From Nakamurella antarctica (lineage in GTDB: Bacteria > Actinomycetota > Actinomycetes > Mycobacteriales > Nakamurellaceae): a stretch of 64,000 nt of DNA. Made by a program: the position numbers and the translations under genes. The first letter of the stretch is position 1, and every line of letters starts with the position of its first letter. Shown piece by piece: positions 1-64,000 of the stretch. The stretch spans positions 1,488,001 through 1,552,000 of the forward strand of contig NZ_CP034170.1 in assembly GCF_003860405.1 (NCBI RefSeq), read 5' to 3'. A model generated the notes under the pieces. The model was given only the letters and a program-made list of their open reading frames with translations, was not told the origin of the DNA and searched no databases.

Positions 1-1658
1 TGGATGGTTTGCTGACCAACTACGCGTGGTCCCCGCAAAACCGGCTCACCCACATCGTGAGGGACGGCCGAACCACCGATAACACCTACGACGGTATCGG
101 CCGGCTGCAAACCAGCACCGACACCACCACCACACCCACTCCCGGCAATGCTGGCGGCGGTGCGGGCGGCGGCAGTGGGGGCGGCATGGTGGGGCAACCC
201 ACTGTGACTTCCAGTGTCTGGGACGGCCTGAGTGTCCTCACCCAAACCAACCCTGCCTCCGGTACCACCAGCATGGTTCGGGATGTCACCGGCAACGTCG
301 CTATCCAAACCTCCACGTTGACCATCCCCGGCACCGGTATCAGGTGGAACCTCACCGACGCCCAGGGCTCACCCATAGCGCAAACCATTGGCGGCGCTGT
401 CACCGAACAGGCCACCTACGGTGACTATGGGAATCAGACGTTCAACACTCCTGGTTGGAACGCAACAGTTGGGTTCGGCGGCGAGATCACTGATCCCACC
501 AACGATTTGAACTCCTACTACGCCCGCCAATACGACCCCGTCACCGCCACCTGGCTCAGCCCCGACCCCTACCAGGGGTCAGTGTCAGCGTCGCAAACCC
601 AAAACAGGTATGCATTCGTCTCAGGGAACCCCACCACCAACACGGACTTTCTCGGGTACTGCTACCAGAACTACACCACCGGTAACTACATCGGAGTCAA
701 CTGCGGCGGGAAACCAATCGGACCTGGGCTGGAAACGTTCACCAGCGAGAAGTCCGTCGGAAACGCCGCCACCGGACCAGTCCGAAACCTCACCACGACC
801 ACCACACGCAACAGCCCCCATACGTTCCCAAAGCCGTGGCCACCACGAAAAGCAACGAGAAAAACGACACTCAGTGGAGCGACCCGACGGCGCCCAAGAG
901 TGGAAGCGACCCCATCGCGAGCAGCAACGTCGCTGTTACTCATCGGTCCTGCGGAGACAGTCTTAGCCTGAAATGCCCTTCAGGTGGACCCAATGTAAAT
1001 TCTGGGCGAATCCTGCCGAAGGGGGTAGAGACGCCAGACCAGTTGTCCCAATGGTATATGGATCAGTGTAATGGAGACGCTGGTTGTGCATACGACGTGG
1101 GATACAAAAGTTGTCAATCATTAAGCATTCAGTTGTGCGATAACCTATCAGGCTGGAATCTCGCACGTGAAAACTTCTGCAAAAGCGATCCAGCAGATAG
1201 ATCCTTTTGTCCCGAAAGCTATGGGGCTGGATACAAATACTCCTATACTTGGCATATCGGGTCAATCGCATCGGTCGGAAACGCCACCACAGCCGCTCAG
1301 AAGTTTGAGGCAAATCCAGGTGCGGTATTCCCGTTTCCGATTAGTGGATGCGATAAACTTAAAGACGGATCTATATGCACGCTCCACGCTTGCCCGGAAA
1401 TTTTTTTTCGGAGTCGGAGAGGTGCTGGTAAATACCACTAGCAGTGGGCTCCAATTTACCGTACTGTCTGAAGACTATTTCGACAGTCCTGGCTCAACAA
1501 TTAAATTTAATTTGACTGAACAGGGAGGCGAGCTATACCTCACACAAACAGCTAACGCGATTAGCTCTGTCTCCGTGGCGCAAATAGGACTAAGCCTGGG
1601 CTCTGTTCGATATACTTGGTTGAAGCAAGCTCGAAACTTATCTAATTTGTCAAAATAG
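1..1658 (+). pseudogene. RHS/YD-repeat polymorphic toxin, 3' part with C-terminal tip, frameshifted
   Basis: The frame is open at the window edge, so the gene starts upstream. The first 200 codons are RHS core: YD-like repeats, a Gly-rich linker (codons near 130-185), then the hallmark end of the RHS shell (YYARQYDP, LSPDP, NRYAFVSGNP, and a degenerate DFLG in place of the usual DPxG). After that the protein changes character and becomes a variable, Cys-rich tip. The original frame ends at 971, but a convincing continuation runs in another frame from about 836 to 1400, and then in the first frame again to 1658 after a run of eight T at 1401-1408. Two single-base shifts (near 780-840 and at the T run) therefore break it. 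RHS proteins deliver such tips as toxins; this tip family is not one I can name. The indels could be read errors. Confidence 0.75.
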
Positions 1659-1728
1659 GAATTTCCTGACTCAGGAATACTGATTGCGCTCGTGGTAAAA
1701 TTTCCAGCAAGGACGGTGAGAGGCGGTT

Positions 1729-2010
1729 ATGAATAGAATTTGGCCAACGAATAAGGCTGATAACTCCATTTCCTCATGCTTGACAGTGGGATTAGCAGGA
1801 TTGATCTGGGCTATTTCAGTATTGTTTGCAATATTTACTACTTTTTTTGTAAGTGTAATTGCTGGGCTGGCATCATTTTTGGTGGCAGCACTGGTTCCGT
1901 GGATTGTTGGATCTTTAGGTCTAAAACCCTATCCTGCTGTCGCCCTGGGTGGGGTGCTTTCCTTAGTAACCACCTATGTGGTTTCCTTCCAGTTTATACA
2001 TTTGTACTAG
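1729..2010 (+). CDS. small membrane protein, possible immunity partner of the upstream RHS tip
   Basis: This is a 93-residue protein with two or three hydrophobic segments (about residues 18-55 and 65-90) and few charges. A purine-rich stretch (gagaggcgg) lies just before the ATG, a reasonable ribosome binding site. It follows the RHS toxin tip by 70 bases on the same strand, the position where an immunity gene normally sits. Base composition is clearly more AT-rich than the chromosome right of 9.8 kb, in keeping with acquired DNA. I do not recognise a family. Immunity to a membrane-active or translocated toxin is an inference from position and small membrane character only. Confidence 0.6.
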   Translation: MNRIWPTNKADNSISSCLTVGLAGLIWAISVLFAIFTTFFVSVIAGLASFLVAALVPWIVGSLGLKPYPAVALGGVLSLVTTYVVSFQFIHLY

Positions 2011-2109
2011 CCTGAAGCACGCTGGGCTAAAGCCGACTTGTCGCGTTGGGCATCCAAACCCTGACGTAACTATGTGCGGCCAGTCGTCGGGCCGGGGACT
2101 GTGCTTTTA

Positions 2110-2224
2110 ACGGTGTTTCCGGCCTAATGCGTCGGACCAACACCTATCCATGTCCAGGGTCGCCGAAGGTCTGGGGGTGTCGTGGAACACCGCGAGCACC
2201 GCTGTACTCGCCGAAGGCAAAAGG
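2110..2224 (+). pseudogene. fragment of an ISL3-type transposase
   Basis: Read from about 2110 in the frame of the ATG at 2150, the translation contains MSRVAEGLGVSWNT and then AVLAEG, which resembles the helix-turn-helix region of actinobacterial ISL3 transposases. It stops abruptly where the inverted repeat of the next element begins. It has the opposite orientation to the transposase at 2237-3594, so it belongs to a different, older copy. No other part of that copy is visible. Confidence 0.5.
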
Positions 2225-2248
2225 GGCTCTTCGGAATTAACAGTGGTG
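2225..2248. repeat. left inverted repeat of the ISL3-family element
   Basis: The terminal repeat reads inward as GGCTCTTCGGAATTAACAG and pairs with the complement of 3691-3715, with a perfect run of 17 bases at the outer end and one mismatch after it. Confidence 0.85.
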
Positions 2249-3594
2249 CTGCTGGTTGGAACTGGATGACGCCCGCCTCTTTTGGCGGGTGCAGGCCCAC
2301 CGTACCCGTCGTCGTTGGTTGGTCGGGTTCCTGAATCCGAAGGCGATCCGGCCAACATTGGAGCCATCGTTGAGGGGCGTAGCCGCGATGGAGTTGACGA
2401 TGCGGTTGTAGCCTTCTGACCTGGCGTTGGACAGGTCAGTTTTGATGGCCGTGATGATTGGGTCCTGCCAGCTGTGGATGGTCTGAGCCAGGTCCATGAT
2501 CTCGGGGACGTGGCGGGATGCGGCGAATTGGTAGAACCGATCAAGCATCAGGTTGATCTCGTAGCTCAGGCCACCGTTGTCCTTGCACGCCAACAGATCC
2601 CGCAGGAGCTCTTTGGCAATCCAAGCAGCCGCCAAATCGTCGCCGATGTCGTCACCGATAATCCGGTCCAGCATCCGCTGCAGCTGATCATGGGTGAGAG
2701 ATTCTTTGGCTCGCAACAACCTTCGTCGGTTGATCCATTCCGGGTCCAGCTTGCGGCCACGCCGGCCGCGCATCGTGCGGGTAACTCGTTGCCGAACCTG
2801 ATCGACCATCTGGTTGGCGCGTTTGACGACATGAAACCGATCAACCACCAGTTGGGCATTCGGCAGCGCTTCGCGGACGGCTTTGGCATACACCGTGGAC
2901 ATGTCGATGGTGACGTATTGGATGCCGTCACGAAAGGACTGGTCACGTTCGGCCAGCCAGTCGGTAACAGCTTTACTAGTCCGGCCGTTGACCTGCGCCA
3001 AGAGCCCCTGGGCGCCGGTGATATCGACTAGTCCGGTGTCCCAGCGGTCCACCCACACCCGACTTCCGGTATCGGGCCAGGTTTCCATTTGGCTTTTCCA
3101 CGGCGGGTCTCATCGACCCCCAACACCGTCACCGGTTCTGACTCGCCGGCCAGCACTGCATCTGCTACCGCGATCACCGCCCGGTGGCAGATCTTCCAAT
3201 CACACCCGAACGAGGCGGCCGTGGACTTCACCGACCGGTCATGACCAAGTACCGCCACGGCCATCTCCTGTTTGGATCTGGCGCTGACCCGGCACCTGGC
3301 AGGGAAGTCAGGGGTGGACTCGGTAAACGCACGACGATCGCATAAAGCGTTGCTGCACAACCACTTCCGCTTACGCCACACCAGATGAGGCCGATCGGAT
3401 CCGAACCTGACATCCCTCGGGTGGGTCGTGGTCCATCCGTTGGACACCGTCGACCGGACTCCACATTCTGGGCACACACCAACCCACGGAGCCGCCGTGC
3501 GAAGGTGCACCGTGCGGCGGCCATCCACCCCGGCCACAACCCGTTCCACCGTCACCGATTCCAACCCGAACAGCGTTGAACTACTCTTGGACAT
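2237..3594 (-). pseudogene. ISL3-family transposase, frameshifted
   Basis: The N-terminal 188-codon part (3594 down to 3028) has the zinc-finger-like CPECG...C...C region and a helix-turn-helix, and ends near GVDETRRGKAKW. The C-terminal part continues in another frame from about 3088 (WVDRWDTGLVDITGAQGLL, then DMSTVYAKAV and DRFHVVKRAN, the DDE catalytic region) to 2237, ending FGFRNPTNQRRR, as is usual for the family. The join is at an A-rich spot near 3080-3090. ISL3 transposases are normally one frame of about 420-450 residues, so this is a single-base error or mutation rather than programmed shifting. Confidence 0.8.
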
Positions 3595-3690
3595 TGCTCG
3601 CGCCTTTGCTGATCTGCTTGCCTGAGAACACCCAGTTCACAAGGGCGCGAGCCCAAGATCAACAACCAACACGAGCCAACTGAAGCCGCT

Positions 3691-3715
3691 CAACCACCGT
3701 TAATTCCGAAGAGCC
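3691..3715. repeat. right inverted repeat of the ISL3-family element
   Basis: This is the complement of the left repeat at 2225-2248 and ends TTAATTCCGAAGAGCC. It lies upstream of the transposase start at 3594 and so probably overlaps its promoter region. Confidence 0.85.
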
Positions 3716-3717
3716 AA

Positions 3718-3849
3718 TTTACCGGAAAGTCAGTCGAGCTCATCATTCCTTCTACTGGTACTACCGCGGCCCAACAAGCTGTTTTGGCAGAAATGAGAAA
3801 ATACGCCATGAACAAAGGAATCACGCTGTACATCAAGGCCCTCGGATGA
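3718..3849 (+). pseudogene. C-terminal 43 codons of a polymorphic toxin tip
   Basis: From 3718 a clean frame reads ELIIPSTGTTAAQQAVLAEM and then KGITLYIKALG before TGA at 3847-3849. This resembles the very end of CdiA/RHS-type nuclease tips (a conserved Ile/Val-Ile-Pro segment, a helix, and a basic strand ending in KA). Everything before it has been lost at the ISL3 element. The stop overlaps the ATG of the next gene (ATGA), the classic toxin-immunity arrangement. The nuclease assignment is from memory of the family and is not tested. Confidence 0.6.
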
Positions 3850-4292
3850 GAATGCCTTTCACCCGAGTAGCTACTGTGGAGATGCGAATCGGTTATCTTG
3901 TTGTGCTTTCATATTCCCGCTGTACCGACAACTTTCCTAGGCCCAACGGCTGGCTATATAAGGTTACAGCCCCATTCGCAGACACGGAACTGGGTGCCGC
4001 TGTACTCGAGGCAGGTGCCCAATGCCGTGACAATATGGAAGTGTTCGATGGGCCCGCTGACCGCCCCGTAATTAAAGCTCTCGGGTTTAAGTCGCGCAGA
4101 GCATACTTGGACGGGCAGATCAGCTTAAATCTGTTTTGGAGCGTGGATGGCAAAACTTTAGATGTTACTCCTACCAAGAACACTGGTAAAGGTTTCGAAT
4201 ACTTGTCTCCGGCTATAAAATTGGAACTTGGGCAACTTTCGGTGGAGGAGCTTGGGGCTGCGATTAGGGATGCGTTCAAGTATTCATCGTAG
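3846..4292 (+). CDS. CdiI-like immunity protein
   Basis: This 148-residue frame is intact and its start overlaps the toxin tail stop by ATGA. The middle contains DRPVIKALGFKSRRAYL and NLFW, and the end reads LSPAIKLEL followed by EELGAAIRDAF. This layout resembles the contact-dependent inhibition immunity family once called DUF1436 (CdiI), whose members bind and block nuclease tips. No signal peptide or membrane segment is seen, so it should be cytoplasmic. Its cognate toxin is truncated, which makes it an orphan antidote. An internal ATG at 3885 is a second possible start. Confidence in an immunity role is good; the exact family is less sure. Confidence 0.7.
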   Translation: MRMPFTRVATVEMRIGYLVVLSYSRCTDNFPRPNGWLYKVTAPFADTELGAAVLEAGAQCRDNMEVFDGPADRPVIKALGFKSRRAYLDGQISLNLFWSVDGKTLDVTPTKNTGKGFEYLSPAIKLELGQLSVEELGAAIRDAFKYSS

Positions 4293-4306
4293 GGATATTC
4301 AAGGTA

Positions 4307-5358
4307 TTGACATCTGAGTGCCCTCAATTGAATAGCGGTCAAGAAATGGCATACTCATCGCTCCGAACGACGGTGGCGTGGGAGTTTGACGCTGTTGGTC
4401 GGCCGATTGCGATGACCGACACCGTGGGTGTCACCGGTTGGTCGTATGACGTTGCCGGTCAGGTTTTGTCGGAAACGAACCCCGTTGGGGCCGTTGTTGC
4501 GCATGCTTATAACGCGGCTGGGCAGGAAACGGCGTTGACGTATCCGACGGGTGAAACTGTGACCACCACGTTCGACAACTCTGGGTTGCCGGTGGCACAG
4601 AGGTCTCCGTTCGGGGATTTGGAGTACGCCTTCGACGACGCCGGCCGGTTGCTGAGGCAGGACCGTTCGAATGGGGTGGACACCACTTTTGGTTACGACA
4701 GGGCTGGTCGGGTCACCAACATCACCCATCAACTCCCCGCCGACCCCACACCACCTGCGTTGGGCCCTGTGGCCCCCTGCAGCGGTGGGAACACAGCTGG
4801 TGGGATCGCGCCGGGTGATTATTTGGCGGGGTGGGATGTTCCCACGGTGTAGGGGCAGGTCCCGGCGGGCGGCAAAATTGTTCTCGGCTACGGATACGAC
4901 ACCCGCAGCAACGTCACCACCGAAACCAATGCCGTCACCACCAGCGGCACCGACCCTCGGGCTGGGTTGGCTGCGTTGCTCACGCCCACCACTGTCGCCG
5001 GGGTCGCCGCAGGACTAGCGAACCAGTTACTTCGAGTACTCAAACGCACACTTATGATGCGTTGGATAAGTTGACAGTATCAACCACCACCACCACCCCC
5101 AGCACAGGTAGCGGCGCAGCAGGCACAACTAGCGGGGCAGCAGGCCCAGCAGGCGAAGGCGCCGCTGGGCAGCGGGTGGTGGTTCAGTGGATGGCGCCTT
5201 TGGTGTGGGTGGGGACAAACGACAAGAACTTCATTACGCAAGATATCGACATATATAACGGAGGTACGTGGAAGATGGCTAAAAGTGTTGCCGCTCTTGG
5301 AAGCAAGACCACGCGATCGGGAACTTACGACTACGACCTGACCTATATCGGGCCATGA
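4307..5358 (+). pseudogene. RHS core fragment joined to the end of a toxin tip, with stop and frameshift
   Basis: Codons from 4307 encode YD repeats (WEFDAVGRPIAMTDT, YDVAGQVLSETNP, YAFDDAGRLLRQDRSNG, FGYDRAGRVT). An in-frame TAG at 4850-4852 interrupts it, but the same frame continues (IVLGYGYDTRSNVTTETNAV) to about 5030. A frame change then leads to TQTHTYDALDKLTV, a Gly/Ala-rich linker and, from about 5190, a toxin end with GGTWKMAKSV, LGSKTTRSGTYDYDL and IGP. That ending resembles tips of the Ntox21 kind (remembered, unverified). The RHS shell end (YDP...SPDP...NP) is missing, so core and tip were joined by deletion. Confidence 0.7.
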
Positions 5359-5630
5359 GCAACCCCAACTACTGGGCTGTCGATGTCCCTGGCCTCGATT
5401 CGCTGGGCGCGCAAGCGCTTGCCCGCGCGGCCATAGACAACGGAGCGCCGGTTGGCGCCACGGCAGTCGATCCTAAGCAGTTTTAGACGCGCCATCTCGA
5501 TTATGTTTCGGTCGCAATAATCAGAGCGGCGTTGTCGATCGCTGTTGAAGCAGGAGTCATGGCTAATGATCTTCTCGCAGGCGCTGTGTCACTCATCGAG
5601 GATATGGATGAGTGGACGACTTCAGCATGA
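5355..5630 (+). pseudogene. immunity-like gene with in-frame amber stop
   Basis: An ATG at 5355 overlaps the stop of the toxin tail before it (ATGA). The frame reads MSNPNYWAVDVPGLDSLGAQ and on for 43 codons to a TAG at 5484-5486. It then continues in the same frame, with protein-like sequence (YVSVAIIRAALSIAVEAGV, LLAGAVSLIEDMDEW), to TGA at 5628-5630. A TGG-to-TAG change would explain the stop. The size (about 91 residues), acidic helical end and position fit an immunity gene for the tip at about 5190-5358. The family is unknown. Confidence 0.5.
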
Positions 5631-5631
5631 A

Positions 5632-6191
5632 AAGGTTGCAGGCGCATACTCTGTGTAGGAAACAGAAGTGGAAGCACCAGCATAGAGACCCTGCGTCGCT
5701 GTCGTATATAGCCCGGACGCTTTGTGTCCCCGCCTCAGCGCCGACTATGGCCGAACCCCTCTCTTGGCCAAGCCACGCGGGGTCACCGGATAGACGTCGA
5801 AGTCTTAGCCCGCGCGGAGGCTCTTCTCGTGCAAGCGGCCAATCTTGGAGCCGGTCGGTTATGAGGATCGGTCGTGGCAAATTTGGCAAACTCGGCAAAC
5901 TCGGCTCTAGCCGCCACAAAAACAGGAAAAGAACTCGCGAGCGTTGACTTCAGGTCCGATCCCACTCGCATCTTCCGCGATGAGGTAGGCAATCTGGCCG
6001 AAGACACAGCTGCTAACCGTCCGTTAAGCCAAAGCGCAGTGAACTCGGCGAGTCACTGGAGCGCTAGCGCTCTTAGTGATGGCGCGGTGTTAGAGAAATA
6101 GTATCTGATCCGCCATAATGGTACGCAAGCCTGGGCATGCATTCGCAACGGAGAGATTACAAACGGAGGTCTCAATGTCATTCCCCGATGA
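5632..6191 (+). pseudogene. remnant of another toxin-tip region with several stops
   Basis: Protein-like sequence is spread over two frames: KVAGAYS to KPRGVTG (about 5632-5797, two internal TAG), then DVEVLARAEALLVQAANLG, a TGA near 5858, ANLANSANSALAATK through SASHW (5874-6098), a TAG at 6099-6101, and finally YLIRHNGTQAWACIRNGEIT to NVIPR ending at 6191. The last segment looks like the end of a toxin tip and the following gene starts inside it. All internal stops could come from TGG by one G-to-A change. I take it as a decayed toxin region; which parts once formed one protein is uncertain. Confidence 0.4.
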
Positions 6192-6414
6192 ACGCCCATC
6201 CGAGCCCACGATATTGACGGTAGCTGAGGCATTCTTGGTGACGTCGGATTATATCTGACAATACGCTCATCAGGCGGGTGACCATCTAATGACCCTTCTA
6301 GGAGATACCAAGATCGAGCCAGATGGTAAGCCTGGGGATCCTGCGGCATGGAGCGATTGGCTTACCAGCGTCGCGCGGATACGTGCGGGTTTTCCCCCGC
6401 GAAGCGCCCCATAA
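6175..6414 (+). pseudogene. immunity-like gene with in-frame opal stop
   Basis: ATG at 6175 overlaps the end of the preceding toxin tail. The frame reads SEPTILTVAEAFLVTSDYI, meets TGA at 6256-6258, then continues (QYAHQAGDHLMTLLGDTKI, DPAAWSDWL, RIRAGF) to TAA at 6412-6414. About 79 codons in all. A TGG-to-TGA change explains the stop. The pattern of an N-terminal helix, a helix with aromatic-Gly-Gly-like end, and a DPAAW motif resembles small immunity proteins that follow polymorphic toxins. No intact copy is present. Confidence 0.5.
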
Positions 6415-6448
6415 GATTGCAAAAACCTAGACCCATATGGAGGAATAA

Positions 6449-7636
6449 GTGACTCACCCTGTGGATGATTGGCTCAAGCAATATATGACGCCATTCCTAA
6501 AAAATGCCGGCTTCAAAAAGCAGGGAAGAAGCTATCTCCGGGATATGGCCGATGGGGGAGAGCAACGCATTTTGGTTCAAAAGCTCAATTATCCGGTCCT
6601 TCCGGAGGTTGAATTTAGAATTAATTTGGTATCGGCTCCGAAAATATTTCTTGAGGTCCGCAAGAACCGTCCATTTAGCTCTGGCTTGGGGCTGTGGTGG
6701 GGCCCTTTGGTCTGCCCGCAAGAATTTCGGGGATGGCTCAATAATGATGACTGGATCTTTGACGCTTCAGATGCTGTCATGGCCGCATCGCTAGGTGCGC
6801 ACATGGAAGAGAAGCTGAAGGAGACTTATCTTCCGCTACTTGACCAGTTAGCGGATCCGGCTTTGTTCGAGGAGGAGTTACGTCGGCCTGTTTGGCAGCT
6901 GCCAGGAAAGCCGCATCCGGCAGCACTCGGGCTGACCATCCGGCAGCAACGGCAGTCCGACGAGGTATACCCACTGCTCCGAGAAGCCCAATCGCAGCAT
7001 CCGCAGTGGAGCGATTGGCCCGATCTCTGGGCTTACCTCGAATCGTTGGACCACCCTCCACATTCGGCTGAGGCCGTTCCGGTTCCCGCTGTCACCGACG
7101 ATGAGGAGGAGGTCGGCTTCAGTTTCACCGGATCCCTCGTGATCTGCAAAACGGACAAGAGCCTAGGTGAGATCGAAGCCTTGACGAGCCGCGACGAAGG
7201 GCTCGAGGGGACATCTTCGCTGCCCGGCGGTTGGCAATTGGGGCAGTACTACGGTGAGGACATCGAACGAGAAATAGCAGATGTGCTGGTTGATCTCGTT
7301 GCAGAAACAGGTAGTCCAGCAATGTCAGGATTTGTTTGGGACAGCGAATGCGTTCTCGTTTCCGCCTATTCCGAGCAGGCAGGCCTCTGGCGTGCGTGCT
7401 TAGATCGCGAAGCGGGAACACGGATGCTGCAAGAAGAATGCGACGAGGACATCAACGACATGTACCTGCCCGCAGACCAAGCAGCCGAACGAGCTGTGAA
7501 ATGGGCGGAAGAAGCGGGCCTGGAGCCCATCGCGCAGGACCTGCACGACGTATTCCACGCCGACAAAGGTGAAGGGCAGGCGGACAAACTCTTCTTCGAC
7601 CTGACCTTCGCGTTGGGAATCCAAACCCGACACTAG
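6449..7636 (+). CDS. intact DUF4304-like protein, probable immunity factor
   Basis: This 395-residue protein starts at GTG 6449 behind a good ribosome binding site (ggagga, 4 bases before). The N-terminal 110 residues (MTPFLKNAGFKKQGRSYLR, then a hydrophobic-acidic beta pattern) resemble DUF4304-like domains often found beside toxins. After a linker near residue 215 there is a second acidic domain rich in Glu/Asp and Trp. It has no signal peptide or membrane segment. Unlike its neighbours it has no stop or shift, and it closes the toxin/immunity array. The toxin it would counter is not recognisable. An immunity role is inferred from context. Confidence 0.55.
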   Translation: MTHPVDDWLKQYMTPFLKNAGFKKQGRSYLRDMADGGEQRILVQKLNYPVLPEVEFRINLVSAPKIFLEVRKNRPFSSGLGLWWGPLVCPQEFRGWLNNDDWIFDASDAVMAASLGAHMEEKLKETYLPLLDQLADPALFEEELRRPVWQLPGKPHPAALGLTIRQQRQSDEVYPLLREAQSQHPQWSDWPDLWAYLESLDHPPHSAEAVPVPAVTDDEEEVGFSFTGSLVICKTDKSLGEIEALTSRDEGLEGTSSLPGGWQLGQYYGEDIEREIADVLVDLVAETGSPAMSGFVWDSECVLVSAYSEQAGLWRACLDREAGTRMLQEECDEDINDMYLPADQAAERAVKWAEEAGLEPIAQDLHDVFHADKGEGQADKLFFDLTFALGIQTRH

Positions 7637-7764
7637 TGACAGTCCCCTTTAGTGCGGCCACTGAGCAGCACAGGCATGGCGCTGCGGCGATTCGGACGAC
7701 GATGCTGGTGGCGCACGTCGAGAATTATCGACGGCCCGGGGGTTGAGCAGGGTACGGGCTAGTC

Positions 7765-8241
7765 TTAGCGGCTGATGCCGTTGTCGGGGTGGTTGTTCCA
7801 GTGGCTGCGGTCGTGGTGGGTGTGGGCGATTTGTTCTTCATATAGTTGTTGGGCAGCGGCTCTTGTGGTTGCTTGGGTTGCGGCTTTGTGGACCTGATCT
7901 CTGGACCGTTTGATTTCGTCGATGTTCCATGGGTTGGCTTGCCGTGTTTGCTGTTGGGTGGTGGCGTCGTCCAGATGGTTCAGCGCGGTGTCCGCGGTGT
8001 TGAGGTTCCGCACAGCTTGCTTGTGTGTGGGGCGTTGCTCGGCGGGGATAGCCACGTTGCGGTGTTGGCTTGTGAGTTGGGCTAGTTCCCTCGCGGCGTC
8101 AATGTAGATGAGCTTGGTTCCTGCGAGTTCAGCGGCTTCCTTCGCGGCTTTCACTGCTGGTTGCCTCCCCACAAAGTCGTTAAGTAACTGCTGGTGGTCA
8201 CCTTTAGCTTCGGGGTCGCCTAAGGGCCCGAACTGGGTGAC
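7765..8241 (-). pseudogene. 5'-truncated gene of unknown function, Ala/Gln-rich helical
   Basis: On the minus strand the frame from 8241 to 7765 encodes about 158 residues that look helical and charged (AAKEAAELAGTKLIYIDAAR, RSRDQVHKAATQATTRAAA, ending HPDNGISR). The open frame extends further to 8316, but that part is the end of an IS3-family remnant read in another frame, so the true N-terminus was lost at the insertion. I do not recognise it. Its composition recalls C-terminal ends of relaxases or coiled-coil proteins, but no motif supports that. Confidence 0.4.
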
Positions 8242-8377
8242 TGAAGCGCCCTGGGTCTGATGGAGACTCGCGCTATTTGATTCCCACCGGCTGAGGGCTG
8301 GTGGTTTGGCCAGCATAGAGTGTGCTCTCGAACTCGGCGGGCGGGACGTCGCCGAGGTAGCCGTGGGACTGCCCCGA
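8242..8377 (-). mobile_element. 3' end remnant of an IS3-family element
   Basis: On the minus strand the frame ending at 8273 reads GYLGDVPPAEFESTLYAG to VGIK-stop, a typical end of an IS3-family orfB product. Just beyond the stop is TGAAGCGCCCTGGGTCTGAT (8242 on), which resembles the terminal repeat of actinobacterial IS3 elements. The remainder of the element is missing, cut off at the start of the next IS3 copy at about 8378. Confidence 0.6.
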
Positions 8378-8432
8378 GTTTGGTTGACCTTTTACGCTGC
8401 GAGGATCTGATCTTGGTGGAAGGTTGGTTGTT

Positions 8433-8715
8433 ATGCCAAAGCCGCACCATGGAGAGTTTCGTGATGATGTTGTCGTGTTGGCCCGGAAGCGGGAGGTCCC
8501 GTGGACGCAGGTCGCGAAGGATTTCGGTATTTTTCGAGGCTTCGGTGCATAACTGGGTGAAGAAAGCTGAAATCGCCGACGGCTTGGCCGCACCGGCGGT
8601 GTCGGGGTCCGTTGAGCTGCGGGAAGCGCGTAAGCGGATTCGCTTGTTGGAGCAGGAAGCGGAGGTGATGCGCCGGGCTGTTGCCTATTTGTCCCGGGAC
8701 ACTCTCCCAAAATGA
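8433..8715 (+). pseudogene. IS3-family orfA, frameshifted
   Basis: From ATG 8433 the frame encodes HGEFRDDVVVLARKREVPWT and a helix-turn-helix start, then must change frame at a T run (8530-8534) to continue as EASVHNWVKKAEIADGL and the leucine-zipper-like part (ELREARKRIRLLEQEAEVMR) to the TGA at 8713-8715. One extra base explains the break. In IS3 elements orfA supplies DNA binding and OrfAB is made by frameshifting into orfB. Confidence 0.7.
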
Positions 8716-8720
8716 TGTTC

Positions 8721-8743
8721 CCCGCGAGCGGGAGGTGCCCCCA
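8721..8743. repeat. short palindromic repeat insertion, copy 1
   Basis: The segment CCCGCGAGCGGGAGGTGCCC interrupts the start of orfB after codon 3. Deleting 23 bases restores the expected N-terminus. A related segment lies in opposite orientation at about 8805-8840. The motif GGGAGGTxCCCC resembles short GC-rich interspersed repeats of streptomycetes and relatives. Confidence 0.5.
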
Positions 8744-8804
8744 CCGCTGGTCCTTGACCTTGCCGCGAAGACCGCCCCGGTGCGGGTGCCAGTCGCGGTG
8801 ACCC

Positions 8805-8840
8805 CGGGGTACCTCCCGTTGTAGCGAAGCGGCGGGGGAA
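8805..8840. repeat. short palindromic repeat insertion, copy 2
   Basis: The segment contains GGGGTACCTCCCG and then GCGAAGCGGCGGGGG, the reverse orientation of the motif in copy 1. It sits between codons for VAVT and the expected CRELGVSKQ of the transposase, and introduces a stop (TAG at 8822-8824 in one frame). Confidence 0.5.
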
Positions 8841-9663
8841 CGGGAGCTGGGAGTTTCTAAGCAGGCGTTCTATAAGTGGCGCAAAGATCCTGTTACGCAA
8901 CGGGACTGGGATGATGCGGCGTTGATCAACGCTGCCTTGGATGTGCACCGGGATGATCCGGAGTTCGGGTACCGGCTTATCACCGACGAGCTTCGCAATT
9001 TGGGACATACGGCGAGTGAGAACCGCGTTGGCCGGCTGTGCAGCCAGCAACGGATCTTCTCTGTGTTCGCGAAGAAGAAGGGCCTACGGGGTAGGCCGGG
9101 GCCGGCGGTGCACGATGATCGGGTGAAACGGAAGTTCACCGCGCCGGCACCCCAAATACGTTGTGGCTGGGCGACATTACCGAGCACCGCACCGATGAAG
9201 GCAAGCTGTACCTCTGCGCGATCAAGGACGTATGGTCCAACCGCATCGTCGGGTACTCCATCGACTCGAACATGAAAGCCACCCTCGCCGTTCGGGCGTT
9301 ACACGCAGCGATCGGCGCCCGGGACCACCAAGGTTGCGTGTTGCATTCCGACCGTGGGTCGCAATTTCGGTCGAAGAAATTCGTTCGCACACTGAAGAAC
9401 AACGGCCTTCTCGGCTCAATGGGCAGGGTAGGTGCGTGCGCCGACAACGCCGCGATGGAGAGCTTCTTCGCCTTACCGCAGAAGAATGTGCTGGACCGGC
9501 AGCGGTGGCGGACACGGGCAGAACTACGCCTGGCGATCGTCACGTGGATCGAACGGACCTATCACCGTAAAAGACGCCAACGCAGGCTGGGAACACTGAC
9601 ACCCATCGAGTTTGAGACAATCAACAAGGCCGCAACCGCTGCCTGAAAAACCAGTCAACCAAA

Positions 9664-9837
9664 CCCTGGGCAATCCCACGGATCTCAAGGGCGTTTCTGT
9701 AGGCGTGTGTGACCGAGGCCTTCCCGAGTGTGGGTCCGCGCCGCGAAATCGCAACCTCCCACGCCACAACCGCCCGGAGCCCTCGGTAGGCTTGATGGAG
9801 ATCAACAGGGTGCGGCGGTTGCAGGTGCAGGGGCAGC
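9664..9837. other. junction between the island and the conserved chromosome
   Basis: This stretch of 174 bases follows the right end of the IS3 element. The minus strand is open across it, but the translation shows no family I recognise. It may be the stump of a gene cut by the element. Confidence 0.3.
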
Positions 9838-10710
9838 GTGGGACAGAATGGAGGGGTGACTTCTATTTCACCGCCCGTAGCCGACATCCCCGTTCGCGCC
9901 ACCTCCGGCGTTTCCGTTGTTCCGAGCCCGGATTCGGTGGTGCACCTGAACGAGGTGACCGTTCGGCGGGGCAGTACTGTGCTGCTCGACCGCGTGAGCG
10001 TTGATATCCGGTCCCGCGAACGCTGGGTAGTTCTCGGACCTAACGGTGCGGGCAAAACGACGCTGCTGCAGATCGCCGCGGCACAGATGCACCCGACATC
10101 CGGCCGTGCACATGTGCTCGGCGCGCGACTCGGCGCCGTCGACCTTTCCCAGGTGCGGCCGCTGATCGGAATTTCTTCTGCGGCGCTTGCCGCCCGGGTC
10201 CCCTCCGGCGAAACGGTACTGAATGTGGTGGTCTCGGCGGGGTATGGCGTCATAGGTAGGTGGCGTGAGGACTACGAAGAACTCGACTTCGCTCGGGCCC
10301 GAGAACTTCTTGCCGCGATGGGCATAGAGCGTTTCGCGGACCGCATGTACGGGACGTTGTCGGAAGGGGAGCGAAAGCGGACGCTGGCCGCCCGGGCGTT
10401 GATGACCGACCCAGAGCTGCTTTTGCTCGATGAGCCCGCTGCAGGGCTTGACCTCGGAGGCCGAGAGGATCTCTTGCGCCGACTGGACGTTCTGGCACTG
10501 GATCCGGCATCGCCTGCGACCATTTTGGTGACGCACCACGTCGAAGAAATTCCGATCGCTTTCACGCACCTCCTGCTACTTCGGGAGGGCAGGGTTGTTG
10601 CGGCGGGCCCACTTGCAAATGTGCTCAACCAGGGCAACCTCTCCACCACCTTCGGTATGGAGTTGCAGCTCGATACGCGGGATGGCAGGTATTTCGCTCA
10701 CGCCCGCTAA
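9838..10710 (+). CDS. ABC transporter ATP-binding protein
   Basis: A stand-alone ABC ATPase of about 285-290 residues. It has Walker A (GPNGAGKTT), a Q-loop region, the signature in variant form (LSEGERKR), Walker B (LLLLDEPAAGLD) and the H-loop His (VTHHVEE). No permease gene is adjacent, so its partner is unknown; related single ATPases occur in many actinobacteria. GTG 9838 gives 290 residues; GTG 9856 is an alternative but leaves almost no room between the gaggg and the start. The first 35 residues before the core are not conserved in type. It marks the first undamaged chromosomal gene after the island. Confidence 0.85.
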   Translation: MGQNGGVTSISPPVADIPVRATSGVSVVPSPDSVVHLNEVTVRRGSTVLLDRVSVDIRSRERWVVLGPNGAGKTTLLQIAAAQMHPTSGRAHVLGARLGAVDLSQVRPLIGISSAALAARVPSGETVLNVVVSAGYGVIGRWREDYEELDFARARELLAAMGIERFADRMYGTLSEGERKRTLAARALMTDPELLLLDEPAAGLDLGGREDLLRRLDVLALDPASPATILVTHHVEEIPIAFTHLLLLREGRVVAAGPLANVLNQGNLSTTFGMELQLDTRDGRYFAHAR

Positions 10711-10770
10711 GGCACGCCGAGTCAACGAGAACGCCCTGAAAAAGCGAACGCCCTGAAACAAGGAGAAACC

Positions 10771-11550
10771 ATGACTGGATTTGTTCGCCTCGAGATCTTG
10801 GACGCTGTCGGCATCATTCGGTTGGATCGGCCCCCGGTTAACGCCATCAATTCCGCCATGCACGGCGAGCTATCCGCCGCCGTCAGAGCAGCCGCGCAGA
10901 ATCCGGAAGTGCGGGCGGTGGTGGTGTACGGCGGTGAACGGGCGTTCGCGGCCGGCGCCGACATCAAGGAGATGGCGAGCAAGTCTGCCGCCGAGATGTC
11001 GCTGTACGGAGGCGATCTCACCGGCGCTGTTGACGCCCTGGCCAGGCTGGCCAAGCCCGTAATCGCGGCCGTTACCGGGTATGCGCTGGGCGGCGGGTGC
11101 GAGATTGCATTGGCCGCCGACTTCAGGGTTGTGGCGCAGGATTCGGTGCTGGGTCTGCCAGAAATTACTCTCGGTGTCATCCCTGGCGCCGGCGGGACCC
11201 AGCGCCTCCCGCGCATCGTGGGCGTTACCAAGGCGAAGGAGATGATCTTTGGCGGGCGGCCCGTCACAGGCGTGGAGGCTGTGGCAATTGGTCTTGCCTC
11301 CCGCGCGGTCCCTGCCGATCAGGTCTATTCCGAGGCGTTGTCGTGGGCGCAGCAGCTAGCTCGCGGCGCCACGGCAGCAATTGCTGCCGCAAAGCTGGCC
11401 ATCGACAGCGGACTGGACGGCGATATTGCCACCGGTTTGCGGATCGAGGCCGCAGTATTTGCGGGCCTGTTTGCCACGGAGGATCAGAAAACGGGGATGC
11501 GGTCCTTCATCGAGAGCGGGCCCGGCAAAGCAACGTTCAGTGGTCGCTGA
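10771..11550 (+). CDS. echA: enoyl-CoA hydratase/isomerase (crotonase family)
   Basis: A 259-residue crotonase with the oxyanion-hole segments AFAAGADIKEM and TGYALGGGCEIALAADFR. The two catalytic glutamates of short-chain hydratases are present (in GLPEITLGVIPGAGG). It should hydrate trans-2-enoyl-CoA in fatty acid oxidation. The start ATG 10771 has AAGGAG 6-7 bases before it. It lies 60 bases after the ABC ATPase and is followed at once by the THUMP-like gene, so a shared transcript is likely. Confidence 0.92.
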   Translation: MTGFVRLEILDAVGIIRLDRPPVNAINSAMHGELSAAVRAAAQNPEVRAVVVYGGERAFAAGADIKEMASKSAAEMSLYGGDLTGAVDALARLAKPVIAAVTGYALGGGCEIALAADFRVVAQDSVLGLPEITLGVIPGAGGTQRLPRIVGVTKAKEMIFGGRPVTGVEAVAIGLASRAVPADQVYSEALSWAQQLARGATAAIAAAKLAIDSGLDGDIATGLRIEAAVFAGLFATEDQKTGMRSFIESGPGKATFSGR

Positions 11551-11559
11551 CCGCACACG

Positions 11560-12744
11560 GTGAGCTATCGATTCACCCAGACAGATCTGGACTATCTTCG
11601 CAGCGACGTCGGGAAGCACGCCCTCGCCCAGTTCACGGGCCTTGCCATTGACGACCGCTCGATGCTCGCGGACCTGACGAAAGTGCGCAAACATACCGCC
11701 GATCACGGCACTGCGGTGGTGGAAACCATTCGGCTGCGACGGCGCGCGATAGCCAAGCTGGGAGCGCGGTCGGCGACATGGCTGCTGACGGACGAAGCAC
11801 TGCAGCAGGCCTCCCCGGAACCGGTTGCGGCGCACCGAGCCCGCCGGCTAACCGGGTTGGCCATCCACGATGTGACCTGCTCGATCGGGGCAGACCTCGT
11901 GCACCTGAGCCGCACCGCTTCGGTGGCCATTGGTTCGGACTTGCACCCCATCCGGGCGCAGATGGCTGCATTCAATATGGCGACAACGGGGGAGCGCGCT
12001 GAGATTGTGGTGGCAGACGCGCTGGTACCCGTCTCACGTGGGCTGTTGCCCTATGCCGATCCAGCTCGGCGGGACGGAGCGGGCCGCAGAATCTTGTCGG
12101 CCGACACGGTTCCGCGGGTGGCAGATCTTGACGAGGTCTGGGCGCACCGCCCACCCGTGCTGCGAGTGCCGCCCGGCATCGACTACGAGGCGCTGGCTCG
12201 GCCCGGTGAAGTAGAAATTGTGTCCCTCGATGGCTCGGCGCGCGAGGCGGTGCTGTGGCCACAGGAGCTTGCGCGCGTGGCCCGACGGGCGACGGTGCTG
12301 CTTTCGGGAGGCGAAGGGTACGAGTTGACCTCCGACGACAGCGACGACATCCCCGTCGCACCCGTCGGAGCCTGGATTGTGGATCCGGATGCAGCCGTCG
12401 TCAGGTCGCATCTGGTGCGTCATTTTGCGGCCCGCCATGGCCTGTGGCAGCTTGACCCACACCTGGCCTACTTGACCGGTAACCTCCCGCCCAGGGTGGG
12501 AAGAGCATTTAAAGTGCTGGACAGTGCGCCGTACAGCGAGCGCACCGTCGGTGAATGGCTCCAAAAAGACGGGGCCGGGACTGTGGAAATCAAGGTGCGC
12601 GGTGTGGACATCGAGCCGGATGCGTTACGGGTTCGACTGCGCAAATATCTCACCGGCCCGAAATCCGTGGACAGAACGATTGTGTTGGCCAGGGTGGGGC
12701 GAAACTCGATGGCCTACCTGACGCTCGCAGCGCTAGCCCCCTGA
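11560..12744 (+). CDS. THUMP-like class I SAM-dependent methyltransferase
   Basis: A 394-residue protein starting at GTG 11560, ten bases after echA. The middle resembles a Rossmann-type SAM-binding fold with HDVTCSIGADLVHLSRTA and AIGSDLHPIRAQMAAFN (an acidic residue after beta-2). The C-terminal third (VKVLD-like FKVLDSAPYS, EIKVRGVDIEPDALRVRLRK) is the THUMP-like domain seen in actinobacterial proteins of this size. The substrate is likely RNA by analogy with THUMP enzymes, but is unknown. The catalytic motif is not obvious. Confidence 0.75.
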   Translation: MSYRFTQTDLDYLRSDVGKHALAQFTGLAIDDRSMLADLTKVRKHTADHGTAVVETIRLRRRAIAKLGARSATWLLTDEALQQASPEPVAAHRARRLTGLAIHDVTCSIGADLVHLSRTASVAIGSDLHPIRAQMAAFNMATTGERAEIVVADALVPVSRGLLPYADPARRDGAGRRILSADTVPRVADLDEVWAHRPPVLRVPPGIDYEALARPGEVEIVSLDGSAREAVLWPQELARVARRATVLLSGGEGYELTSDDSDDIPVAPVGAWIVDPDAAVVRSHLVRHFAARHGLWQLDPHLAYLTGNLPPRVGRAFKVLDSAPYSERTVGEWLQKDGAGTVEIKVRGVDIEPDALRVRLRKYLTGPKSVDRTIVLARVGRNSMAYLTLAALAP

Positions 12745-12779
12745 CTGCCTGACTCAGCTGCTATTCATCAGCGCCAGAG

Positions 12780-14072
12780 TCAGCACTGCGCTCCCTGCAG
12801 CCGCTGCCACGTTGCAGCATCCACCTGGCCGCTGGCGGGGAGGCCCTCATCCGTTTGGAACCTCGTCACAGCCTCCCGCGTACTGGCGCTGTAGGTGCCC
12901 CAGACGGCGTTGACATCGGGAATCTTATAGTTCAGTTTGTTCGCCAAGACCCGCTGCAGTTCCCCCACCCAGGCTCCGGTCGACCCGTCGGTGATGACCG
13001 GAAGCGTGTCAATGCCAGCGGGACAGAGGCACGAGACGTATTCCCTGGCTGTTTCCGGTGTCGTGCCCCTAATGAACGAGTCCGGTGCAGCCGCCAGTCG
13101 CGCCGCACACGCGGCGTACTTGTCCGGGAAAGGCCCCGCGTAGGCAACGATCGTGTTGGTCTGAGAGGAGAAGATCTGGCACGACCCCCCAGTGCTCGCG
13201 ACCGAGATGTTGGCGGGCAGTTCGTTCGCCGCGCGGAGTTGGGCGACCAACGCCTCGAAGTCGGCATCGGAGACAGCCGACGCGACTTGGACGATATAGC
13301 CGCTGTTGCAAGCGATCTCGCGGTCTGGACCGCCCCGGCCGTAATTCAGCGGAGCATCCATGCTGATGGGCGCCGTTGTCTCTGCGCTCGAGGTGAGGCT
13401 CGCAGCGGAAGTGGCCGCGTCAGCGCTGGGCACGCTGGCCTGCGCTTCGACCGTGACGGTGATTTCGGTGGTGGCGATCGGAGCTGCGGACTGCGGCGGT
13501 GCGATCGCATTCGCCGACGTCGCCGAAGGAGCCGAACGCGAGGTCGGCGTGGTCTGAACTGTCGAGGTAGATGAGGTACGGGAGGGTGGCGCGTCAGGCA
13601 GCGCCACCGACTTGGCGCTCTTGTTATCGACGACGACGAAAACAATGGCAACAAGGACGGCGACTACCGCAAGAGCTGCGAGGGCGCCCACGATCCACCC
13701 CGCGGTGTTCGTTGGTGTGGTGCGTTCGGGCTCCCAGTTGGCTACATCCATGAACGCTTCGCCGTTCCCGGTTTCCATGCCTGCCGCTGTGGAGCCGGCC
13801 AGCAAATCTGGGGATTGAGCGGACTGGGCGGGGACCTCTGGCAGATTCGGCACGCCGCGGATACCTGGATCCGAGATCCAACTCGGCGATTCATAAGGGT
13901 GCCAGGCGACTTGTCCGGGAAGGGGTGCAGCGGCCGAAGCAGACGGTTGATCCTCAAGGATTCCGCTCGGGGATCCGCCCAGCGATTGATTAACGATCTG
14001 AGCGGCGCCGCAGTGGGAGCAGACGGAATCAGAGACGGGGTGAGCGCACATCATGCAGTGCCATGTCGCCAT
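12780..14072 (-). CDS. zinc-ribbon, single-pass membrane protein with C-terminal peptidoglycan-binding domain
   Basis: This 430-residue protein has three parts. Residues 1-25 hold a double-Cys zinc ribbon (CMMCAHP...CSHCG). About residues 125-155 form one membrane helix (IVGALAALAVVAVLVAIVFV). A Ser/Thr/Ala-rich linker (about 160-240) follows. The outside part has a SPOR-like region (YIVQVASAVSDADFEALVAQ with paired Cys) and ends with a PG_binding_1-like domain (GELQRVLANKL, AVWGTYSASTREAVTRFQ, GLPASGQVDAATWQRL). It should sit in the membrane with the ribbon in the cytoplasm and bind cell wall outside. It is convergent with the methyltransferase and divergent from kynA. Confidence 0.75.
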   Translation of the reverse strand: MATWHCMMCAHPVSDSVCSHCGAAQIVNQSLGGSPSGILEDQPSASAAAPLPGQVAWHPYESPSWISDPGIRGVPNLPEVPAQSAQSPDLLAGSTAAGMETGNGEAFMDVANWEPERTTPTNTAGWIVGALAALAVVAVLVAIVFVVVDNKSAKSVALPDAPPSRTSSTSTVQTTPTSRSAPSATSANAIAPPQSAAPIATTEITVTVEAQASVPSADAATSAASLTSSAETTAPISMDAPLNYGRGGPDREIACNSGYIVQVASAVSDADFEALVAQLRAANELPANISVASTGGSCQIFSSQTNTIVAYAGPFPDKYAACAARLAAAPDSFIRGTTPETAREYVSCLCPAGIDTLPVITDGSTGAWVGELQRVLANKLNYKIPDVNAVWGTYSASTREAVTRFQTDEGLPASGQVDAATWQRLQGAQC

Positions 14073-14333
14073 AAGGCTCCTGATCCGCCTTTCCTCAGTG
14101 AAGTGGTGTCCCGGCTTGTACCGTGCCTAGTCCATTGTCCCTGACGGATACCGAGGTTGGGGGATTTTCGCGTCGTGCAGAACGCGTTGTTGGCTGATGG
14201 CCTTCCCAAATCCCATTTGTGTCGATATTGTGACGATAGTCGAAAAATGACACCAACGCGGACGTACTCTGGTGCGGACCTGCGGGCCCGATTTTCTGCG
14301 CATGGGCGATACCGACACGATCGAGGGAGCGTC
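14073..14333. promoter_or_regulatory. divergent intergenic region upstream of the kynurenine operon
   Basis: These 261 bases separate the membrane protein (minus) from kynA (plus). Around 14219-14245 there are two related 8-mers in tandem, TGTCGATA and TGACGATA, inside an AT-richer patch, a possible operator for the PaaX-like regulator encoded downstream. A GAGGGAG ribosome binding site precedes the kynA ATG. An open frame runs through from 14157 but has no good start. Confidence 0.3.
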
Positions 14334-15185
14334 ATGACCGCAGACAACACGAGGGCGATTGAAGAGGGCGTGGTGCAGGACTTCCGCCAAAACCTTTCCT
14401 ACAGCCAGTATTTGCACTTGGACGAGCTTTTGGCATCCCAGCACCTGATCTCACGCCCTGAACACCACGACGAATTACTTTTCATCATCCAGCACCAGAC
14501 GTCAGAGCTCTGGCTCAAACTGGTGCTTCACGAATTGAGATCGGTCCGCGACTGCCTCGCCGTCGACGAACTTCGTCCGGCGCTCAAACAGCTGGCTAGG
14601 GTGAAGCATATTCAGCGGACGCTCACAGAACAGTGGTCGGTTCTAGCGACGTTGACCCCCACGGAATATTCTCAATTTCGCGGTTTTCTGGGAACCTCAT
14701 CCGGCTTTCAGTCGCATCAGTACCGCGCCGTGGAGTTCCTACTCGGTAACAAGAATGCACCGATGCTGAAGGTCTTCGAACACGACCCGGCAGTGCACCG
14801 GATGCTGGCGGAATTGTTGGAACAACCCAGTATTTACGACGAGTTTCTCCGCTACCTCCATCGGCACGGTCATGATATTCCCGAGTCCATTTTGACCAGG
14901 GACTTGACGACGGCGCACGTGTTCACCCCCGAGTTGGTCACGGTCTTCCGCAAGATTTATGAAAACGCCACGGACCAGTGGGAGGCGTACGAGGCCTGCG
15001 AAGAGTTGGTGGACTTGGAGGAGAATTTCCAGCTTTGGCGGTTCCGTCATATGAAGACGGTGGAACGAACAATCGGTTTCAAACGCGGCACCGGCGGCTC
15101 CAGTGGTGTTGATTTTTTGCGAAAAGCCCTGGATCTCACGTTCTTTCCGGAGCTGTACGCAGTCCGCACCGAAGTCGGTATGTAG
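14334..15185 (+). CDS. kynA: tryptophan 2,3-dioxygenase
   Basis: 283 residues, the usual size. It catalyses heme-dependent oxidation of L-tryptophan to N-formylkynurenine. Family hallmarks are [29 protein letters not shown] near the N-terminus, [17 protein letters not shown], and the heme-ligand and substrate region [20 protein letters not shown] with [12 protein letters not shown] chose ATG 14334 because of the GAGGGAG before it and because homologues begin near here. It is followed after three bases by the PaaX-like gene and then kynU, so the three probably form one catabolic operon. No formamidase gene is seen here. Confidence 0.93.
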
Positions 15186-15188
15186 GGG

Positions 15189-16036
15189 ATGGTCGCCACG
15201 GCCGGTTCACTGCTGCGTACTTTCATCGGAGTACACCTACGGGATCTCGGTGGCTGGATAGCCGCGGCCGATCTGGGTGTCCTTTTGGCCCAGGTAGGCT
15301 CCACCGCTACCGCGACCCGGTCGGCAATTGCGCGCGCCAAAACCACAGGTCTGCTGGAATCGGCCAAACGGGATGACCGAGTGGGTTATCGGCTCACCGA
15401 CGGCGCGGCTGTGATGCTGGCTCGGGGGATAGGCGTATTTACGGCTACCGGCAAATGGACTCGCGGGATCCGTGGATGTTGGTGGTGTTCTCGGTACCGG
15501 AGCAGCATCGGCAGCTGCGCCATCAAATCCGCACCGAGCTGACGTGGCTGGGTTGTGGCCTGCTCGCTCCGGGTGTGTGGGTGGGGCCGGGACATCTTGC
15601 GGGCGAAACCCGGGAGGTCCTGAAGGAGAAAGGACTTTCCGAGCACGTGACGATCATGCTCGGCGACGCCCCAGACCCTGCCATGCCACTGCGTGAGGCA
15701 GTTCTACAGTGGTGGGATTTCGAAGAATTGAGTCAGCGGTATGACGATTTCCTCAACGAATTTTCCCCGCTCTCCGTCCACTTCGGCCAGCGAGCTGACG
15801 AAGTCTTTGCCCAGCACCTGCTAGTCGTCCACGCCTGGCACGGGATTCCCTACCTCGACCCGGCGCTACCTTCGGAGCTGCTGCCAGCTTCCTACCGCGG
15901 GGCGGCTGGGGTCGCGTTGTTTGCCCGCTTACAAGAACTGCTCGGTGCCACCGCCCGAGAGCACGTCCACGCCGTCGTCGGTTCGGCGGCGCAGATCGAA
16001 ACCCACCATGCAGCAACGACAATGGAGCCACAATGA
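15189..16036 (+). CDS. PaaX-family transcriptional regulator, frameshifted in this sequence
   Basis: The first frame (15189 to about 15455) encodes the winged-helix N-terminus (LLRTFIGVHLRDLGG, DLGVLLAQVG, TRSAIARAKTTGLL, GYRLTDGAAVMLARG). The second frame, one base off, continues with the PaaX core (DPWMLVVFSVPEQHRQLRHQ, WLGCGLLAPGVWVGPGHL) and C-terminal domain (YDDFLNEFSPL, HAWHGIPYLDPALP). A single missing base near 15445-15470 joins them into about 282 residues. PaaX proteins repress aromatic catabolic genes and respond to CoA thioesters; here the position suggests control of kynurenine genes, with anthranilyl- or a related ligand possible. It is read-through linked to kynU by ATGA. Confidence 0.75.
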
Positions 16037-17339
16037 CGGCAGTAAGTGTGATGGACACGAGCGAGGCCTACGCCCGCAAGCTTGATGCAACTGACGAATT
16101 TCCGACTCGCCGCTCTGAGTTCACGATTCCAGCTGCAACCGGGGGGCTTACCCCGAAACCTCCTATATGGCAGGCAATTCGCTGGGTGTTCAGCCGTTAC
16201 GGGCACGCGATCGGGTGCTCACAGAATTGGACGACTGGGCGCGGCTCGGAGTGGAGGGGCACCTCGAGGCAACTCGCCCGTGGATCCCTTCCCACCAGTT
16301 GATGCGTGGCCCTACCTCTCGCCTCGTGGGGGCGCGTGAATCGGAGGTCACCGTGATGAACACGCTCACCGTGAACCTGCACCTCATGATGATCAGCTTC
16401 TACCGGCCGACAGCGGAGCGGTACGCGATCGTCATTGAGGATTCGGCGTTTCCCTCCGATAGTTACGCGGCACGCAGCCAGGCGTCCTTCCACGGCTTCG
16501 ATCCTGACGTGGCCGTCATCCGACTGAAGCCGCGGGCTGGCGAAGACTGCTTGCGTACCGATGACGTTCTCGACTTTCTTGCCCAGGAGGGGCACACGGT
16601 GGCGATGTTGATGTTTGGCGGTATCAACTACCTCTCCGGCGAACTGATGGAGATCGAAAAGATCACCGCGGCTGGCCACGCGGCAGGAGCGGTCGTCGGT
16701 TGGGATCTGGCGCATGCCGCCGGCAACGTCGAGCTTAAATTGCACGACTGGGACGTCGATTGGGCGGCTTGGTGCAACTACAAATACATCAACTCCGGGC
16801 CGGGCGCGATCGCCGCGTGCTTCGTGCACGAAAAGCATCTTGCAGATTCCTCGCTGCCGAAGTTGCAAGGGTGGTGGGGTAACCGAGATGAAACCCGCTT
16901 TGCCATGGAAGCAGAAATTGACGCCCCGGACACCGCCGATTCGTGGCAGCTTTCCTGTCAGCCGATTCTTGCTTTGGTGCCGGTGCTCGCATCGCTGGAG
17001 ATGTTTGACGAAGCAGGCTTCGATCGGCTGCGCGCGAAAAGTGTTCGCCTGACCGCATATTTAGAATCGTTGCTGGACGCCATCGGTCAGGACGCTCCGA
17101 TCAAGATCATCACTCCGCGGGACCCGGAGCGACGTGGCTCCCAGCTCTCAATCCGGGTGTCGGGGTTGGATGCGGGCGACGTATCCAGCTGGCTCCGGCA
17201 TGAGCACGGCGTGATCGCGGATGCCCGAAAGCCCGACGTTATTCGTTTCGCACCTGCGCCGTTCTACTGCACTTTCCACGATGCGTGGCGCGCTGCTCAA
17301 GCCCTGCTGGCGGTGGTGCGGGACCACGGACAGGCCTGA
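16033..17339 (+). CDS. kynU: kynureninase, frameshifted in this sequence
   Basis: The pyridoxal phosphate enzyme that cleaves kynurenine to anthranilate and alanine. The N-terminus ([20 protein letters not shown]) starts at ATG 16033, overlapping the regulator stop. A missing base at the run of six G (16141-16146) shifts the frame; the rest reads [17 protein letters not shown] and on to 17339. The lysine motif [10 protein letters not shown], the [10 protein letters not shown] segment and GWWG are present. Total about 435 codons, slightly longer than usual (about 415). With kynA it makes anthranilate from tryptophan, which could feed back into the trp pathway or be degraded. Confidence 0.85.
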
Positions 17340-17356
17340 TTAGCAGAGCTTGCCAG

Positions 17357-17402
17357 GCCAGCTCCCGTCCGGGCCGCAATCGCGGCCCTGACGGGAGTTG
17401 GC
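17357..17402 (+). terminator. strong hairpin after kynU
   Basis: Arms of 21 bases (GCCAGCTCCCGTCCGGGCCG... with its complement) pair with one wobble and one mismatch around a four-base loop (aatc, 17378-17381). There is no T tract after it. It lies between kynU and the histidine gene and probably ends the kyn transcript. Confidence 0.6.
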
Positions 17403-17437
17403 TCGGACCGTGCCGGGGGCAAAGTAGTCTAAGGCGC

Positions 17438-18163
17438 GTGCGATTCGAACTCCTGCCCGCAGTTGACGTGGCCGATGCCCAAGCTGTTCGCCTGGTCCAA
17501 GGCCGAGCCGGAACGGAGACCTCCTACGGCTCGCCGCTGGAAGCTGCTCTGGCGTGGCAGCAGGACGGCGCCGAATGGGTCCACCTGGTTGATCTAGATG
17601 CCGCATTTGGCCGTGGTACCAACGCGGATCTGCTCGCCGAGGTCGTCGGCAGGCTCGATATTAAGGTCGAGATGAGCGGCGGCATCAGGGATGACGAGTC
17701 CTTGGCGGCGGCGTTGGCCACCGGCTGCACGCGCGTCAATATTGGCACCGCAGCCTTGGAAAACCCCGAATGGTGCGCCAAGATTATTAGCGAATTCGGG
17801 GACAAGATTGCAATTGGGCTCGACGTTCGGGGATCCACCCTGGCCGCGCGTGGTTGGACCCAGGACGGCGGCGACATCTGGGAAACCATTACCCGCCTGG
17901 AATCTCAGGGCTGTGCGCGCTATGTGGTCACTGATGTGACCAAGGACGGGACACTCCTCGGCCCCAATATTGAGCTGCTGCAAAAAGTGTGTGCGGTAAC
18001 CAAGGCTCCGGTTGTAGCTTCTGGCGGAATCTCGAGCCTGGACGACCTTCGTGCCCTGGCAACGCTGCGGTCGCTGGGGATCGAGGGCAGCATCGTGGGG
18101 AAAGCGCTGTATGCGGGCAACTTCACCCTGCCCGAGGCGCTGCAAGCCGTCGCCGGGTACTGA
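17438..18163 (+). CDS. priA: phosphoribosyl isomerase A (HisA/TrpF bifunctional)
   Basis: A 241-residue (beta-alpha)8 barrel starting at GTG 17438 ([19 protein letters not shown]). The catalytic acids lie in LPAVDV and in [11 protein letters not shown]; the phosphate loops are MSGGIRDD and VASGGISS. In actinobacteria this protein isomerises both ProFAR in histidine synthesis and PRA in tryptophan synthesis. No separate trpF occurs in the trp cluster here, which agrees with the dual role. There is no strong ribosome binding site before the GTG; a leaderless or weak start is possible. Confidence 0.92.
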
Positions 18164-18202
18164 CTCTTGTCCCGGTCGCGCGCCTGCACCGCCCGCCTGG
18201 AG

Positions 18203-18712
18203 CTACGGGTGCAGGGTTGCGCGAATAGCGTCGAGTGCTGTCTGCGCCGCCTGCTGGGCCTGTACCTTTTTCTCCTCGTAGTCCTGCGCGGACGTAGCTT
18301 CCCCCGCGAGCTCGGCCGCTCCGAGCGCGCGAGAATATCGAGCCTGTATTCGTTCCTGAACCTCATCCAGCGTGGGAATACCGGTGACGGCTGACCCCAC
18401 GAGCTCTACGGGGTCAAAACCTTGAGTGCGCGGCGCGGCCACCGGCGCAGCGGTGACCGGGGATGGCGGCGGGCTGAGCGGGGTTGGCGTCAGGTTCGGT
18501 GGTGAGGATTCACCAGGTGAATCTGGAGGTGGCGCAGGTACTTGAGGGATATCCGGGGTTACGGGCACCGAGTGAAGCAGGGCGCCGACGCGGACTGCCA
18601 CACCGGAGTATGCAGGGCGAATCGTCAAGGCAGCGACAACAGCCTGGACGAATTCGGCGTCGGAGAGCTCCGCCAGGCCGAGGACGGCGGGACCCGAGAA
18701 GGGGGTGTTCAT
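18203..18712 (-). CDS. hypothetical protein with Pro-rich linker, opposite to the his genes
   Basis: About 169 residues from ATG 18712 (MNTPFSGPAVLGLAELSDAE), preceded by GGAAGG at a fair distance; an upstream ATG at 18781 would add 23 residues. The N-terminal helix region (SDAEFVQAVVAALTIRP) and a C-terminal helix rich in Ala/Gln/Glu (LDEVQERIQARYSRALGAAE, AQQAAQTALDAIRATL) are separated by 40 residues rich in Pro and Ser. I do not recognise it. It lies on the opposite strand between priA and hisF, where mycobacteria carry impA. Confidence 0.55.
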   Translation of the reverse strand: MNTPFSGPAVLGLAELSDAEFVQAVVAALTIRPAYSGVAVRVGALLHSVPVTPDIPQVPAPPPDSPGESSPPNLTPTPLSPPPSPVTAAPVAAPRTQGFDPVELVGSAVTGIPTLDEVQERIQARYSRALGAAELAGEATSAQDYEEKKVQAQQAAQTALDAIRATLHP

Positions 18713-18865
18713 GATGAATGCACCTTCCATAACGTTGCACAGCAGCATTTTTTGGTGCTCGTCTCCCACAGGATGCTTCATCAGTAGGAGGGGGGCAAGA
18801 GTCGGCTGGCGGCCAAGACTGCGAAGACGCCGAATTCTGTTACCGGAAGCAGATAACCTAGACGG

Positions 18866-19663
18866 ATGGCTGTGGCGATCCGCGTGATTCCGTGTCTTGA
18901 CGTCGACAATGGACGGGTGGTCAAGGGCGTCAACTTCGTCGACCTCGTTGACGCGGGGGACCCGGTGGAAATGGCCCGGTTCTATGACGCCGAGGGCGCT
19001 GATGAGTTGACGTTTCTCGACATCACCGCCACCAGCGACAATCGCGACTCAGCTTACGAGATGATCCGGCGCACCGCCGAACAGGTATTTATCCCATTAA
19101 CGGTCGGCGGCGGCGTGCGCGAGGTTGCCGATATCGACGCGTTGCTCCGCGCTGGCGCGGACAAAGTGTCCATTAACTCAGCCGCTGTGGCGCGTCCGGA
19201 ATTTATCGCCGAGGCCGCGAGGCAATTCGGCTCGCAGTGCGTGGTCCTCGCCGTGGACGCACGTAGGGTGCCCGCCGATTCGCGCATCGATCTCGCCTCG
19301 GGTTTCGAGGTCACCACCCACGGCGGTCGCCGCGGCACCGGAATCGATGCCATTGAGTGGATGGCTCGCGCAGAAGAGGCCGGGGCGGGGGAGATCCTGT
19401 TGACGTCGATGGATGCGGACGGTACCAAGGCCGGCTTCGACACCGCCATGTTGGCAGCTGCCCGAGCTGCTGTGCGGGTTCCCCTGATCGCTTCCGGTGG
19501 CGCGGGGGAGCTGGATCATTTTTGCGGCGCGGTTGACGCCGGCGCGGATGCGGTGCTGGCCGCATCGGTGTTCCACTTCGGTAAATTCAGAATTCACCAG
19601 GTCAAGGACAGTCTCGATGCGCACGGCCTGACGGTGCGCCACACGCCGGTACCCGCACGATGA
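18866..19663 (+). CDS. hisF: imidazole glycerol phosphate synthase cyclase subunit
   Basis: A 265-residue barrel that, with HisH, converts PRFAR and glutamine-derived ammonia to imidazole glycerol phosphate and AICAR. The two catalytic Asp are in [14 protein letters not shown] and [15 protein letters not shown]; phosphate loops are TVGGGVREV and IASGGAGE. Its length is normal. hisH is not in this window. hisI follows with ATGA overlap, so the two genes are translationally coupled. Confidence 0.96.
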
Positions 19664-20055
19664 TGCCCGTCCACGACCAGGCGGCGCCTACTGAAGAGCC
19701 CCTCGATATCAGTGAGATCTCCTTCAACGAAGCGGGTCTGGTGTGCGCTGTGGCCCAACAGTTCGACACCCTCGAGGTACTGATGGTGGCGTGGATGGAC
19801 GAAACCGCACTACGGGCAACGCTGACAACCGGGACAGCCACCTACTTTTCACGCTCCCGTCAGCGGCAATGGGTCAAGGGAGAGACCTCCGGACATACCC
19901 AGCGAGTGCTGCAAGTTCGCTACGACTGCGACGGTGACACCGTGCTGATGCTGGTGGATCAGCAGGGCGCGGCCTGCCACACCGGCAGCCGAACGTGTTT
20001 CGACGGCAGGGTTCTCGCTGCGCCGAGCTACACGCTTGAGCCAGACTTTCGGTAG
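19660..20055 (+). CDS. hisI: phosphoribosyl-AMP cyclohydrolase
   Basis: 131 residues, the third-step enzyme of histidine synthesis that opens the adenine ring of PR-AMP. The metal-binding signature is clear: [23 protein letters not shown] and SRTCF hold the Asp and Cys/His ligands. [30 protein letters not shown] are the usual conserved blocks. There is no fused HisE domain, as is normal for actinobacteria. Its 3' end overlaps the convergent acetyltransferase gene by 28 bases. Confidence 0.96.
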
Positions 20056-20798
20056 TACTCGTACTGGTGTTGCACGACGAATCCGGCGCCGCGGTAGAGG
20101 GCCAGCGCGGCGGCATTGCCTGCATCCACCTGTAAGTACACCGAGTGCGCGCCCCGCTGGCGCGCCCACCCGGCGAGTTCGGTCAGAACGTGACTGGCAA
20201 TGCCGCGCCTTCGGTGCTGCGCCGCAACAGTAACGGCGGTGATACCAAGCCAGCCGTCAGTGACGATTCCGCGCGCTACAGCGAGCAGGCTGTCCGTGAC
20301 GGTGTCTGTGAGGGTGAGGAACACGGGCGAATCTGCCCGGGTCAGTACGGCCAGTGCGCCCGGCGGCAATGGAGCACCGCGATAGAGGTATCCGCTGAGC
20401 CAGCGGTGGTTGGGCGCGGCGGCAAATTGGGCGGGGGGCAGTGGGCGACCGCTGACAGCGGGCAGACCCGCTATCGAGGTAGTCAGGACGTTCGTCAAAT
20501 CCTCTGCGCGCCAGCCTCTTTCGATCAAAGAGGGAGCCAGCGGGTGGGGCGTTGCAGCGGTGAAAGGCAGCTGGAATTGCGGTGGTAGCTGAGCTCGCGA
20601 ATAGAACTCATCAACAACCTCGAGGGCGTCATCGAGGGGTCTATCGGCCGCGCCGAGGGGGAGTACCGAGTTAGCGCGTCCGGTGAAGCCGGAACCTGCT
20701 CGAAGGAGCCACTTGCCAACATGCGCGGTGTGGGTTCCCTGCCAGCCACATGCAGCGATGGCCTCGAGGTCCAGCATCGAGATCTCGACAATTTTCAC
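20028..20798 (-). CDS. GNAT-family N-acetyltransferase
   Basis: About 257 residues if started at GTG 20798 ([17 protein letters not shown]); the open frame reaches 20921 but that would run into the trpE promoter. The N-terminal half ([20 protein letters not shown]) is the part seen in mycobacterial proteins of the Rv0428c type. The C-terminal half holds the acetyl-CoA loop ([17 protein letters not shown]) and a normal GNAT end ([20 protein letters not shown]). The acceptor is unknown. It is divergent from trpE. Confidence 0.8.
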
Positions 20799-20861
20799 AC
20801 CGAGATCGTACGGTCGCTGCGGATGGGTCAGCGGCCGCTGCGAGCAGGGGACAATAAAGCT

Positions 20862-22480
20862 ATGCACGTAGAAGGAGCACCCGGACAGCCAGTGATCGAG
20901 AAAGACACCCCCCGCAAACACCCGGGTCAGACCCCGCGCACGCTAGGGGAAATTCGCCCCACCCGGGAGGAGTTTCGTCAGTTGGCCCGAGACCGGCGGG
21001 TGATCCCGGTAACGCGCGTTTTGCTCGCCGATTCGCTCACGCCGGTGGGCCTCTATGCAACACTGGCCCGCGAGCGCCCCGGTACCTTCCTGCTGGAGTC
21101 GGCTGAAACCGGTAAGTCATGGGCGCGTTTTTCCTTCGTGGGAGTTAACTCCGCTGCGGTACTGACTGAGAAAGACGGTCAGGCACAGTGGCTCGGCCGG
21201 ATGCCCGCGGGTCTCCCCTCGGGAGGCGATCCTCTGACGGCTTTGGCCGAATCGTTGCGCCTGTTGCACACGGAACCGCTGGCTGGGCTGCCCCGCTGAC
21301 AGGCGGGTTGGTGGGGTACCTCGGCTACGACATCGTGCGCAGACTCGAGAAGATCAACGGCGGCTCGGTAGACGAATTGCACATTCCCGAACTGGCGATG
21401 ATGCTCACCACCGACCTCGCGGCGCTTGACCATCACGAGGGCACGGTCACTCTCATCAGTAACGCTATTAACTTTGACGCCAGCGACGCCCGCGTGGATG
21501 AGGCATACGACACCGCGATCTCTCGACTGGACGCAATGACGGAGCAACTTGGCGAGCAAGTCCCGCTCCCCGTCATGGTGTTTTCCCGCCCGGTGCCGGT
21601 CATCACCAAACGAACCACGTCTTCGGAGTATTTCGAGATGGTGGAAGCCGCCAAGGAACACATCAGGGCGGGCGACGCATTCCAGATCGTGCTATCGCAA
21701 CGCTTCGATATGGATACGAGCGCGAGCCCGCTCGACATCTACCGGACGCTGCGCGCTACCAATCCGAGTCCTTACATGTACCTGCTGCAGGTACCGAGCG
21801 AGGATGAGAGCGCGCCGCCCGTGGCCATCGTGGGCTCGTCGCCAGAGGCTCTCGTGACAGTGCGGGATGGTCAGGTGACCATGCACCCCATCGCCGGTAC
21901 CAGAGGGCGGGGCGCCACGGACGAGGATGACGCGCTGCTGGCCAAGGACCTGCTGTCCGATGCCAAGGAACGCAGCGAGCACGTCATGCTGGTGGATTTG
22001 GGGCGTAACGACCTCGGTCGGGTGTGCAGCCCCGGTAGCGTCCGGGTGGTGGACTTCTTCACGGTGGAGCGATACAGCCATGTCATGCACATCGTATCGA
22101 CGGTGACGGGACGGCTCGCCGCTGGCCGAAATGCCTTTGACGCCTTGAAAGCCTGCTTCCCGGCCGGCACGTTGTCCGGCGCGCCCAAGCCGCGGGCCAT
22201 GCAAATTATCGACCAGCTGGAGCCCGCAAGGCGTGGTAGCTACGGCGGCATCGTTGGCTACTTCGATTTTCACGGTGACGCAGACACCGCAATTACAATC
22301 CGCACCGCGTTGGTTCGGGGCAACAAAGTGCATGTCCAGGCGGGCGCGGGAATTGTGGCAGATTCAGTGGCGGCCAGCGAGGATGCCGAATGCCAGAACA
22401 AAGCCGCCGCGGTTACTTTCGCGGTGGCCGCTGCCAACACCTTGCGTCCAGCAGCGAGTATCACCGGGCAGCCGGAATGA
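20862..22480 (+). CDS. trpE: anthranilate synthase component I, frameshifted in this sequence
   Basis: Makes anthranilate from chorismate with a glutamine amidotransferase partner (trpG is not in this window). The N-terminal frame begins at ATG 20862 and ends early at 21299. The rest follows one base off (from about 21295, [19 protein letters not shown]). The break is at CCCC 21291-21294 where five C would restore [15 protein letters not shown]. Conserved blocks are [50 protein letters not shown] and [11 protein letters not shown]. Feedback residues near the N-terminal [13 protein letters not shown] are present. The gene lies 63 bases from the divergent acetyltransferase, with a possible -10 (ACAATAAA) just before the ATG. 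Confidence 0.92.
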
Positions 22481-23169
22481 CGCCGCAGCTGCCGCATCCG
22501 GCCGACTCTGGCAAGCCTGCACCGGGCGAAGCCACCTCCGGCGCCCCGAAGCGTGCAAAGCCATCCTCTGTTGCTCTGGCAATCACAGCCCTCGTCGTAG
22601 GCGCTGCGCTGAGTGCCGGTTCTGCCGCTGTGAGCTGGGTGTCGGCCACGTTTGCCGACGAGCTGCAGGGCAAATTGGACGTCACCAGCAAAGGGCCTAC
22701 GGCGTTGCTGCCCCTCTCGCTGGCAGCACTTGCGTCGTTGGGAGCGGTGTTGGCCAGCCGCGGCTGGCTTCGCCGGGTAATCGGTGGAGTCATCGTGGTG
22801 GCCGGATTGATTCTCCTCTGGCTCGGAGGGCGCGGCCTCATCGATCCCGCGTCCGCGCTGCGCACCGATTTTGCTCGGCCGGTGGAGGCGGTCGGCTCGC
22901 CAGTGTCTTTCATCCTCGGCCCCATGATGGCGGTCATCGGAGGGCTGCTGGTGGCGGTTGCAGGTTTACTGGTGGTGACCGGCCCGGCAAAGAAATCGGC
23001 GATTGGCTCGCGGTACGAACGCAGATCTGGCACTGCCAAGGATGTGACTATGGACCAAGATTTGGACGGAGTGGCAATCTGGAAGGCGCTCGATGCGCAT
23101 CAAGATCCCACCGCCGATGTCGCAGGGCTACCTCAAGGTGACGGCGACATCCCATCCGGTGGTCGGTAG
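22477..23169 (+). CDS. Trp-cluster associated membrane protein (TIGR02234-like)
   Basis: 230 residues, starting at an ATGA overlap with trpE. Four hydrophobic segments are visible (about residues 25-50, 72-92, 98-115 and 142-165), with a conserved-looking [11 protein letters not shown] after the first. The tail is hydrophilic. Proteins of this kind occur between trpE and trpC in most mycobacteria and related genera, but their role is unknown. The overlap suggests coupled translation with anthranilate synthase. Confidence 0.85.
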
Positions 23170-23411
23170 GCCGTACAGGGTGTGCGCAACGGTGCGAGCT
23201 CATCGTGTTGTTCGGTGGCGACCCTACTGATGGCGGTGGCAATGGCGCCCCCGCAGGCGCGCTAGCATGACGTGAAACGGGTGTCGCCCTGCGTCATCAA
23301 CATGAATAACCGGTGGTACCGAGCAACGGATGACGCGGTCCTAAGCGTTGCCCAAGGATTTGTACAAGTTGCGCGAAAAACAACCTTTGATCTACCCAAG
23401 GAGACGAGCCC
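23170..23411 (+). promoter_or_regulatory. intergenic region before trpC
   Basis: 242 bases. AAGGAG lies before the trpC GTG. I see no Trp-rich leader peptide and no clear attenuator hairpin. A separate promoter for trpCBA-lgt is possible given the gap, but no confident -35/-10 pair is visible. Confidence 0.3.
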
Positions 23412-24221
23412 GTGAGCGTGCTGCAGTCAATCCTCGAGGGAGTGCGGGCCGATTTGGCGGTCCGAGAATCCGCACTCCCCCTGTCAGATGTCAAACTTGC
23501 TGCCGCTCGGATGGCCCCTCCCAGGGACGCAATTTCGGTGTTGCGTGAGCCGGGAGTCGGCGTCATTGCCGAGGTCAAGCGTGCCAGCCCGTCCAAGGGG
23601 TCGCTTGCCCAGATAGCTGACCCCGCAGCTCTTGCTGCGATTTACGAGGACGGCGGAGCGCGGGTGATATCGGTGCTCACCGAGCAACGCCGATTTGGCG
23701 GTTCGCTCGCGGACTTGGACGCTGTCCGCGCGGCCGTCACGATTCCGATCCTGCGCAAAGACTTTGTGGTCAGCCCCTACCAAGTGCATGAGGCGCGCGC
23801 CCATGGCGCCGATCTGGTGTTGCTGATTGTGGCCGCTCTGGACCAGAACGTGTTGCACGGTCTGCTCGATCGAGTGGAATCGTTGGGCATGACCGCGCTC
23901 GTGGAAGTGCACACCGAGTCCGAGGCCGACCGCGCGTTGGAGGCTGGTGCCAAAGTGATCGGTGTCAACGCCCGCAACTTGAAGACCCTGACGATCGACC
24001 GGGACGTCTTCGCCCGGATTGCACCGGGACTTCCGAATGACGTGATTAAGATCGCCGAGTCCGGAGTCCGTGGGCCCGCGGATCTTCTGGCCTACGCCGG
24101 AGTCGGCGCTGATGCCGTGTTGGTCGGTGAGGGTCTTGTGACCAGTGCAGATCCACGTGCGGCCGTCGCCGACCTGGTGACAGCGGGGTCACACCCTTCT
24201 TGCCCCCGACCCACTCGCTGA
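23412..24221 (+). CDS. trpC: indole-3-glycerol phosphate synthase
   Basis: 269 residues from GTG 23412, with AAGGAG at a good distance. Converts CdRP to indole glycerol phosphate. Conserved parts: [13 protein letters not shown] (catalytic Lys), [31 protein letters not shown] (second catalytic Lys), [18 protein letters not shown] and IAESGVRG. The protein is a single-function TrpC with no TrpF fused, consistent with PriA supplying TrpF activity. Confidence 0.96.
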
Positions 24222-24351
24222 CGCGAACACGGTAGTTTGAGGTATCAGTCCTGACCGCCCTGGCCCGGAATCATTTTCAGCAACCGCGGAGCGTATCTCG
24301 CATGAGCACAGCAGTGCCCACTTCCTCCCCGAACACCCCAGCACACAGACT

Positions 24352-25628
24352 GTGCCCGCACTCAACTTCAGTGCGCCGCGCGCTGATGGGTTGCCCAGAC
24401 CCTCCGATGGGATAACCGGCACCAGCCACGACCCGGATAGCCGAGGGTATTTCGGAAGCTTTGGTGGCCGCTGGTTGCCGGAGGCCCTGGTCGACGTCAT
24501 CGATGAGGTCGCCGAGTCCTACCGCAAGGCCAGACGCGACCCGGAGTTTTTGGCCGAACTGGATCGCCTCGCGGAGACGTACGCGGGACGCCCCAGTCCG
24601 ATCACCGACGCGATCCGGTTGACGGAATTGGTGGGCGGGGCCCGGATTTTGCTGAAGCGCGAAGACCTGAACCACACCGGCTCCCACAAGATCAACAATG
24701 TCCTGGGCCAGGCTCTCCTTGCTAAGCGGATGGGCAAAACCCGGGTCATCGCCGAGACAGGTGCTGGTCAGCACGGGGTCGCGACCGCTACCGCCTGCGC
24801 GCTGTTTGGGCTGGAATGCGTGGTGTACATGGGCCGCGTCGACACCGAGCGGCAAGCGCTCAACGTTGCGCGAATGCGGCTGCTCGGGCGGAAGTTGTTG
24901 CAGTGGAGTCGGGTTCGGCCACGTTGAAGGACGCCATCAACGAAGCCTTCCGGGATTGGGTCGCGCACGCGGACAACACCTTCTATATTTTCGGCACCGT
25001 AGCCGGCCCGCACCCGTTCCCCGTGATGGTGCGCGACTTCCAGCGCATCATCGGCCTAGAGGCTCGCATGCAGGTTCAACAACTCACCGGTAGGTTGCCG
25101 GACGCGATTGCGGCCTGTGTCGGTGGCGGCTCCAACGCTATCGGGATCTTTCACGCATTCCTCGATGATCCGCAGGTGCGGCTAGTCGGCATGGAGGCCG
25201 GTGGTGACGGCGTCGAAACCGGTCGGCACGCGGCGACCATCACAGGCGGCCAGATCGGCGTACTGCATGGCGCCCGCTCCTATCTCATGCAGGACGATGA
25301 GGGTCAGATTATCGAGTCCCACTCAATTTCGGCCGGTCTTGACTACCCGGGCGTGGGGCCGGAGCATTCGCACCTGGCTGAGATTGGCCGCGCCGAATAT
25401 CGGCCGGTAACCGACGCTCAAGCGATGGAGGCATTCAAGCTGCTCTCTCGCACCGAGGGCATCATTCCGGCAATCGAAACTGCCCATGCGGTGGCGGGCG
25501 CTCTTGATTTGGCGCGCGAAATCGGCCCGGATGGAATCGTGTTGATCAACGTGTCGGGCCGCGGCGATAAGGACATGGAGACAGCGATGAAGTATTTCGA
25601 ACTGACCAAGGCGCAGGGGGCGAGCTGA
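24352..25628 (+). CDS. trpB: tryptophan synthase beta chain, frameshifted in this sequence
   Basis: Condenses indole and serine with pyridoxal phosphate. The first frame (GTG 24352) covers [16 protein letters not shown], the PLP lysine motif ([11 protein letters not shown]), [16 protein letters not shown], and [15 protein letters not shown]. After CTCGGGCGG (GGG at 24886-24888) the frame moves by one base and continues [20 protein letters not shown] to 25628; four G would restore [13 protein letters not shown]. The phosphate loop GGGSNAIG is present. ATG 24302 upstream is in another frame and could be the true start if a further indel exists. The last base overlaps trpA. Confidence 0.92.
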
Positions 25629-26479
25629 TGTCTGCTCCGGCTTCTTCGCTCGATCCAGCGCGCGATGCCGCGCCCGCCCGGGTGTCACGACTGCAAGAAA
25701 TGTTCGACGCGACGAAGGCTGAGAACAGGGCGGCGCTGGTCGGATATCTCCCCGCGGGATATCCGAATCTGTCCACGTCCATCGATCACTTCGCGGCGCT
25801 GATCGACGGTGGTTGTGATCTTGTTGAGGTGGGGCTGCCGTTCTCTGACCCGGTGATGGACGGCGGGGTTATTCAAGCTGCCGCAGAAGCGTCGCGACGC
25901 AACGGTTTCCGGATTGCCGATATTTTCACGATCGTGGAAAGCGTGGCACGACGGGGAGGTCGCGCCGTGGTCATGACCTATTTCAACCCCGTCCTTGCCT
26001 ACGGCGAACAGGCCTTCGCGCGCGATCTTGCTGCCGCTGGAGGGCTCGGCGTCATCACCCCCGACCTGATCGTTGACGAGGCTCCGCAGTGGCTTCGGGC
26101 ATGCACCGAACACCAGATCGATCCGATTTTCCTCGTCGCACCGTCCTCGCCCAATGAGCGGATCGCGTTGACGGCCGAGGCGGCGCGCGGCTTTTTGTAT
26201 GCGGCTTCCACCATGGGAGTTACCGGGGCAAGGGATACCGTGTCTTCCGCGGCTCCTGAACTCGTCAGCAGGTGCAGGGCCCTGACCAACATGCCCATCG
26301 GAGTGGGGCTGGGCGTTCGGACTCCCGACCAGGCAGCTGAGATTGGCGCCTTCGCAGATGCCGTCATCGTCGGGTCTGCGTTCACCAGCGCCGCCGAGCA
26401 GGGCTCCGCAGCGGTGGCGGTGTTGGCGTCCGAGCTCGCCGCGGGTGTGCGGCGGTCCCAGCGACCGACAGCTTCATGA
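25628..26479 (+). CDS. trpA: tryptophan synthase alpha chain
   Basis: 283 residues, starting in TGATG with trpB. Cleaves indole glycerol phosphate and passes indole to TrpB. The catalytic Glu and Asp are both seen in DLVEVGLPFSDPVMDGGVIQ. Also present are YLPAGYPN, VMTYFNPVLAYG, LIVDEAPQW, the flexible loop region ASTMGVTGARDTVS and GVGLGVRTPDQA, VIVGSAF. Length is normal. Confidence 0.96.
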   Translation: MSAPASSLDPARDAAPARVSRLQEMFDATKAENRAALVGYLPAGYPNLSTSIDHFAALIDGGCDLVEVGLPFSDPVMDGGVIQAAAEASRRNGFRIADIFTIVESVARRGGRAVVMTYFNPVLAYGEQAFARDLAAAGGLGVITPDLIVDEAPQWLRACTEHQIDPIFLVAPSSPNERIALTAEAARGFLYAASTMGVTGARDTVSSAAPELVSRCRALTNMPIGVGLGVRTPDQAAEIGAFADAVIVGSAFTSAAEQGSAAVAVLASELAAGVRRSQRPTAS

Positions 26480-27666
26480 ACCACGTTCTGATGGCGACCG
26501 CCGATAGTTTCCACCTTGCTTCGTTTCCGAGCCCCAGCAGGGGCGTCATCCAGCTCGGCCCCGTCCCGCTGCGGGCCTACGCGGTGTTCATCATCATCGG
26601 TATTGTGGTGGCGATCCTGTGGGGTAACCGTCGGTTCGTTGCCCGCGGCGGTCGCCCAGGCACCATCACCGATGTATCGGTGTTCGCGGTGCCGTTCGGC
26701 ATTGTGGGTGGACGGCTCTATCACGTCATCACCGATAACCAACTCTATTTTCGGCCCGGCCGAAATCCCTGGCGCGCCTTCGCAATTTGGGAGGGGGGAC
26801 TTGGAATCTGGGGAGCCGTCGCACTGGGTGCGGTGGGTGCCTGGCTCGGTTGCCGCCGGTATGGAATACCGCTGGGTTCCTACGCTGACTCGATTGCGCC
26901 CGGCCTCGTACTCGCGCAGGCGATTGGGCGCGTCGGAAACTATTTCAACCAGGAACTCTTCGGCTCACCGACCACGATGCCCTGGGGACTCGACATCTTT
27001 GTTCGCACTCCCGGCGGAGTTGCAGGGGGTATCGGGGGCAATACTGGCTGTGAGTTCCCACCCGATTACGTCAAAGCGGTGCCTGAGGTGTTGTGTGGCA
27101 CGTTTCAGCCAACATTCCTTTACGAATTGCTGTGGTGCCTCGGTGTTGCTGCGCTGGTGGTGTGGGCCGATCGCAAGTTCCAGCTCGGAGGAGGGCGGGC
27201 GTTCGCGCTCTATGTTGCGGGCTACACACTAGGGCGCGGCTGGATTGAAACGCTACGTTCAGACCCGGCGAACCATTTCCTTGGCTTACGCATCAACGTG
27301 GTGACGTCAATTGTGGTTTTCCTTGCCGCCGTAGTGTTCTTGGTCCTTCGCCGTACGCCGCGCGAGGACCCCGCGACTTTGCAGAAGGGCGAGGCCGGCC
27401 CATCCACTGCTCCAGCGGACGGGAAGAGCACTGCCGAGGATGCCGAGTTTGCCGCCGACTCAGCGCCAACTGAGTTCGCCGAACCCGCGTCCGTATCCCC
27501 CGGAGCGGTGAAAACTGCATCCTCTGGTGCAGTAAAAACCGTCCCCCCCGGTGCAGTAAAAACTGACGAAACGTCGGCTGCTACCACAGATCTTGCGGCT
27601 CCCCAGGGCGACGAAGTTGTGATCCTGTCGAAGACACCATCAGGCCGGGACACGGATAAGAGTTAG
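26476..27666 (+). CDS. lgt: prolipoprotein diacylglyceryl transferase with long C-terminal tail
   Basis: 396 residues. Transfers a diacylglyceryl group to the lipobox Cys of prelipoproteins in the membrane. The Lgt signature is clear (AQAIGRVGNYFNQELFG), with RLYHVITDN and a C-terminal GYTLGRGWIETLRSDPA. Seven membrane segments fit the first 290 residues. From about residue 295 there is a hydrophilic tail of 100 residues with an 8-residue repeat (three copies of xxGAVKTx around residues 340-362). Such acidic tails are common in actinobacterial Lgt. The start overlaps trpA by ATGA. LivK (54705) is one likely client in this window. Confidence 0.94.
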   Translation: MNHVLMATADSFHLASFPSPSRGVIQLGPVPLRAYAVFIIIGIVVAILWGNRRFVARGGRPGTITDVSVFAVPFGIVGGRLYHVITDNQLYFRPGRNPWRAFAIWEGGLGIWGAVALGAVGAWLGCRRYGIPLGSYADSIAPGLVLAQAIGRVGNYFNQELFGSPTTMPWGLDIFVRTPGGVAGGIGGNTGCEFPPDYVKAVPEVLCGTFQPTFLYELLWCLGVAALVVWADRKFQLGGGRAFALYVAGYTLGRGWIETLRSDPANHFLGLRINVVTSIVVFLAAVVFLVLRRTPREDPATLQKGEAGPSTAPADGKSTAEDAEFAADSAPTEFAEPASVSPGAVKTASSGAVKTVPPGAVKTDETSAATTDLAAPQGDEVVILSKTPSGRDTDKS

Positions 27667-28079
27667 CCAGCGCGCCTTGCCGGCACTCCCTGTGGCCACG
27701 TCGTGTCATAGTGGGAAATCCCTGTGTATCTCGTGTTCTGAACATGTGTGTCTACTACCGGGGTGCTGGTAATCTTTGAGGGAGTGAGGCCACCGTCGTC
27801 CTGATTGATTTGCTGCATAAGAATTTACTGCTGCCCAAGGACGACGCACAGCTGATCCTGTCGCGCTCGACCTCGATGGTGTGCCAATGGCGTCGGCGAG
27901 AAACTCATCCTTGTCGTGGTCTTGGCCAATGCCGCCGTTGCTGAATTCTGCGGGTGACCTAGCGGTCAACGTATTTTTCAGTAGCGCCCACTGCACTGTG
28001 CGCTGTTGATGGCTCTTCCGGTTTCGACCGCCAGATCCTTGAGCGGAAGGCGAGTGCCGACGACGACGGGAGGTGCGCC
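27667..28079 (+). promoter_or_regulatory. long leader region before gltB
   Basis: 413 bases without a convincing gene. A perfect 9-base inverted repeat, CGTCGTCCT (27794-27802) and AGGACGACG (27838-27846), encloses 35 bases that are AT-rich. It could be a structured leader or a regulator site. GGGAGG lies just before the gltB GTG. No known riboswitch was recognised. Confidence 0.35.
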
Positions 28080-31000
28080 GTGCTTTTCTCGGCAATCCCC
28101 GGCCCCCAGGGCCTGTACGACCCAACACTGGAACAAGACTCCTGCGGAGTCGCGGCGGTCGCGGATATCAAGGGTCGCCGCAGTCATCGCATAGTGGCTG
28201 ACGGCATTACCGCTCTGATCAACTTGGACCACCGCGGCGCGGCGGGTGCCGATCCGGCGGTCGGCGACGGAGCCGGCATCCTCATTCAGATACCCGAAGA
28301 ACTGTTCCGTGCGGTAGTCGACTTCGACCTTCCGGTCGCAGCCGCGGGGAGCCAGGGCTGTGCGTTCGCCGCCGGTATCGCCTTCCTGCCCCGCGAGACC
28401 GGGGCGAAAGCGGCGGCCAAGCAAATCGTCGCCGAGGTGCTTGCAGACGAAGGTTTGGATCTATTGGGCTGGCGCCTGGTCCCGACGGTTCCCAAATCGG
28501 CCGGCGTGGGGCAAATGGCGCTTGACGTCATGCCAGCGTTTGAGCAGTTATTTATCGCGGCGCCGCAGCGCGCGGACGGCACCCGCCCCACCGGTATTGA
28601 CCTTGACCGATTGGTCTTTCCCGCCCGTAAGCGAATTGAGCACCTCAGCGAGGCCGCTGGTGCGGGCATCTATTTCCCGTCACTTTCCAGCCGCACCATC
28701 ACCTATAAAGGCATGTTGACGACCGAGCAGTTGCCGGCGTTTTTCCCCGATATCACCGACGTACGGATGGAGAGCGCGATTGCCATTGTGCATTCGCGCT
28801 TCTCCACCAACACATTCCCGGCCTGGCCTCTGGCGCACCCGTTCCGCTACATCGCGCATAACGGTGAGATCAACACCGTCCGTGGAAACCGCAACTGGAT
28901 GCGGGCCAGGGAGGCGCTGCTGGAAACCGACCTCATTCCCGGCGACCTCAGCCGTATCTACCCCATTTGTACCGACGGTGGTTCGGATTCGGCCTCCTTC
29001 GACGAGGTTCTGGAGTTACTGCACCTGGCTGGTCGCTCGCTGCCCCACGCGGTGCTGATGATGGTGCCCGAGGCGTGGGAGAACAACCCTTATCTGGATA
29101 GCGACGTCAAAGGTTTTGCGGAGTTTCACGCGTGCATGATGGAGCCGTGGGATGGCCCCGCCTGCGTCACGTTTACTGACGGCACCCTGCTCGGCGCCGT
29201 ACTCGACCGTAACGGCCTTCGTCCGGGACGGTGGTGGCTCACCGATGACGACACGGTGGTGCTGGCTTCGGAAGCGGGCGTGCTGCCGATTGACCCGGAG
29301 CGGGTGATTGAGCGTGGGCGTTTGCAGCCCGGCCGGATGTTCTTAATCGACACTGTCGCAGGGCGAATCTTGGACGATGCCGAAGTTAAGGGCTCACTGG
29401 CTAAAGAACACCCGTATCGCGAATGGGTGCATGCGGGCATCATCGACCTTCACGATCTGCCGCAGCGCGAGCGTGATGCACCGGCCCACGAGGCGGTGCT
29501 GCGGCGCCAGCAAATATTTGGTTATACCGAAGAAGATCTTCGCGTACTGATCACGCCGATGGCAGCCAGCGGCGCCGAAGCTATCGGCTCGATGGGGACG
29601 GACACCCCCGAAGCGGTGCTGTCCACCCGGCACCGTTTAATTTTCGATTATTTCTCCCAGTTGTTTGCACAGGTCACCAACCCGCCTCTGGACGCGGTTC
29701 GGGAACAGGTGGTGACCTCGATGGGTGCCATGTTGGGGCCTGAGGGCAATTTGTTGGACCCCGGTCCAGCTTCCGCCCGGCAGGTCACCCTTCCGTATCC
29801 GGTGATTAGCAACGCCGAGCTTGGCAAAATTATCGGCATTAACTCCGAGGGGAACTTGCCCGGATTGGCCTCGAGCGTTATCTCCGGCCTGTACGCGGTA
29901 GATGGCGGTGGGCAGGCTCTGGCGGCTGCATTGGAGAATTGCCGCAACGATGCCGACGCCGCGGTGGCTAATGGAGCGCGAATCCTGGTGCTGTCCGACC
30001 GAGACGCTGACGCTTCGCACGCACCGATCCCTTCGTTGCTCCTGACCTCTGCAATCCATCAGCACCTCGTCCGCGGCAAGACCAGGACGAAGGTCGGGTT
30101 GGTCGTGGAGAGCGGAGACGCGCGCGAGGTACACCATGTGGCGCTGCTGATCGGTTTCGGCGCCGCCGCGGTCAACCCTTACCTGACGCTGGAAACAGCG
30201 GAAGATCTTGCGCGGCAGGGTCTTTTGGGCGGGGTCACGCCCTCGAAAGCGATTAAGAACACCGTGTATGCGCTTTCCAAAGGTGTCCTCAAAGTGATGT
30301 CCAAGATGGGGATTTCTACGGTCGCGTCCTACACGGGCGCTCAGGTATTTGCCGCATTCGGCCTGGACAAAGAGGTACTGGACGACTATTTCACCGGCAC
30401 TTCGTCGCCGACCGGTGGGTCGGGACTTGCGGTGCTGGCCGAAGATGTAGCGTCCCGCCATCGCATCGCCTTCGAGGCCAACGAGGCCTCCAGGGAGCAC
30501 CGCGGCCTGGCAGTGGGCGGCGACTACCAGTGGCGTCGCGAAGGCGAACTACACCTGTTCAACCCGGAGACGGTCTACCTGCTTCAGCACGCGACGCGGT
30601 CCAAGCAAGAATCGATCTTCCGTCGCTATACCGATGCTGTGGACAAACTCTCCGTCGAAGGCGGCACGCTTCGCGGAATGTTCTCGCTCAAAACCGAAGC
30701 GGTGCAGGCTGTTCCGCTGGAAGAGGTGGAGTCGGCCGCAGAAATCGTGAAACGGTTTGTCACCGGCGCCATGTCGTACGGTTCGATCTCAGCAGAAGCC
30801 CACGAGACCCTCGCTATTGCGATGAACCGCCTCGGCGGCAAGTCCAACACCGGCGAGGGCGGCGAGGATGTAGCCCGTCTGCTCGACCCCGAGAGGCGCT
30901 CTGCCATCAAGCAGGTGGCGTCCGGCAGATTCGGCGTGACGAGCGCCTACCTCGTCAACGCAGAGGAGATTCAACTCAAGATGGCTCAGGGCGCAAAGCC

Positions 31001-32648
31001 GGGGGAGGGCGGTCAGCTTCCGGGCCATAAGGTCTACCCCTGGATTGCCGCGACGAGGCACGCCACCACCGGTGTCGGACTAATCTCGCCGCCGCCGCAC
31101 CACGATATTTATTCCATCGAGGATCTCAAGCAGCTCATCCACGATGTGCGCAATGCCAATCCTGCAGCCCGGGTGTCGGTCAAGCTTGTCTCCGAGCCAG
31201 GGGTTGGCACCGTGGCAGCGGGGGTCACCAAGGCACATGCCGACGCGGTGATCGTGGCTGGTTACGACGGGGGAACCGGCGCCGCACCGTTAACCTCGCT
31301 CAAACACACTGGTCAGCCGTGGGAGCTGGGCCTGGCCGAGACCCAACAGACCCTGCGGCTCAACAAGCTCCGGGCGCAGGTACGGGTGCAGGTGGACGGC
31401 GGTCTTAAAACAGGCCGCGATGTGGTCGTGGCAATGCTGTTGGGCGCCGAGGAGTTCGGATTCTCGACGGCGCCGCTTGTGGTGGCCGGCTGCGTGATGA
31501 TGCGGGTCTGCCACCTCGACACGTGTCCTGTCGGTGTGGCAACCCAGAACCCGGTGCTGCGGCAGCGATACACGGGCACTCCTGAATTCGTCGAAACATT
31601 CTTCCTCTACCTCGCCGAACAGGTCCGAGAGTACCTGGCGGCCTTGGGTTTCCGCAGCATCGACGAAGCAGTGGGGCACGCTGAACTGCTCGATACCAGC
31701 ACTGCTGTGGCGCATCATCGAGCCGGCGGCCTCGACCTCACGCCGTTGCTGCACATCCCGCAGGTCGATAGCCCACTGTCAGCGACGAACCCTGCGCAGC
31801 ACGACCTGTCCCACTCCCTCGACGCCACGCTCATTGAACTGGCGGCGCAGGCATTGGAGGATGGAAGCCCGGTTCGCATCGACCTCCCGATCCGCAACAT
31901 CAACAGAACCGCTGGCACCATGCTCGGATCGGAAGTGACGAAGCGTTGGATAGACGGCCTTCCTGACCACACGATCAACGTCAAGTTCACGGGCACCGCA
32001 GGGCAATCCCTGGGTGCGTTTTTGCCAGCCGGAATCACGATCACCCTGGTAGGTGATGCAAATGACTATGTGGGTAAAGGGCTTTCCGGGGGCCGCATCG
32101 TGGTCAGGCCCCACCCGAACGCGCCGCGGACCGGAACGGATGCCCGACATGTGATCGGCGGCAACACCATTGCCTACGGGGCGACCTCCGGCGAGCTGTA
32201 CATGCGGGGTTTGGTCGGCGAGAGGTTTGGCGTTCGAAACTCCGGCGCTCTACTGGTGGTCGAAGGCACCGGCGATCATGCTTGCGAATACATGACGGGT
32301 GGTCGCGCGGTGATTTTGGGCCCAACCGGCAGAAATGTTGCTGCCGGAATGAGCGGTGGTATTGCCTATCTGTTGGATCCGGATATGCACAAGATCAACC
32401 GGGAACTGGTAGCAACGGAGCCGTTGGAGGCCGACGAAATAGTGTGGCTGGGTGACGTTCTCAGCACACATATCGCGCTGACCGGCTCCCGGGTCGCTGC
32501 TGAGATCCTGGATTTTTGGCCCGATTCCGCGGAGCGGTTCTGCCGGGTGATGCCTCGGGATTACCGTCGCGTGCTGGAACTGCGAGCCGAGGCCGCTGAT
32601 AAAGGCGTTGATGCCGATAATTTGATCATGGAGGCTTCCCGTGGCTGA
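28080..32648 (+). CDS. gltB: glutamate synthase large subunit
   Basis: 1522 residues. Transfers the amide of glutamine to 2-oxoglutarate together with GltD. The N-terminal nucleophile Cys is residue 22 ([11 protein letters not shown]), so a 21-residue propeptide is removed, as in other GltB. The glutaminase domain contains [19 protein letters not shown] and [15 protein letters not shown]. The synthase/FMN domain holds [17 protein letters not shown] and GEGGED. The 3Fe-4S Cys are in [17 protein letters not shown]. The glutamate synthase C-terminal beta-helix repeats ([18 protein letters not shown]) end the protein. GTG 28080 has GGGAGG at a good distance. It overlaps gltD by 8 bases. Confidence 0.97.
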
Positions 32649-34089
32649 TCCCAGCGGTTTCCTGAAGTTCGGCCGGACTACGCCGGTGCGTCGCCCAGTG
32701 CCGCTGCGCCTGCGCGATTGGAACGAGGTCTACGAACCATTCAGCTCTGACGGCACGAGGAAACAAGCAGCTCGTTGTATGGACTGCGGTGTCCCGTTCT
32801 GTCACTCGGGTTGCCCCCTGGGAAACTTGATCCCGGAATGGAATGAACTGGTGCGCTTGGGGCGTTGGGAGGACGCGGCAGATCGGTTACACGCGACCAA
32901 CAACTTTCCCGAGGTCACCGGTCGGCTGTGCCCGGCGCCCTGCGAGGGCTCGTGCGTGCTGGGGATCGGCGACGATCCGGTGGCCATCAAATTGGTGGAA
33001 CAGGAGATCGCAGACCGGGCGGTGGCCAACGGGGGACTGCGGCCGCGGCCTGCCCGGGTAAGTACCGACCACAAGGTGGCGGTCATCGGTTCTGGCCCCG
33101 CCGGACTCGCTGCCGCGCAACAGCTTGCTCGCGCTGGCCACCAAGTGACGGTTTTTGAACGTGATGGCCGCGTCGGCGGTTTGATGCGCTATGGCATTCC
33201 CGAGTTCAAGATGGAACGCGCGGTCTTGGACGCCCGGTTGGAGCAGATGAAGGCCGAGGGGGTTCGGTTTATCGCGCACTGCAACGTGGGGGTGGACCTT
33301 CCCACGGAAGAGCTGCTGGCGAACTTTGACGCTGTCATTCTGGCCAACGGTTGCACTGTTGCTCGCGAGCTCGAGGTCGATGGCCGCGGAATGCGCGGTA
33401 TCTACCCGGCGATGGAGTACCTGGTGGAGGCGAACAAATTACTTGAAGGCAGCCTGCAGGAGCTGACCATCGATGCCAAGGGCAAAAACGTGGTGATCAT
33501 TGGCGGCGGCGACACCGGAGCCGACTGCTACGGGACGGCGCTGCGCCAGGGCGCAGCCTCCGTTCGTCAGCTCGATATTCACGGCGAACCGCCTGCAACA
33601 CGCGATCCGTCAACGCCGTGGCCTCAGTACCCGTTGATGCTGCGCACTTCTGCCGCGCACGAAGAGGGCGGGTCGCGAATCTTCGGGGTGAACTCCACGA
33701 CGTTCCAAGGCACTGACGGCGCGGTCACCGGCATTCATTTGGTGGAAGGTCAGCGGATTCCGGGCGGGTTCATTCCGCTGGAAGGCAGTGACACCGTGCT
33801 CGAGGCAGACTTGGTGCTGATAGCTCTGGGTTTCACGGGCCCGGAAACTCCTGGCCTACTGGCCGAGCTCGGAGTCGCCCTGAATGCTCGCGGCGTTATT
33901 CACCGGGATGAGAGCTATATGACGAGCGTGCCCGGTGTTTTTGTGGCCGGCGACGCGGGTCGCGGCCAGTCTCTCATCGTCTGGGCCATTGCCGAAGGAC
34001 GCAGCGCGGCCGCTGCCGTTGACGTCTATTTGACCGGAGGCTCGGCGCTGCCGGACCCGGTGGCGCCCACCGCGGCAGCCTTGCGCTGA
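32641..34089 (+). CDS. gltD: glutamate synthase small subunit
   Basis: 482 residues from GTG 32641. Takes electrons from NADPH through FAD to GltB. The N-terminal Cys clusters ([17 protein letters not shown] and [12 protein letters not shown]) bind the 4Fe-4S centres. The FAD site is [15 protein letters not shown], the NADPH site is [13 protein letters not shown], and the C-terminal [19 protein letters not shown] closes the FAD pocket. Overlap with gltB shows coupled translation. Normal size. Confidence 0.97.
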
Positions 34090-34140
34090 TCGGCACAAGA
34101 AGGCAGGTGGGACAGTGAGATATGTCAAATCGGGATGAGT

Positions 34141-34158
34141 GATTCTGGTGACAGAATC
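34141..34158. promoter_or_regulatory. perfect palindrome upstream of pyk
   Basis: GATTCTG and CAGAATC flank a four-base spacer, 29 bases before the pyk ATG. It lies where a -35 to -10 region would be expected and could be an operator. A TACAGT at 34172-34177 may be the -10. Confidence 0.35.
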
Positions 34159-34186
34159 GGTTCAGTAACCCAGTACAGTGGACTGA

Positions 34187-35611
34187 ATGGAACGTCGCGC
34201 AAAAATTGTTTGCACCCTTGGGCCCGCCACTTCTTCGGCTGAGGCCATTGCCAATCTCGTAGATGCGGGTATGAATGTCGCCCGAATGAACTTCAGTCAC
34301 GGTGACTACGAAGATCATGAAAAGGTCTATCACCACGTCCGAGCAGCAGCAGAAGCGACCGGAAAGCCGGTCGGTATCCTCGCGGATCTGCAGGGCCCCA
34401 AAATCCGATTGGGTCGATTCGAGAATGGCCCCGTCATGTGGGCCAATGGCGAAAAGGTAGCCATCACGGTCGACGATGTTGTCGGAACCCACGACCGCGT
34501 CTCCACCACGTACAAAGGGCTGGCTAACGATGCCCGCCCCGGGGACAGGCTCCTCATTGACGACGGCAAAGTAGGCCTCGTTGTCGTCGACGTCGAGGGC
34601 AATGACGTGATCTGCACTGTGGTGGAAGGGGGCGAGGTCTCCAACAACAAGGGACTGTCCCTCCCAGGCATGAACGTATCCGTACCCGCCATGAGCGAGA
34701 AAGACATTGACGACCTGAAATTCGCCCTGAAGTTGGGCGTCGATTTCATTGCTCTGTCCTTCGTTCGCTCACCGGCTGACATAGATCTGGTTCATCAGGT
34801 GATGGACGAAGTGGGTGCGCCTCGCCTCCCCGTTATCGCAAAAATTGAAAAGCCCGAAGCTGTCGCCAACTTGGAAGCGATCGTTCTTGCCTTTGACGGT
34901 GTGATGGTCGCTCGCGGCGATTTGGGCGTGGAGTTGCCGCTGGAGCAGGTGCCGTTGGTGCAAAAGCGTGCGGTCCAGATTGCGCGCGAAAATGCCAAGC
35001 CGGTCATTGTCGCTACCCAGATGCTCGATTCGATGATTGACCACTCGCGCCCCACGCGCGCCGAGGCCTCGGATGTGGCCAACGCCGTACTCGATGGCGC
35101 CGACGCGTTGATGCTCTCCGGTGAGACATCGGTCGGAAAGTTCCCCTTCATCACTGTCCGCACCATGGCCCGAATTATCGAGGCCGTCGAGCAGGAGTCG
35201 GTCGTGGTGCCCGCGTTGACCCACGTGCCGCGGACCAAGCGGGGAATCCTCTCCTTCGCCGCCCGCGATATCGGCGAGCGGCTCAACGCGAAGGCACTGG
35301 TGACCTTCACGCAGAGCGGCGACACCGCGAAGCGGTTGGCCCGTTTGCACACTCGCCTTCCGTTGTTGGCTTTCACCCCGCTGGTTTCGACCCGCTCGCA
35401 GCTCTCCTTGGTGTGGGGCGTAGAGGCTTTCCTCGTCCCCGCAGTGGATAGCACCGATCTGATGGTTGATCTGGTGGATGAGGCCTTGGTCAAGATCCCA
35501 GGTTTCAACATCGGCGACCAAGTGGTGATCGTCGCTGGATCACCGCCCAACACCTCGGGGTCGACAAACCTGATCCGGGTTCATCGCATTGGCGAGAAGG
35601 ATCACGCCTGA
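34187..35611 (+). CDS. pyk: pyruvate kinase
   Basis: 474 residues. Makes pyruvate and ATP from phosphoenolpyruvate and ADP. Visible parts: RRAKIVCTLGPATSS, MNFSHGDYEDH (active-site Arg/Asn region), ILADLQGPKIRLG, DFIALSFVRS, VIAKIEKPEAV (catalytic Lys in the metal site), VARGDLGVELP and MLDSMIDHSRPTRAEASDVANAV, then the C-terminal effector domain. Single gene with its own promoter and followed by a hairpin terminator. Confidence 0.97.
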   Translation: MERRAKIVCTLGPATSSAEAIANLVDAGMNVARMNFSHGDYEDHEKVYHHVRAAAEATGKPVGILADLQGPKIRLGRFENGPVMWANGEKVAITVDDVVGTHDRVSTTYKGLANDARPGDRLLIDDGKVGLVVVDVEGNDVICTVVEGGEVSNNKGLSLPGMNVSVPAMSEKDIDDLKFALKLGVDFIALSFVRSPADIDLVHQVMDEVGAPRLPVIAKIEKPEAVANLEAIVLAFDGVMVARGDLGVELPLEQVPLVQKRAVQIARENAKPVIVATQMLDSMIDHSRPTRAEASDVANAVLDGADALMLSGETSVGKFPFITVRTMARIIEAVEQESVVVPALTHVPRTKRGILSFAARDIGERLNAKALVTFTQSGDTAKRLARLHTRLPLLAFTPLVSTRSQLSLVWGVEAFLVPAVDSTDLMVDLVDEALVKIPGFNIGDQVVIVAGSPPNTSGSTNLIRVHRIGEKDHA

Positions 35612-35627
35612 TCAAGATGTACTCACG

Positions 35628-35661
35628 CCGCCCGTGTCTGACTCACCTCAGATGCGGGCGG
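35628..35661 (+). terminator. hairpin after pyk
   Basis: CCGCCCG/CGGGCGG and, inside, TCTGA/TCAGA form a stem with a small internal loop and a six-base loop, followed by tgctgtttgt. It sits 17 bases after the pyk stop. Confidence 0.65.
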
Positions 35662-35670
35662 TGCTGTTTG

Positions 35671-35720
35671 TAAGGCCATGGTGCTTCAAAGGCATGGTGC
35701 TTCTAAGGCCAGGGTGCTTG
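35671..35720. repeat. three tandem imperfect 16-17-base repeats
   Basis: Copies at 35671-35687, 35688-35703 and 35704-35720 follow the pattern TAAGGCCATGGTGCTTC with one deletion or substitution each. They lie between the pyk terminator and tesB, about 33-80 bases before the tesB start. Confidence 0.8.
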
Positions 35721-35752
35721 TCGAGAAGCATCATCACACTGACTGAACTAGG

Positions 35753-36664
35753 GTGAAAAACGTGACTAGCGCTCCTGAAATGGAATATGACACCGACGGA
35801 ATCCCGCGTGGCCAGGCTGTGCTCAATGGCTTGGTAGCACTGCTGGATTTGGAGAAGATCGAGGAGAATATCTTTCGCGGTCATTCACCCAGGGGTGGTA
35901 CTCGTGCCAGAGTGTTCGGTGGTCAGGTCGCCAGCCAAGCTCTGGTGGCAGCTGGGCGAACCGTGCCGGCTGATCGGCGGGTGCATTCACTCCACGCCTA
36001 CTTCATGCGGGCGGGTGATACCGCATCGCCCATCCTGTACGAGGTCGAGCGGACCCGCGACGGACGTTCATTCAGCACCCGGCGCGTCGTAGCTATCCAG
36101 CATGGTCAGCCGATCTTCGCGATGTCGGCGTCGTTTCAGGTTGACGAAGGTGGCCTTGATCATGCGGCGCAAGCTCCCGCTGTGCCAGCACCGCTGACTC
36201 TCCCGACGCTTGCTCAGCGCGTCGCCGAGGCCGAGGGGATGGGGCCATGGGGAAAAGTGCCGCGCCCATTCGATCTGCGGTATGTCACCGAGCCGCCGTG
36301 GTCGGCCGCGTCGCGCGATGCGCGGCCAGGTGGTCACAGCCAAATGTGGTTTCGAGCAGACGGCGATCTTCCCGCCGATAGCCTTCTCCATGTCTGCCTG
36401 TTGGCCTACCTTTCTGACCTGACCCTGTTGGACGCTATTTTGGTCAACCATGGCATCGCCCCGAAAGACGAGCGGCTGCAGATGGCCTCGCTCGACCATG
36501 CGATGTGGTTCCACCGCCCGGTTACGGTCGATCAGTGGTTGCTCTACGACATCAACTCACCCAGCGCTTCCGGCTCCCGGGGGATGGGCGCTGGCCATTT
36601 CTTCGACGAGAGCGGCAACCTCCTTGCTACCGTCATGCAGGAAGGCCTTGTTCGGCTGCGGTGA
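35753..36664 (+). CDS. tesB: acyl-CoA thioesterase II
   Basis: 303 residues with a double hot-dog layout. It hydrolyses acyl-CoA to free fatty acid and CoA. Typical blocks are RARVFGGQVASQAL, VHSLHAYFMRAGD, SFSTRRVVAIQ, then in the second half the catalytic Asp region LAYLSDLTLLD, ASLDHAMWFH and a normal end. The start may be GTG 35753 or GTG 35762; the second has AGGG better spaced. The pyk-tesB order is as in mycobacteria. Confidence 0.93.
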   Translation: MKNVTSAPEMEYDTDGIPRGQAVLNGLVALLDLEKIEENIFRGHSPRGGTRARVFGGQVASQALVAAGRTVPADRRVHSLHAYFMRAGDTASPILYEVERTRDGRSFSTRRVVAIQHGQPIFAMSASFQVDEGGLDHAAQAPAVPAPLTLPTLAQRVAEAEGMGPWGKVPRPFDLRYVTEPPWSAASRDARPGGHSQMWFRADGDLPADSLLHVCLLAYLSDLTLLDAILVNHGIAPKDERLQMASLDHAMWFHRPVTVDQWLLYDINSPSASGSRGMGAGHFFDESGNLLATVMQEGLVRLR

Positions 36665-36907
36665 TGGGTGGTGAGTCAGGGCGTGGCGGGATAGTGGCGG
36701 TGCGATAGCTGCCTCTGTACCGCCCTCTATTTCGGCGTTGGCTCCATCATCGGGCTCGAGGCGTTGACCCTGCTGCCCGTCGGCGCCGCCATGTGGCCGG
36801 TTGGCACCCCGATCGTTTTTGCTGGGCTGGGGTGCGCCTACCTCATTCGCCGGGGCCGATCGCTCTGGCGCCGACGCCTCGGTTCGGGCGCCAGCCCCGC
36901 TGCGTGA
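36664..36907 (+). pseudogene. small two-helix membrane protein, frameshifted
   Basis: An ATG at 36664 overlaps the tesB stop (TGATG) and reads 14 codons (MGGESGRGGIVAVR). One base off, a frame continues with ALYFGVGSIIGLEALTLLP, MWPVGTPIVFAGLGCAYLI and a basic tail (RRGRSLWRRR) to TGA at 36905-36907. Joined, they give about 80 residues with two membrane helices and positive-inside ends. The shift near 36700 may be a read error. Function unknown. Confidence 0.45.
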
Positions 36908-36954
36908 AGTTCACCCAGCCCCGTCAAAACCCATTCATCCCAGTGGATCTCAGA

Positions 36955-38418
36955 TCACACCGTCCGGCCCGGTGGCGACGTAAACCCAGCGCTGAGTTCG
37001 GCGTAGAGCTGATCCATGTGTGCCTCCGTTGTCGTCGGCGTACCAACAGACACCCTGATCAGCGCGCGATCCGCAATGACGGTGTGGGAGAGGTAGGCGA
37101 GACCGGACTGGTTGATGGCGTGCATCAACGCCAGGGTGTTGGCGCTGCCACGAACCGGGTCGGGGTCGGCGAGGTGGAAGCAGAGTAGCGAAAGCTGTTG
37201 GTGTGTCACAACAAATCGATCGTCAGCACGGAGACGATTCGCTAATCGGTCGGTGAGCGCGACGGTGTAGCGGATGTGCTCGGCGAGGCCAGCCGCTCCG
37301 TAGTGCCGCATGACGGACCACAGCTTCAGCGCCCGGAACCGACGCCCTAACTGAATATGCCAATCCCGATAGTCGATAACGCTGCCAGCATCGGACTCTC
37401 CTGTGCGCAAGTATTCGGGGTTTTCGGCAAGTGCGTCCGTGAGGGATCGCCTGTCGGCGACGTAAAACGTGTCGCAGTCGAAATTGGTAAGCAGCCACTT
37501 GTGCGGATTCGTTGCGTAGGAATCTGCGAACTCCAAGCCAGCGTTGAGTTCGGCGCGATACTCCGGGGCGACGGTGGCCACGCCAGCCCACGCCGCATCG
37601 ACATGCAACCACGCGCCGCACTCCCGCGCGACCCTAGCGATCTCGACGGTCGGGTCGATGGCTCCGGTACCGGTGGTTCCAACGGCGCTTACGATGAATG
37701 CTGGCACGGCACCAGCCTCGACGTCGGCCCTGATGGCCGCTGCGAGAGCGTCGACATCCATCGGGCCGCCGGGCGAACTGGTCCGGATTTTGCGGAGGTT
37801 CGCTGCCCCGACCCCCGCGATGGTGACCGCTTTGGCAACGGAGGAATGGGCTTGCTCTGAGCTGTACACGGTATACCGGCGATCGAAGCCGGCCGCACGG
37901 ATTTGGCCGTGACTCGCTCGGTGCAGCGCCGCGACGAGAGCGGTCAGGACTGCTGTCGATGCGGTGTCCTGGATGACGCCGCCGCCCGCGCTGCTTGAGT
38001 GAAAACATGTCGGCAGGTCAAGCATTTGGGCCAGCCAGTCGAGAACCCGGGTTTCCACCTCCGTTGCTGCCGGACTGGTCGCCCACACCATTCCCTGCAC
38101 GCCGAGCCCGGAGGCGATGAGATCCCCAAGGATGGCCGGGCCGGAGGCGTTCGCCGGAAAGTAGGCAAAAAAAGACGGGTGCTGCCAGTGCGTGATTCCC
38201 GGCATCACGAACGCGTCAATATCCGAGAGCAACGCCCCAATATCTTGCCCGCCGGTGGGAATCTCGAGGGGCAAGGACCCAGCGATATCGCCGGGCCGTG
38301 CAGGCGAGCGGACGGGAAACGACTCCACCCGCTGTTGGTAGGAGGTGATCCAATCGATCACGGCGTAGCCCTGTTCGCGAAACTGTTCGGGCGTCATGTG
38401 GCCTGGTATTGCGCTCAT
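36955..38418 (-). CDS. aromatic-L-amino-acid decarboxylase family protein
   Basis: 487 residues, group II pyridoxal-phosphate decarboxylase. It would turn tryptophan, tyrosine, phenylalanine or DOPA into the amine. Family marks are HWQHPSFFAYFPANAS, SSSAGGGVIQDTAS, HVDAAWAGVA, the PLP lysine motif NPHKWLLTNFDCD, and the arginine-rich RRFRALKLWSVMRHYG. It is complete and of usual length. The preferred substrate cannot be read from sequence; the local tryptophan genes make tryptamine formation a fair guess. It is divergent from the alpha/beta hydrolase gene. Confidence 0.9.
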   Translation of the reverse strand: MSAIPGHMTPEQFREQGYAVIDWITSYQQRVESFPVRSPARPGDIAGSLPLEIPTGGQDIGALLSDIDAFVMPGITHWQHPSFFAYFPANASGPAILGDLIASGLGVQGMVWATSPAATEVETRVLDWLAQMLDLPTCFHSSSAGGGVIQDTASTAVLTALVAALHRASHGQIRAAGFDRRYTVYSSEQAHSSVAKAVTIAGVGAANLRKIRTSSPGGPMDVDALAAAIRADVEAGAVPAFIVSAVGTTGTGAIDPTVEIARVARECGAWLHVDAAWAGVATVAPEYRAELNAGLEFADSYATNPHKWLLTNFDCDTFYVADRRSLTDALAENPEYLRTGESDAGSVIDYRDWHIQLGRRFRALKLWSVMRHYGAAGLAEHIRYTVALTDRLANRLRADDRFVVTHQQLSLLCFHLADPDPVRGSANTLALMHAINQSGLAYLSHTVIADRALIRVSVGTPTTTEAHMDQLYAELSAGFTSPPGRTV

Positions 38419-38498
38419 AGAGCCACCGTACGGCCCCGCACAAATTTCTTAAGTCCGACCCCGCCGTGCGAAATAGATCACAGTGCGATAGCTTGCAG

Positions 38499-39239
38499 AT
38501 GATGGCCACCTTCAATGCGGTACACGAGATATTCATCGACGAACTCAGTGTGCGGGTCTATTCCAACGGCACCGGTCCCTCGGTGCTGATGCTGCACGAC
38601 CTGGGGTCCTCGGTGGGTTGGTTCGCCGAACTCTCCAGTCCACTGGTATCGGCCGGGCACGAATTTGTCGCCATTGACCTCCCCGGCTGCGGACATAGCG
38701 ACGCCGTGCGAGATCAAGGACTAGCCTCGTGCGTCGACCATGTTGCCGCGGCGATGTGCAAGCTATTTGACGGACCAGTAGACATAGTGGGTCGCGGGTT
38801 TGGCGGCTACCTGGCCTTGAGTGTGGCCGCCCGTTACCCCGAGTTGGTCAGCCGATTGGTGCTTGACAGTCCCACGTTGCCGCCCGCGTCGGGGCCGCAC
38901 GAGAAGTTGAAAATGGCGCCCGGGATGGCCATCAGCGGCGCCGGGGCCACGCTGCGACGCGGCCGGATTCGCCATAATATTTCCGGGTTGTCCCGGGCCC
39001 GGTCGTTTTTGGCGGAGCTTTGCCAGACAGACAAAAGATGGTGGGCCGCGGTGAGTGCCATCACGGCTCCCACGTTGATCGTCGATGACGGCGACCAGGC
39101 GGGAAGCTCAAAGATTGAGGCTCTCGTGGCGGCAATTCCGGGCGTCGTACGTGGGCGTTCCTTGCCGGCTCAACGTAAGTTCGTGCCCGCCTCAGCTTTG
39201 AGTGCGCAGACATTGCTGGACTTCCTAAAAGTCAGTTAG
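38499..39239 (+). CDS. alpha/beta-hydrolase fold protein lacking the catalytic Ser
   Basis: About 246 residues if started at ATG 38499 (or the next ATG). The fold is clear: VLMLHDLGSSVGWF (oxyanion strand), FVAIDLPGCGHSD, then the nucleophile elbow VGRGFGGYLALSVA. The middle residue of the elbow is Gly (residue 100) where Ser is expected (GxSxG). The C-terminal end (SLPAQRKFVPASALSAQTLL) also lacks an obvious catalytic His. It may be a binding or structural protein rather than a hydrolase. Its stop overlaps the convergent membrane protein gene by four bases. Confidence 0.75.
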   Translation: MMATFNAVHEIFIDELSVRVYSNGTGPSVLMLHDLGSSVGWFAELSSPLVSAGHEFVAIDLPGCGHSDAVRDQGLASCVDHVAAAMCKLFDGPVDIVGRGFGGYLALSVAARYPELVSRLVLDSPTLPPASGPHEKLKMAPGMAISGAGATLRRGRIRHNISGLSRARSFLAELCQTDKRWWAAVSAITAPTLIVDDGDQAGSSKIEALVAAIPGVVRGRSLPAQRKFVPASALSAQTLLDFLKVS

Positions 39240-39832
39240 CGATCACGCATACTGCGGTCTTGTCCGCCCTTTACGCCCGCTCCGCGAGCGGCGTCTGCGG
39301 CGATAACGACGAGCATAACCACCCCGCTGGTGACCGCTGTGGCCGCAGCCGCCGGTTCCCCCCACACCCACCCAAGCGCCAACCCTACTGATCCGAGCAC
39401 TCCCATCACGCCTCCGAGCAGCGTAAACATGGGGGTGTGGAAGGCTGCGGCAAAAGGAATGAAGTGCAATCCCACGGCTAGGACAATCAGGGCCGGACGC
39501 AGGTCGGACTTTCCCGCGTGGTCTAACGCGAGGGTTCCCAGTCGGATCACTACCAGCATTCCGGCGACGCTGGCCAAGTACACGAACCCCGCTGCGGCGC
39601 CGACCATTTCGATCGCCGCAAACGTGCGAGATACGGCGAAAACACACGCGACATAAGCCAGGGCGGCTGCGGCCCACGCCAGGATGGCAATCAGTGGCCA
39701 CGGCTCGGCCAGTACGCCCCGGCTGGTGATCACAAACACTGTCGCCCCCGCGGCGCCGATGATGGTTCCCCACACCCTCGGATCAGCAATGCGTTGGATC
39801 CCGCGAGAGCGGAGTGCGCCGGATTCGTTCAT
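39236..39832 (-). CDS. integral membrane protein of unknown function
   Basis: 198 residues with about six hydrophobic segments (starting WGTIIGAAGATVFVITS, LIAILAWAAAALAYVACV, VGAAAGFVYLASVAGMLVV, LIVLAVGLHFIPFAAAF, LLGGVMGVLGSVGLALG, ATAVTSGVVMLVVIAADAA). No signal peptide and no catalytic motif. HFIPFAAAFH between helices is the only distinctive part and recalls small uncharacterised actinobacterial membrane proteins. It is convergent with the hydrolase-like gene. Confidence 0.7.
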   Translation of the reverse strand: MNESGALRSRGIQRIADPRVWGTIIGAAGATVFVITSRGVLAEPWPLIAILAWAAAALAYVACVFAVSRTFAAIEMVGAAAGFVYLASVAGMLVVIRLGTLALDHAGKSDLRPALIVLAVGLHFIPFAAAFHTPMFTLLGGVMGVLGSVGLALGWVWGEPAAAATAVTSGVVMLVVIAADAARGAGVKGGQDRSMRDR

Positions 39833-39908
39833 CTGAGTGAGTATTCCTGAGCTGGCCCGCGATGCTCACGCCACCTTGTCTGATGTCCACCGCGCGCAGT
39901 CGAGAAGC

Positions 39909-40718
39909 TCACTTGCTGGCTCGACGCAGCACGGACTCCGCCTGCCGCAGGATCGGTGCGTCGATCATGGCACCCTCGAAGGTGAACACCCCGCGTTCTG
40001 TGGCAGCGGAGGCCAACACCCTGCGTGCCCAGCCCAGCTGTGCATCCGTCGGCGCGAATTGCTGACGAATGGTTTCTACCTGCCTCGGATGGATGGCGAC
40101 TTTGCCGTCGAAGCCGGATGCCACCGCGTCCTCCGATTCTGCGGCCAAGGTTTCCAGATCGGCAATGTCTAACACGACTGAGTCAAGGGCAAAGTGGCCA
40201 AAGGCCTTGGCCGCCAACAACGATGCGCTGCGGACATTCTGGGCGACGTCGCGATAGCTGCCGCCTACACCTCTGCTGGAGGTGCCGCCCAGCGATACGA
40301 TCAAGTCTTCTGCGCCCCACATCACGCCGATCACCGGGGCGGCTTGCACCGATTCGGTGACAGTGATGGCGCCCAGGGCGGATTCAATCAGAATCACCAC
40401 CTCGTACTCGGCCAGTCTTGATAGCTGTTGGGGTGATTCGCATTTGGGCAACATGATGCGCCGATACCCCGTGCGCCGCAGTGCCTGGAGATCGAGGAGG
40501 TGTTCGGGGCCGGACGCGGGATTAACCCGAATCACCGTGCGTTCCGGGTCCTGCGGGTGGTCGATCAACATCTGCCGAGCGGCCGATTTGGCAGCGGAGG
40601 TTACCGCATCTTCGAGATCAAGGATCACGACATCTGCTGCCCGCGAGGCTTTGTCGTAGCGCTCTGGGCGGTCGGCTGGGCAAAACAGCCACGCCGGCCC
40701 AGGCGGTAGCCACGTCAT
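39909..40718 (-). CDS. citE: HpcH/HpaI aldolase, CitE-like beta-hydroxyacyl-CoA lyase
   Basis: 269 residues, TIM-barrel of the CitE-like type: LFCPADRPERYDKA, VVILDLEDAV, VIRVNPASG, MLPKCESPQQL, VVILIESALGA (metal-binding Glu), and VMWGAEDL (metal-binding Asp). The mycobacterial counterpart in the same three-gene order (fadE19-maoC-citE) acts as a stereospecific beta-hydroxyacyl-CoA lyase in leucine and itaconate breakdown. It overlaps the MaoC gene by 4 bases, so it belongs to one operon. Confidence 0.88.
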   Translation of the reverse strand: MTWLPPGPAWLFCPADRPERYDKASRAADVVILDLEDAVTSAAKSAARQMLIDHPQDPERTVIRVNPASGPEHLLDLQALRRTGYRRIMLPKCESPQQLSRLAEYEVVILIESALGAITVTESVQAAPVIGVMWGAEDLIVSLGGTSSRGVGGSYRDVAQNVRSASLLAAKAFGHFALDSVVLDIADLETLAAESEDAVASGFDGKVAIHPRQVETIRQQFAPTDAQLGWARRVLASAATERGVFTFEGAMIDAPILRQAESVLRRASK

Positions 40719-41206
40719 TGCGGGCGCATCCTGACCAGCGTCTGGCGCGTCGCAGTAGCGACCACGTCGTGGTGTTGATTGCGCCCAGTGTGCACGAGGG
40801 TCACAATGCCTTCCCCGGGTCGCGACTGGGACTCCCGCCTCCCCGTGACAAGTGTTTCCGCGTACAACGTGTCGCCGATGAAGACCGGGGCGGGGAAGGT
40901 GATGTCAGTAAAGCCCAGGTTCGCCACCAAAGTTCCCTGCGTCAGCTGCGCCACCGAAAGGCCAATCAGCGTCGAGAGGGTCAGCATCGAGTTCACGAGC
41001 CGCTGATGGAAGGGTTCGGCATTCGCGCTGTACGCCGCATCGAGATGCAGTGCCTGCATGTTCATCGTCATCGTGGTGAAACTGACGTTGTCCGATTCCG
41101 TCAACGTGCGTCCGGGGCGGTGCTCATACACGGTGCCCAGTTCAAACTCGTCAAACCAGAGTCCGCGCTGCTGAACGACTTTGCTGGTCGGATTCTGGCC
41201 CGTCAC
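40715..41206 (-). CDS. MaoC-family enoyl-CoA hydratase
   Basis: 163 residues, one hot-dog domain. YEHRPGRTLTESDNVSFTTM near the N-terminus and FHQRLVNSMLTLSTLIGLSV carry the hydratase-2-like segments, followed by FPAPVFIGDTLYAETLV. It would hydrate an unsaturated branched acyl-CoA (for example a methylglutaconyl- or methylcrotonyl-type ester) between the dehydrogenase and the lyase. It overlaps both neighbours by ATGA. The exact substrate is inferred from context. Confidence 0.88.
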   Translation of the reverse strand: MTGQNPTSKVVQQRGLWFDEFELGTVYEHRPGRTLTESDNVSFTTMTMNMQALHLDAAYSANAEPFHQRLVNSMLTLSTLIGLSVAQLTQGTLVANLGFTDITFPAPVFIGDTLYAETLVTGRRESQSRPGEGIVTLVHTGRNQHHDVVATATRQTLVRMRPQ

Positions 41207-42396
41207 AGTCCAAACCCTCTGGCAATCAGCATCAATTGCACCTCACTGGTTCCTTCGCCGATCTCCAGTATTTTGCTGTCTCGGTAGTGGCGGGCTACGG
41301 AGTACTCGTTCATGAAACCGTAGCCCCCGAAGATCTGAGTGGCATCCCGAGCGTTGTCCATAGCCGCTTCGCTGGCCACGAGCTTGGCGATGCTGGCCTG
41401 GGTTTTGAACGGTTTGCCAGCCAGCATGCGCGCCGCAGCGTCGTAGTACGCCGTTCTTGCCACGTGTGCTCGCACTTGCATTCGCGCGATTTTGAAGGAT
41501 ATTGCTTGGTTTTCGCCGATCGGTTTGCCAAAGGCAGAGCGCTGCTTCGCGTAGGTAACGCTCTCGTTGACGCAGCCTTGGGCTGCCCCGACCCCGATCG
41601 CCGCGATGGCAATGCGACCCTCGTCCAAGATGCGGAGGAACTGTGAGTAGCCCGAACCCTCTGTGCCCAGAAGGTTCTCTCGCGGGAGGTGGACGTCGAC
41701 CAAGCTCAACGGGTGGGTATCCGACGCGTTCCACCCGACTTTGTTGTAGGCGCTCTCCACTGTCAAGCCCGCGGTGCCAGCTGGCACGAGGAAGCTCGAG
41801 ATGGCTTTACGACCATTGTCTTTGATGCCGGTGACGGCAGTAACCGTGATGAGGCTGGTGATGAGAGTTCCAGAGTTGGTGATGAACTGTTTGCTGCCGT
41901 TGATCACCCACTCCTCGCCAGCGCGAACAGCCGTGGTGCGGGTGCCGCTGGCATCGGTGCCCGCGTCGGGTTCTGTCAACCCAAACGCTGCAAGCTTGCG
42001 GCCGGCTGTGAGATCCGGAAGCCACTGCTGCTTTTGCTCTTCGGTACCGAAATGGAACACCGGCATGGCGCCCAGGCTCACTGCCGCCTCCAGCGTGATG
42101 GCAACACTTTGGTCGACTTTGGCCAGTTCCTCCAATGCCAAGCACAAAGCGAAGTAGTTACCACCCATCCCGCCGTACTCCTCAGGAAAAGGTAAACCGA
42201 ACAGACCCATGTCGGCCATACCCTCGACAAGCCCGTAGGGGAAGGTGTGGGCGGCATCGTGTGCGGCGGAAACGGGTGCGACGCTCTGGCGGGCAAAGTC
42301 TCGCACCGCGCTGATCAACTGGACGTATTCGTCAGGCAATGTGTCCTGGGTCTGCGTGCTGGTGACGTTCGCTTCGGCTGTGCTGTGCGCCATCAT
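41203..42396 (-). CDS. acyl-CoA dehydrogenase, FadE19-like
   Basis: 397 residues, flavoprotein that oxidises acyl-CoA. Conserved: FGLPFPEEYGGMGGNYFALC, AFGLTEPDAGTDASGTRTTA, VINGSKQFITNSGT, AYNKVGWNASDTHPLSLVDV, RIAIAAIGVGAAQGCVNESV, the catalytic Glu region (QIFGGYGFMNEYSVARHYRD) and ILEIGEGTSEVQLMLIARGF. Such enzymes in this operon type act on isovaleryl- or 2-methylbutyryl-CoA. First gene of an overlapping three-gene operon; start ATG 42396 or 42393. Confidence 0.92.
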   Translation of the reverse strand: MMAHSTAEANVTSTQTQDTLPDEYVQLISAVRDFARQSVAPVSAAHDAAHTFPYGLVEGMADMGLFGLPFPEEYGGMGGNYFALCLALEELAKVDQSVAITLEAAVSLGAMPVFHFGTEEQKQQWLPDLTAGRKLAAFGLTEPDAGTDASGTRTTAVRAGEEWVINGSKQFITNSGTLITSLITVTAVTGIKDNGRKAISSFLVPAGTAGLTVESAYNKVGWNASDTHPLSLVDVHLPRENLLGTEGSGYSQFLRILDEGRIAIAAIGVGAAQGCVNESVTYAKQRSAFGKPIGENQAISFKIARMQVRAHVARTAYYDAAARMLAGKPFKTQASIAKLVASEAAMDNARDATQIFGGYGFMNEYSVARHYRDSKILEIGEGTSEVQLMLIARGFGL

Positions 42397-42413
42397 GTGA
42401 TTTCCAGTCTTCG

Positions 42414-42443
42414 TTGACCCAGAGAAGCTACTCTAGCTATACC
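42414..42443 (+). promoter_or_regulatory. likely promoter for the valine-catabolic genes
   Basis: TTGACC (42414-42419) and TATACC (42438-42443) are 18 bases apart, a good sigma-A type pair. It lies in the 158-base divergent region between the two acyl-CoA dehydrogenase genes and reads toward 42555. Confidence 0.5.
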
Positions 42444-42554
42444 ATTCTGTCATCCGATAGTAGGGCGTCCAAAGAAATGCGCCTGAGGTGCGAGGCTGAA
42501 AATCTTGCAGCCGCTCCCTCTCACCAAGCTTTTCCTCGACCGGGAAGATCCGTC

Positions 42555-43700
42555 ATGACGAGAATGTTTGAACCCACCGCAGATCAACGTGCGCTGTCGG
42601 AGGTGGCACGACAGTTTGCTGACGACGTCATCGCCCCGCACGCGGTGGAATGGGACCGCACCAAGCATTTTCCCGTCGACGTCTTTGCGCAGGCGGGCGA
42701 GCTCGGGATGGGCGGCATGTACATCCGGGAGGACGTGGGTGGGTCCGGCTTGTCCAGGCTCGACGCGGCCATCATCATCGAAGCGTTAGCCACAGGCTGT
42801 CCCTCTATCGCCAGCTACGTCTCGATCCACAACATGACGGCCTGGATGATCGATGCCCACGGCTCGCCGGAACTTCGCCGCAAGTACCTGCCCCGGATGT
42901 GCACCATGGCATCCCTGGGTTCCTACTGCCTCACCGAACCCGGCGCCGGCTCGGATGCCGCGGCCGTGTCAAGCACGGCCAAGGTGGACGGTGACCACTA
43001 CGTCCTCAACGGTGTGAAGCAATTCATCTCTGGCGCAGGAGCAAGCGATATTTACGTCATCATGGTCCGCACCGGTGGGCCAGGTGCCAAAAATCTGTCT
43101 GCCTTCGTTGTCGAGAAGGACACTCAGGGGCTTTCTTTTGGGCCCAATGAATCGAAGATGGGCTGGAACGCTCAACCCACGCGGCAAGTGATCATGCAGG
43201 ACGTCCGGATCCCGGCCTCGCAGATGCTCGGATCTCCCGGGGACGGTTTCCGGATCGCGATGAGCGGACTCAACGGCGGCCGCATCAACATCGGGGCCTC
43301 CTCGCTGGGAGGTGCCCAGTCGGCGCTTGAAAAATCTCTGACGTACATGGCGGAGCGGTCGGTCTTTGGCGAGACGCTCAACCAAATCCAGGCTCTGCAG
43401 TTCTACGTCGCCGACATGGCCACCAAACTAGAGGCGGCGCGCTTGCTGTTGTGGCGCGCGGCCAGTGCGTTGGATGCGAAAGATGCTGCGGCCGTGCAGC
43501 TGTGCGCGATGGCCAAGAAGTTTGCCACCGACACCGGGTTCGAGGTGGCGAACACCGCACTTCAAATCCACGGGGGTTACGGCTATCTCGCCGAATATGG
43601 CATTGAGAAGATCGTTCGGGATCTGCGGGTGCACCAGATCCTTGAAGGCACCAATGAGATTATGCAAGTGATCATTTCGCGCTCACTCATTAAGAAGTAG
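42555..43700 (+). CDS. acyl-CoA dehydrogenase, isobutyryl-CoA type
   Basis: 381 residues from ATG 42555 (MTRMFEPTADQRALSEVARQ); the open frame reaches 42414 but lies over the promoter. Marks: GMYIREDVGGSGLSRLDAAI, YCLTEPGAGSDAAAVSS, FISGAGASDIYVIMVRTGG, KMGWNAQPTRQVIMQDV, RINIGASSLGGAQSALEKS, and the catalytic region QIHGGYGYLAEYGIEKIVRD, LRVHQILEGTNEIM. The size, GAGASD loop and the next gene fit isobutyryl-CoA dehydrogenase of valine breakdown. Confidence 0.9.
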   Translation: MTRMFEPTADQRALSEVARQFADDVIAPHAVEWDRTKHFPVDVFAQAGELGMGGMYIREDVGGSGLSRLDAAIIIEALATGCPSIASYVSIHNMTAWMIDAHGSPELRRKYLPRMCTMASLGSYCLTEPGAGSDAAAVSSTAKVDGDHYVLNGVKQFISGAGASDIYVIMVRTGGPGAKNLSAFVVEKDTQGLSFGPNESKMGWNAQPTRQVIMQDVRIPASQMLGSPGDGFRIAMSGLNGGRINIGASSLGGAQSALEKSLTYMAERSVFGETLNQIQALQFYVADMATKLEAARLLLWRAASALDAKDAAAVQLCAMAKKFATDTGFEVANTALQIHGGYGYLAEYGIEKIVRDLRVHQILEGTNEIMQVIISRSLIKK

Positions 43701-43729
43701 CTGCGCCTACCAGCAAGTAGAAACGAGCG

Positions 43730-44818
43730 ATGAGCACCATGAACGATGCCGCAGAAATGAATGACGCCGCCGGGGAAGTAATCGTTCGCGTTGACGGAAC
43801 CGTCGGCAGGATCACCCTGAACCGGCCGCGGGCGATCAACGCGCTCAACTACTCGATGTCGGTCACCATCGCCGCTGCGCTCCAGGAGTGGGCGGACGAC
43901 AACAGTGTCACGGCGGTCGTTCTGGATGGCGCGGGCGAGGGCGGGCTATGCGCCGGCGGGGATATCCGAGCCGTCTACGCCGACGCCACAGCCGGGGGCG
44001 GTGAAACAATCGCGTTCTGGCGCGAGGAGTATCGGCTGAACGCGGCGATCGCCCACTACCCCAAGCCATGTGTTGCCATCATGGATGGCCTGGTTTTGGG
44101 TGGTGGAGTGGGACTATCTGCCCATGCCAGCCACCGTGTTGTGACAGAGAGATCGATCGTCGGGATGCCCGAGGTGGGAATTGGTTTGATCCCGGATGTC
44201 GGCGGCACCTATTTGCTCTCGCGTTCGCCGGGATGGACCGGGATGTATGCGGCATTGACGGGGGATCGCGTCGACGGTGCCGATGCGATCTATCTGGGCC
44301 TCGCGGATGTACTCGTGGAGTCCTCGAACGTACAAAATTTGATCAGCGCGGTGGGCAGTCACTGCGCGGACCAAGCACTCCGAGACTACGCCGTCAAACC
44401 ACCTGCGAGCAGGCTCGCCGGCGGCCGGGAGTGGATAGATCGCTGCTTCGAGAGCGATTGCGCAACAGAGATTCTCGCCAATCTGGACAGGGAAGTTACC
44501 GGAGGGTCTGGATCAGCAAAGATGGCTGCATCCGCAGCTGATGCGATCAGAGCCGCGTCCCCATCCGCGGTCAAAGTCACCCTGCGGGCGGTGCGCCAAG
44601 CGCGTTCGCTCTCCACGCTGGAAGCTGCGCTGAACGTCGAATTCGCGGTGGTCAGCGCCGCGCTCCGGTCCCACGACCTTCGAGAGGGCATTCGAGCGCA
44701 GGTGATCGACAAGGACCGGAGCCCGCAGTGGCGGCCTGCGGCCCTCTCCGATGTTTCAGCGGCCGACGTCGATGGCTACTTCGCTTCAGTACTCGACCTT
44801 CCGTTTCCAACTTCCTGA
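43730..44818 (+). CDS. 3-hydroxyisobutyryl-CoA hydrolase
   Basis: 362 residues, the long crotonase-type branch. It hydrolyses 3-hydroxyisobutyryl-CoA in valine degradation. Marks: RITLNRPRAINALNYSM, GLCAGGDIRAVYADA, AIMDGLVLGGGVGLSAHASH, MPEVGIGLIPDVGGTYLLSR and the C-terminal extension with SPSAVKVTLRAVRQAR, EFAVVSAALRSHDLREGIRA. It lies 29 bases after the dehydrogenase. The hydratase and hydroxyisobutyrate dehydrogenase are not next to it. ATG 43739 (MNDAAEMNDAAGE) is an alternative start. Confidence 0.9.
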   Translation: MSTMNDAAEMNDAAGEVIVRVDGTVGRITLNRPRAINALNYSMSVTIAAALQEWADDNSVTAVVLDGAGEGGLCAGGDIRAVYADATAGGGETIAFWREEYRLNAAIAHYPKPCVAIMDGLVLGGGVGLSAHASHRVVTERSIVGMPEVGIGLIPDVGGTYLLSRSPGWTGMYAALTGDRVDGADAIYLGLADVLVESSNVQNLISAVGSHCADQALRDYAVKPPASRLAGGREWIDRCFESDCATEILANLDREVTGGSGSAKMAASAADAIRAASPSAVKVTLRAVRQARSLSTLEAALNVEFAVVSAALRSHDLREGIRAQVIDKDRSPQWRPAALSDVSAADVDGYFASVLDLPFPTS

Positions 44819-45006
44819 ATTTGCCTGCTCCATCGTGGGCCAGATCACGGGCTTTCCGCGCATCGCACTGGCAACTCGTGCGTCCTACCCATGTCGGCCT
44901 ACAAAGGCCGGAGAACCATCGGTGGATCGCACACGGAGCGGTCTGTCGAACGAACCAGCCACAGTGGCTGGTGTCGCGCGTGAGTGCCAGTAAAGGATCA
45001 ACCCTG

Positions 45007-45165
45007 ATGTCCCGCCTTAATAGCTCTATCCGCAGCCTTCGCTCCAACCGGGCAGTTGCCCGTGATCGCCGGAACATGTGGCGCATGATCAACGAACACA
45101 CTTCCGGAAGCATGCGTGATGAACTGATCGTCATTCACGACCGGCAGATCGCAAGCGCACGCTGA
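45007..45165 (+). CDS. small basic hypothetical protein (52 aa)
   Basis: ATG 45007 with AAAGGA eight to nine bases before it. The product begins MSRLNSSIRSLRSNRAVARD and ends IVIHDRQIASAR. It is rich in Arg and looks helical, with no Cys or membrane segment. It is followed at once by a good terminator, which supports a real gene. I do not recognise a family; a nucleic-acid-binding or stress role would be a guess. Confidence 0.6.
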   Translation: MSRLNSSIRSLRSNRAVARDRRNMWRMINEHTSGSMRDELIVIHDRQIASAR

Positions 45166-45193
45166 ACCGTAAGCATTCTGCACAGACCTGGTG

Positions 45194-45225
45194 GGCCCGC
45201 TTCGCCGGTACGGCGCAAGCGGGCC
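45194..45225 (+). terminator. rho-independent terminator after the 52-aa gene
   Basis: GGCCCGCTT...AAGCGGGCC pairs with an inner CCG/CGG and one bulge, followed by ttactat. It closes the transcript of 43730-45165. Confidence 0.75.
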
Positions 45226-45273
45226 TTACTATATGCCGGTGTCGAAACTTGCCAGCGCCCTCATCGCCGCACC

Positions 45274-46161
45274 ATGACAAGTCGGTCAATGCGCACAGTC
45301 GTCGGGATCGACTGGTCCGGGGCGGCTGTGGCGCAGGAGCGCCCGAGCCTCAAGATATGGGTCGCTGTGGTACAGGCTGGCATCCTTCTGCGATTGTTCC
45401 CAACCTCCCGAAACGGGGCTCGAGAAGCGTTGCAGGAGATGGCTTCTGAGACTTCCGACCTGATTATCGGATTCGATTTCGCCTTCGGATATCCGGCTTG
45501 GTACGCCCGAGAACACCTGTTGGTAAATTCCGCCCGCGAGCTGTGGCGACTGGCGCGCGCGGATCGCGCACTGCTTGCGGCGACGCCGGGGGACCCACGT
45601 CGCTCGATACCCGTTGGCAGCTGGCCGTTTTGGCGTGCTGGCACCCCTCGGCCGACGGGAAATCCTGAAATCTGGCGGGAATGCGACCGGCACCTGAGGG
45701 CTCAACATGACGTGCACTCGCTGTCATCGGTCTTCCAGTTTGTCGGGGCGAGCCAAGTAGGTCCGGCTACCCTCGCGGGGATGGCAACGCTTGCCGACCT
45801 CGCTGACGACGGATTCGCCATCTGGCCATTTGATGCCCCAGCGACGGGCCAGCCCCTCGTGGCTGAGGTGTGGCCGAGGCTGGCGGCACGCGACGTGGTG
45901 AAGTCAGACCCAGCAGCACGACTTCGATGGGTGGATTCAGCGCTGCACAAGCCGAACGCGGCGGCCGGCTCCGTGATCCCCAATCCGGATCATCGCGCCC
46001 TCATCTTGGCCAGCGATGATGCCTTTGATGCCGTGGCGGCGGCTTTATGGCTAGACAGTTTGCCTGCGGTTGCTAATCACAGTGTGTGGCCGCGGCTGGC
46101 GGAGCTGCCTGCCGCTGCGCAGCTGGAAGGTTGGGTACTGGGAGTGGATCGACCGGCCTAG
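45274..46161 (+). CDS. DUF429-like predicted RNase H-fold protein
   Basis: 295 residues. The N-terminus GIDWSGAAVAQERPSLKIWV (first acidic residue of an RNase H-like fold), DLIIGFDFAFGYPAWYAREH (second) and the C-terminal ILASDDAFDAVAAALW (third acidic site) fit the DUF429 pattern. SVFQFVGASQVGPATLAGM is the conserved middle block. Function unknown; the fold suggests a nuclease or nuclease-like role. Start at ATG 45274 or 45289. Confidence 0.75.
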   Translation: MTSRSMRTVVGIDWSGAAVAQERPSLKIWVAVVQAGILLRLFPTSRNGAREALQEMASETSDLIIGFDFAFGYPAWYAREHLLVNSARELWRLARADRALLAATPGDPRRSIPVGSWPFWRAGTPRPTGNPEIWRECDRHLRAQHDVHSLSSVFQFVGASQVGPATLAGMATLADLADDGFAIWPFDAPATGQPLVAEVWPRLAARDVVKSDPAARLRWVDSALHKPNAAAGSVIPNPDHRALILASDDAFDAVAAALWLDSLPAVANHSVWPRLAELPAAAQLEGWVLGVDRPA

Positions 46162-46453
46162 CCGCGGTCTGCGAGAGTGGCTCGTACACTGGTGGGTCGC
46201 GCTGTCGTGGCAATGAGATCGATCACTGCCGGAGTCCGGCTAGGTAGCCTATTGTTGCTGTTCAGGCAGTTTCCGCCCGACATTACCGTGCGGGTTTGCT
46301 AGCTCGGAAGCAGCGGCTTGCTGCGGCGAGGTTGACCTATTCACTACTCTCGGGGGAGCGGGCTGTTAATAGCCCGACGCGGGCGTGACCCTGCGACCAC
46401 AGAAGATCGTGCCACTGGTGGCGCTGATTTTTGTCCACCAGGAGGGCATCGGT
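46162..46453 (+). promoter_or_regulatory. region upstream of oleA
   Basis: 292 bases. TTGACC at 46332-46337 could be a -35, but no -10 at the right distance is clear. CGGGCT...AGCCCG (46359-46376) forms a small hairpin with an AT loop. AGGAGGG lies about 9 bases before ATG 46454, a near-perfect ribosome binding site that decides the oleA start over the GTG at 46385. Confidence 0.4.
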
Positions 46454-47482
46454 ATGGGCGGCAATGCCATCAACCGTTTTTTTCACACGTCTATCTTGGC
46501 GGTGTGTGCCATTGATGCGCCCGTGATTGTGACCTCTGCTGACATGGACGGCCGCCTAGCCGACGTGTACGAACGGGTGGGGCTGCGCCCGGGAATGTTG
46601 CAGCGCCTAGCTGGCATCGAAGAGCGCCGCTGGTGGAACGTCGGAACGACCTACGCGGACGGCGCGGCCTTGGCCGGGGCCAAAGCACTCGCCGATGCCG
46701 GCATCCAGCCCAAGCAAATCGGCTTGCTGATTAACACGTCCGTTAGCCGCGCGCACTTGGAACCGTCATCGGCCGTAGGGATTCATCACGCCATCGGTCT
46801 ACCCAGCTCGTGCCAAAACTTCGACGTCACTAATGCATGCCTCGGATTTGTCAATGGAATGCAGATGGCGGCGGCCATGATCGACAGCGGACAGATCGAC
46901 TACGCACTGGTTGTCAACGGGGAGGATGCCCGCGAGATCCACGAGTCGACCATTCGTCGCCTGCACGAGGACGACACCAACGAAGCGAAGGACGTGTTTG
47001 AGCAGTTCGCGTCCTTGACCCTTGGGTCGGGCGCGGCCGCGATGGTGCTGGGACGCAGCTCCGACCACCCGGAGGGCCACCGTTACCTCGGCGGTGCCAC
47101 TCGGGCAGGGAGTGAGCACCACACGCTCTGCGTAGGGGATATGGATCATATGCGGACCGATAGCAGCGGGCTGATGACCGCGGGCTTGAAACTTTCCACG
47201 GACCTCTGGGCCGAGTCCGCAGCCGATTTCGGGTGGAACGAGGGCATTGACCGCTACATCATGCACCAGGTCAGCAACGTTCACACCAAAGCGATCTCGG
47301 AGGCTTTGGGCCTTGACCCCGCCAAAACTCCGCTGACATTCCCCAAGCGCGGCAACCTCGGACCCGCTGCAATCCCCTTCACGCTCGCCGGTGCCAGCGA
47401 TGATCTGAGCGCAGGAGATCGGGTGCTGCTGTTGGGGATCGGGTCCGGGCTCAACGCCTCGTTCTCCGAAATCGTTTGGTGA
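46454..47482 (+). CDS. oleA: OleA, head-to-head acyl-CoA condensing thiolase
   Basis: 342 residues. OleA joins two fatty acyl-CoA molecules by a Claisen reaction to give a 2-alkyl-3-keto acid. The catalytic set of the Xanthomonas enzyme is kept with the same spacing: Glu103 (HLEPSS), Cys129 (DVTNACLGFVNG), His271 (YIMHQVSNVH) and Asn301 (PKRGNLGP). The Glu before Cys, 26 residues apart, separates OleA from FabH. The protein is cytosolic. It starts the ole operon and overlaps the next gene by GTGA. Confidence 0.92.
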   Translation: MGGNAINRFFHTSILAVCAIDAPVIVTSADMDGRLADVYERVGLRPGMLQRLAGIEERRWWNVGTTYADGAALAGAKALADAGIQPKQIGLLINTSVSRAHLEPSSAVGIHHAIGLPSSCQNFDVTNACLGFVNGMQMAAAMIDSGQIDYALVVNGEDAREIHESTIRRLHEDDTNEAKDVFEQFASLTLGSGAAAMVLGRSSDHPEGHRYLGGATRAGSEHHTLCVGDMDHMRTDSSGLMTAGLKLSTDLWAESAADFGWNEGIDRYIMHQVSNVHTKAISEALGLDPAKTPLTFPKRGNLGPAAIPFTLAGASDDLSAGDRVLLLGIGSGLNASFSEIVW

Positions 47483-50151
47483 CAGGGCGTTCCGGTCAGC
47501 GTGCCGCCGGAGCCTGCCTCCCGCCTGCCGGCCTGCCCGGGCTGAACCCGTCGTGGTCTCGGCTGGTCGATGTGGTGGACGCCGAGGGGATCACGCGCAC
47601 CTTCCACGTGCTGGACTCCGGCCACCCCAACGCTGCTGGTTCTGATGCTGCTGGTTCTGATGCTACTGGTTCTGATGCTGCTGGTTCTGATTCTGCTAGC
47701 GCGATCGGCACCCTGCTGTGCGTCCACGGCAATCCGACGTGGAGCTACCTGTGGCGACGCATGGTCGCGGCCGCCCCTCCCGGCTGGCGGGTTATTGCGC
47801 CCGACCATCTGGGGATGGGATATTCGGAGAAGCTCGATAAGCCAAGAACTCTCGCTGAGCGGGTGGAAGATCTCAGTCGTCTGACGGCAGCTCTGGGTGT
47901 GACGGGTCCGGTCGTGACGCTCGCCCATGACTGGGGCGGGATCCTTTCGCTCGGTTGGGCTCTGAGACATCGGAAGCAGCTGCGCGCGGTGGCGCTGACC
48001 AACACCGCAGTGCATCAGCCAGCGGATTCGCGCGGGCCGGTGCTGATCAGGCTGGCCCACGTGCCGTGGATTAACTCACTTGCGTGTCACTTAACGCCCT
48101 TGTTCGTTCGCGCGACCACCTCGCTCACCTGGCCACGGCCAGGGCGCGATGTCCGCGACGCCTTCGCCGCTCCCTATGGCACTGCTGCCGCAAGGTTGCC
48201 CGTTTCCGAGTTCGTAGCCGACATCCCCTTCGCGGCAGACCATCCCAGTAGGCGGGCGCTGGACGCTATCTCCGATCACATAGCAGAACTCGACGTTCCC
48301 GCTCTCTTAGTGTGGGGCCCGCGCGACCCGGTCTTTCAGGAGCAGCACCTGCGGGATCTCCGCGACCGCCTTCCGCAGGCGGTGATCCACCGGTTCGAGG
48401 CAGCAAGTCACCTGCTTCCCGAAGATGCGCCCGAGTACGTCGATGTCGTCTCGAGGTGGCTGGCTACTTTGGATTCGCCAACTGCCGACAAGCCCGAGAT
48501 GCCCGGGTTATGGAAGCACCCATCGACGGAGCTTTTCGGCCCGCTGGCAGCACTAGAGGCGAGAGCGGACAGTCAGCTGATTGCCGTCTCGGAAGTGGGG
48601 GGTGGCAGCATTAGTTGGTCCGACCTGCACGCCCGGGTGCGCGACACGGGTGCGGGGATGACCGCCGCGGGAATGCGGCCGGGCGATAGGGTGGCGCTAC
48701 TCATCCCGCCCTCCATTGACCTCACTGTGGCTCTCTACGCGGTCTGGAGCGCTGGGGCCGTCATCGTAGTGGCCGATAAAGGTCTGGGACTTGCTGGGAT
48801 GGGGCGTGCCTTACGGAGTGCGTCTGTTGACTACGTGGTGGCAGATACTGCTGGCCTTCTAGCCTCCCGCCCGATGCGTCTGCCGGGGATACGGATTGCC
48901 GTCAGGCCACCCTCGCGTGCGGTGTCTCAGTTGGCGGGTGTCACGGAGTCTCTGATGGACCTAGCAGCGCGAGGCAAGGGACTGGCGGGCGCCGAACCCA
49001 GCAACGACAACGACGAAGCAGCAGTGCTTTTCACCTCGGGGGCTACCGGCCCGGCCAAAGGGGTGGTGTATCGACACCACCAGGTGCGCGCGCAACTGGC
49101 CATGATTAAAGCTGCCTATGGCTTGACCGGTGACGACAAGATTGTGGCTGCTTTCGCGCCGTTTGCGCTGTATGGACCAGCACTCGGGATCTCCTCCGTG
49201 GTACCTGACACGGATGTCACCAAGCCCGCCTCGTTGACTGCCGCAGCGTTGGCCGACGCAGCTGCAAATATTGGCGCCACAGTGGTTTTCGCCTCTCCGG
49301 CTGCCTTGCGCAACGTTCTGGCGACCAAAAACGAGCTCACCGCCGAGCAACGGAGCGCGTTGGGCCAGGTGCGATTGTTGATGAGCGCTGGCGCTCCTGT
49401 GCCCGCTGAGTTACTCGAGTCGCTGAGCGCGATGCTCCCAGCCGCGTCGTTGCACACCCCCTACGGAATGACAGAAGCCCTTCCTGTCACCGACATCTCA
49501 CTTGAGCAGATCCGGCAAGCGGGGGCCGGTGATGGGGTCTGCGTTGGTCAGGCGCTGCCCGGTGTGCAGGTCGCGATTGCTCCGTTAGAAGCTGACCCAG
49601 ACTCAGCCATGAAGTTTGCCGGTAGCGCAGAGGTTACTGGTGAGGTGTGGGTGCGGGCCGAGCATGTCAAGGATCGATACGACACCCGTTGGGGTGTCGA
49701 GGCTTTGGCGCTCCCACATCCTGGCTGGCATCGCACGGGCGACGTGGGGTTTCTTGATCATGATGAGAGGTTGTGGATTCAGGGCCGAATCGAGCACGTC
49801 ATCAGTTCCCCACATGGCCTGATCACCCCGGTGGGAATTGAAGTCCGGGTCGAGGAAGCGTTGCGCTCCGGCGCGCCGACGGAGGTCTGCCTGCACGAGC
49901 TGAGCACCGATGTCCTGGTTGCTGTGGTCGGCGTGGGCCCGGCGGGTACTCAGGCTCTCGTTGTTGTTGTGGCGGGGAAGGGCGGGCCACTGGCGTCGAT
50001 GGCGCTCACCGACGCTGTCCGCAAGGCAGCAGGCGTCACGGTTGACGCCGTTCTTGTCCGCAAGTCGTTGCCTGTGGATATTCGGCACAACTCAAAGATT
50101 GACCGTGTGGCAGTGGCCGCCTGGGCGACAAACGCGTTGGCCGGCGGATGA
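47479..50151 (+). CDS. oleBC: OleBC fusion: beta-lactone decarboxylase and beta-lactone synthetase
   Basis: 890 residues from GTG 47479, which overlaps the oleA stop. Residues about 30-335 are an alpha/beta hydrolase of the haloalkane dehalogenase type (OleB): LLCVHGNPTWSYLWRRM, APDHLGMGYSEK, the nucleophile Asp151 in LAHDWGGILSLGW, and a C-terminal His (EAASHLLPEDAPE). Residues about 350-890 are an AMP-binding enzyme (OleC): VLFTSGATGPAKGVVYRHH (P-loop), HTPYGMTEALPVT, WHRTGDVGFLD and RIEHVI. OleC closes the beta-hydroxy acid to a beta-lactone with ATP; OleB removes CO2 to give the cis-olefin. Fused OleBC is known from actinobacteria such as Micrococcus. A short tandem repeat inflates a loop at residues 52-71. 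Confidence 0.92.
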   Translation: MTGRSGQRAAGACLPPAGLPGLNPSWSRLVDVVDAEGITRTFHVLDSGHPNAAGSDAAGSDATGSDAAGSDSASAIGTLLCVHGNPTWSYLWRRMVAAAPPGWRVIAPDHLGMGYSEKLDKPRTLAERVEDLSRLTAALGVTGPVVTLAHDWGGILSLGWALRHRKQLRAVALTNTAVHQPADSRGPVLIRLAHVPWINSLACHLTPLFVRATTSLTWPRPGRDVRDAFAAPYGTAAARLPVSEFVADIPFAADHPSRRALDAISDHIAELDVPALLVWGPRDPVFQEQHLRDLRDRLPQAVIHRFEAASHLLPEDAPEYVDVVSRWLATLDSPTADKPEMPGLWKHPSTELFGPLAALEARADSQLIAVSEVGGGSISWSDLHARVRDTGAGMTAAGMRPGDRVALLIPPSIDLTVALYAVWSAGAVIVVADKGLGLAGMGRALRSASVDYVVADTAGLLASRPMRLPGIRIAVRPPSRAVSQLAGVTESLMDLAARGKGLAGAEPSNDNDEAAVLFTSGATGPAKGVVYRHHQVRAQLAMIKAAYGLTGDDKIVAAFAPFALYGPALGISSVVPDTDVTKPASLTAAALADAAANIGATVVFASPAALRNVLATKNELTAEQRSALGQVRLLMSAGAPVPAELLESLSAMLPAASLHTPYGMTEALPVTDISLEQIRQAGAGDGVCVGQALPGVQVAIAPLEADPDSAMKFAGSAEVTGEVWVRAEHVKDRYDTRWGVEALALPHPGWHRTGDVGFLDHDERLWIQGRIEHVISSPHGLITPVGIEVRVEEALRSGAPTEVCLHELSTDVLVAVVGVGPAGTQALVVVVAGKGGPLASMALTDAVRKAAGVTVDAVLVRKSLPVDIRHNSKIDRVAVAAWATNALAGG
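47632..47691. repeat. four tandem 15-base repeats coding for AAGSD
   Basis: Four copies of GCTGCTGGTTCTGAT (third copy has ACT for the second codon) lie end to end inside the OleB part, just before the first core strand. The codons are AT-richer than the rest of the gene. The repeats keep the frame. Confidence 0.9.
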
Positions 50152-51116
50152 AGATACTTCTCACTGGCGCCAGCGGAATGATGGGCCGTGCGTGTGCGCT
50201 CGGGCTCGTCGACCGCGGCGACGACGTCACCGTGCTTCAACGTCGCAAGGCAGATGTCGACTGTCGGCAGGTACTGGGCGACATCACCGACCGCGAGGCG
50301 GTACGGCGGGCGATAGACGGGGCGGAGGTAGTGCTGCATATGGCGGCCAAGGTGGACGCCTTCGGCAGCTGGCCGGACTACGAACGCGTGAACATCGACG
50401 GCACCGCAACGGTTGTCGAGGCTTGCCTGCGCGCTGGAGTGCGGGCGTTGGTCAATGTTTCCTCGCCCTCGGTGGCGCACGCGGGTGCCGCATTGATGGG
50501 TGCTGGCGCAGGAGTAGCTGACCCGTCCCTGGCCCGGAGCCACTATTCGCGGTCCAAAGCAGCTGCGGAGCAGTGGGCGATGCGACATGACGGGCCGGAC
50601 CTCGCGGTGCTGAGTATCCGGCCCCATCTGGTGTGGGGGCCAGGGGATACCCAGTTGGTAGCGCGGATCATTGCGCGTGCGCGCATCGGGCGGTTGGTCT
50701 TCATCGGTCACGGCACCCCGATGGTTGACACCACCTATGTGGACAATGCCGTAGACGCATTGATCGCGGCAGTGGACGTGGTAGGGGCTGTCCACGGCGA
50801 AGCGCTCGTGGTGTCCAACGGTGAGCCGCGCCCGGTGGGGGAGATCCTTTCCAGATTATGCCTAGCAGCCGGTGTTCCGCTGCCGCGCCGAAGTCTGTCC
50901 CTTTCAGCAGCAACCGTGGCAGGTTCTGTTGCCGAGACTGCCTGGCGCATCGGACATTTGCGAGGGGAACCGCCACTTACTCGGTTTTTGGCGGAGCAAT
51001 TGGGTACTGCACACTGGTTTGATCAACGACGGAGTAGAGAACTTTTGAAATGGTCGCCCGCAGTGTCTCTCGATTCTGGTTTTGAGGCGTTGCGCCAGAG
51101 TTACCTCGCTGGCTAG
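50148..51116 (+). CDS. oleD: OleD, 2-alkyl-3-ketoacid reductase
   Basis: 322 residues, extended short-chain dehydrogenase. NADPH-dependent reduction of the OleA product to the 2-alkyl-3-hydroxy acid. The Rossmann glycines are in LLTGASGMMGRA; the catalytic Tyr and Lys in HYSRSKAAAEQ; NVSSPSVAHAG is the Ser region. It also shows the extended-family motif PHLVWGPGDTQL. The start overlaps oleBC by ATGA. It completes oleA-oleBC-oleD. Confidence 0.9.
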   Translation: MKILLTGASGMMGRACALGLVDRGDDVTVLQRRKADVDCRQVLGDITDREAVRRAIDGAEVVLHMAAKVDAFGSWPDYERVNIDGTATVVEACLRAGVRALVNVSSPSVAHAGAALMGAGAGVADPSLARSHYSRSKAAAEQWAMRHDGPDLAVLSIRPHLVWGPGDTQLVARIIARARIGRLVFIGHGTPMVDTTYVDNAVDALIAAVDVVGAVHGEALVVSNGEPRPVGEILSRLCLAAGVPLPRRSLSLSAATVAGSVAETAWRIGHLRGEPPLTRFLAEQLGTAHWFDQRRSRELLKWSPAVSLDSGFEALRQSYLAG

Positions 51117-51170
51117 GCAGTACACACCCGCGCCGACCTCGGTCCGTCGACCTGCTGCAATACTCCCCTG

Positions 51171-51542
51171 ATGAATGCAACCCCCGCTGAGAAGCCATCC
51201 ACACCGCAGAGGGCATATCAGGCTGCGGTGATTCTGGCCTCCCTCTTCATCCCCATCGCCCTGCTGACGGGAAAGCTCGTAGAGCTCATCATGGATTCCT
51301 CGAATCCAGACGGACTCACGGACTTGACCGCGGGTTTGGCCTACCTCACTCAGATCCTGGTGTGGTCGTTCACCGTGCTCGGCGTTGCCGTCATCGCCTT
51401 CGTAGTGGCCACCGTCATCCACTACACACGAACTCGGTCTTTCCGATCCGTGGCGCTTCCCGTCGGGATAGCACTGATCCAACTCGTCATAGGTGTTGCG
51501 CTGGTGGTGATTTCGCAGGCTATCACCGAAGTTGACGGATGA
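51171..51542 (+). CDS. small integral membrane protein
   Basis: 123 residues with three hydrophobic helices (AVILASLFIPIALLTG, LVWSFTVLGVAVIAFVVAT, LPVGIALIQLVIGVALVVIS). Charged residues fall outside these. It lies 54 bases after oleD on the same strand and could be cotranscribed, but nothing links it to olefin synthesis. No family recognised. Confidence 0.6.
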   Translation: MNATPAEKPSTPQRAYQAAVILASLFIPIALLTGKLVELIMDSSNPDGLTDLTAGLAYLTQILVWSFTVLGVAVIAFVVATVIHYTRTRSFRSVALPVGIALIQLVIGVALVVISQAITEVDG

Positions 51543-51618
51543 GATCATGTCCTGCGCAGTCCACAGCGTTGTGAACTATCGATGCGCAATTGGCTCGATA
51601 GCACTGGGTAGGAGCCGG

Positions 51619-51873
51619 CTAGTGGTCGGTCGACCGAGGTGTGGATGCACGAAGAACGCCGACCAGGCTCACGGCTGATACCAGTGCCCATACTCCCTCG
51701 AGCAGTAGGAATCCCCACTGTTCTCCGAGGAATGCTTGTACGGCGAGCACAGCTGACCCGACGATGTTGAGCGAAAGGTAGATCTGTGACTTCGTATCCA
51801 TCCAGCCGCGCTGCGCGGCAGCGAATGCCGCGAGGACCATCAACGAACCAGCGACCTGGATTACTTGATCCAT
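51619..51873 (-). CDS. CBU_0592-like small membrane protein
   Basis: 84 residues: IQVAGSLMVLAAFAAAQRGW, SQIYLSLNIVGSAVLAVQAF and GFLLLEGVWALVSAVSLVGVL. The helix with YLxLNxxGS and the LEGVWALVS segment are typical of this widespread, uncharacterised family. It lies between oleD's neighbour and gdhA and is the next gene after gdhA on the minus strand. Confidence 0.7.
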   Translation of the reverse strand: MDQVIQVAGSLMVLAAFAAAQRGWMDTKSQIYLSLNIVGSAVLAVQAFLGEQWGFLLLEGVWALVSAVSLVGVLRASTPRSTDH

Positions 51874-51938
51874 GACAGTGCACCTCCCGAGACGACAAGA
51901 TCCATCACAGCGGCGTTCCTCGGCGCCGGGGAAGCAGA

Positions 51939-53300
<1,362 letters not shown>

Positions 53301-53500
53301 TCACTGGCAGGCAGCATTCGGACAAGCTAGGAAAAAAATTCTGATGACGGAAGGCTCGCGGATCTGAAAGGCGGCACGCTCGCCGATAGTGGCGGTAGAT
53401 CGGTGGATGGTCAGTGGGAAAGAGCGAGCAGCTTGCGCCCCACCACTGCAGGGAACGGGTCCTCTAGAAACCTCATAGATGGCGTTGACCTGCGAAAAGT

Positions 53501-53574
53501 GCCCCTGGTCAGACTCGAACTGACACTACACGGATTTTGAATCCGTTTCCTCTGCCAATTGGGATACAGGGGCT
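53501..53574 (-). tRNA. tRNA with CAA anticodon and class I (short variable arm) shape
   Basis: On the minus strand the 74 bases fold as a cloverleaf: acceptor GCCCCTG/CAGGGGC, D arm with TTGGC loop, anticodon stem ACGGA/TCCGT with loop TTCAAAA (anticodon CAA, leucine TTG by the code), a 5-base variable region (GTAGT), T stem GTCAG/CTGAC with loop TTCGAGT, and discriminator A. CCA is not encoded. Normal bacterial leucine tRNAs have a long variable arm of the class II type, so the identity is unusual. Confidence 0.85.
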
Positions 53575-53717
53575 GATGCGTTGTCGTTTAGCTTAGCCAA
53601 TGTATGTCACACCTATTACCGGGCGCCAACTGTGCAGGTCATCCCGCGCGGCAGATACCCTACTGCGTAGAGATCCTCGCCGGGCTGCGCGGGGTCGTGA
53701 CCCAGGGGAGCAAGTCA

Positions 53718-54296
53718 ATGGCGCCACCGAAGCGAGTCCTGATTGCAGAAGACGAGGCTCTGATTCGGCTCGACCTCAAAGAGATGCTTGCCGAAGAGGG
53801 CTACGACGTTGTGGGCGAAGCAGGCGACGGTGAGGAGGCACTGCGGTTGGCGGTGGAACTGAGGCCGGACCTGGTAATTCTCGACATCAAAATGCCGAAG
53901 AAGGACGGGCTCCAAGTCGCCGCCGAGTTGTCCGAGGGACAAATAGCGCCCGTGGTCATGTTGACTGCGTTTTCGCAGCCCGAGCTCATCTCCCGGGCTA
54001 CCGAAGCCGGCGCCATGGCATATCTGGTGAAGCCGTTCACCAAGTCAGACCTGTTACCAGCTATCGAAGTGGCAATTGCCCGCTATAGCGAGTTAGTGCA
54101 GTTGCGCGCCGAGGTGGAGGACATCACCGAACGGTTGGAAGTTCGCAAGATCATCGACCGTGCCAAGGGTTTGTTGATGGAAAAACAAAAGATGTCCGAA
54201 CCTGAAGCATTCCGTTGGATGCAGCGAGCAGCGATGGATCGGCGGGCATCCATGCGAGATATTGCGCAAGCGGTACTTGATGGGCTCGGGGCCTAG
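53718..54296 (+). CDS. pdtaR: ANTAR-domain response regulator (PdtaR-like)
   Basis: 192 residues from ATG 53718 (MAPPKRVLIAEDEALIRLDL) with AGGGGAG before it. The receiver domain has the acidic pair in IAEDEA, the phosphate acceptor Asp56 (LVILDIKMP), MLTAFSQ and the Lys of AYLVKPF. The C-terminal ANTAR domain (LEVRKIIDRAKGLLMEKQKM, EAFRWMQRAAMDRR, DIAQAVLDGLG) binds RNA hairpins and prevents termination. Its histidine kinase (PdtaS) is not in this window. In mycobacteria the same gene lies near polA and the uncoupled targets are scattered. Confidence 0.93.
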   Translation: MAPPKRVLIAEDEALIRLDLKEMLAEEGYDVVGEAGDGEEALRLAVELRPDLVILDIKMPKKDGLQVAAELSEGQIAPVVMLTAFSQPELISRATEAGAMAYLVKPFTKSDLLPAIEVAIARYSELVQLRAEVEDITERLEVRKIIDRAKGLLMEKQKMSEPEAFRWMQRAAMDRRASMRDIAQAVLDGLGA

Positions 54297-54704
54297 ATCT
54301 CGCACTCGGTATTCTTTCGGTCGCCGAGCTCACGATCCATGAGACCTGTAGACCTACCTGATATAGCCTGCTGAAATACAGATTCGCCGGCGATTGTCCG
54401 GCGATTGCACCTATTTACCGCGTAGTCTGGTGTTGCGTATTACGCGACTGGCGGGTCGTTGGATGCGATTTGATCACGATCGCCCACGGGTCGCCTGCAG
54501 GGGTTGCTTACTCCGAAGATTCGTCTACTGTTCCGACGGCGGGCCACAAACGTTTGTGTCCAACAGATTGCGTTCCTCTCTCCGTGTTCTGACCATGTCA
54601 GAGCAGGTGAGGATCACGCTCCGACACGGCAACGTGAACCCGCACCGACTTACGGTGCCGTGCGAACTCGTCGTGGGCACCTCGAAACCTAAGGAGAACC
54701 TTCA
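54297..54704 (+). promoter_or_regulatory. regulatory region upstream of livK
   Basis: 408 bases without a supported gene. A 10-base direct repeat, CCGGCGATTG, occurs at 54387-54396 and 54398-54407 (one helix turn apart). A palindrome GCGTATTACGC lies at 54435-54445. AAGGAG precedes the livK GTG. Probably promoter and operator for the amino acid transporter. Confidence 0.4.
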
Positions 54705-55973
54705 GTGCGAAGCAGTTCTTTGGCGAAATTCGCCGCAATCGCAGCAGTGGGTGCACTCGCATTGGCTGCATGCTCCAACTCCACCTCGGATGCTAAGAGC
54801 AGCAGCAGTGCTGCCCCTGCCGCATCCAGCTCGTCGTCGTCTGCGGCTCCCGCAGCCAGCAGTGATGCTGCCACCTCGGAAACCTCCTCGGCAGCTGGCG
54901 GCGCATCCAACAGCGACACCGTCTACAAGATTGGTTTCCAGGGCCCGCTGTCCGGCGACAATCAGCAGCTCGGCATTAACGAGTCCAACGGAGTTGAACT
55001 TGCAGTCGAGCAGGCGAACGCCTCTGGCGACTTGGGCTTCACGCTCGAGCTGGTCAAGTCCGATGACGTCGGACTCCCGGACAAGTCCCCGGCCGCTGCC
55101 GCGACCCTGATCCAGGACACCGGCGTTGTCGGCGTTGTCGGCCCGGCCTTCTCCGGTTCGACCAAGGCTGTCGGCGCCACCTACAGTGCTGCCAATCTGG
55201 CTCTGATCAGCCCGTCGGCCACTAACGCCACACTCACCACCTCTGGTTTCACCGCATTCCACCGCATCGTCCCGACCGACGCTGTTGAGTCGGCAGGTAC
55301 GGCGAAGTGGCTTGCAAAGACCGTCAAGAGCGTGTTCATCGTTGACGACCTGTCCGACTACGGCAAGGGTGCCGCAGACGAACTGGAAAAGGGTCTCAAG
55401 AGTGCAGGTATCAAGACGCAGCGTGAAGGTGTCGACGCCAAGACCACCGACTACAGCGCTATCGCTCAGAAGGTCGCGACCTCAGGCGACGAGGCTCTGT
55501 TCTACGGCGGTTACGACGCTCAGGTTTCCCTGTTCGCTCGCGCACTGAAGTCCGCTGGCTACAAGGGAGTCACAGTTACCGGTAACGGTGGCAAGTCCTC
55601 CGTCTTCACCGAAGGCGCCGGCGATGCCGGTGACGGTTGGTACTTCTCTTGCGGTTGCTTGGATGCCACCACGGCTCCTGCCGCCAAGGACTTCGAAGCT
55701 GCCTACGTGAAGAAGTACAACCAGCCCTCTTCGACCTACTCACCAGAGGCCTACGACGCTGCCAATGCCATGATTTCGGTCATCAAGGACCTGGCTGCCA
55801 AGGGCGAAGTTACCCGCGAAGATGTCATGGCGGGCGTCAAGGCACTCGACTACAAGGGCATCACCACCCAGGTGAAGTTCACCGAGTCGGGCGAAGTTGA
55901 AGCCGCAACCATCAACTTGTACCGCCAGGAAAAGGGTGTCATCAACCTGCTCGGTGACATGAAGGATCAGTAG
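54705..55973 (+). CDS. livK: branched-chain amino acid ABC transporter, substrate-binding lipoprotein
   Basis: 422 residues from GTG 54705. Signal peptide with lipobox (AKFAAIAAVGALALAAC), then a 40-residue Ser/Ala-rich spacer to the periplasm-side domain. The binding protein begins YKIGFQGPLSGDNQQLGINE, with GVVGPAFSGSTKAVG and NATLTTSGFTAFHRIVPTD. It is a type I periplasmic binding fold for branched-chain amino acids or related ligands. It should be anchored through the lipid on Cys and processed by Lgt. First gene of livKHMGF. Confidence 0.93.
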   Translation: MRSSSLAKFAAIAAVGALALAACSNSTSDAKSSSSAAPAASSSSSSAAPAASSDAATSETSSAAGGASNSDTVYKIGFQGPLSGDNQQLGINESNGVELAVEQANASGDLGFTLELVKSDDVGLPDKSPAAAATLIQDTGVVGVVGPAFSGSTKAVGATYSAANLALISPSATNATLTTSGFTAFHRIVPTDAVESAGTAKWLAKTVKSVFIVDDLSDYGKGAADELEKGLKSAGIKTQREGVDAKTTDYSAIAQKVATSGDEALFYGGYDAQVSLFARALKSAGYKGVTVTGNGGKSSVFTEGAGDAGDGWYFSCGCLDATTAPAAKDFEAAYVKKYNQPSSTYSPEAYDAANAMISVIKDLAAKGEVTREDVMAGVKALDYKGITTQVKFTESGEVEAATINLYRQEKGVINLLGDMKDQ

Positions 55974-55979
55974 CAAGTT

Positions 55980-56015
55980 GTCCGGTTCGCGCGGTCTCCT
56001 CCGCGTGAACCGGAC
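55980..56015 (+). terminator. first hairpin between livK and livH
   Basis: GTCCGGTTCGCGCGG pairs with CCGCGTGAACCGGAC (one wobble) around a six-base loop, 6 bases after the livK stop. Lacks a strong T tract; may be partial termination or RNA protection. Confidence 0.6.
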
Positions 56016-56021
56016 AGACAG

Positions 56022-56058
56022 AAGCGTCGTCGATGTTCACAGTTCATCGACGACGCTT
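56022..56058 (+). terminator. second hairpin between livK and livH
   Basis: AAGCGTCGTCGATG pairs perfectly with CATCGACGACGCTT around a nine-base loop; ttccgtcgttct follows. Together with the first hairpin it may lower expression of the membrane genes relative to livK. Confidence 0.6.
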
Positions 56059-56128
56059 TCCGTCGTTCTATGCTCACTCCTCCGCCATGTGACGGCGCTG
56101 TTGGCGGACAACCTGGAAGGCCTTGTGC

Positions 56129-57054
<926 letters not shown>

Positions 57055-57058
<4 letters not shown>

Positions 57059-59295
57059 AAACCTCGTTCTATTCAACGCCTTGGTTCCAACGGCTTGCAG
57101 CCTGCCTGGCGTTAGGCTTCTTCCTCTCCATCATGATCGGCCCGCAGCAGGGCACCCAGCAGGATTATGGATTTGCCTTCCGCGCCGCAGTCTTCAACCC
57201 TCGTATCTTCGTTTTCTTGGGCATCGGAGTCCTTGTTTTCGTAATGGTCACATTCTGGCCGAAGATCACCCCGTACCTGCACCGGCCCGGGTTTGCTCCC
57301 ATCGCAGCTGGCGGTATCGCAGTTCTTGCCTCCCAAACATTGCTGAAGTGGCATGACCCGACAGGAGACGGCAAGTTCAGCACCGTGTCCGAAGCGGCCG
57401 GAAAAATCAAGGGTCTTGCTCCCTTGGCATCGGTGTTTTTCAGTTGGCTTGCCTGGGCATTGCTGATCGTCACGGTCGTGGTGGCGGTTGCGGGCATCGT
57501 ATTCACGAAACCCGTGCTGGGGTACGTAGCCGCTGCACTTGCAGTGTTCGGAGCTTTTGTTGCGCCCATTTCCCATGCGGCCATCGAATCCACCACGAAA
57601 AAAATTGACCACTCGTTGGGAGCAGGATCGGCCGTCATCGGCTACTTGGTACTCGTCGCCGCAGGCCTGACCGTGGCGATGTCGAAGGAAGATTCGGCGA
57701 ACACGAAGGCCTTTGTCGCTCGGGTGTTGGGCTGGCGACCCGGACTGCCTCTCACCGTCGTTGGTGTTGTCGTAGGCGCTATCGGTGTGGCAAGCGCGAC
57801 GTGGTTTTCGCCGAAGAAGACCAACGCCACGTTGGCGGATGCGGCATCATTCTTTGCCGACAAGGGCCTTGCCCCGATCGCGGAGGCGTATCTGAGCTGG
57901 CTCGCGCTCGTGCTGTTTGTTGTCTGTCTTGTCAGTTCTGCTGCTGCCGGATATTTGCGCAACATCATGTTGGGTTGGATCGCGCTCGGTTTAGGCCTCG
58001 TTGGCCTTTACCTGACGTTAAACTCGATGTACCTTTTCAGCTCACTCGCCGGTTCCCTGGGTATCTCGGCCAGCGGGACGTGGCAAAACCTTGGTTCCGG
58101 CGGCTGGATGACAGCAGCGGCATTCTTCCTCTTCGCGGGAACCGGATTCGTCGTGGCAACCGTGAAATTCACCAAGTCGAAGACCATCATCGCTGCAGGT
58201 CTGAAACTCGCAGCGCCGAAGTCCTCCGATGCAGGTGGGCTCTTCGGAAGCCCGGCGACCGCGAAGACGCTGCTGCTCCTCGTATTCGCCGCAGCGTTGT
58301 TCTACCCGCCCACTGCGACTAGTTTCTGGCAGTCGGTGTTGGTCACTCAGATTGGTATCTACGTCCTGCTCGCTATTGGCCTGAACGTGGTCGTCGGTTG
58401 GGCGGGGCTGCTCGACCTGGGATTCATCGCCTTCTACGCAATCGGCTCCTACGTCACGGCCTATCTCGTCGGCTCTCTTCCGCCCAAGCCGCCGTGGGGC
58501 ACCATGTCCCCGCTGTTCGCGATCCCCTTTGCGATCGCGGTGTGTTTGGTCGCGGGCGTCATCCTGGGTGGGCCCACGTTGCGTCTGCGCGGCGACTACC
58601 TCGCGATCGTCACGCTGGGGTTCGGTGAGATTGTTCGTATCGTGGCGATCAACGCCGACGACGTCACCAACTCCACCCGCGGGCCATCCCCCCAGGTTCC
58701 GCACCCGGTGATCAACCTCGGGTTTACTCGCTTCGAGTTTGGCCTTGACCAGCTGCAGTACTGGTATCTGCTGCTCATAATTATCGTCATCGTGGTGGTC
58801 CTGTTCCGGGCGTTGGAGCACTCGCGTACCGGGCGGGCTTGGGCAGCCATTCGTGAGGACGAAGTGGCGGCGCAGGCATCCGGGGTGAATACCTTCAGGT
58901 TCAAGCTGCTCGCCTTCGCGATCGGCGCCTCCACCTCCGGCATTGCCGGCGTGTTCTTTGCCTCCGACGTGGGGTTCTTTACCCCGGACAACTTCATCCT
59001 GAATAACTCCATTCTGGTGGTGGCCTACGTCGTTTTCGGTGGCATGGGCTCGCTGCCAGGAGCGATGGCCGGAGCTGCGGTATTGACGTGGTTGCCGGAG
59101 TTCCTCAAAGACCAGGTTCCCGCAGAGGACCGTCAAATGTGGATCGGCGCAGTGGTGCTGCTCATGATGATCTTCCGCCCCGGCGGATTGATTCCGGCAA
59201 AGCGTCGTTCCGCAGAGCTCCATGACTACGACCATCACGAATCACTCGAAGTGTCGGCAGTTCCGGCTGGCGAAGGAATGGGAGCCAAGGCATGA
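57055..59295 (+). CDS. livM: LivM permease with a duplicated N-terminal membrane extension
   Basis: 746 residues, about twice the usual LivM length. The canonical part is residues about 400-720: LLAIGLNVVVGWAGLLDLGF, GDYLAIVTLGFGEIVRI, AAIREDEVAAQASGVNTFRF (coupling loop) and LNNSILVVAYVVFGGMGSLP. The first 395 residues add about nine or ten more membrane helices. Within them two segments look alike: KGLAPLASVFFSWLAWALLI (near 122) and KGLAPIAEAYLSWLALVLFV (near 272). The frame is clean, codon use matches the neighbours, and livG overlaps by ATGA, so this is not a junction artefact. Confidence 0.93.
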
Positions 59296-60155
59296 CAACC
59301 TCAATGGCGAAAACACCAGCGTCTGAGGATCCGCCCGTGGACACCCGCGACGTCATTTACGAAGTCGATGATGTGACACTGCGCTTCGGTGGTGTCACCA
59401 GCCTTAACCACGTCTCATTGAAGATGTACCGGGGTGAAATCCTCGCCATCATCGGGCCAAACGGGGCAGGCAAGACCTCCCTTTTCAACTCGTTGACCGG
59501 TGTTTACACGCCTCAAGAAGGCAGCATTATGCTGGCAGCGCGCGTCGGTGATCAGCCCGTTAGCGTCCTAGGCCAGAAAACACACATCATTAACCGGCTG
59601 GGTGTGGCGCGTACCTTCCAAAACATCCGGCTATTTCCAGCGCTCACCGCGTTGGAGAACATTCAAGTCGGTATCGAAACCCGCCAAAAGGCCGGTCCGG
59701 TGTCCAACATGCTCGGCCTTCCGTGGGCGCGGCGCGAACAGCGGGAGAGCGTCAAACGGGCATACGAACTTCTGCGCGAGGTGGGTCTTACGCAGCGTGC
59801 CAACGACTTGGCGGGTTCGCTCGCTTACGGGGAGCAGCGCCGCTTGGAAATTGCGCGTGCCCTGGGAACCAGTCCCGGCGTTATCCTGCTCGACGAACCA
59901 GCGGCTGGCACTAACCCGGTGGAGAAGCAGGAATTGGCCGACCTCATCCAGCGGATCAACCGTGAAGATGGTGTGTCCGTGCTGTTGATCGAGCACGACA
60001 TGAAGCTCGTCATGTCAATCGCCCATCGTCTGGTGGTGCTGAACTTCGGCCAAAAAATCGCCGAAGGGTCACCGGAGAACATTCAGAAGAACCCGGACGT
60101 CATCGCCGCCTACTTGGGTAGTGAAGACGACGAAACTGCGGAAGGGGAGATCTGA
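59292..60155 (+). CDS. livG: branched-chain amino acid ABC transporter ATP-binding protein LivG
   Basis: 287 residues. ATPase subunit: Walker A (GPNGAGKTSLFNSLTG), signature (LAYGEQRRLEIARAL), Walker B (VILLDEPAAGTNP) and H-loop (LLIEHDMKLVM). The LivG-specific RTFQNIRLFPALTALENI is present. A hydrophilic 20-residue N-terminal extension precedes the core. It overlaps livM (ATGA) and livF (TGATG). Confidence 0.96.
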   Translation: MTTSMAKTPASEDPPVDTRDVIYEVDDVTLRFGGVTSLNHVSLKMYRGEILAIIGPNGAGKTSLFNSLTGVYTPQEGSIMLAARVGDQPVSVLGQKTHIINRLGVARTFQNIRLFPALTALENIQVGIETRQKAGPVSNMLGLPWARREQRESVKRAYELLREVGLTQRANDLAGSLAYGEQRRLEIARALGTSPGVILLDEPAAGTNPVEKQELADLIQRINREDGVSVLLIEHDMKLVMSIAHRLVVLNFGQKIAEGSPENIQKNPDVIAAYLGSEDDETAEGEI

Positions 60156-60871
60156 TGGCATTGCTCGAAGTTGACAACATCGAGGTCCGTTACGGGGCTA
60201 TTAAGGCAATTAAGGGAATTTCCTTTGACGTGGCCGAAGGCGAGATTGTTGCTTTGCTCGGGGCCAATGGCGCCGGCAAGACCACTACTCAAAAGACTGT
60301 CTCAGGCATGCTTCGCCCCTCACTGGGCGAAATTCGTTTCGATGGCAAAAGGATCGATGGTATTCCCGCTCACGAGTTGATCCACTTGGGGATCTGCCAC
60401 GTGCCCGAGGGCCGACGGGTTTTCCCCAGGATGAGCATTCTGGAAAACCTCGAGATGGGTGCTTTCCGGTTCAAGAAGCCGGATGAACAAATTCTGGAAC
60501 ACGTCTTCGAGATGTTCCCGAGGCTGCGCGAGCGGATTAAGCAGCAAGCAGGAACTTTGTCCGGCGGTGAGCAGCAGATGCTCGCGATCGGCCGCGCGTT
60601 GATGGGCAAGCCTCGGTTGCTGCTCCTCGATGAGCCGTCGATGGGCCTTGCACCGCTGATCGTTAACCAGATCTTCGACATTATTAAAGAGATCAACGTT
60701 GAGGGTGTGACGGTGCTGCTCGTGGAGCAGAACGCTTCTAAAGCGCTGGCATTGGCTAACCGCGGCTATGTTTTGGAAACCGGCGAGATCGTACTGTCCG
60801 GAACAGGCAAGGATCTGCTGGCAGACGACCGAGTCCGCGCTGCTTACCTCGGCGAGGAAATAGCGCACTAG
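60155..60871 (+). CDS. livF: branched-chain amino acid ABC transporter ATP-binding protein LivF
   Basis: 238 residues, the second ATPase of the complex. Walker A (GANGAGKTTTQKTVSG), ICHVPEGRRVFPRMSILENL, signature (LSGGEQQMLAIGRAL), Walker B (LLLLDEPSMGLAP) and VEQNASKAL. It forms a heterodimer with LivG. It starts in the livG stop codon (TGATG) and is followed at once by a strong terminator. Confidence 0.96.
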   Translation: MALLEVDNIEVRYGAIKAIKGISFDVAEGEIVALLGANGAGKTTTQKTVSGMLRPSLGEIRFDGKRIDGIPAHELIHLGICHVPEGRRVFPRMSILENLEMGAFRFKKPDEQILEHVFEMFPRLRERIKQQAGTLSGGEQQMLAIGRALMGKPRLLLLDEPSMGLAPLIVNQIFDIIKEINVEGVTVLLVEQNASKALALANRGYVLETGEIVLSGTGKDLLADDRVRAAYLGEEIAH

Positions 60872-60876
60872 TTCGT

Positions 60877-60922
60877 GGAATGGAGGATGGCCGGACCTGA
60901 TGGTCCGGCCATCCTCCATTCC
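60877..60922 (+). terminator. perfect 21-base-pair hairpin after livF
   Basis: GGAATGGAGGATGGCCGGAC and its exact complement flank a four-base loop (tgat, 60898-60901). It ends the liv operon six bases after the livF stop. No long T tract, which is common in this group. Confidence 0.8.
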
Positions 60923-60954
60923 GAACGCTTCAGCAGGTGGATTGATCAGGAGCC

Positions 60955-62050
60955 ATGTTTACGTCACTGACGCGTCTGCGACAAGCATCTCGTTCACGGT
61001 TGGGTCATCGGCTCGGGCTAGTCCAAATCAGCGCTACCGGTTTTCTTTTGGGGTACCACCGGTGTTGTGGTGCAGCTTGTCATTGCAGCGTCAGTGTTGG
61101 GACCCATCAGTATTGGTTTTTACCGGTTGGCCATCGCCGCAGTGGTGCTGTTGCTTTTCACCGCTAGACAACTTTCGGCGCTGATCCGAGCATTCCGTAT
61201 CGCTCCTGGTGCCACGCTGGTATCTGGGGCAGGGCTCGGCGTTTATCAGGCGCTGTACTTTCTCGGAGTCGCATGGGCAGGTGTGGGTGTGGCCACAGTG
61301 GTGGCGCTGGGGATGGCGCCGATCCTCACTGCGACCTGGGAAAGTGTGCGCTCACGGACACGGCCCTCACCTCTCACCCTCAGCAGCGTGAGCGTGGCGC
61401 TGATAGGGCTCGCGATGGTGGCCACAGCGGGCACCGAGGTGACAGCTGCGGCTCCGAAGCCGGTACTGGGTCTTCTTGCTTCGGCCGGATCGGGGGTGCT
61501 GTATTCAATTACGGCATTAGTAAGTCGTCATGTTGCGCAGCGCATACCGGCTCTGATGTTGACCACCATGACGACAACCATCGGTGCATTGACCCTTCTG
61601 CCAATCGCTGTGGTCACGGGAATCGGCTTTAGCCCGAATCTTCGAACAATCAGTGGTTTGATTTTTCTCGGTGTCATGACAACGGCAGTGGCTTACGGGT
61701 TGTACTACGCCGGGCTGAAGACGGTTGCCGGTTCGACCGCGGCGGTGCTGACGCTGTTGGAGCCGGTCACGGCTGCTGTGCTGGCTGTGATTTTGCTGAC
61801 CGAACCGATGTCCATGTGGACAGTCTTCGGATCCGTCTTACTGCTCAGTTCGATTGCTGCGCTGTACCTTTCGCCTATGCCTAGGCAAGGCGAGCCGTTA
61901 TTGGCGGGTGGTCCACTCGAAATAGGGTATGTACTGGTCGACCACTTCCCGGATTCAACGCGGGGCGTCGATGTAATTGCACGTCAACCGAGCGGTGCAG
62001 ATTCGCTTTCCGGCCTCGTTATGAATGACGACCTCCAGACTCGCGGTTGA
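60955..62050 (+). CDS. EamA-family transporter, frameshifted near the N-terminus
   Basis: ATG 60955 reads MFTSLTRLRQASRSRLGHRL to ATGFL; a one-base excess in the T run at 61046-61049 (before GGGG) shifts the frame, and the rest (GTTGVVVQLVIAASVLGPIS and on) runs to 62050. Total about 364 codons and ten membrane helices. Two EamA repeats are visible: GFYRLAIAAVVLLL...GLGVYQALYFLGVAWAGVGV and ASAGSGVLYSITALV...GLYYAGLKTVAGSTAAVL with LEPVTAAVLAVILLTE. These export small metabolites or amino acids. Its last 96 bases overlap the convergent thioesterase gene. Confidence 0.82.
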
Positions 62051-62380
62051 CCTTCCGGCGTGGGCAACGGAGCTGGTACCGGTCACCACGCCCTCGCGGG
62101 CGGAGCGGTGATGGGTGCAGTTGAGGTCGACGCCCACAGCAAGTTTTCCGGCCGGTGCCAGTGCCATCGCATGGATGGATCCCAAGCTTTCTGCCAACAC
62201 CGCGCTCGCGCCCCCGTGCAGCAAACCGTACGGCTGAGTATTACCTGCGACGGGCATGGTGCCACTCACGCGGTCGGGGCCCATCTCGGTAATGACGATG
62301 CCGCACTTATTCGCCAGCGATCCGCCGTTATTGAGCGATTCGAGCGAGAACTTCAATGACGATGAGTCGGATGTGCTCAC
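61955..62380 (-). CDS. PaaI-family hot-dog thioesterase
   Basis: 141 residues. GIVITEMGPDRVSGTMPVAG, then the active-site segment QPYGLLHGGASAVLAESLGS (HGG with downstream acidic residue) and VGVDLNCTHHRSAREG. This is the single hot-dog form that hydrolyses hydroxyphenylacetyl-, benzoyl- or other acyl-CoA; the substrate is not predictable. It is divergent from polA, whose GTG is 76 bases away, and convergent with the EamA gene. Confidence 0.88.
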   Translation of the reverse strand: MSTSDSSSLKFSLESLNNGGSLANKCGIVITEMGPDRVSGTMPVAGNTQPYGLLHGGASAVLAESLGSIHAMALAPAGKLAVGVDLNCTHHRSAREGVVTGTSSVAHAGRSTASLEVVIHNEAGKRICTARLTCNYIDAPR

Positions 62381-62456
62381 GGTGATGTCTCCCGGGAATA
62401 TTTGGTGTGGGTCAGGGGGTGTGGGGCTGTCGGTCCCAAACCCTAGACTCAGCCAA

Positions 62457-64000
62457 GTGACGACAACGACTGTGCCCGCCCCGTCCCTGCTGTTGCTCGA
62501 CGGGCATTCGCTGGCCTACCGCGCGTTTTTTGCGCTCCCAGCCGAAAAGTTTGCCGCAGCAAACGGTCAGCCGACAAACGCGGTGTATGGGTTTACGTCG
62601 ATGCTCCTTAATCTGCTCAGGGACGAGAAGCCAACCCACGTCGCTGTGGCGTTTGATCTGTCTAGGGTGACGTGGCGCAGCGCGGAATTCCCGGAATATA
62701 AAGCGCAGCGGTCGGCGTCACCGGAAATGTTCAAGGGACAGGTCGAGCTGCTCAAAGAGGTGTTGGCCGCGCTGCGGATCCCGACCCTGACGGCGGAAAA
62801 CTTCGAGGCCGACGATGTGATCGCCACGCTGACCGTGAAGGCGGTTGCCGAGGGGATGACCGTGCGGATCTGCACGGGAGATCGGGACTCCTTGCAGCTG
62901 GTGAACAAGGATGTGACCGTCCTCTATCCGATCAAGGGGGTCTCTGAGATGACGCGGTTCACCCCCGAGGCGGTCGAGGCGAAGTATGGGCTGACACCAA
63001 AGCAGTATCCGGATTTCGCAGCACTGCGCGGTGACCCGTCCGACAACTTGCCGGGCATCCCCGGAGTGGGGGAGAAGACCGCATCGAAATGGATCCGTGA
63101 TTTCGGTTCCCTCACCGCACTGGTGGACAGGGTGGATGAGGTGGGCGGCAAAATTGGGACGTCCTTACGAGAGAACTTAAGCAACGTCCTGCTGAACCGG
63201 CGATTGACCGAGTTGGTGAAGGATGTGCCACTCGAGGTCAGCCCCATCGTTGACCTCCTCGCGCAGCCCTACGACCGTGAAGCGGTCCACGATATTTTCG
63301 ACCAGCTTCAATTTCGGGTATTGCGGGAACGGTTGCTCGAGATGTTCCAGCAAACTGACGAGGCGAGTACTGCCGGATTCGAGGTTCGCACCCAAGAGCT
63401 CGCGACTGGGACGGTACGCGCTTGGCTGGACAAACATGCCCGCGGGACAACGGTGGGAATGTGGGTGCGGGGAAGCTGGCTGCTCGGAAGTGGTGATGCA
63501 CAACAACTCTCACTGGCCGTTGCGAGTGGGCACGCTGGTGCCATCGACCTGGTGGGGATTTCCCCAGATGACGACGACGCCATCGCGCATTGGCTGGCCG
63601 ATCCGACAGCGGCGAAGGTCGGCCACCAAATCAAAACTGCTACCAACATCTTGGCGGGGCGAGGCTGGACGCTCGCTGGCGTCGTGGGTGACACCGAACT
63701 AGAGGCTTACCTCGCACTGCCTGGGCAGCGCGCTTACGATCTCGGCGATCTGGCTCAGCGCTACCTGCACCGCAGTTTGGCGGCAGCGGATAACAACATT
63801 GCCGAAGTGCAACAGTCGCTATTCGACGCCAGTGGCATCGATAGCTCGGACATGCTCCGGGCGTTCGCGGTACTGGAGTTGGATACGGCGCTCAAGACCC
63901 AGCTCGCGGAGTCGGGCCAGTTGCGATTGCTCACAGACCTTGAATTGCCGTTGACAGAGGTACTGGGCCGTATCGAACGAACCGGCATTGCTGTGGACAG
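62457..64000 (+). CDS. polA: DNA polymerase I, 5' part (runs off the window)
   Basis: At least 514 codons from GTG 62457, open to the window end. The N-terminal 5'-3' exonuclease domain is clear: LLLLDGHSLAYRAFFAL, FEADDVIATL, CTGDRDSLQL (metal-binding acids) and the H3TH region LRGDPSDNLPGIPGVGEKTA. After about residue 310 comes the 3'-5' exonuclease-like domain, in which the usual catalytic acids are not obvious (GMWVRGSWLLG, VVGDTELEAYLALPG), as in mycobacterial PolA. The polymerase domain begins at the very end (LELPLTEVLGRIERTGIAVD). Replaces RNA primers and fills repair gaps. Confidence 0.95.
   Translation, partial: MTTTTVPAPSLLLLDGHSLAYRAFFALPAEKFAAANGQPTNAVYGFTSMLLNLLRDEKPTHVAVAFDLSRVTWRSAEFPEYKAQRSASPEMFKGQVELLKEVLAALRIPTLTAENFEADDVIATLTVKAVAEGMTVRICTGDRDSLQLVNKDVTVLYPIKGVSEMTRFTPEAVEAKYGLTPKQYPDFAALRGDPSDNLPGIPGVGEKTASKWIRDFGSLTALVDRVDEVGGKIGTSLRENLSNVLLNRRLTELVKDVPLEVSPIVDLLAQPYDREAVHDIFDQLQFRVLRERLLEMFQQTDEASTAGFEVRTQELATGTVRAWLDKHARGTTVGMWVRGSWLLGSGDAQQLSLAVASGHAGAIDLVGISPDDDDAIAHWLADPTAAKVGHQIKTATNILAGRGWTLAGVVGDTELEAYLALPGQRAYDLGDLAQRYLHRSLAAADNNIAEVQQSLFDASGIDSSDMLRAFAVLELDTALKTQLAESGQLRLLTDLELPLTEVLGRIERTGIAVD

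Follow-up and report, generated by a model that had tools for sequence, protein, structure and literature searches.

A leucine tRNA gene without the long variable arm, and class I leucine tRNAs across an actinobacterial order

The stretch of DNA analysed here, 64 kb long and called the window below, carries one tRNA gene as called by ARAGORN, a tRNA-Leu(CAA) at 53499-53573 on the minus strand. The RF00005 model matches 53500-53573 of that strand at 56.7 bits (gathering score 29; E = 1.6e-10; 7001 bases, both strands), and the cloverleaf thus lies above the curated cut-off. A sequence-only reading had described a cloverleaf with a CAA anticodon and a 5-base variable region at 53501-53574; the structure was right and the position one base off, 53500-53573 being correct. 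It had also described a lone minus-strand tRNA between gdhA and an ANTAR regulator gene, and here the tRNA was indeed the only one in the window and both neighbours were confirmed (Table 1). The gene lies outside any prophage or tRNA array, as it is the sole tRNA in 64 kb and its flanking genes are metabolic and regulatory. Our scan, which is weak for actinobacteria, matched no sigma-70 promoter or terminator near it.

The acceptor, anticodon and T stems have 7, 5 and 5 bp, and the D stem has 3 bp with a mismatch at 13.22. The discriminator base is A (A73); CCA is not encoded, and CTTTT comes next. The gene has the leucine anticodon and A73 expected of a tRNA-Leu. A long extra arm is standard in bacterial leucine tRNAs. 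With 5 nt, the variable region has the length of class I (4-5 nt) and is too short for class II (at least 10 nt). The suspicion of a leucine tRNA that lacks the long arm was borne out, with a clean cloverleaf and GUAGU as the variable region. The leucine elements known from Escherichia coli, A15-U48, G18G19 and A20a, are all present.

Table 1. Features at the locus and the other class I leucine tRNA genes of this genome
Feature	Position	Strand	Evidence
Class I-shaped tRNA-Leu(CAA), 74 nt without CCA, variable region 5 nt	53500..53573	-	ARAGORN, RF00005, alignment
Anticodon CAA (reads UUG)	53537..53539	-	ARAGORN (anticodon at position 35), sequence
Variable region GUAGU, positions 44-48, last base U48	53525..53529	-	Sequence, alignment columns 45-49
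PdtaR-like ANTAR response regulator gene, divergent from the tRNA	53718..54296	+	Pfam Response_reg, ANTAR
Glutamate dehydrogenase gene	51939..53279	-	Pfam ELFV_dehydrog
Class I tRNA-Leu(TAA) of this genome	C1:826201-826273		ARAGORN
Class I tRNA-Leu(TAG) of this genome	C1:2163063-2163136		ARAGORN

The single 3.38 Mb contig of this genome gave 47 matches to RF00005. ARAGORN, run on all 47, identified five leucine tRNA genes, one each with CAA, TAA, TAG, CAG and GAG. The CAA, TAA and TAG genes are class I, the CAG and GAG genes are class II with the usual arm, and the four tRNA-Ser genes and tRNA-Tyr are class II as well. No class II gene with CAA, TAA or TAG was found among the 47 matches. With one leucine gene found per anticodon, no class II backup turned up for any of the three class I genes. 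The second, normal tRNA-Leu(CAA) that had been proposed as a check was looked for among the same 47 matches, and none turned up. The tRNA of the window, one of three class I leucine tRNAs in its genome, is unusual against the textbook rule.

The codon that this tRNA reads was examined in gltB (to residue 964 of 1522), gltD and leuS, each aligned with its best PDB homologue, which we take to be from B. subtilis or T. thermophilus. TTG was aligned with leucine at 25 of 45 positions, CTG at 48 of 103, CTC at 16 of 34 and CTT at 9 of 22; the rare codons TTA (2 of 6) and CTA (1 of 4) are thinly sampled. The alignments of pyruvate kinase and GdhA were excluded, because their best PDB matches, presumably from Mycobacterium and Corynebacterium, come from genera that may share the class I trait. 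In these alignments to distant homologues UUG behaves as a leucine codon, like the CUN codons. Since TTG makes up 45 of the 214 aligned leucine codons in the three genes, the tRNA reads a common codon. An altered genetic code was considered and rejected, as UUG aligns with leucine as often as CUG does (25/45 vs. 48/103).

One LeuRS gene exceeded the family cut-off in each of the 21 genomes searched, this one included. The LeuRS of this genome (leuS, locus L275, C1:3347000-3351000) has an insert of about 49 residues (P0001, residues about 199-247) compared with the LeuRS of PDB entry 1h3n. A break in the match to the LeuRS model lies near 141-144 in genomes of families f1, f2, f3 and f7, close to the site of this insert; it ends at 186 in f4, and f5, f6, f8 and f9 genomes break elsewhere.

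In the part of PMC9976931 available to us, leucine identity in E. coli is assigned to A73, A15-U48, G18G19 and A20a; the long arm is not required, and tRNA-Leu variants that lack it stay active. Leucylation of the window tRNA by LeuRS is the best inference, because these determinants are kept, UUG behaves like a leucine codon and the genome has one LeuRS. LeuRS would charge it through elements common to ordinary bacterial tRNA-Leu, namely A73, A14, the A15-U48 Levitt pair, G18G19, A20a and the enlarged D loop with its 13.22 mismatch; the long arm would not be used. The tRNA would then decode UUG as leucine, and the class I CAA, TAA and TAG tRNAs together would take the place of three class II leucine tRNAs out of five.

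The sequence-only reading had made its case depend on conservation of the cloverleaf in relatives. We aligned 23 chosen class I leucine tRNAs, 22 of them distinct. The cloverleaf is kept: standard pairs fill 95.7% of the 439 cells, and 14 of the 20 pairs show changes on both sides, compared with a shuffled mean of 9.5 and no shuffle of 500 as high. Two measures are weaker. The observed number of pair types was reached in 27 of 500 shuffles, and the last pair of the anticodon stem is unpaired in 9 of the 22 distinct tRNAs.

The 23 sequences were used to build a covariance model of class I tRNA-Leu (R1), and ten chosen sequences gave a class II model (R2). Genes of this genome were included in both, and because they were training sequences their scores are high by construction. 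With that reservation, the CAA, TAA and TAG genes score 97.9, 89.4 and 86.9 bits on R1, respectively. The next tRNA of this genome is Lys(TTT) with 67.3 bits, and all others have 67.3 or less (41 sources; six loci were omitted as tRNAs already present or identical copies). Outside the training set, the 45 high-scoring R1 matches that were fetched (L081-L125) were all tRNA-Leu of class I length, 37 with TAA and 8 with CAA. On R2 the ten training sequences score 88 bits or more, class I leucine tRNAs 56 or less and tRNA-Ser 49 or less. The window tRNA gave no match to R2 at E <= 1, and the TAG and TAA genes of this genome reached 56.1 and 53.4 bits. Class II leucine tRNAs new to R2 score 75 to 105. 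In six genomes read tRNA by tRNA, R2 gave 26 matches, of which ARAGORN called 25 as Leu and one as Pro(AGG). The model is incompletely sensitive, as it gave no class II CAA gene in three of these six genomes (G034, G225 and G379).

Matches to R1 at E <= 1e-18 were found in 181 of 199 genomes of the order, those matches that were fetched being classed by ARAGORN. The 18 genomes with no such match comprise 14 of family f15, two of f10, one of f4 and one of f12. Each of the 16 genomes of the own genus in this sample has three class I matches. Class II genes across the order were counted as R2 matches, with the anticodon checked in the genomes read tRNA by tRNA. On this count the class I and class II numbers add up to five in 150 of the 199 genomes, and the Spearman coefficient is -0.80. 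The sums of five are made up of two class I and three class II genes in 72 genomes, three and two in 52, one and four in 17, and none and five in 9. For example, genome G030 has five class II leucine tRNAs and no class I match, and G190 has class II CAG, GAG and TAG together with class I CAA and TAA. The other 49 genomes sum to 3, 4, 6, 7 or 8, owing to incomplete drafts, score cut-offs or genuine gain and loss of genes. In a sample of the phylum, 85 of 296 genomes had an R1 match and 211 had none. With a plain blastn search, the window tRNA had matches in 26 genomes out of 41 (this one and relatives), fewer than were obtained with R1.

A pattern scan of named genomes gave at least 118 class I leucine loci, 80 of which were listed with names. 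By our assignment actinobacteria account for 71 of these 80; of the rest, eight are bins from metagenomes that bear the names of other phyla and one has no classification. The actinobacterial names listed include Mycobacterium, Corynebacterium, Nocardia, Rhodococcus, Gordonia, Nocardioides, Bifidobacterium and Pseudarthrobacter. Fewer than four tRNAs are present at 105 of the 118 loci listed, and 13 are arrays. At the 105 non-array loci the class I leucine anticodons are TAA (66), CAA (28), TAG (9), CAG (2) and AAG (1), and in the 13 arrays class I leucine tRNAs also occur with CAG, GAG or AAG. Nine multi-tRNA loci (L137, L145, L150, L212, L221, L229, L233, L236 and L240) have a tRNA-Leu of class I length with a CAG anticodon, and some of them also have GAG, AAG or TAG on such tRNAs; L150 comes from a metagenome bin named Cyanobacteria. 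Six records of actinobacterial plasmids, among them NZ_LR134447.1 (160915-160988), contain DNA that matches the window tRNA, in whole or in part, with 80-90% identity. Five of these records have no annotated feature at that place, and one has no annotation at all.

The matches listed yielded 138 parsed leucine tRNAs, 129 of class I and 118 of these distinct. The variable region has 5 nt in 112 of the 118, 6 nt in five and 4 nt in one. U48 together with A73, which the search pattern did not impose, was present in 115; the three that lack them look mis-registered by one base. The combination of A15, U48 and A73 occurs in only 3 of the 36 non-leucine class I tRNAs of this genome. Because it is found in the Lys and Arg(ACG) tRNAs, these three bases alone do not prove leucine identity.

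The locus itself is shared widely. The sequence-only reading had the impression that similar tRNAs lie at this spot in other actinobacteria, and it was well founded: of 62 distinct loci with a class I CAA gene (63 before a gene counted twice was removed), 46 had a homologue of the ANTAR gene pdtaR within the stretch fetched. The proportion was 14 of 16 in the own genus and 32 of 46 outside it. Loci were classed by their first class I leucine tRNA, and L074-L076 were left out. The two genes are divergent in 42 of the 46 cases and in tandem in four. The 16 loci with no pdtaR include four arrays and loci of Corynebacterium. A pdtaR homologue was found at 1 of 107 TAA loci and 1 of 10 TAG loci, both with 37% identity. 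Among the loci compared, glutamate dehydrogenase adjoins the tRNA in no genome but this one. The class II CAA genes read in relatives also lie beside pdtaR, in all three cases: those of G030 and G042 (f15) are divergent as in the window, and that of G331 (f20) is in tandem. No pdtaR was found at the other 23 loci examined alongside them. Different families thus have different classes at one site, an arrangement that implies an in-place swap of the classes.

Class I leucine tRNAs are also carried by phages. ARAGORN found one in each of nine phage records chosen from blastn matches: PascalRango, Peregrin, P106B, S-CBWM1, Bacchae, Sf-FR1, Mx1, F1M1E and CeilingFan. Their hosts are Mycobacterium, Rhodococcus, Streptomyces, Rhizobium, Synechococcus, Lactobacillus, Myxococcus and Enterobacter. 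S-CBWM1 carries class II leucine tRNAs besides. At E <= 0.01, blastn with the TAA, TAG and CAA genes matched 119, 179 and 289 phage records, respectively, the class being read in the nine only. Baka (Omegavirus) and other phages share 43 identical bp with the class I tRNA-Leu(CAA) of M. asiaticum, in the 3' half of that gene, and this match takes in the short variable region. According to the part of PMC10865867 available to us, Omega rebuilds the tRNA-Leu-CAA gene of M. smegmatis at attB-11 through a 44-bp core, and Gaia integrates into the same gene without rebuilding it and carries its own copy. The phage match implies that the M. smegmatis gene would be class I. The CAA gene of Gaia, annotated with 83 nt, belongs to class II. 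Provided that the gene of M. smegmatis is indeed class I, lysogeny by Gaia amounts to a replacement of class I by class II in nature. In genome G011 the class I tRNA-Leu(CAA) gene (C2:1331665-1331737) has a copy of its bases 38-74 at 1342686-1342722 (L057, L079), about 11 kb away. In G029 the CAA gene (C182:2726-2799) has a copy of its 3' part at 1352-1395 (L069, L080), 1.3 kb away. Both copies look as would the repeats left by an integrated element.

Taken together, the tRNA of the window is very probably a class I elongator tRNA-Leu that is charged by LeuRS without the arm and reads UUG, and with the TAA and TAG genes it replaces three of the five class II tRNAs. Its anatomy, the leucine complement, the near one-for-one complementarity of the classes, the behaviour of UUG, the single LeuRS and the presence of either class at the locus are observed; from these we infer the charging by LeuRS and the route of class exchange. 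By all indirect evidence this tRNA is an ordinary part of translation, as in most genomes sampled in the order. The earlier suggestion that it might be non-translational, or charged with another amino acid and bear CAA by chance, is very improbable. Its class I shape would fit such a role, its nearest non-leucine relatives in this genome are the Asn and Lys tRNAs, and Lys(TTT) is next best on R1. However, no other CAA gene was found in the genome, UUG aligns as leucine, the E. coli determinants are kept, the class II counts are complementary and conservation is broad. That the gene is a pseudogene or a prediction artefact is scarcely credible. The unusual shape, the missing CCA and the lack of a promoter match point that way, but the 56.7 bits, the intact stems, the compensatory changes and the finding of three class I matches in all 16 genomes sampled from the genus argue against it.

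How the short form arose is less clear, and we hold two origins tentatively. An ancestral actinobacterium may have lost the long arm of its own class II tRNA-Leu by deletion, with phages and arrays taking up the short form later and some lineages going back to class II. The constancy of the place beside pdtaR, for both classes (46/62 and 3/3), is in favour of this, and for the class I TAG gene, class II Leu-CAG (53 bases) and Leu-GAG (52) are as good a match as any other tRNA of this genome. But the D arms of the two classes differ beyond what a deletion elsewhere would give. Compared with all tRNAs of this genome, the bodies of the CAA and TAA genes have their best matches, by a small margin over class II Leu, among the tRNAs for Asn, Lys or Arg; the CAA form is closer to Asn (50) than to Leu-CAG (47) and the TAA form closer to Arg (54) than to Leu-CAG (45). 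It is possible to a similar degree that a class I tRNA-Leu of a phage or array replaced the resident gene in place by integration at the tRNA gene, known as tRNA-dependent lysogeny, followed by decay of the prophage. The nine of nine chosen phage records from eight host genera, the use of the M. smegmatis CAA gene as an integration site (PMC10865867, in the part available), the 43 bp that Baka-type phages have in common with a mycobacterial class I CAA gene, the class II CAA gene brought in by Gaia and the copy 11 kb from the G011 gene are consistent with this route. On the other hand, the sole replacement with a known donor would run from class I to class II, the place beside pdtaR is widely conserved, the loci compared showed no recent replacement by a class I gene, and S-CBWM1 has class II leucine tRNAs too. 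A wider idea, which we consider rather doubtful, is that the long arm is a tradeable character: armless leucine tRNAs would circulate in phages and arrays, and the classes would be swapped beside pdtaR by phages that destroy the gene and supply another. We speculate that the armless form is kept because it is missed by toxins or nucleases that take hold of tRNAs with a long arm.

In most genomes sampled from one order (181/199), one to three of the leucine isoacceptors thus break the long-arm rule; class I leucine genes also occur in genomes that bear the names Mycobacterium and Corynebacterium. Such genomes offer natural cases in which to ask, as has long been asked, which features of a tRNA LeuRS requires, and they call for care where annotation assumes that tRNA-Leu is class II. 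They also suggest a route, open to testing, through which phages could alter essential tRNA genes of a host. In the literature searched, which leaves most subscription papers outside and makes an absence weak, we found no description of class I tRNA-Leu as a general feature of any group of bacteria; a 2023 review, in the part available, states the opposite. In the available part of PMC11541572, tRNA-Leu-2, -3 and -5 of M. tuberculosis are named as long-looped, and the remaining tRNA-Leu would then be short-looped.

Several known tRNAs invite comparison. A known tRNA-Met-like gene whose anticodon has changed to CAA also lacks the long arm, but it is thought to be a silenced pseudogene or to have another role, and is unrelated to the window tRNA. 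The tRNA-Leu of the nine phages resemble it in leucine anticodon, class I length and blastn similarity to the queries; they differ in being phage-borne, several in tRNA clusters, and presumably supplement host genes. Animal mitochondrial tRNA-Leu(UUR) is likewise a leucine tRNA that lacks the long arm, and the human one is specified by A73 and A14 (PMC9976931, in the part available). It is organellar with a fragile anticodon stem, whereas the window tRNA has a full bacterial cloverleaf and occurs beside class II isoacceptors. In the Mmuc and Mpho type strains, according to the available part of PMC6582537, a tRNA cluster encodes a tRNA-Leu(TAG) whose variable loop is short. It is an extra copy there, another TAG gene having the normal larger loop, unlike the present case, in which the sole copy found of each of three anticodons is class I. 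With bacterial class II tRNA-Leu (E. coli, and the CAG and GAG genes of this genome) the window tRNA has in common the leucine anticodon, A73, A14, A15-U48, G18G19, A20a and the D-loop layout with the 13.22 mismatch. It differs from them in its 5-nt variable region in place of the long arm, in other D-stem bases and in A9, where the aligned class II leucine genes have G9.
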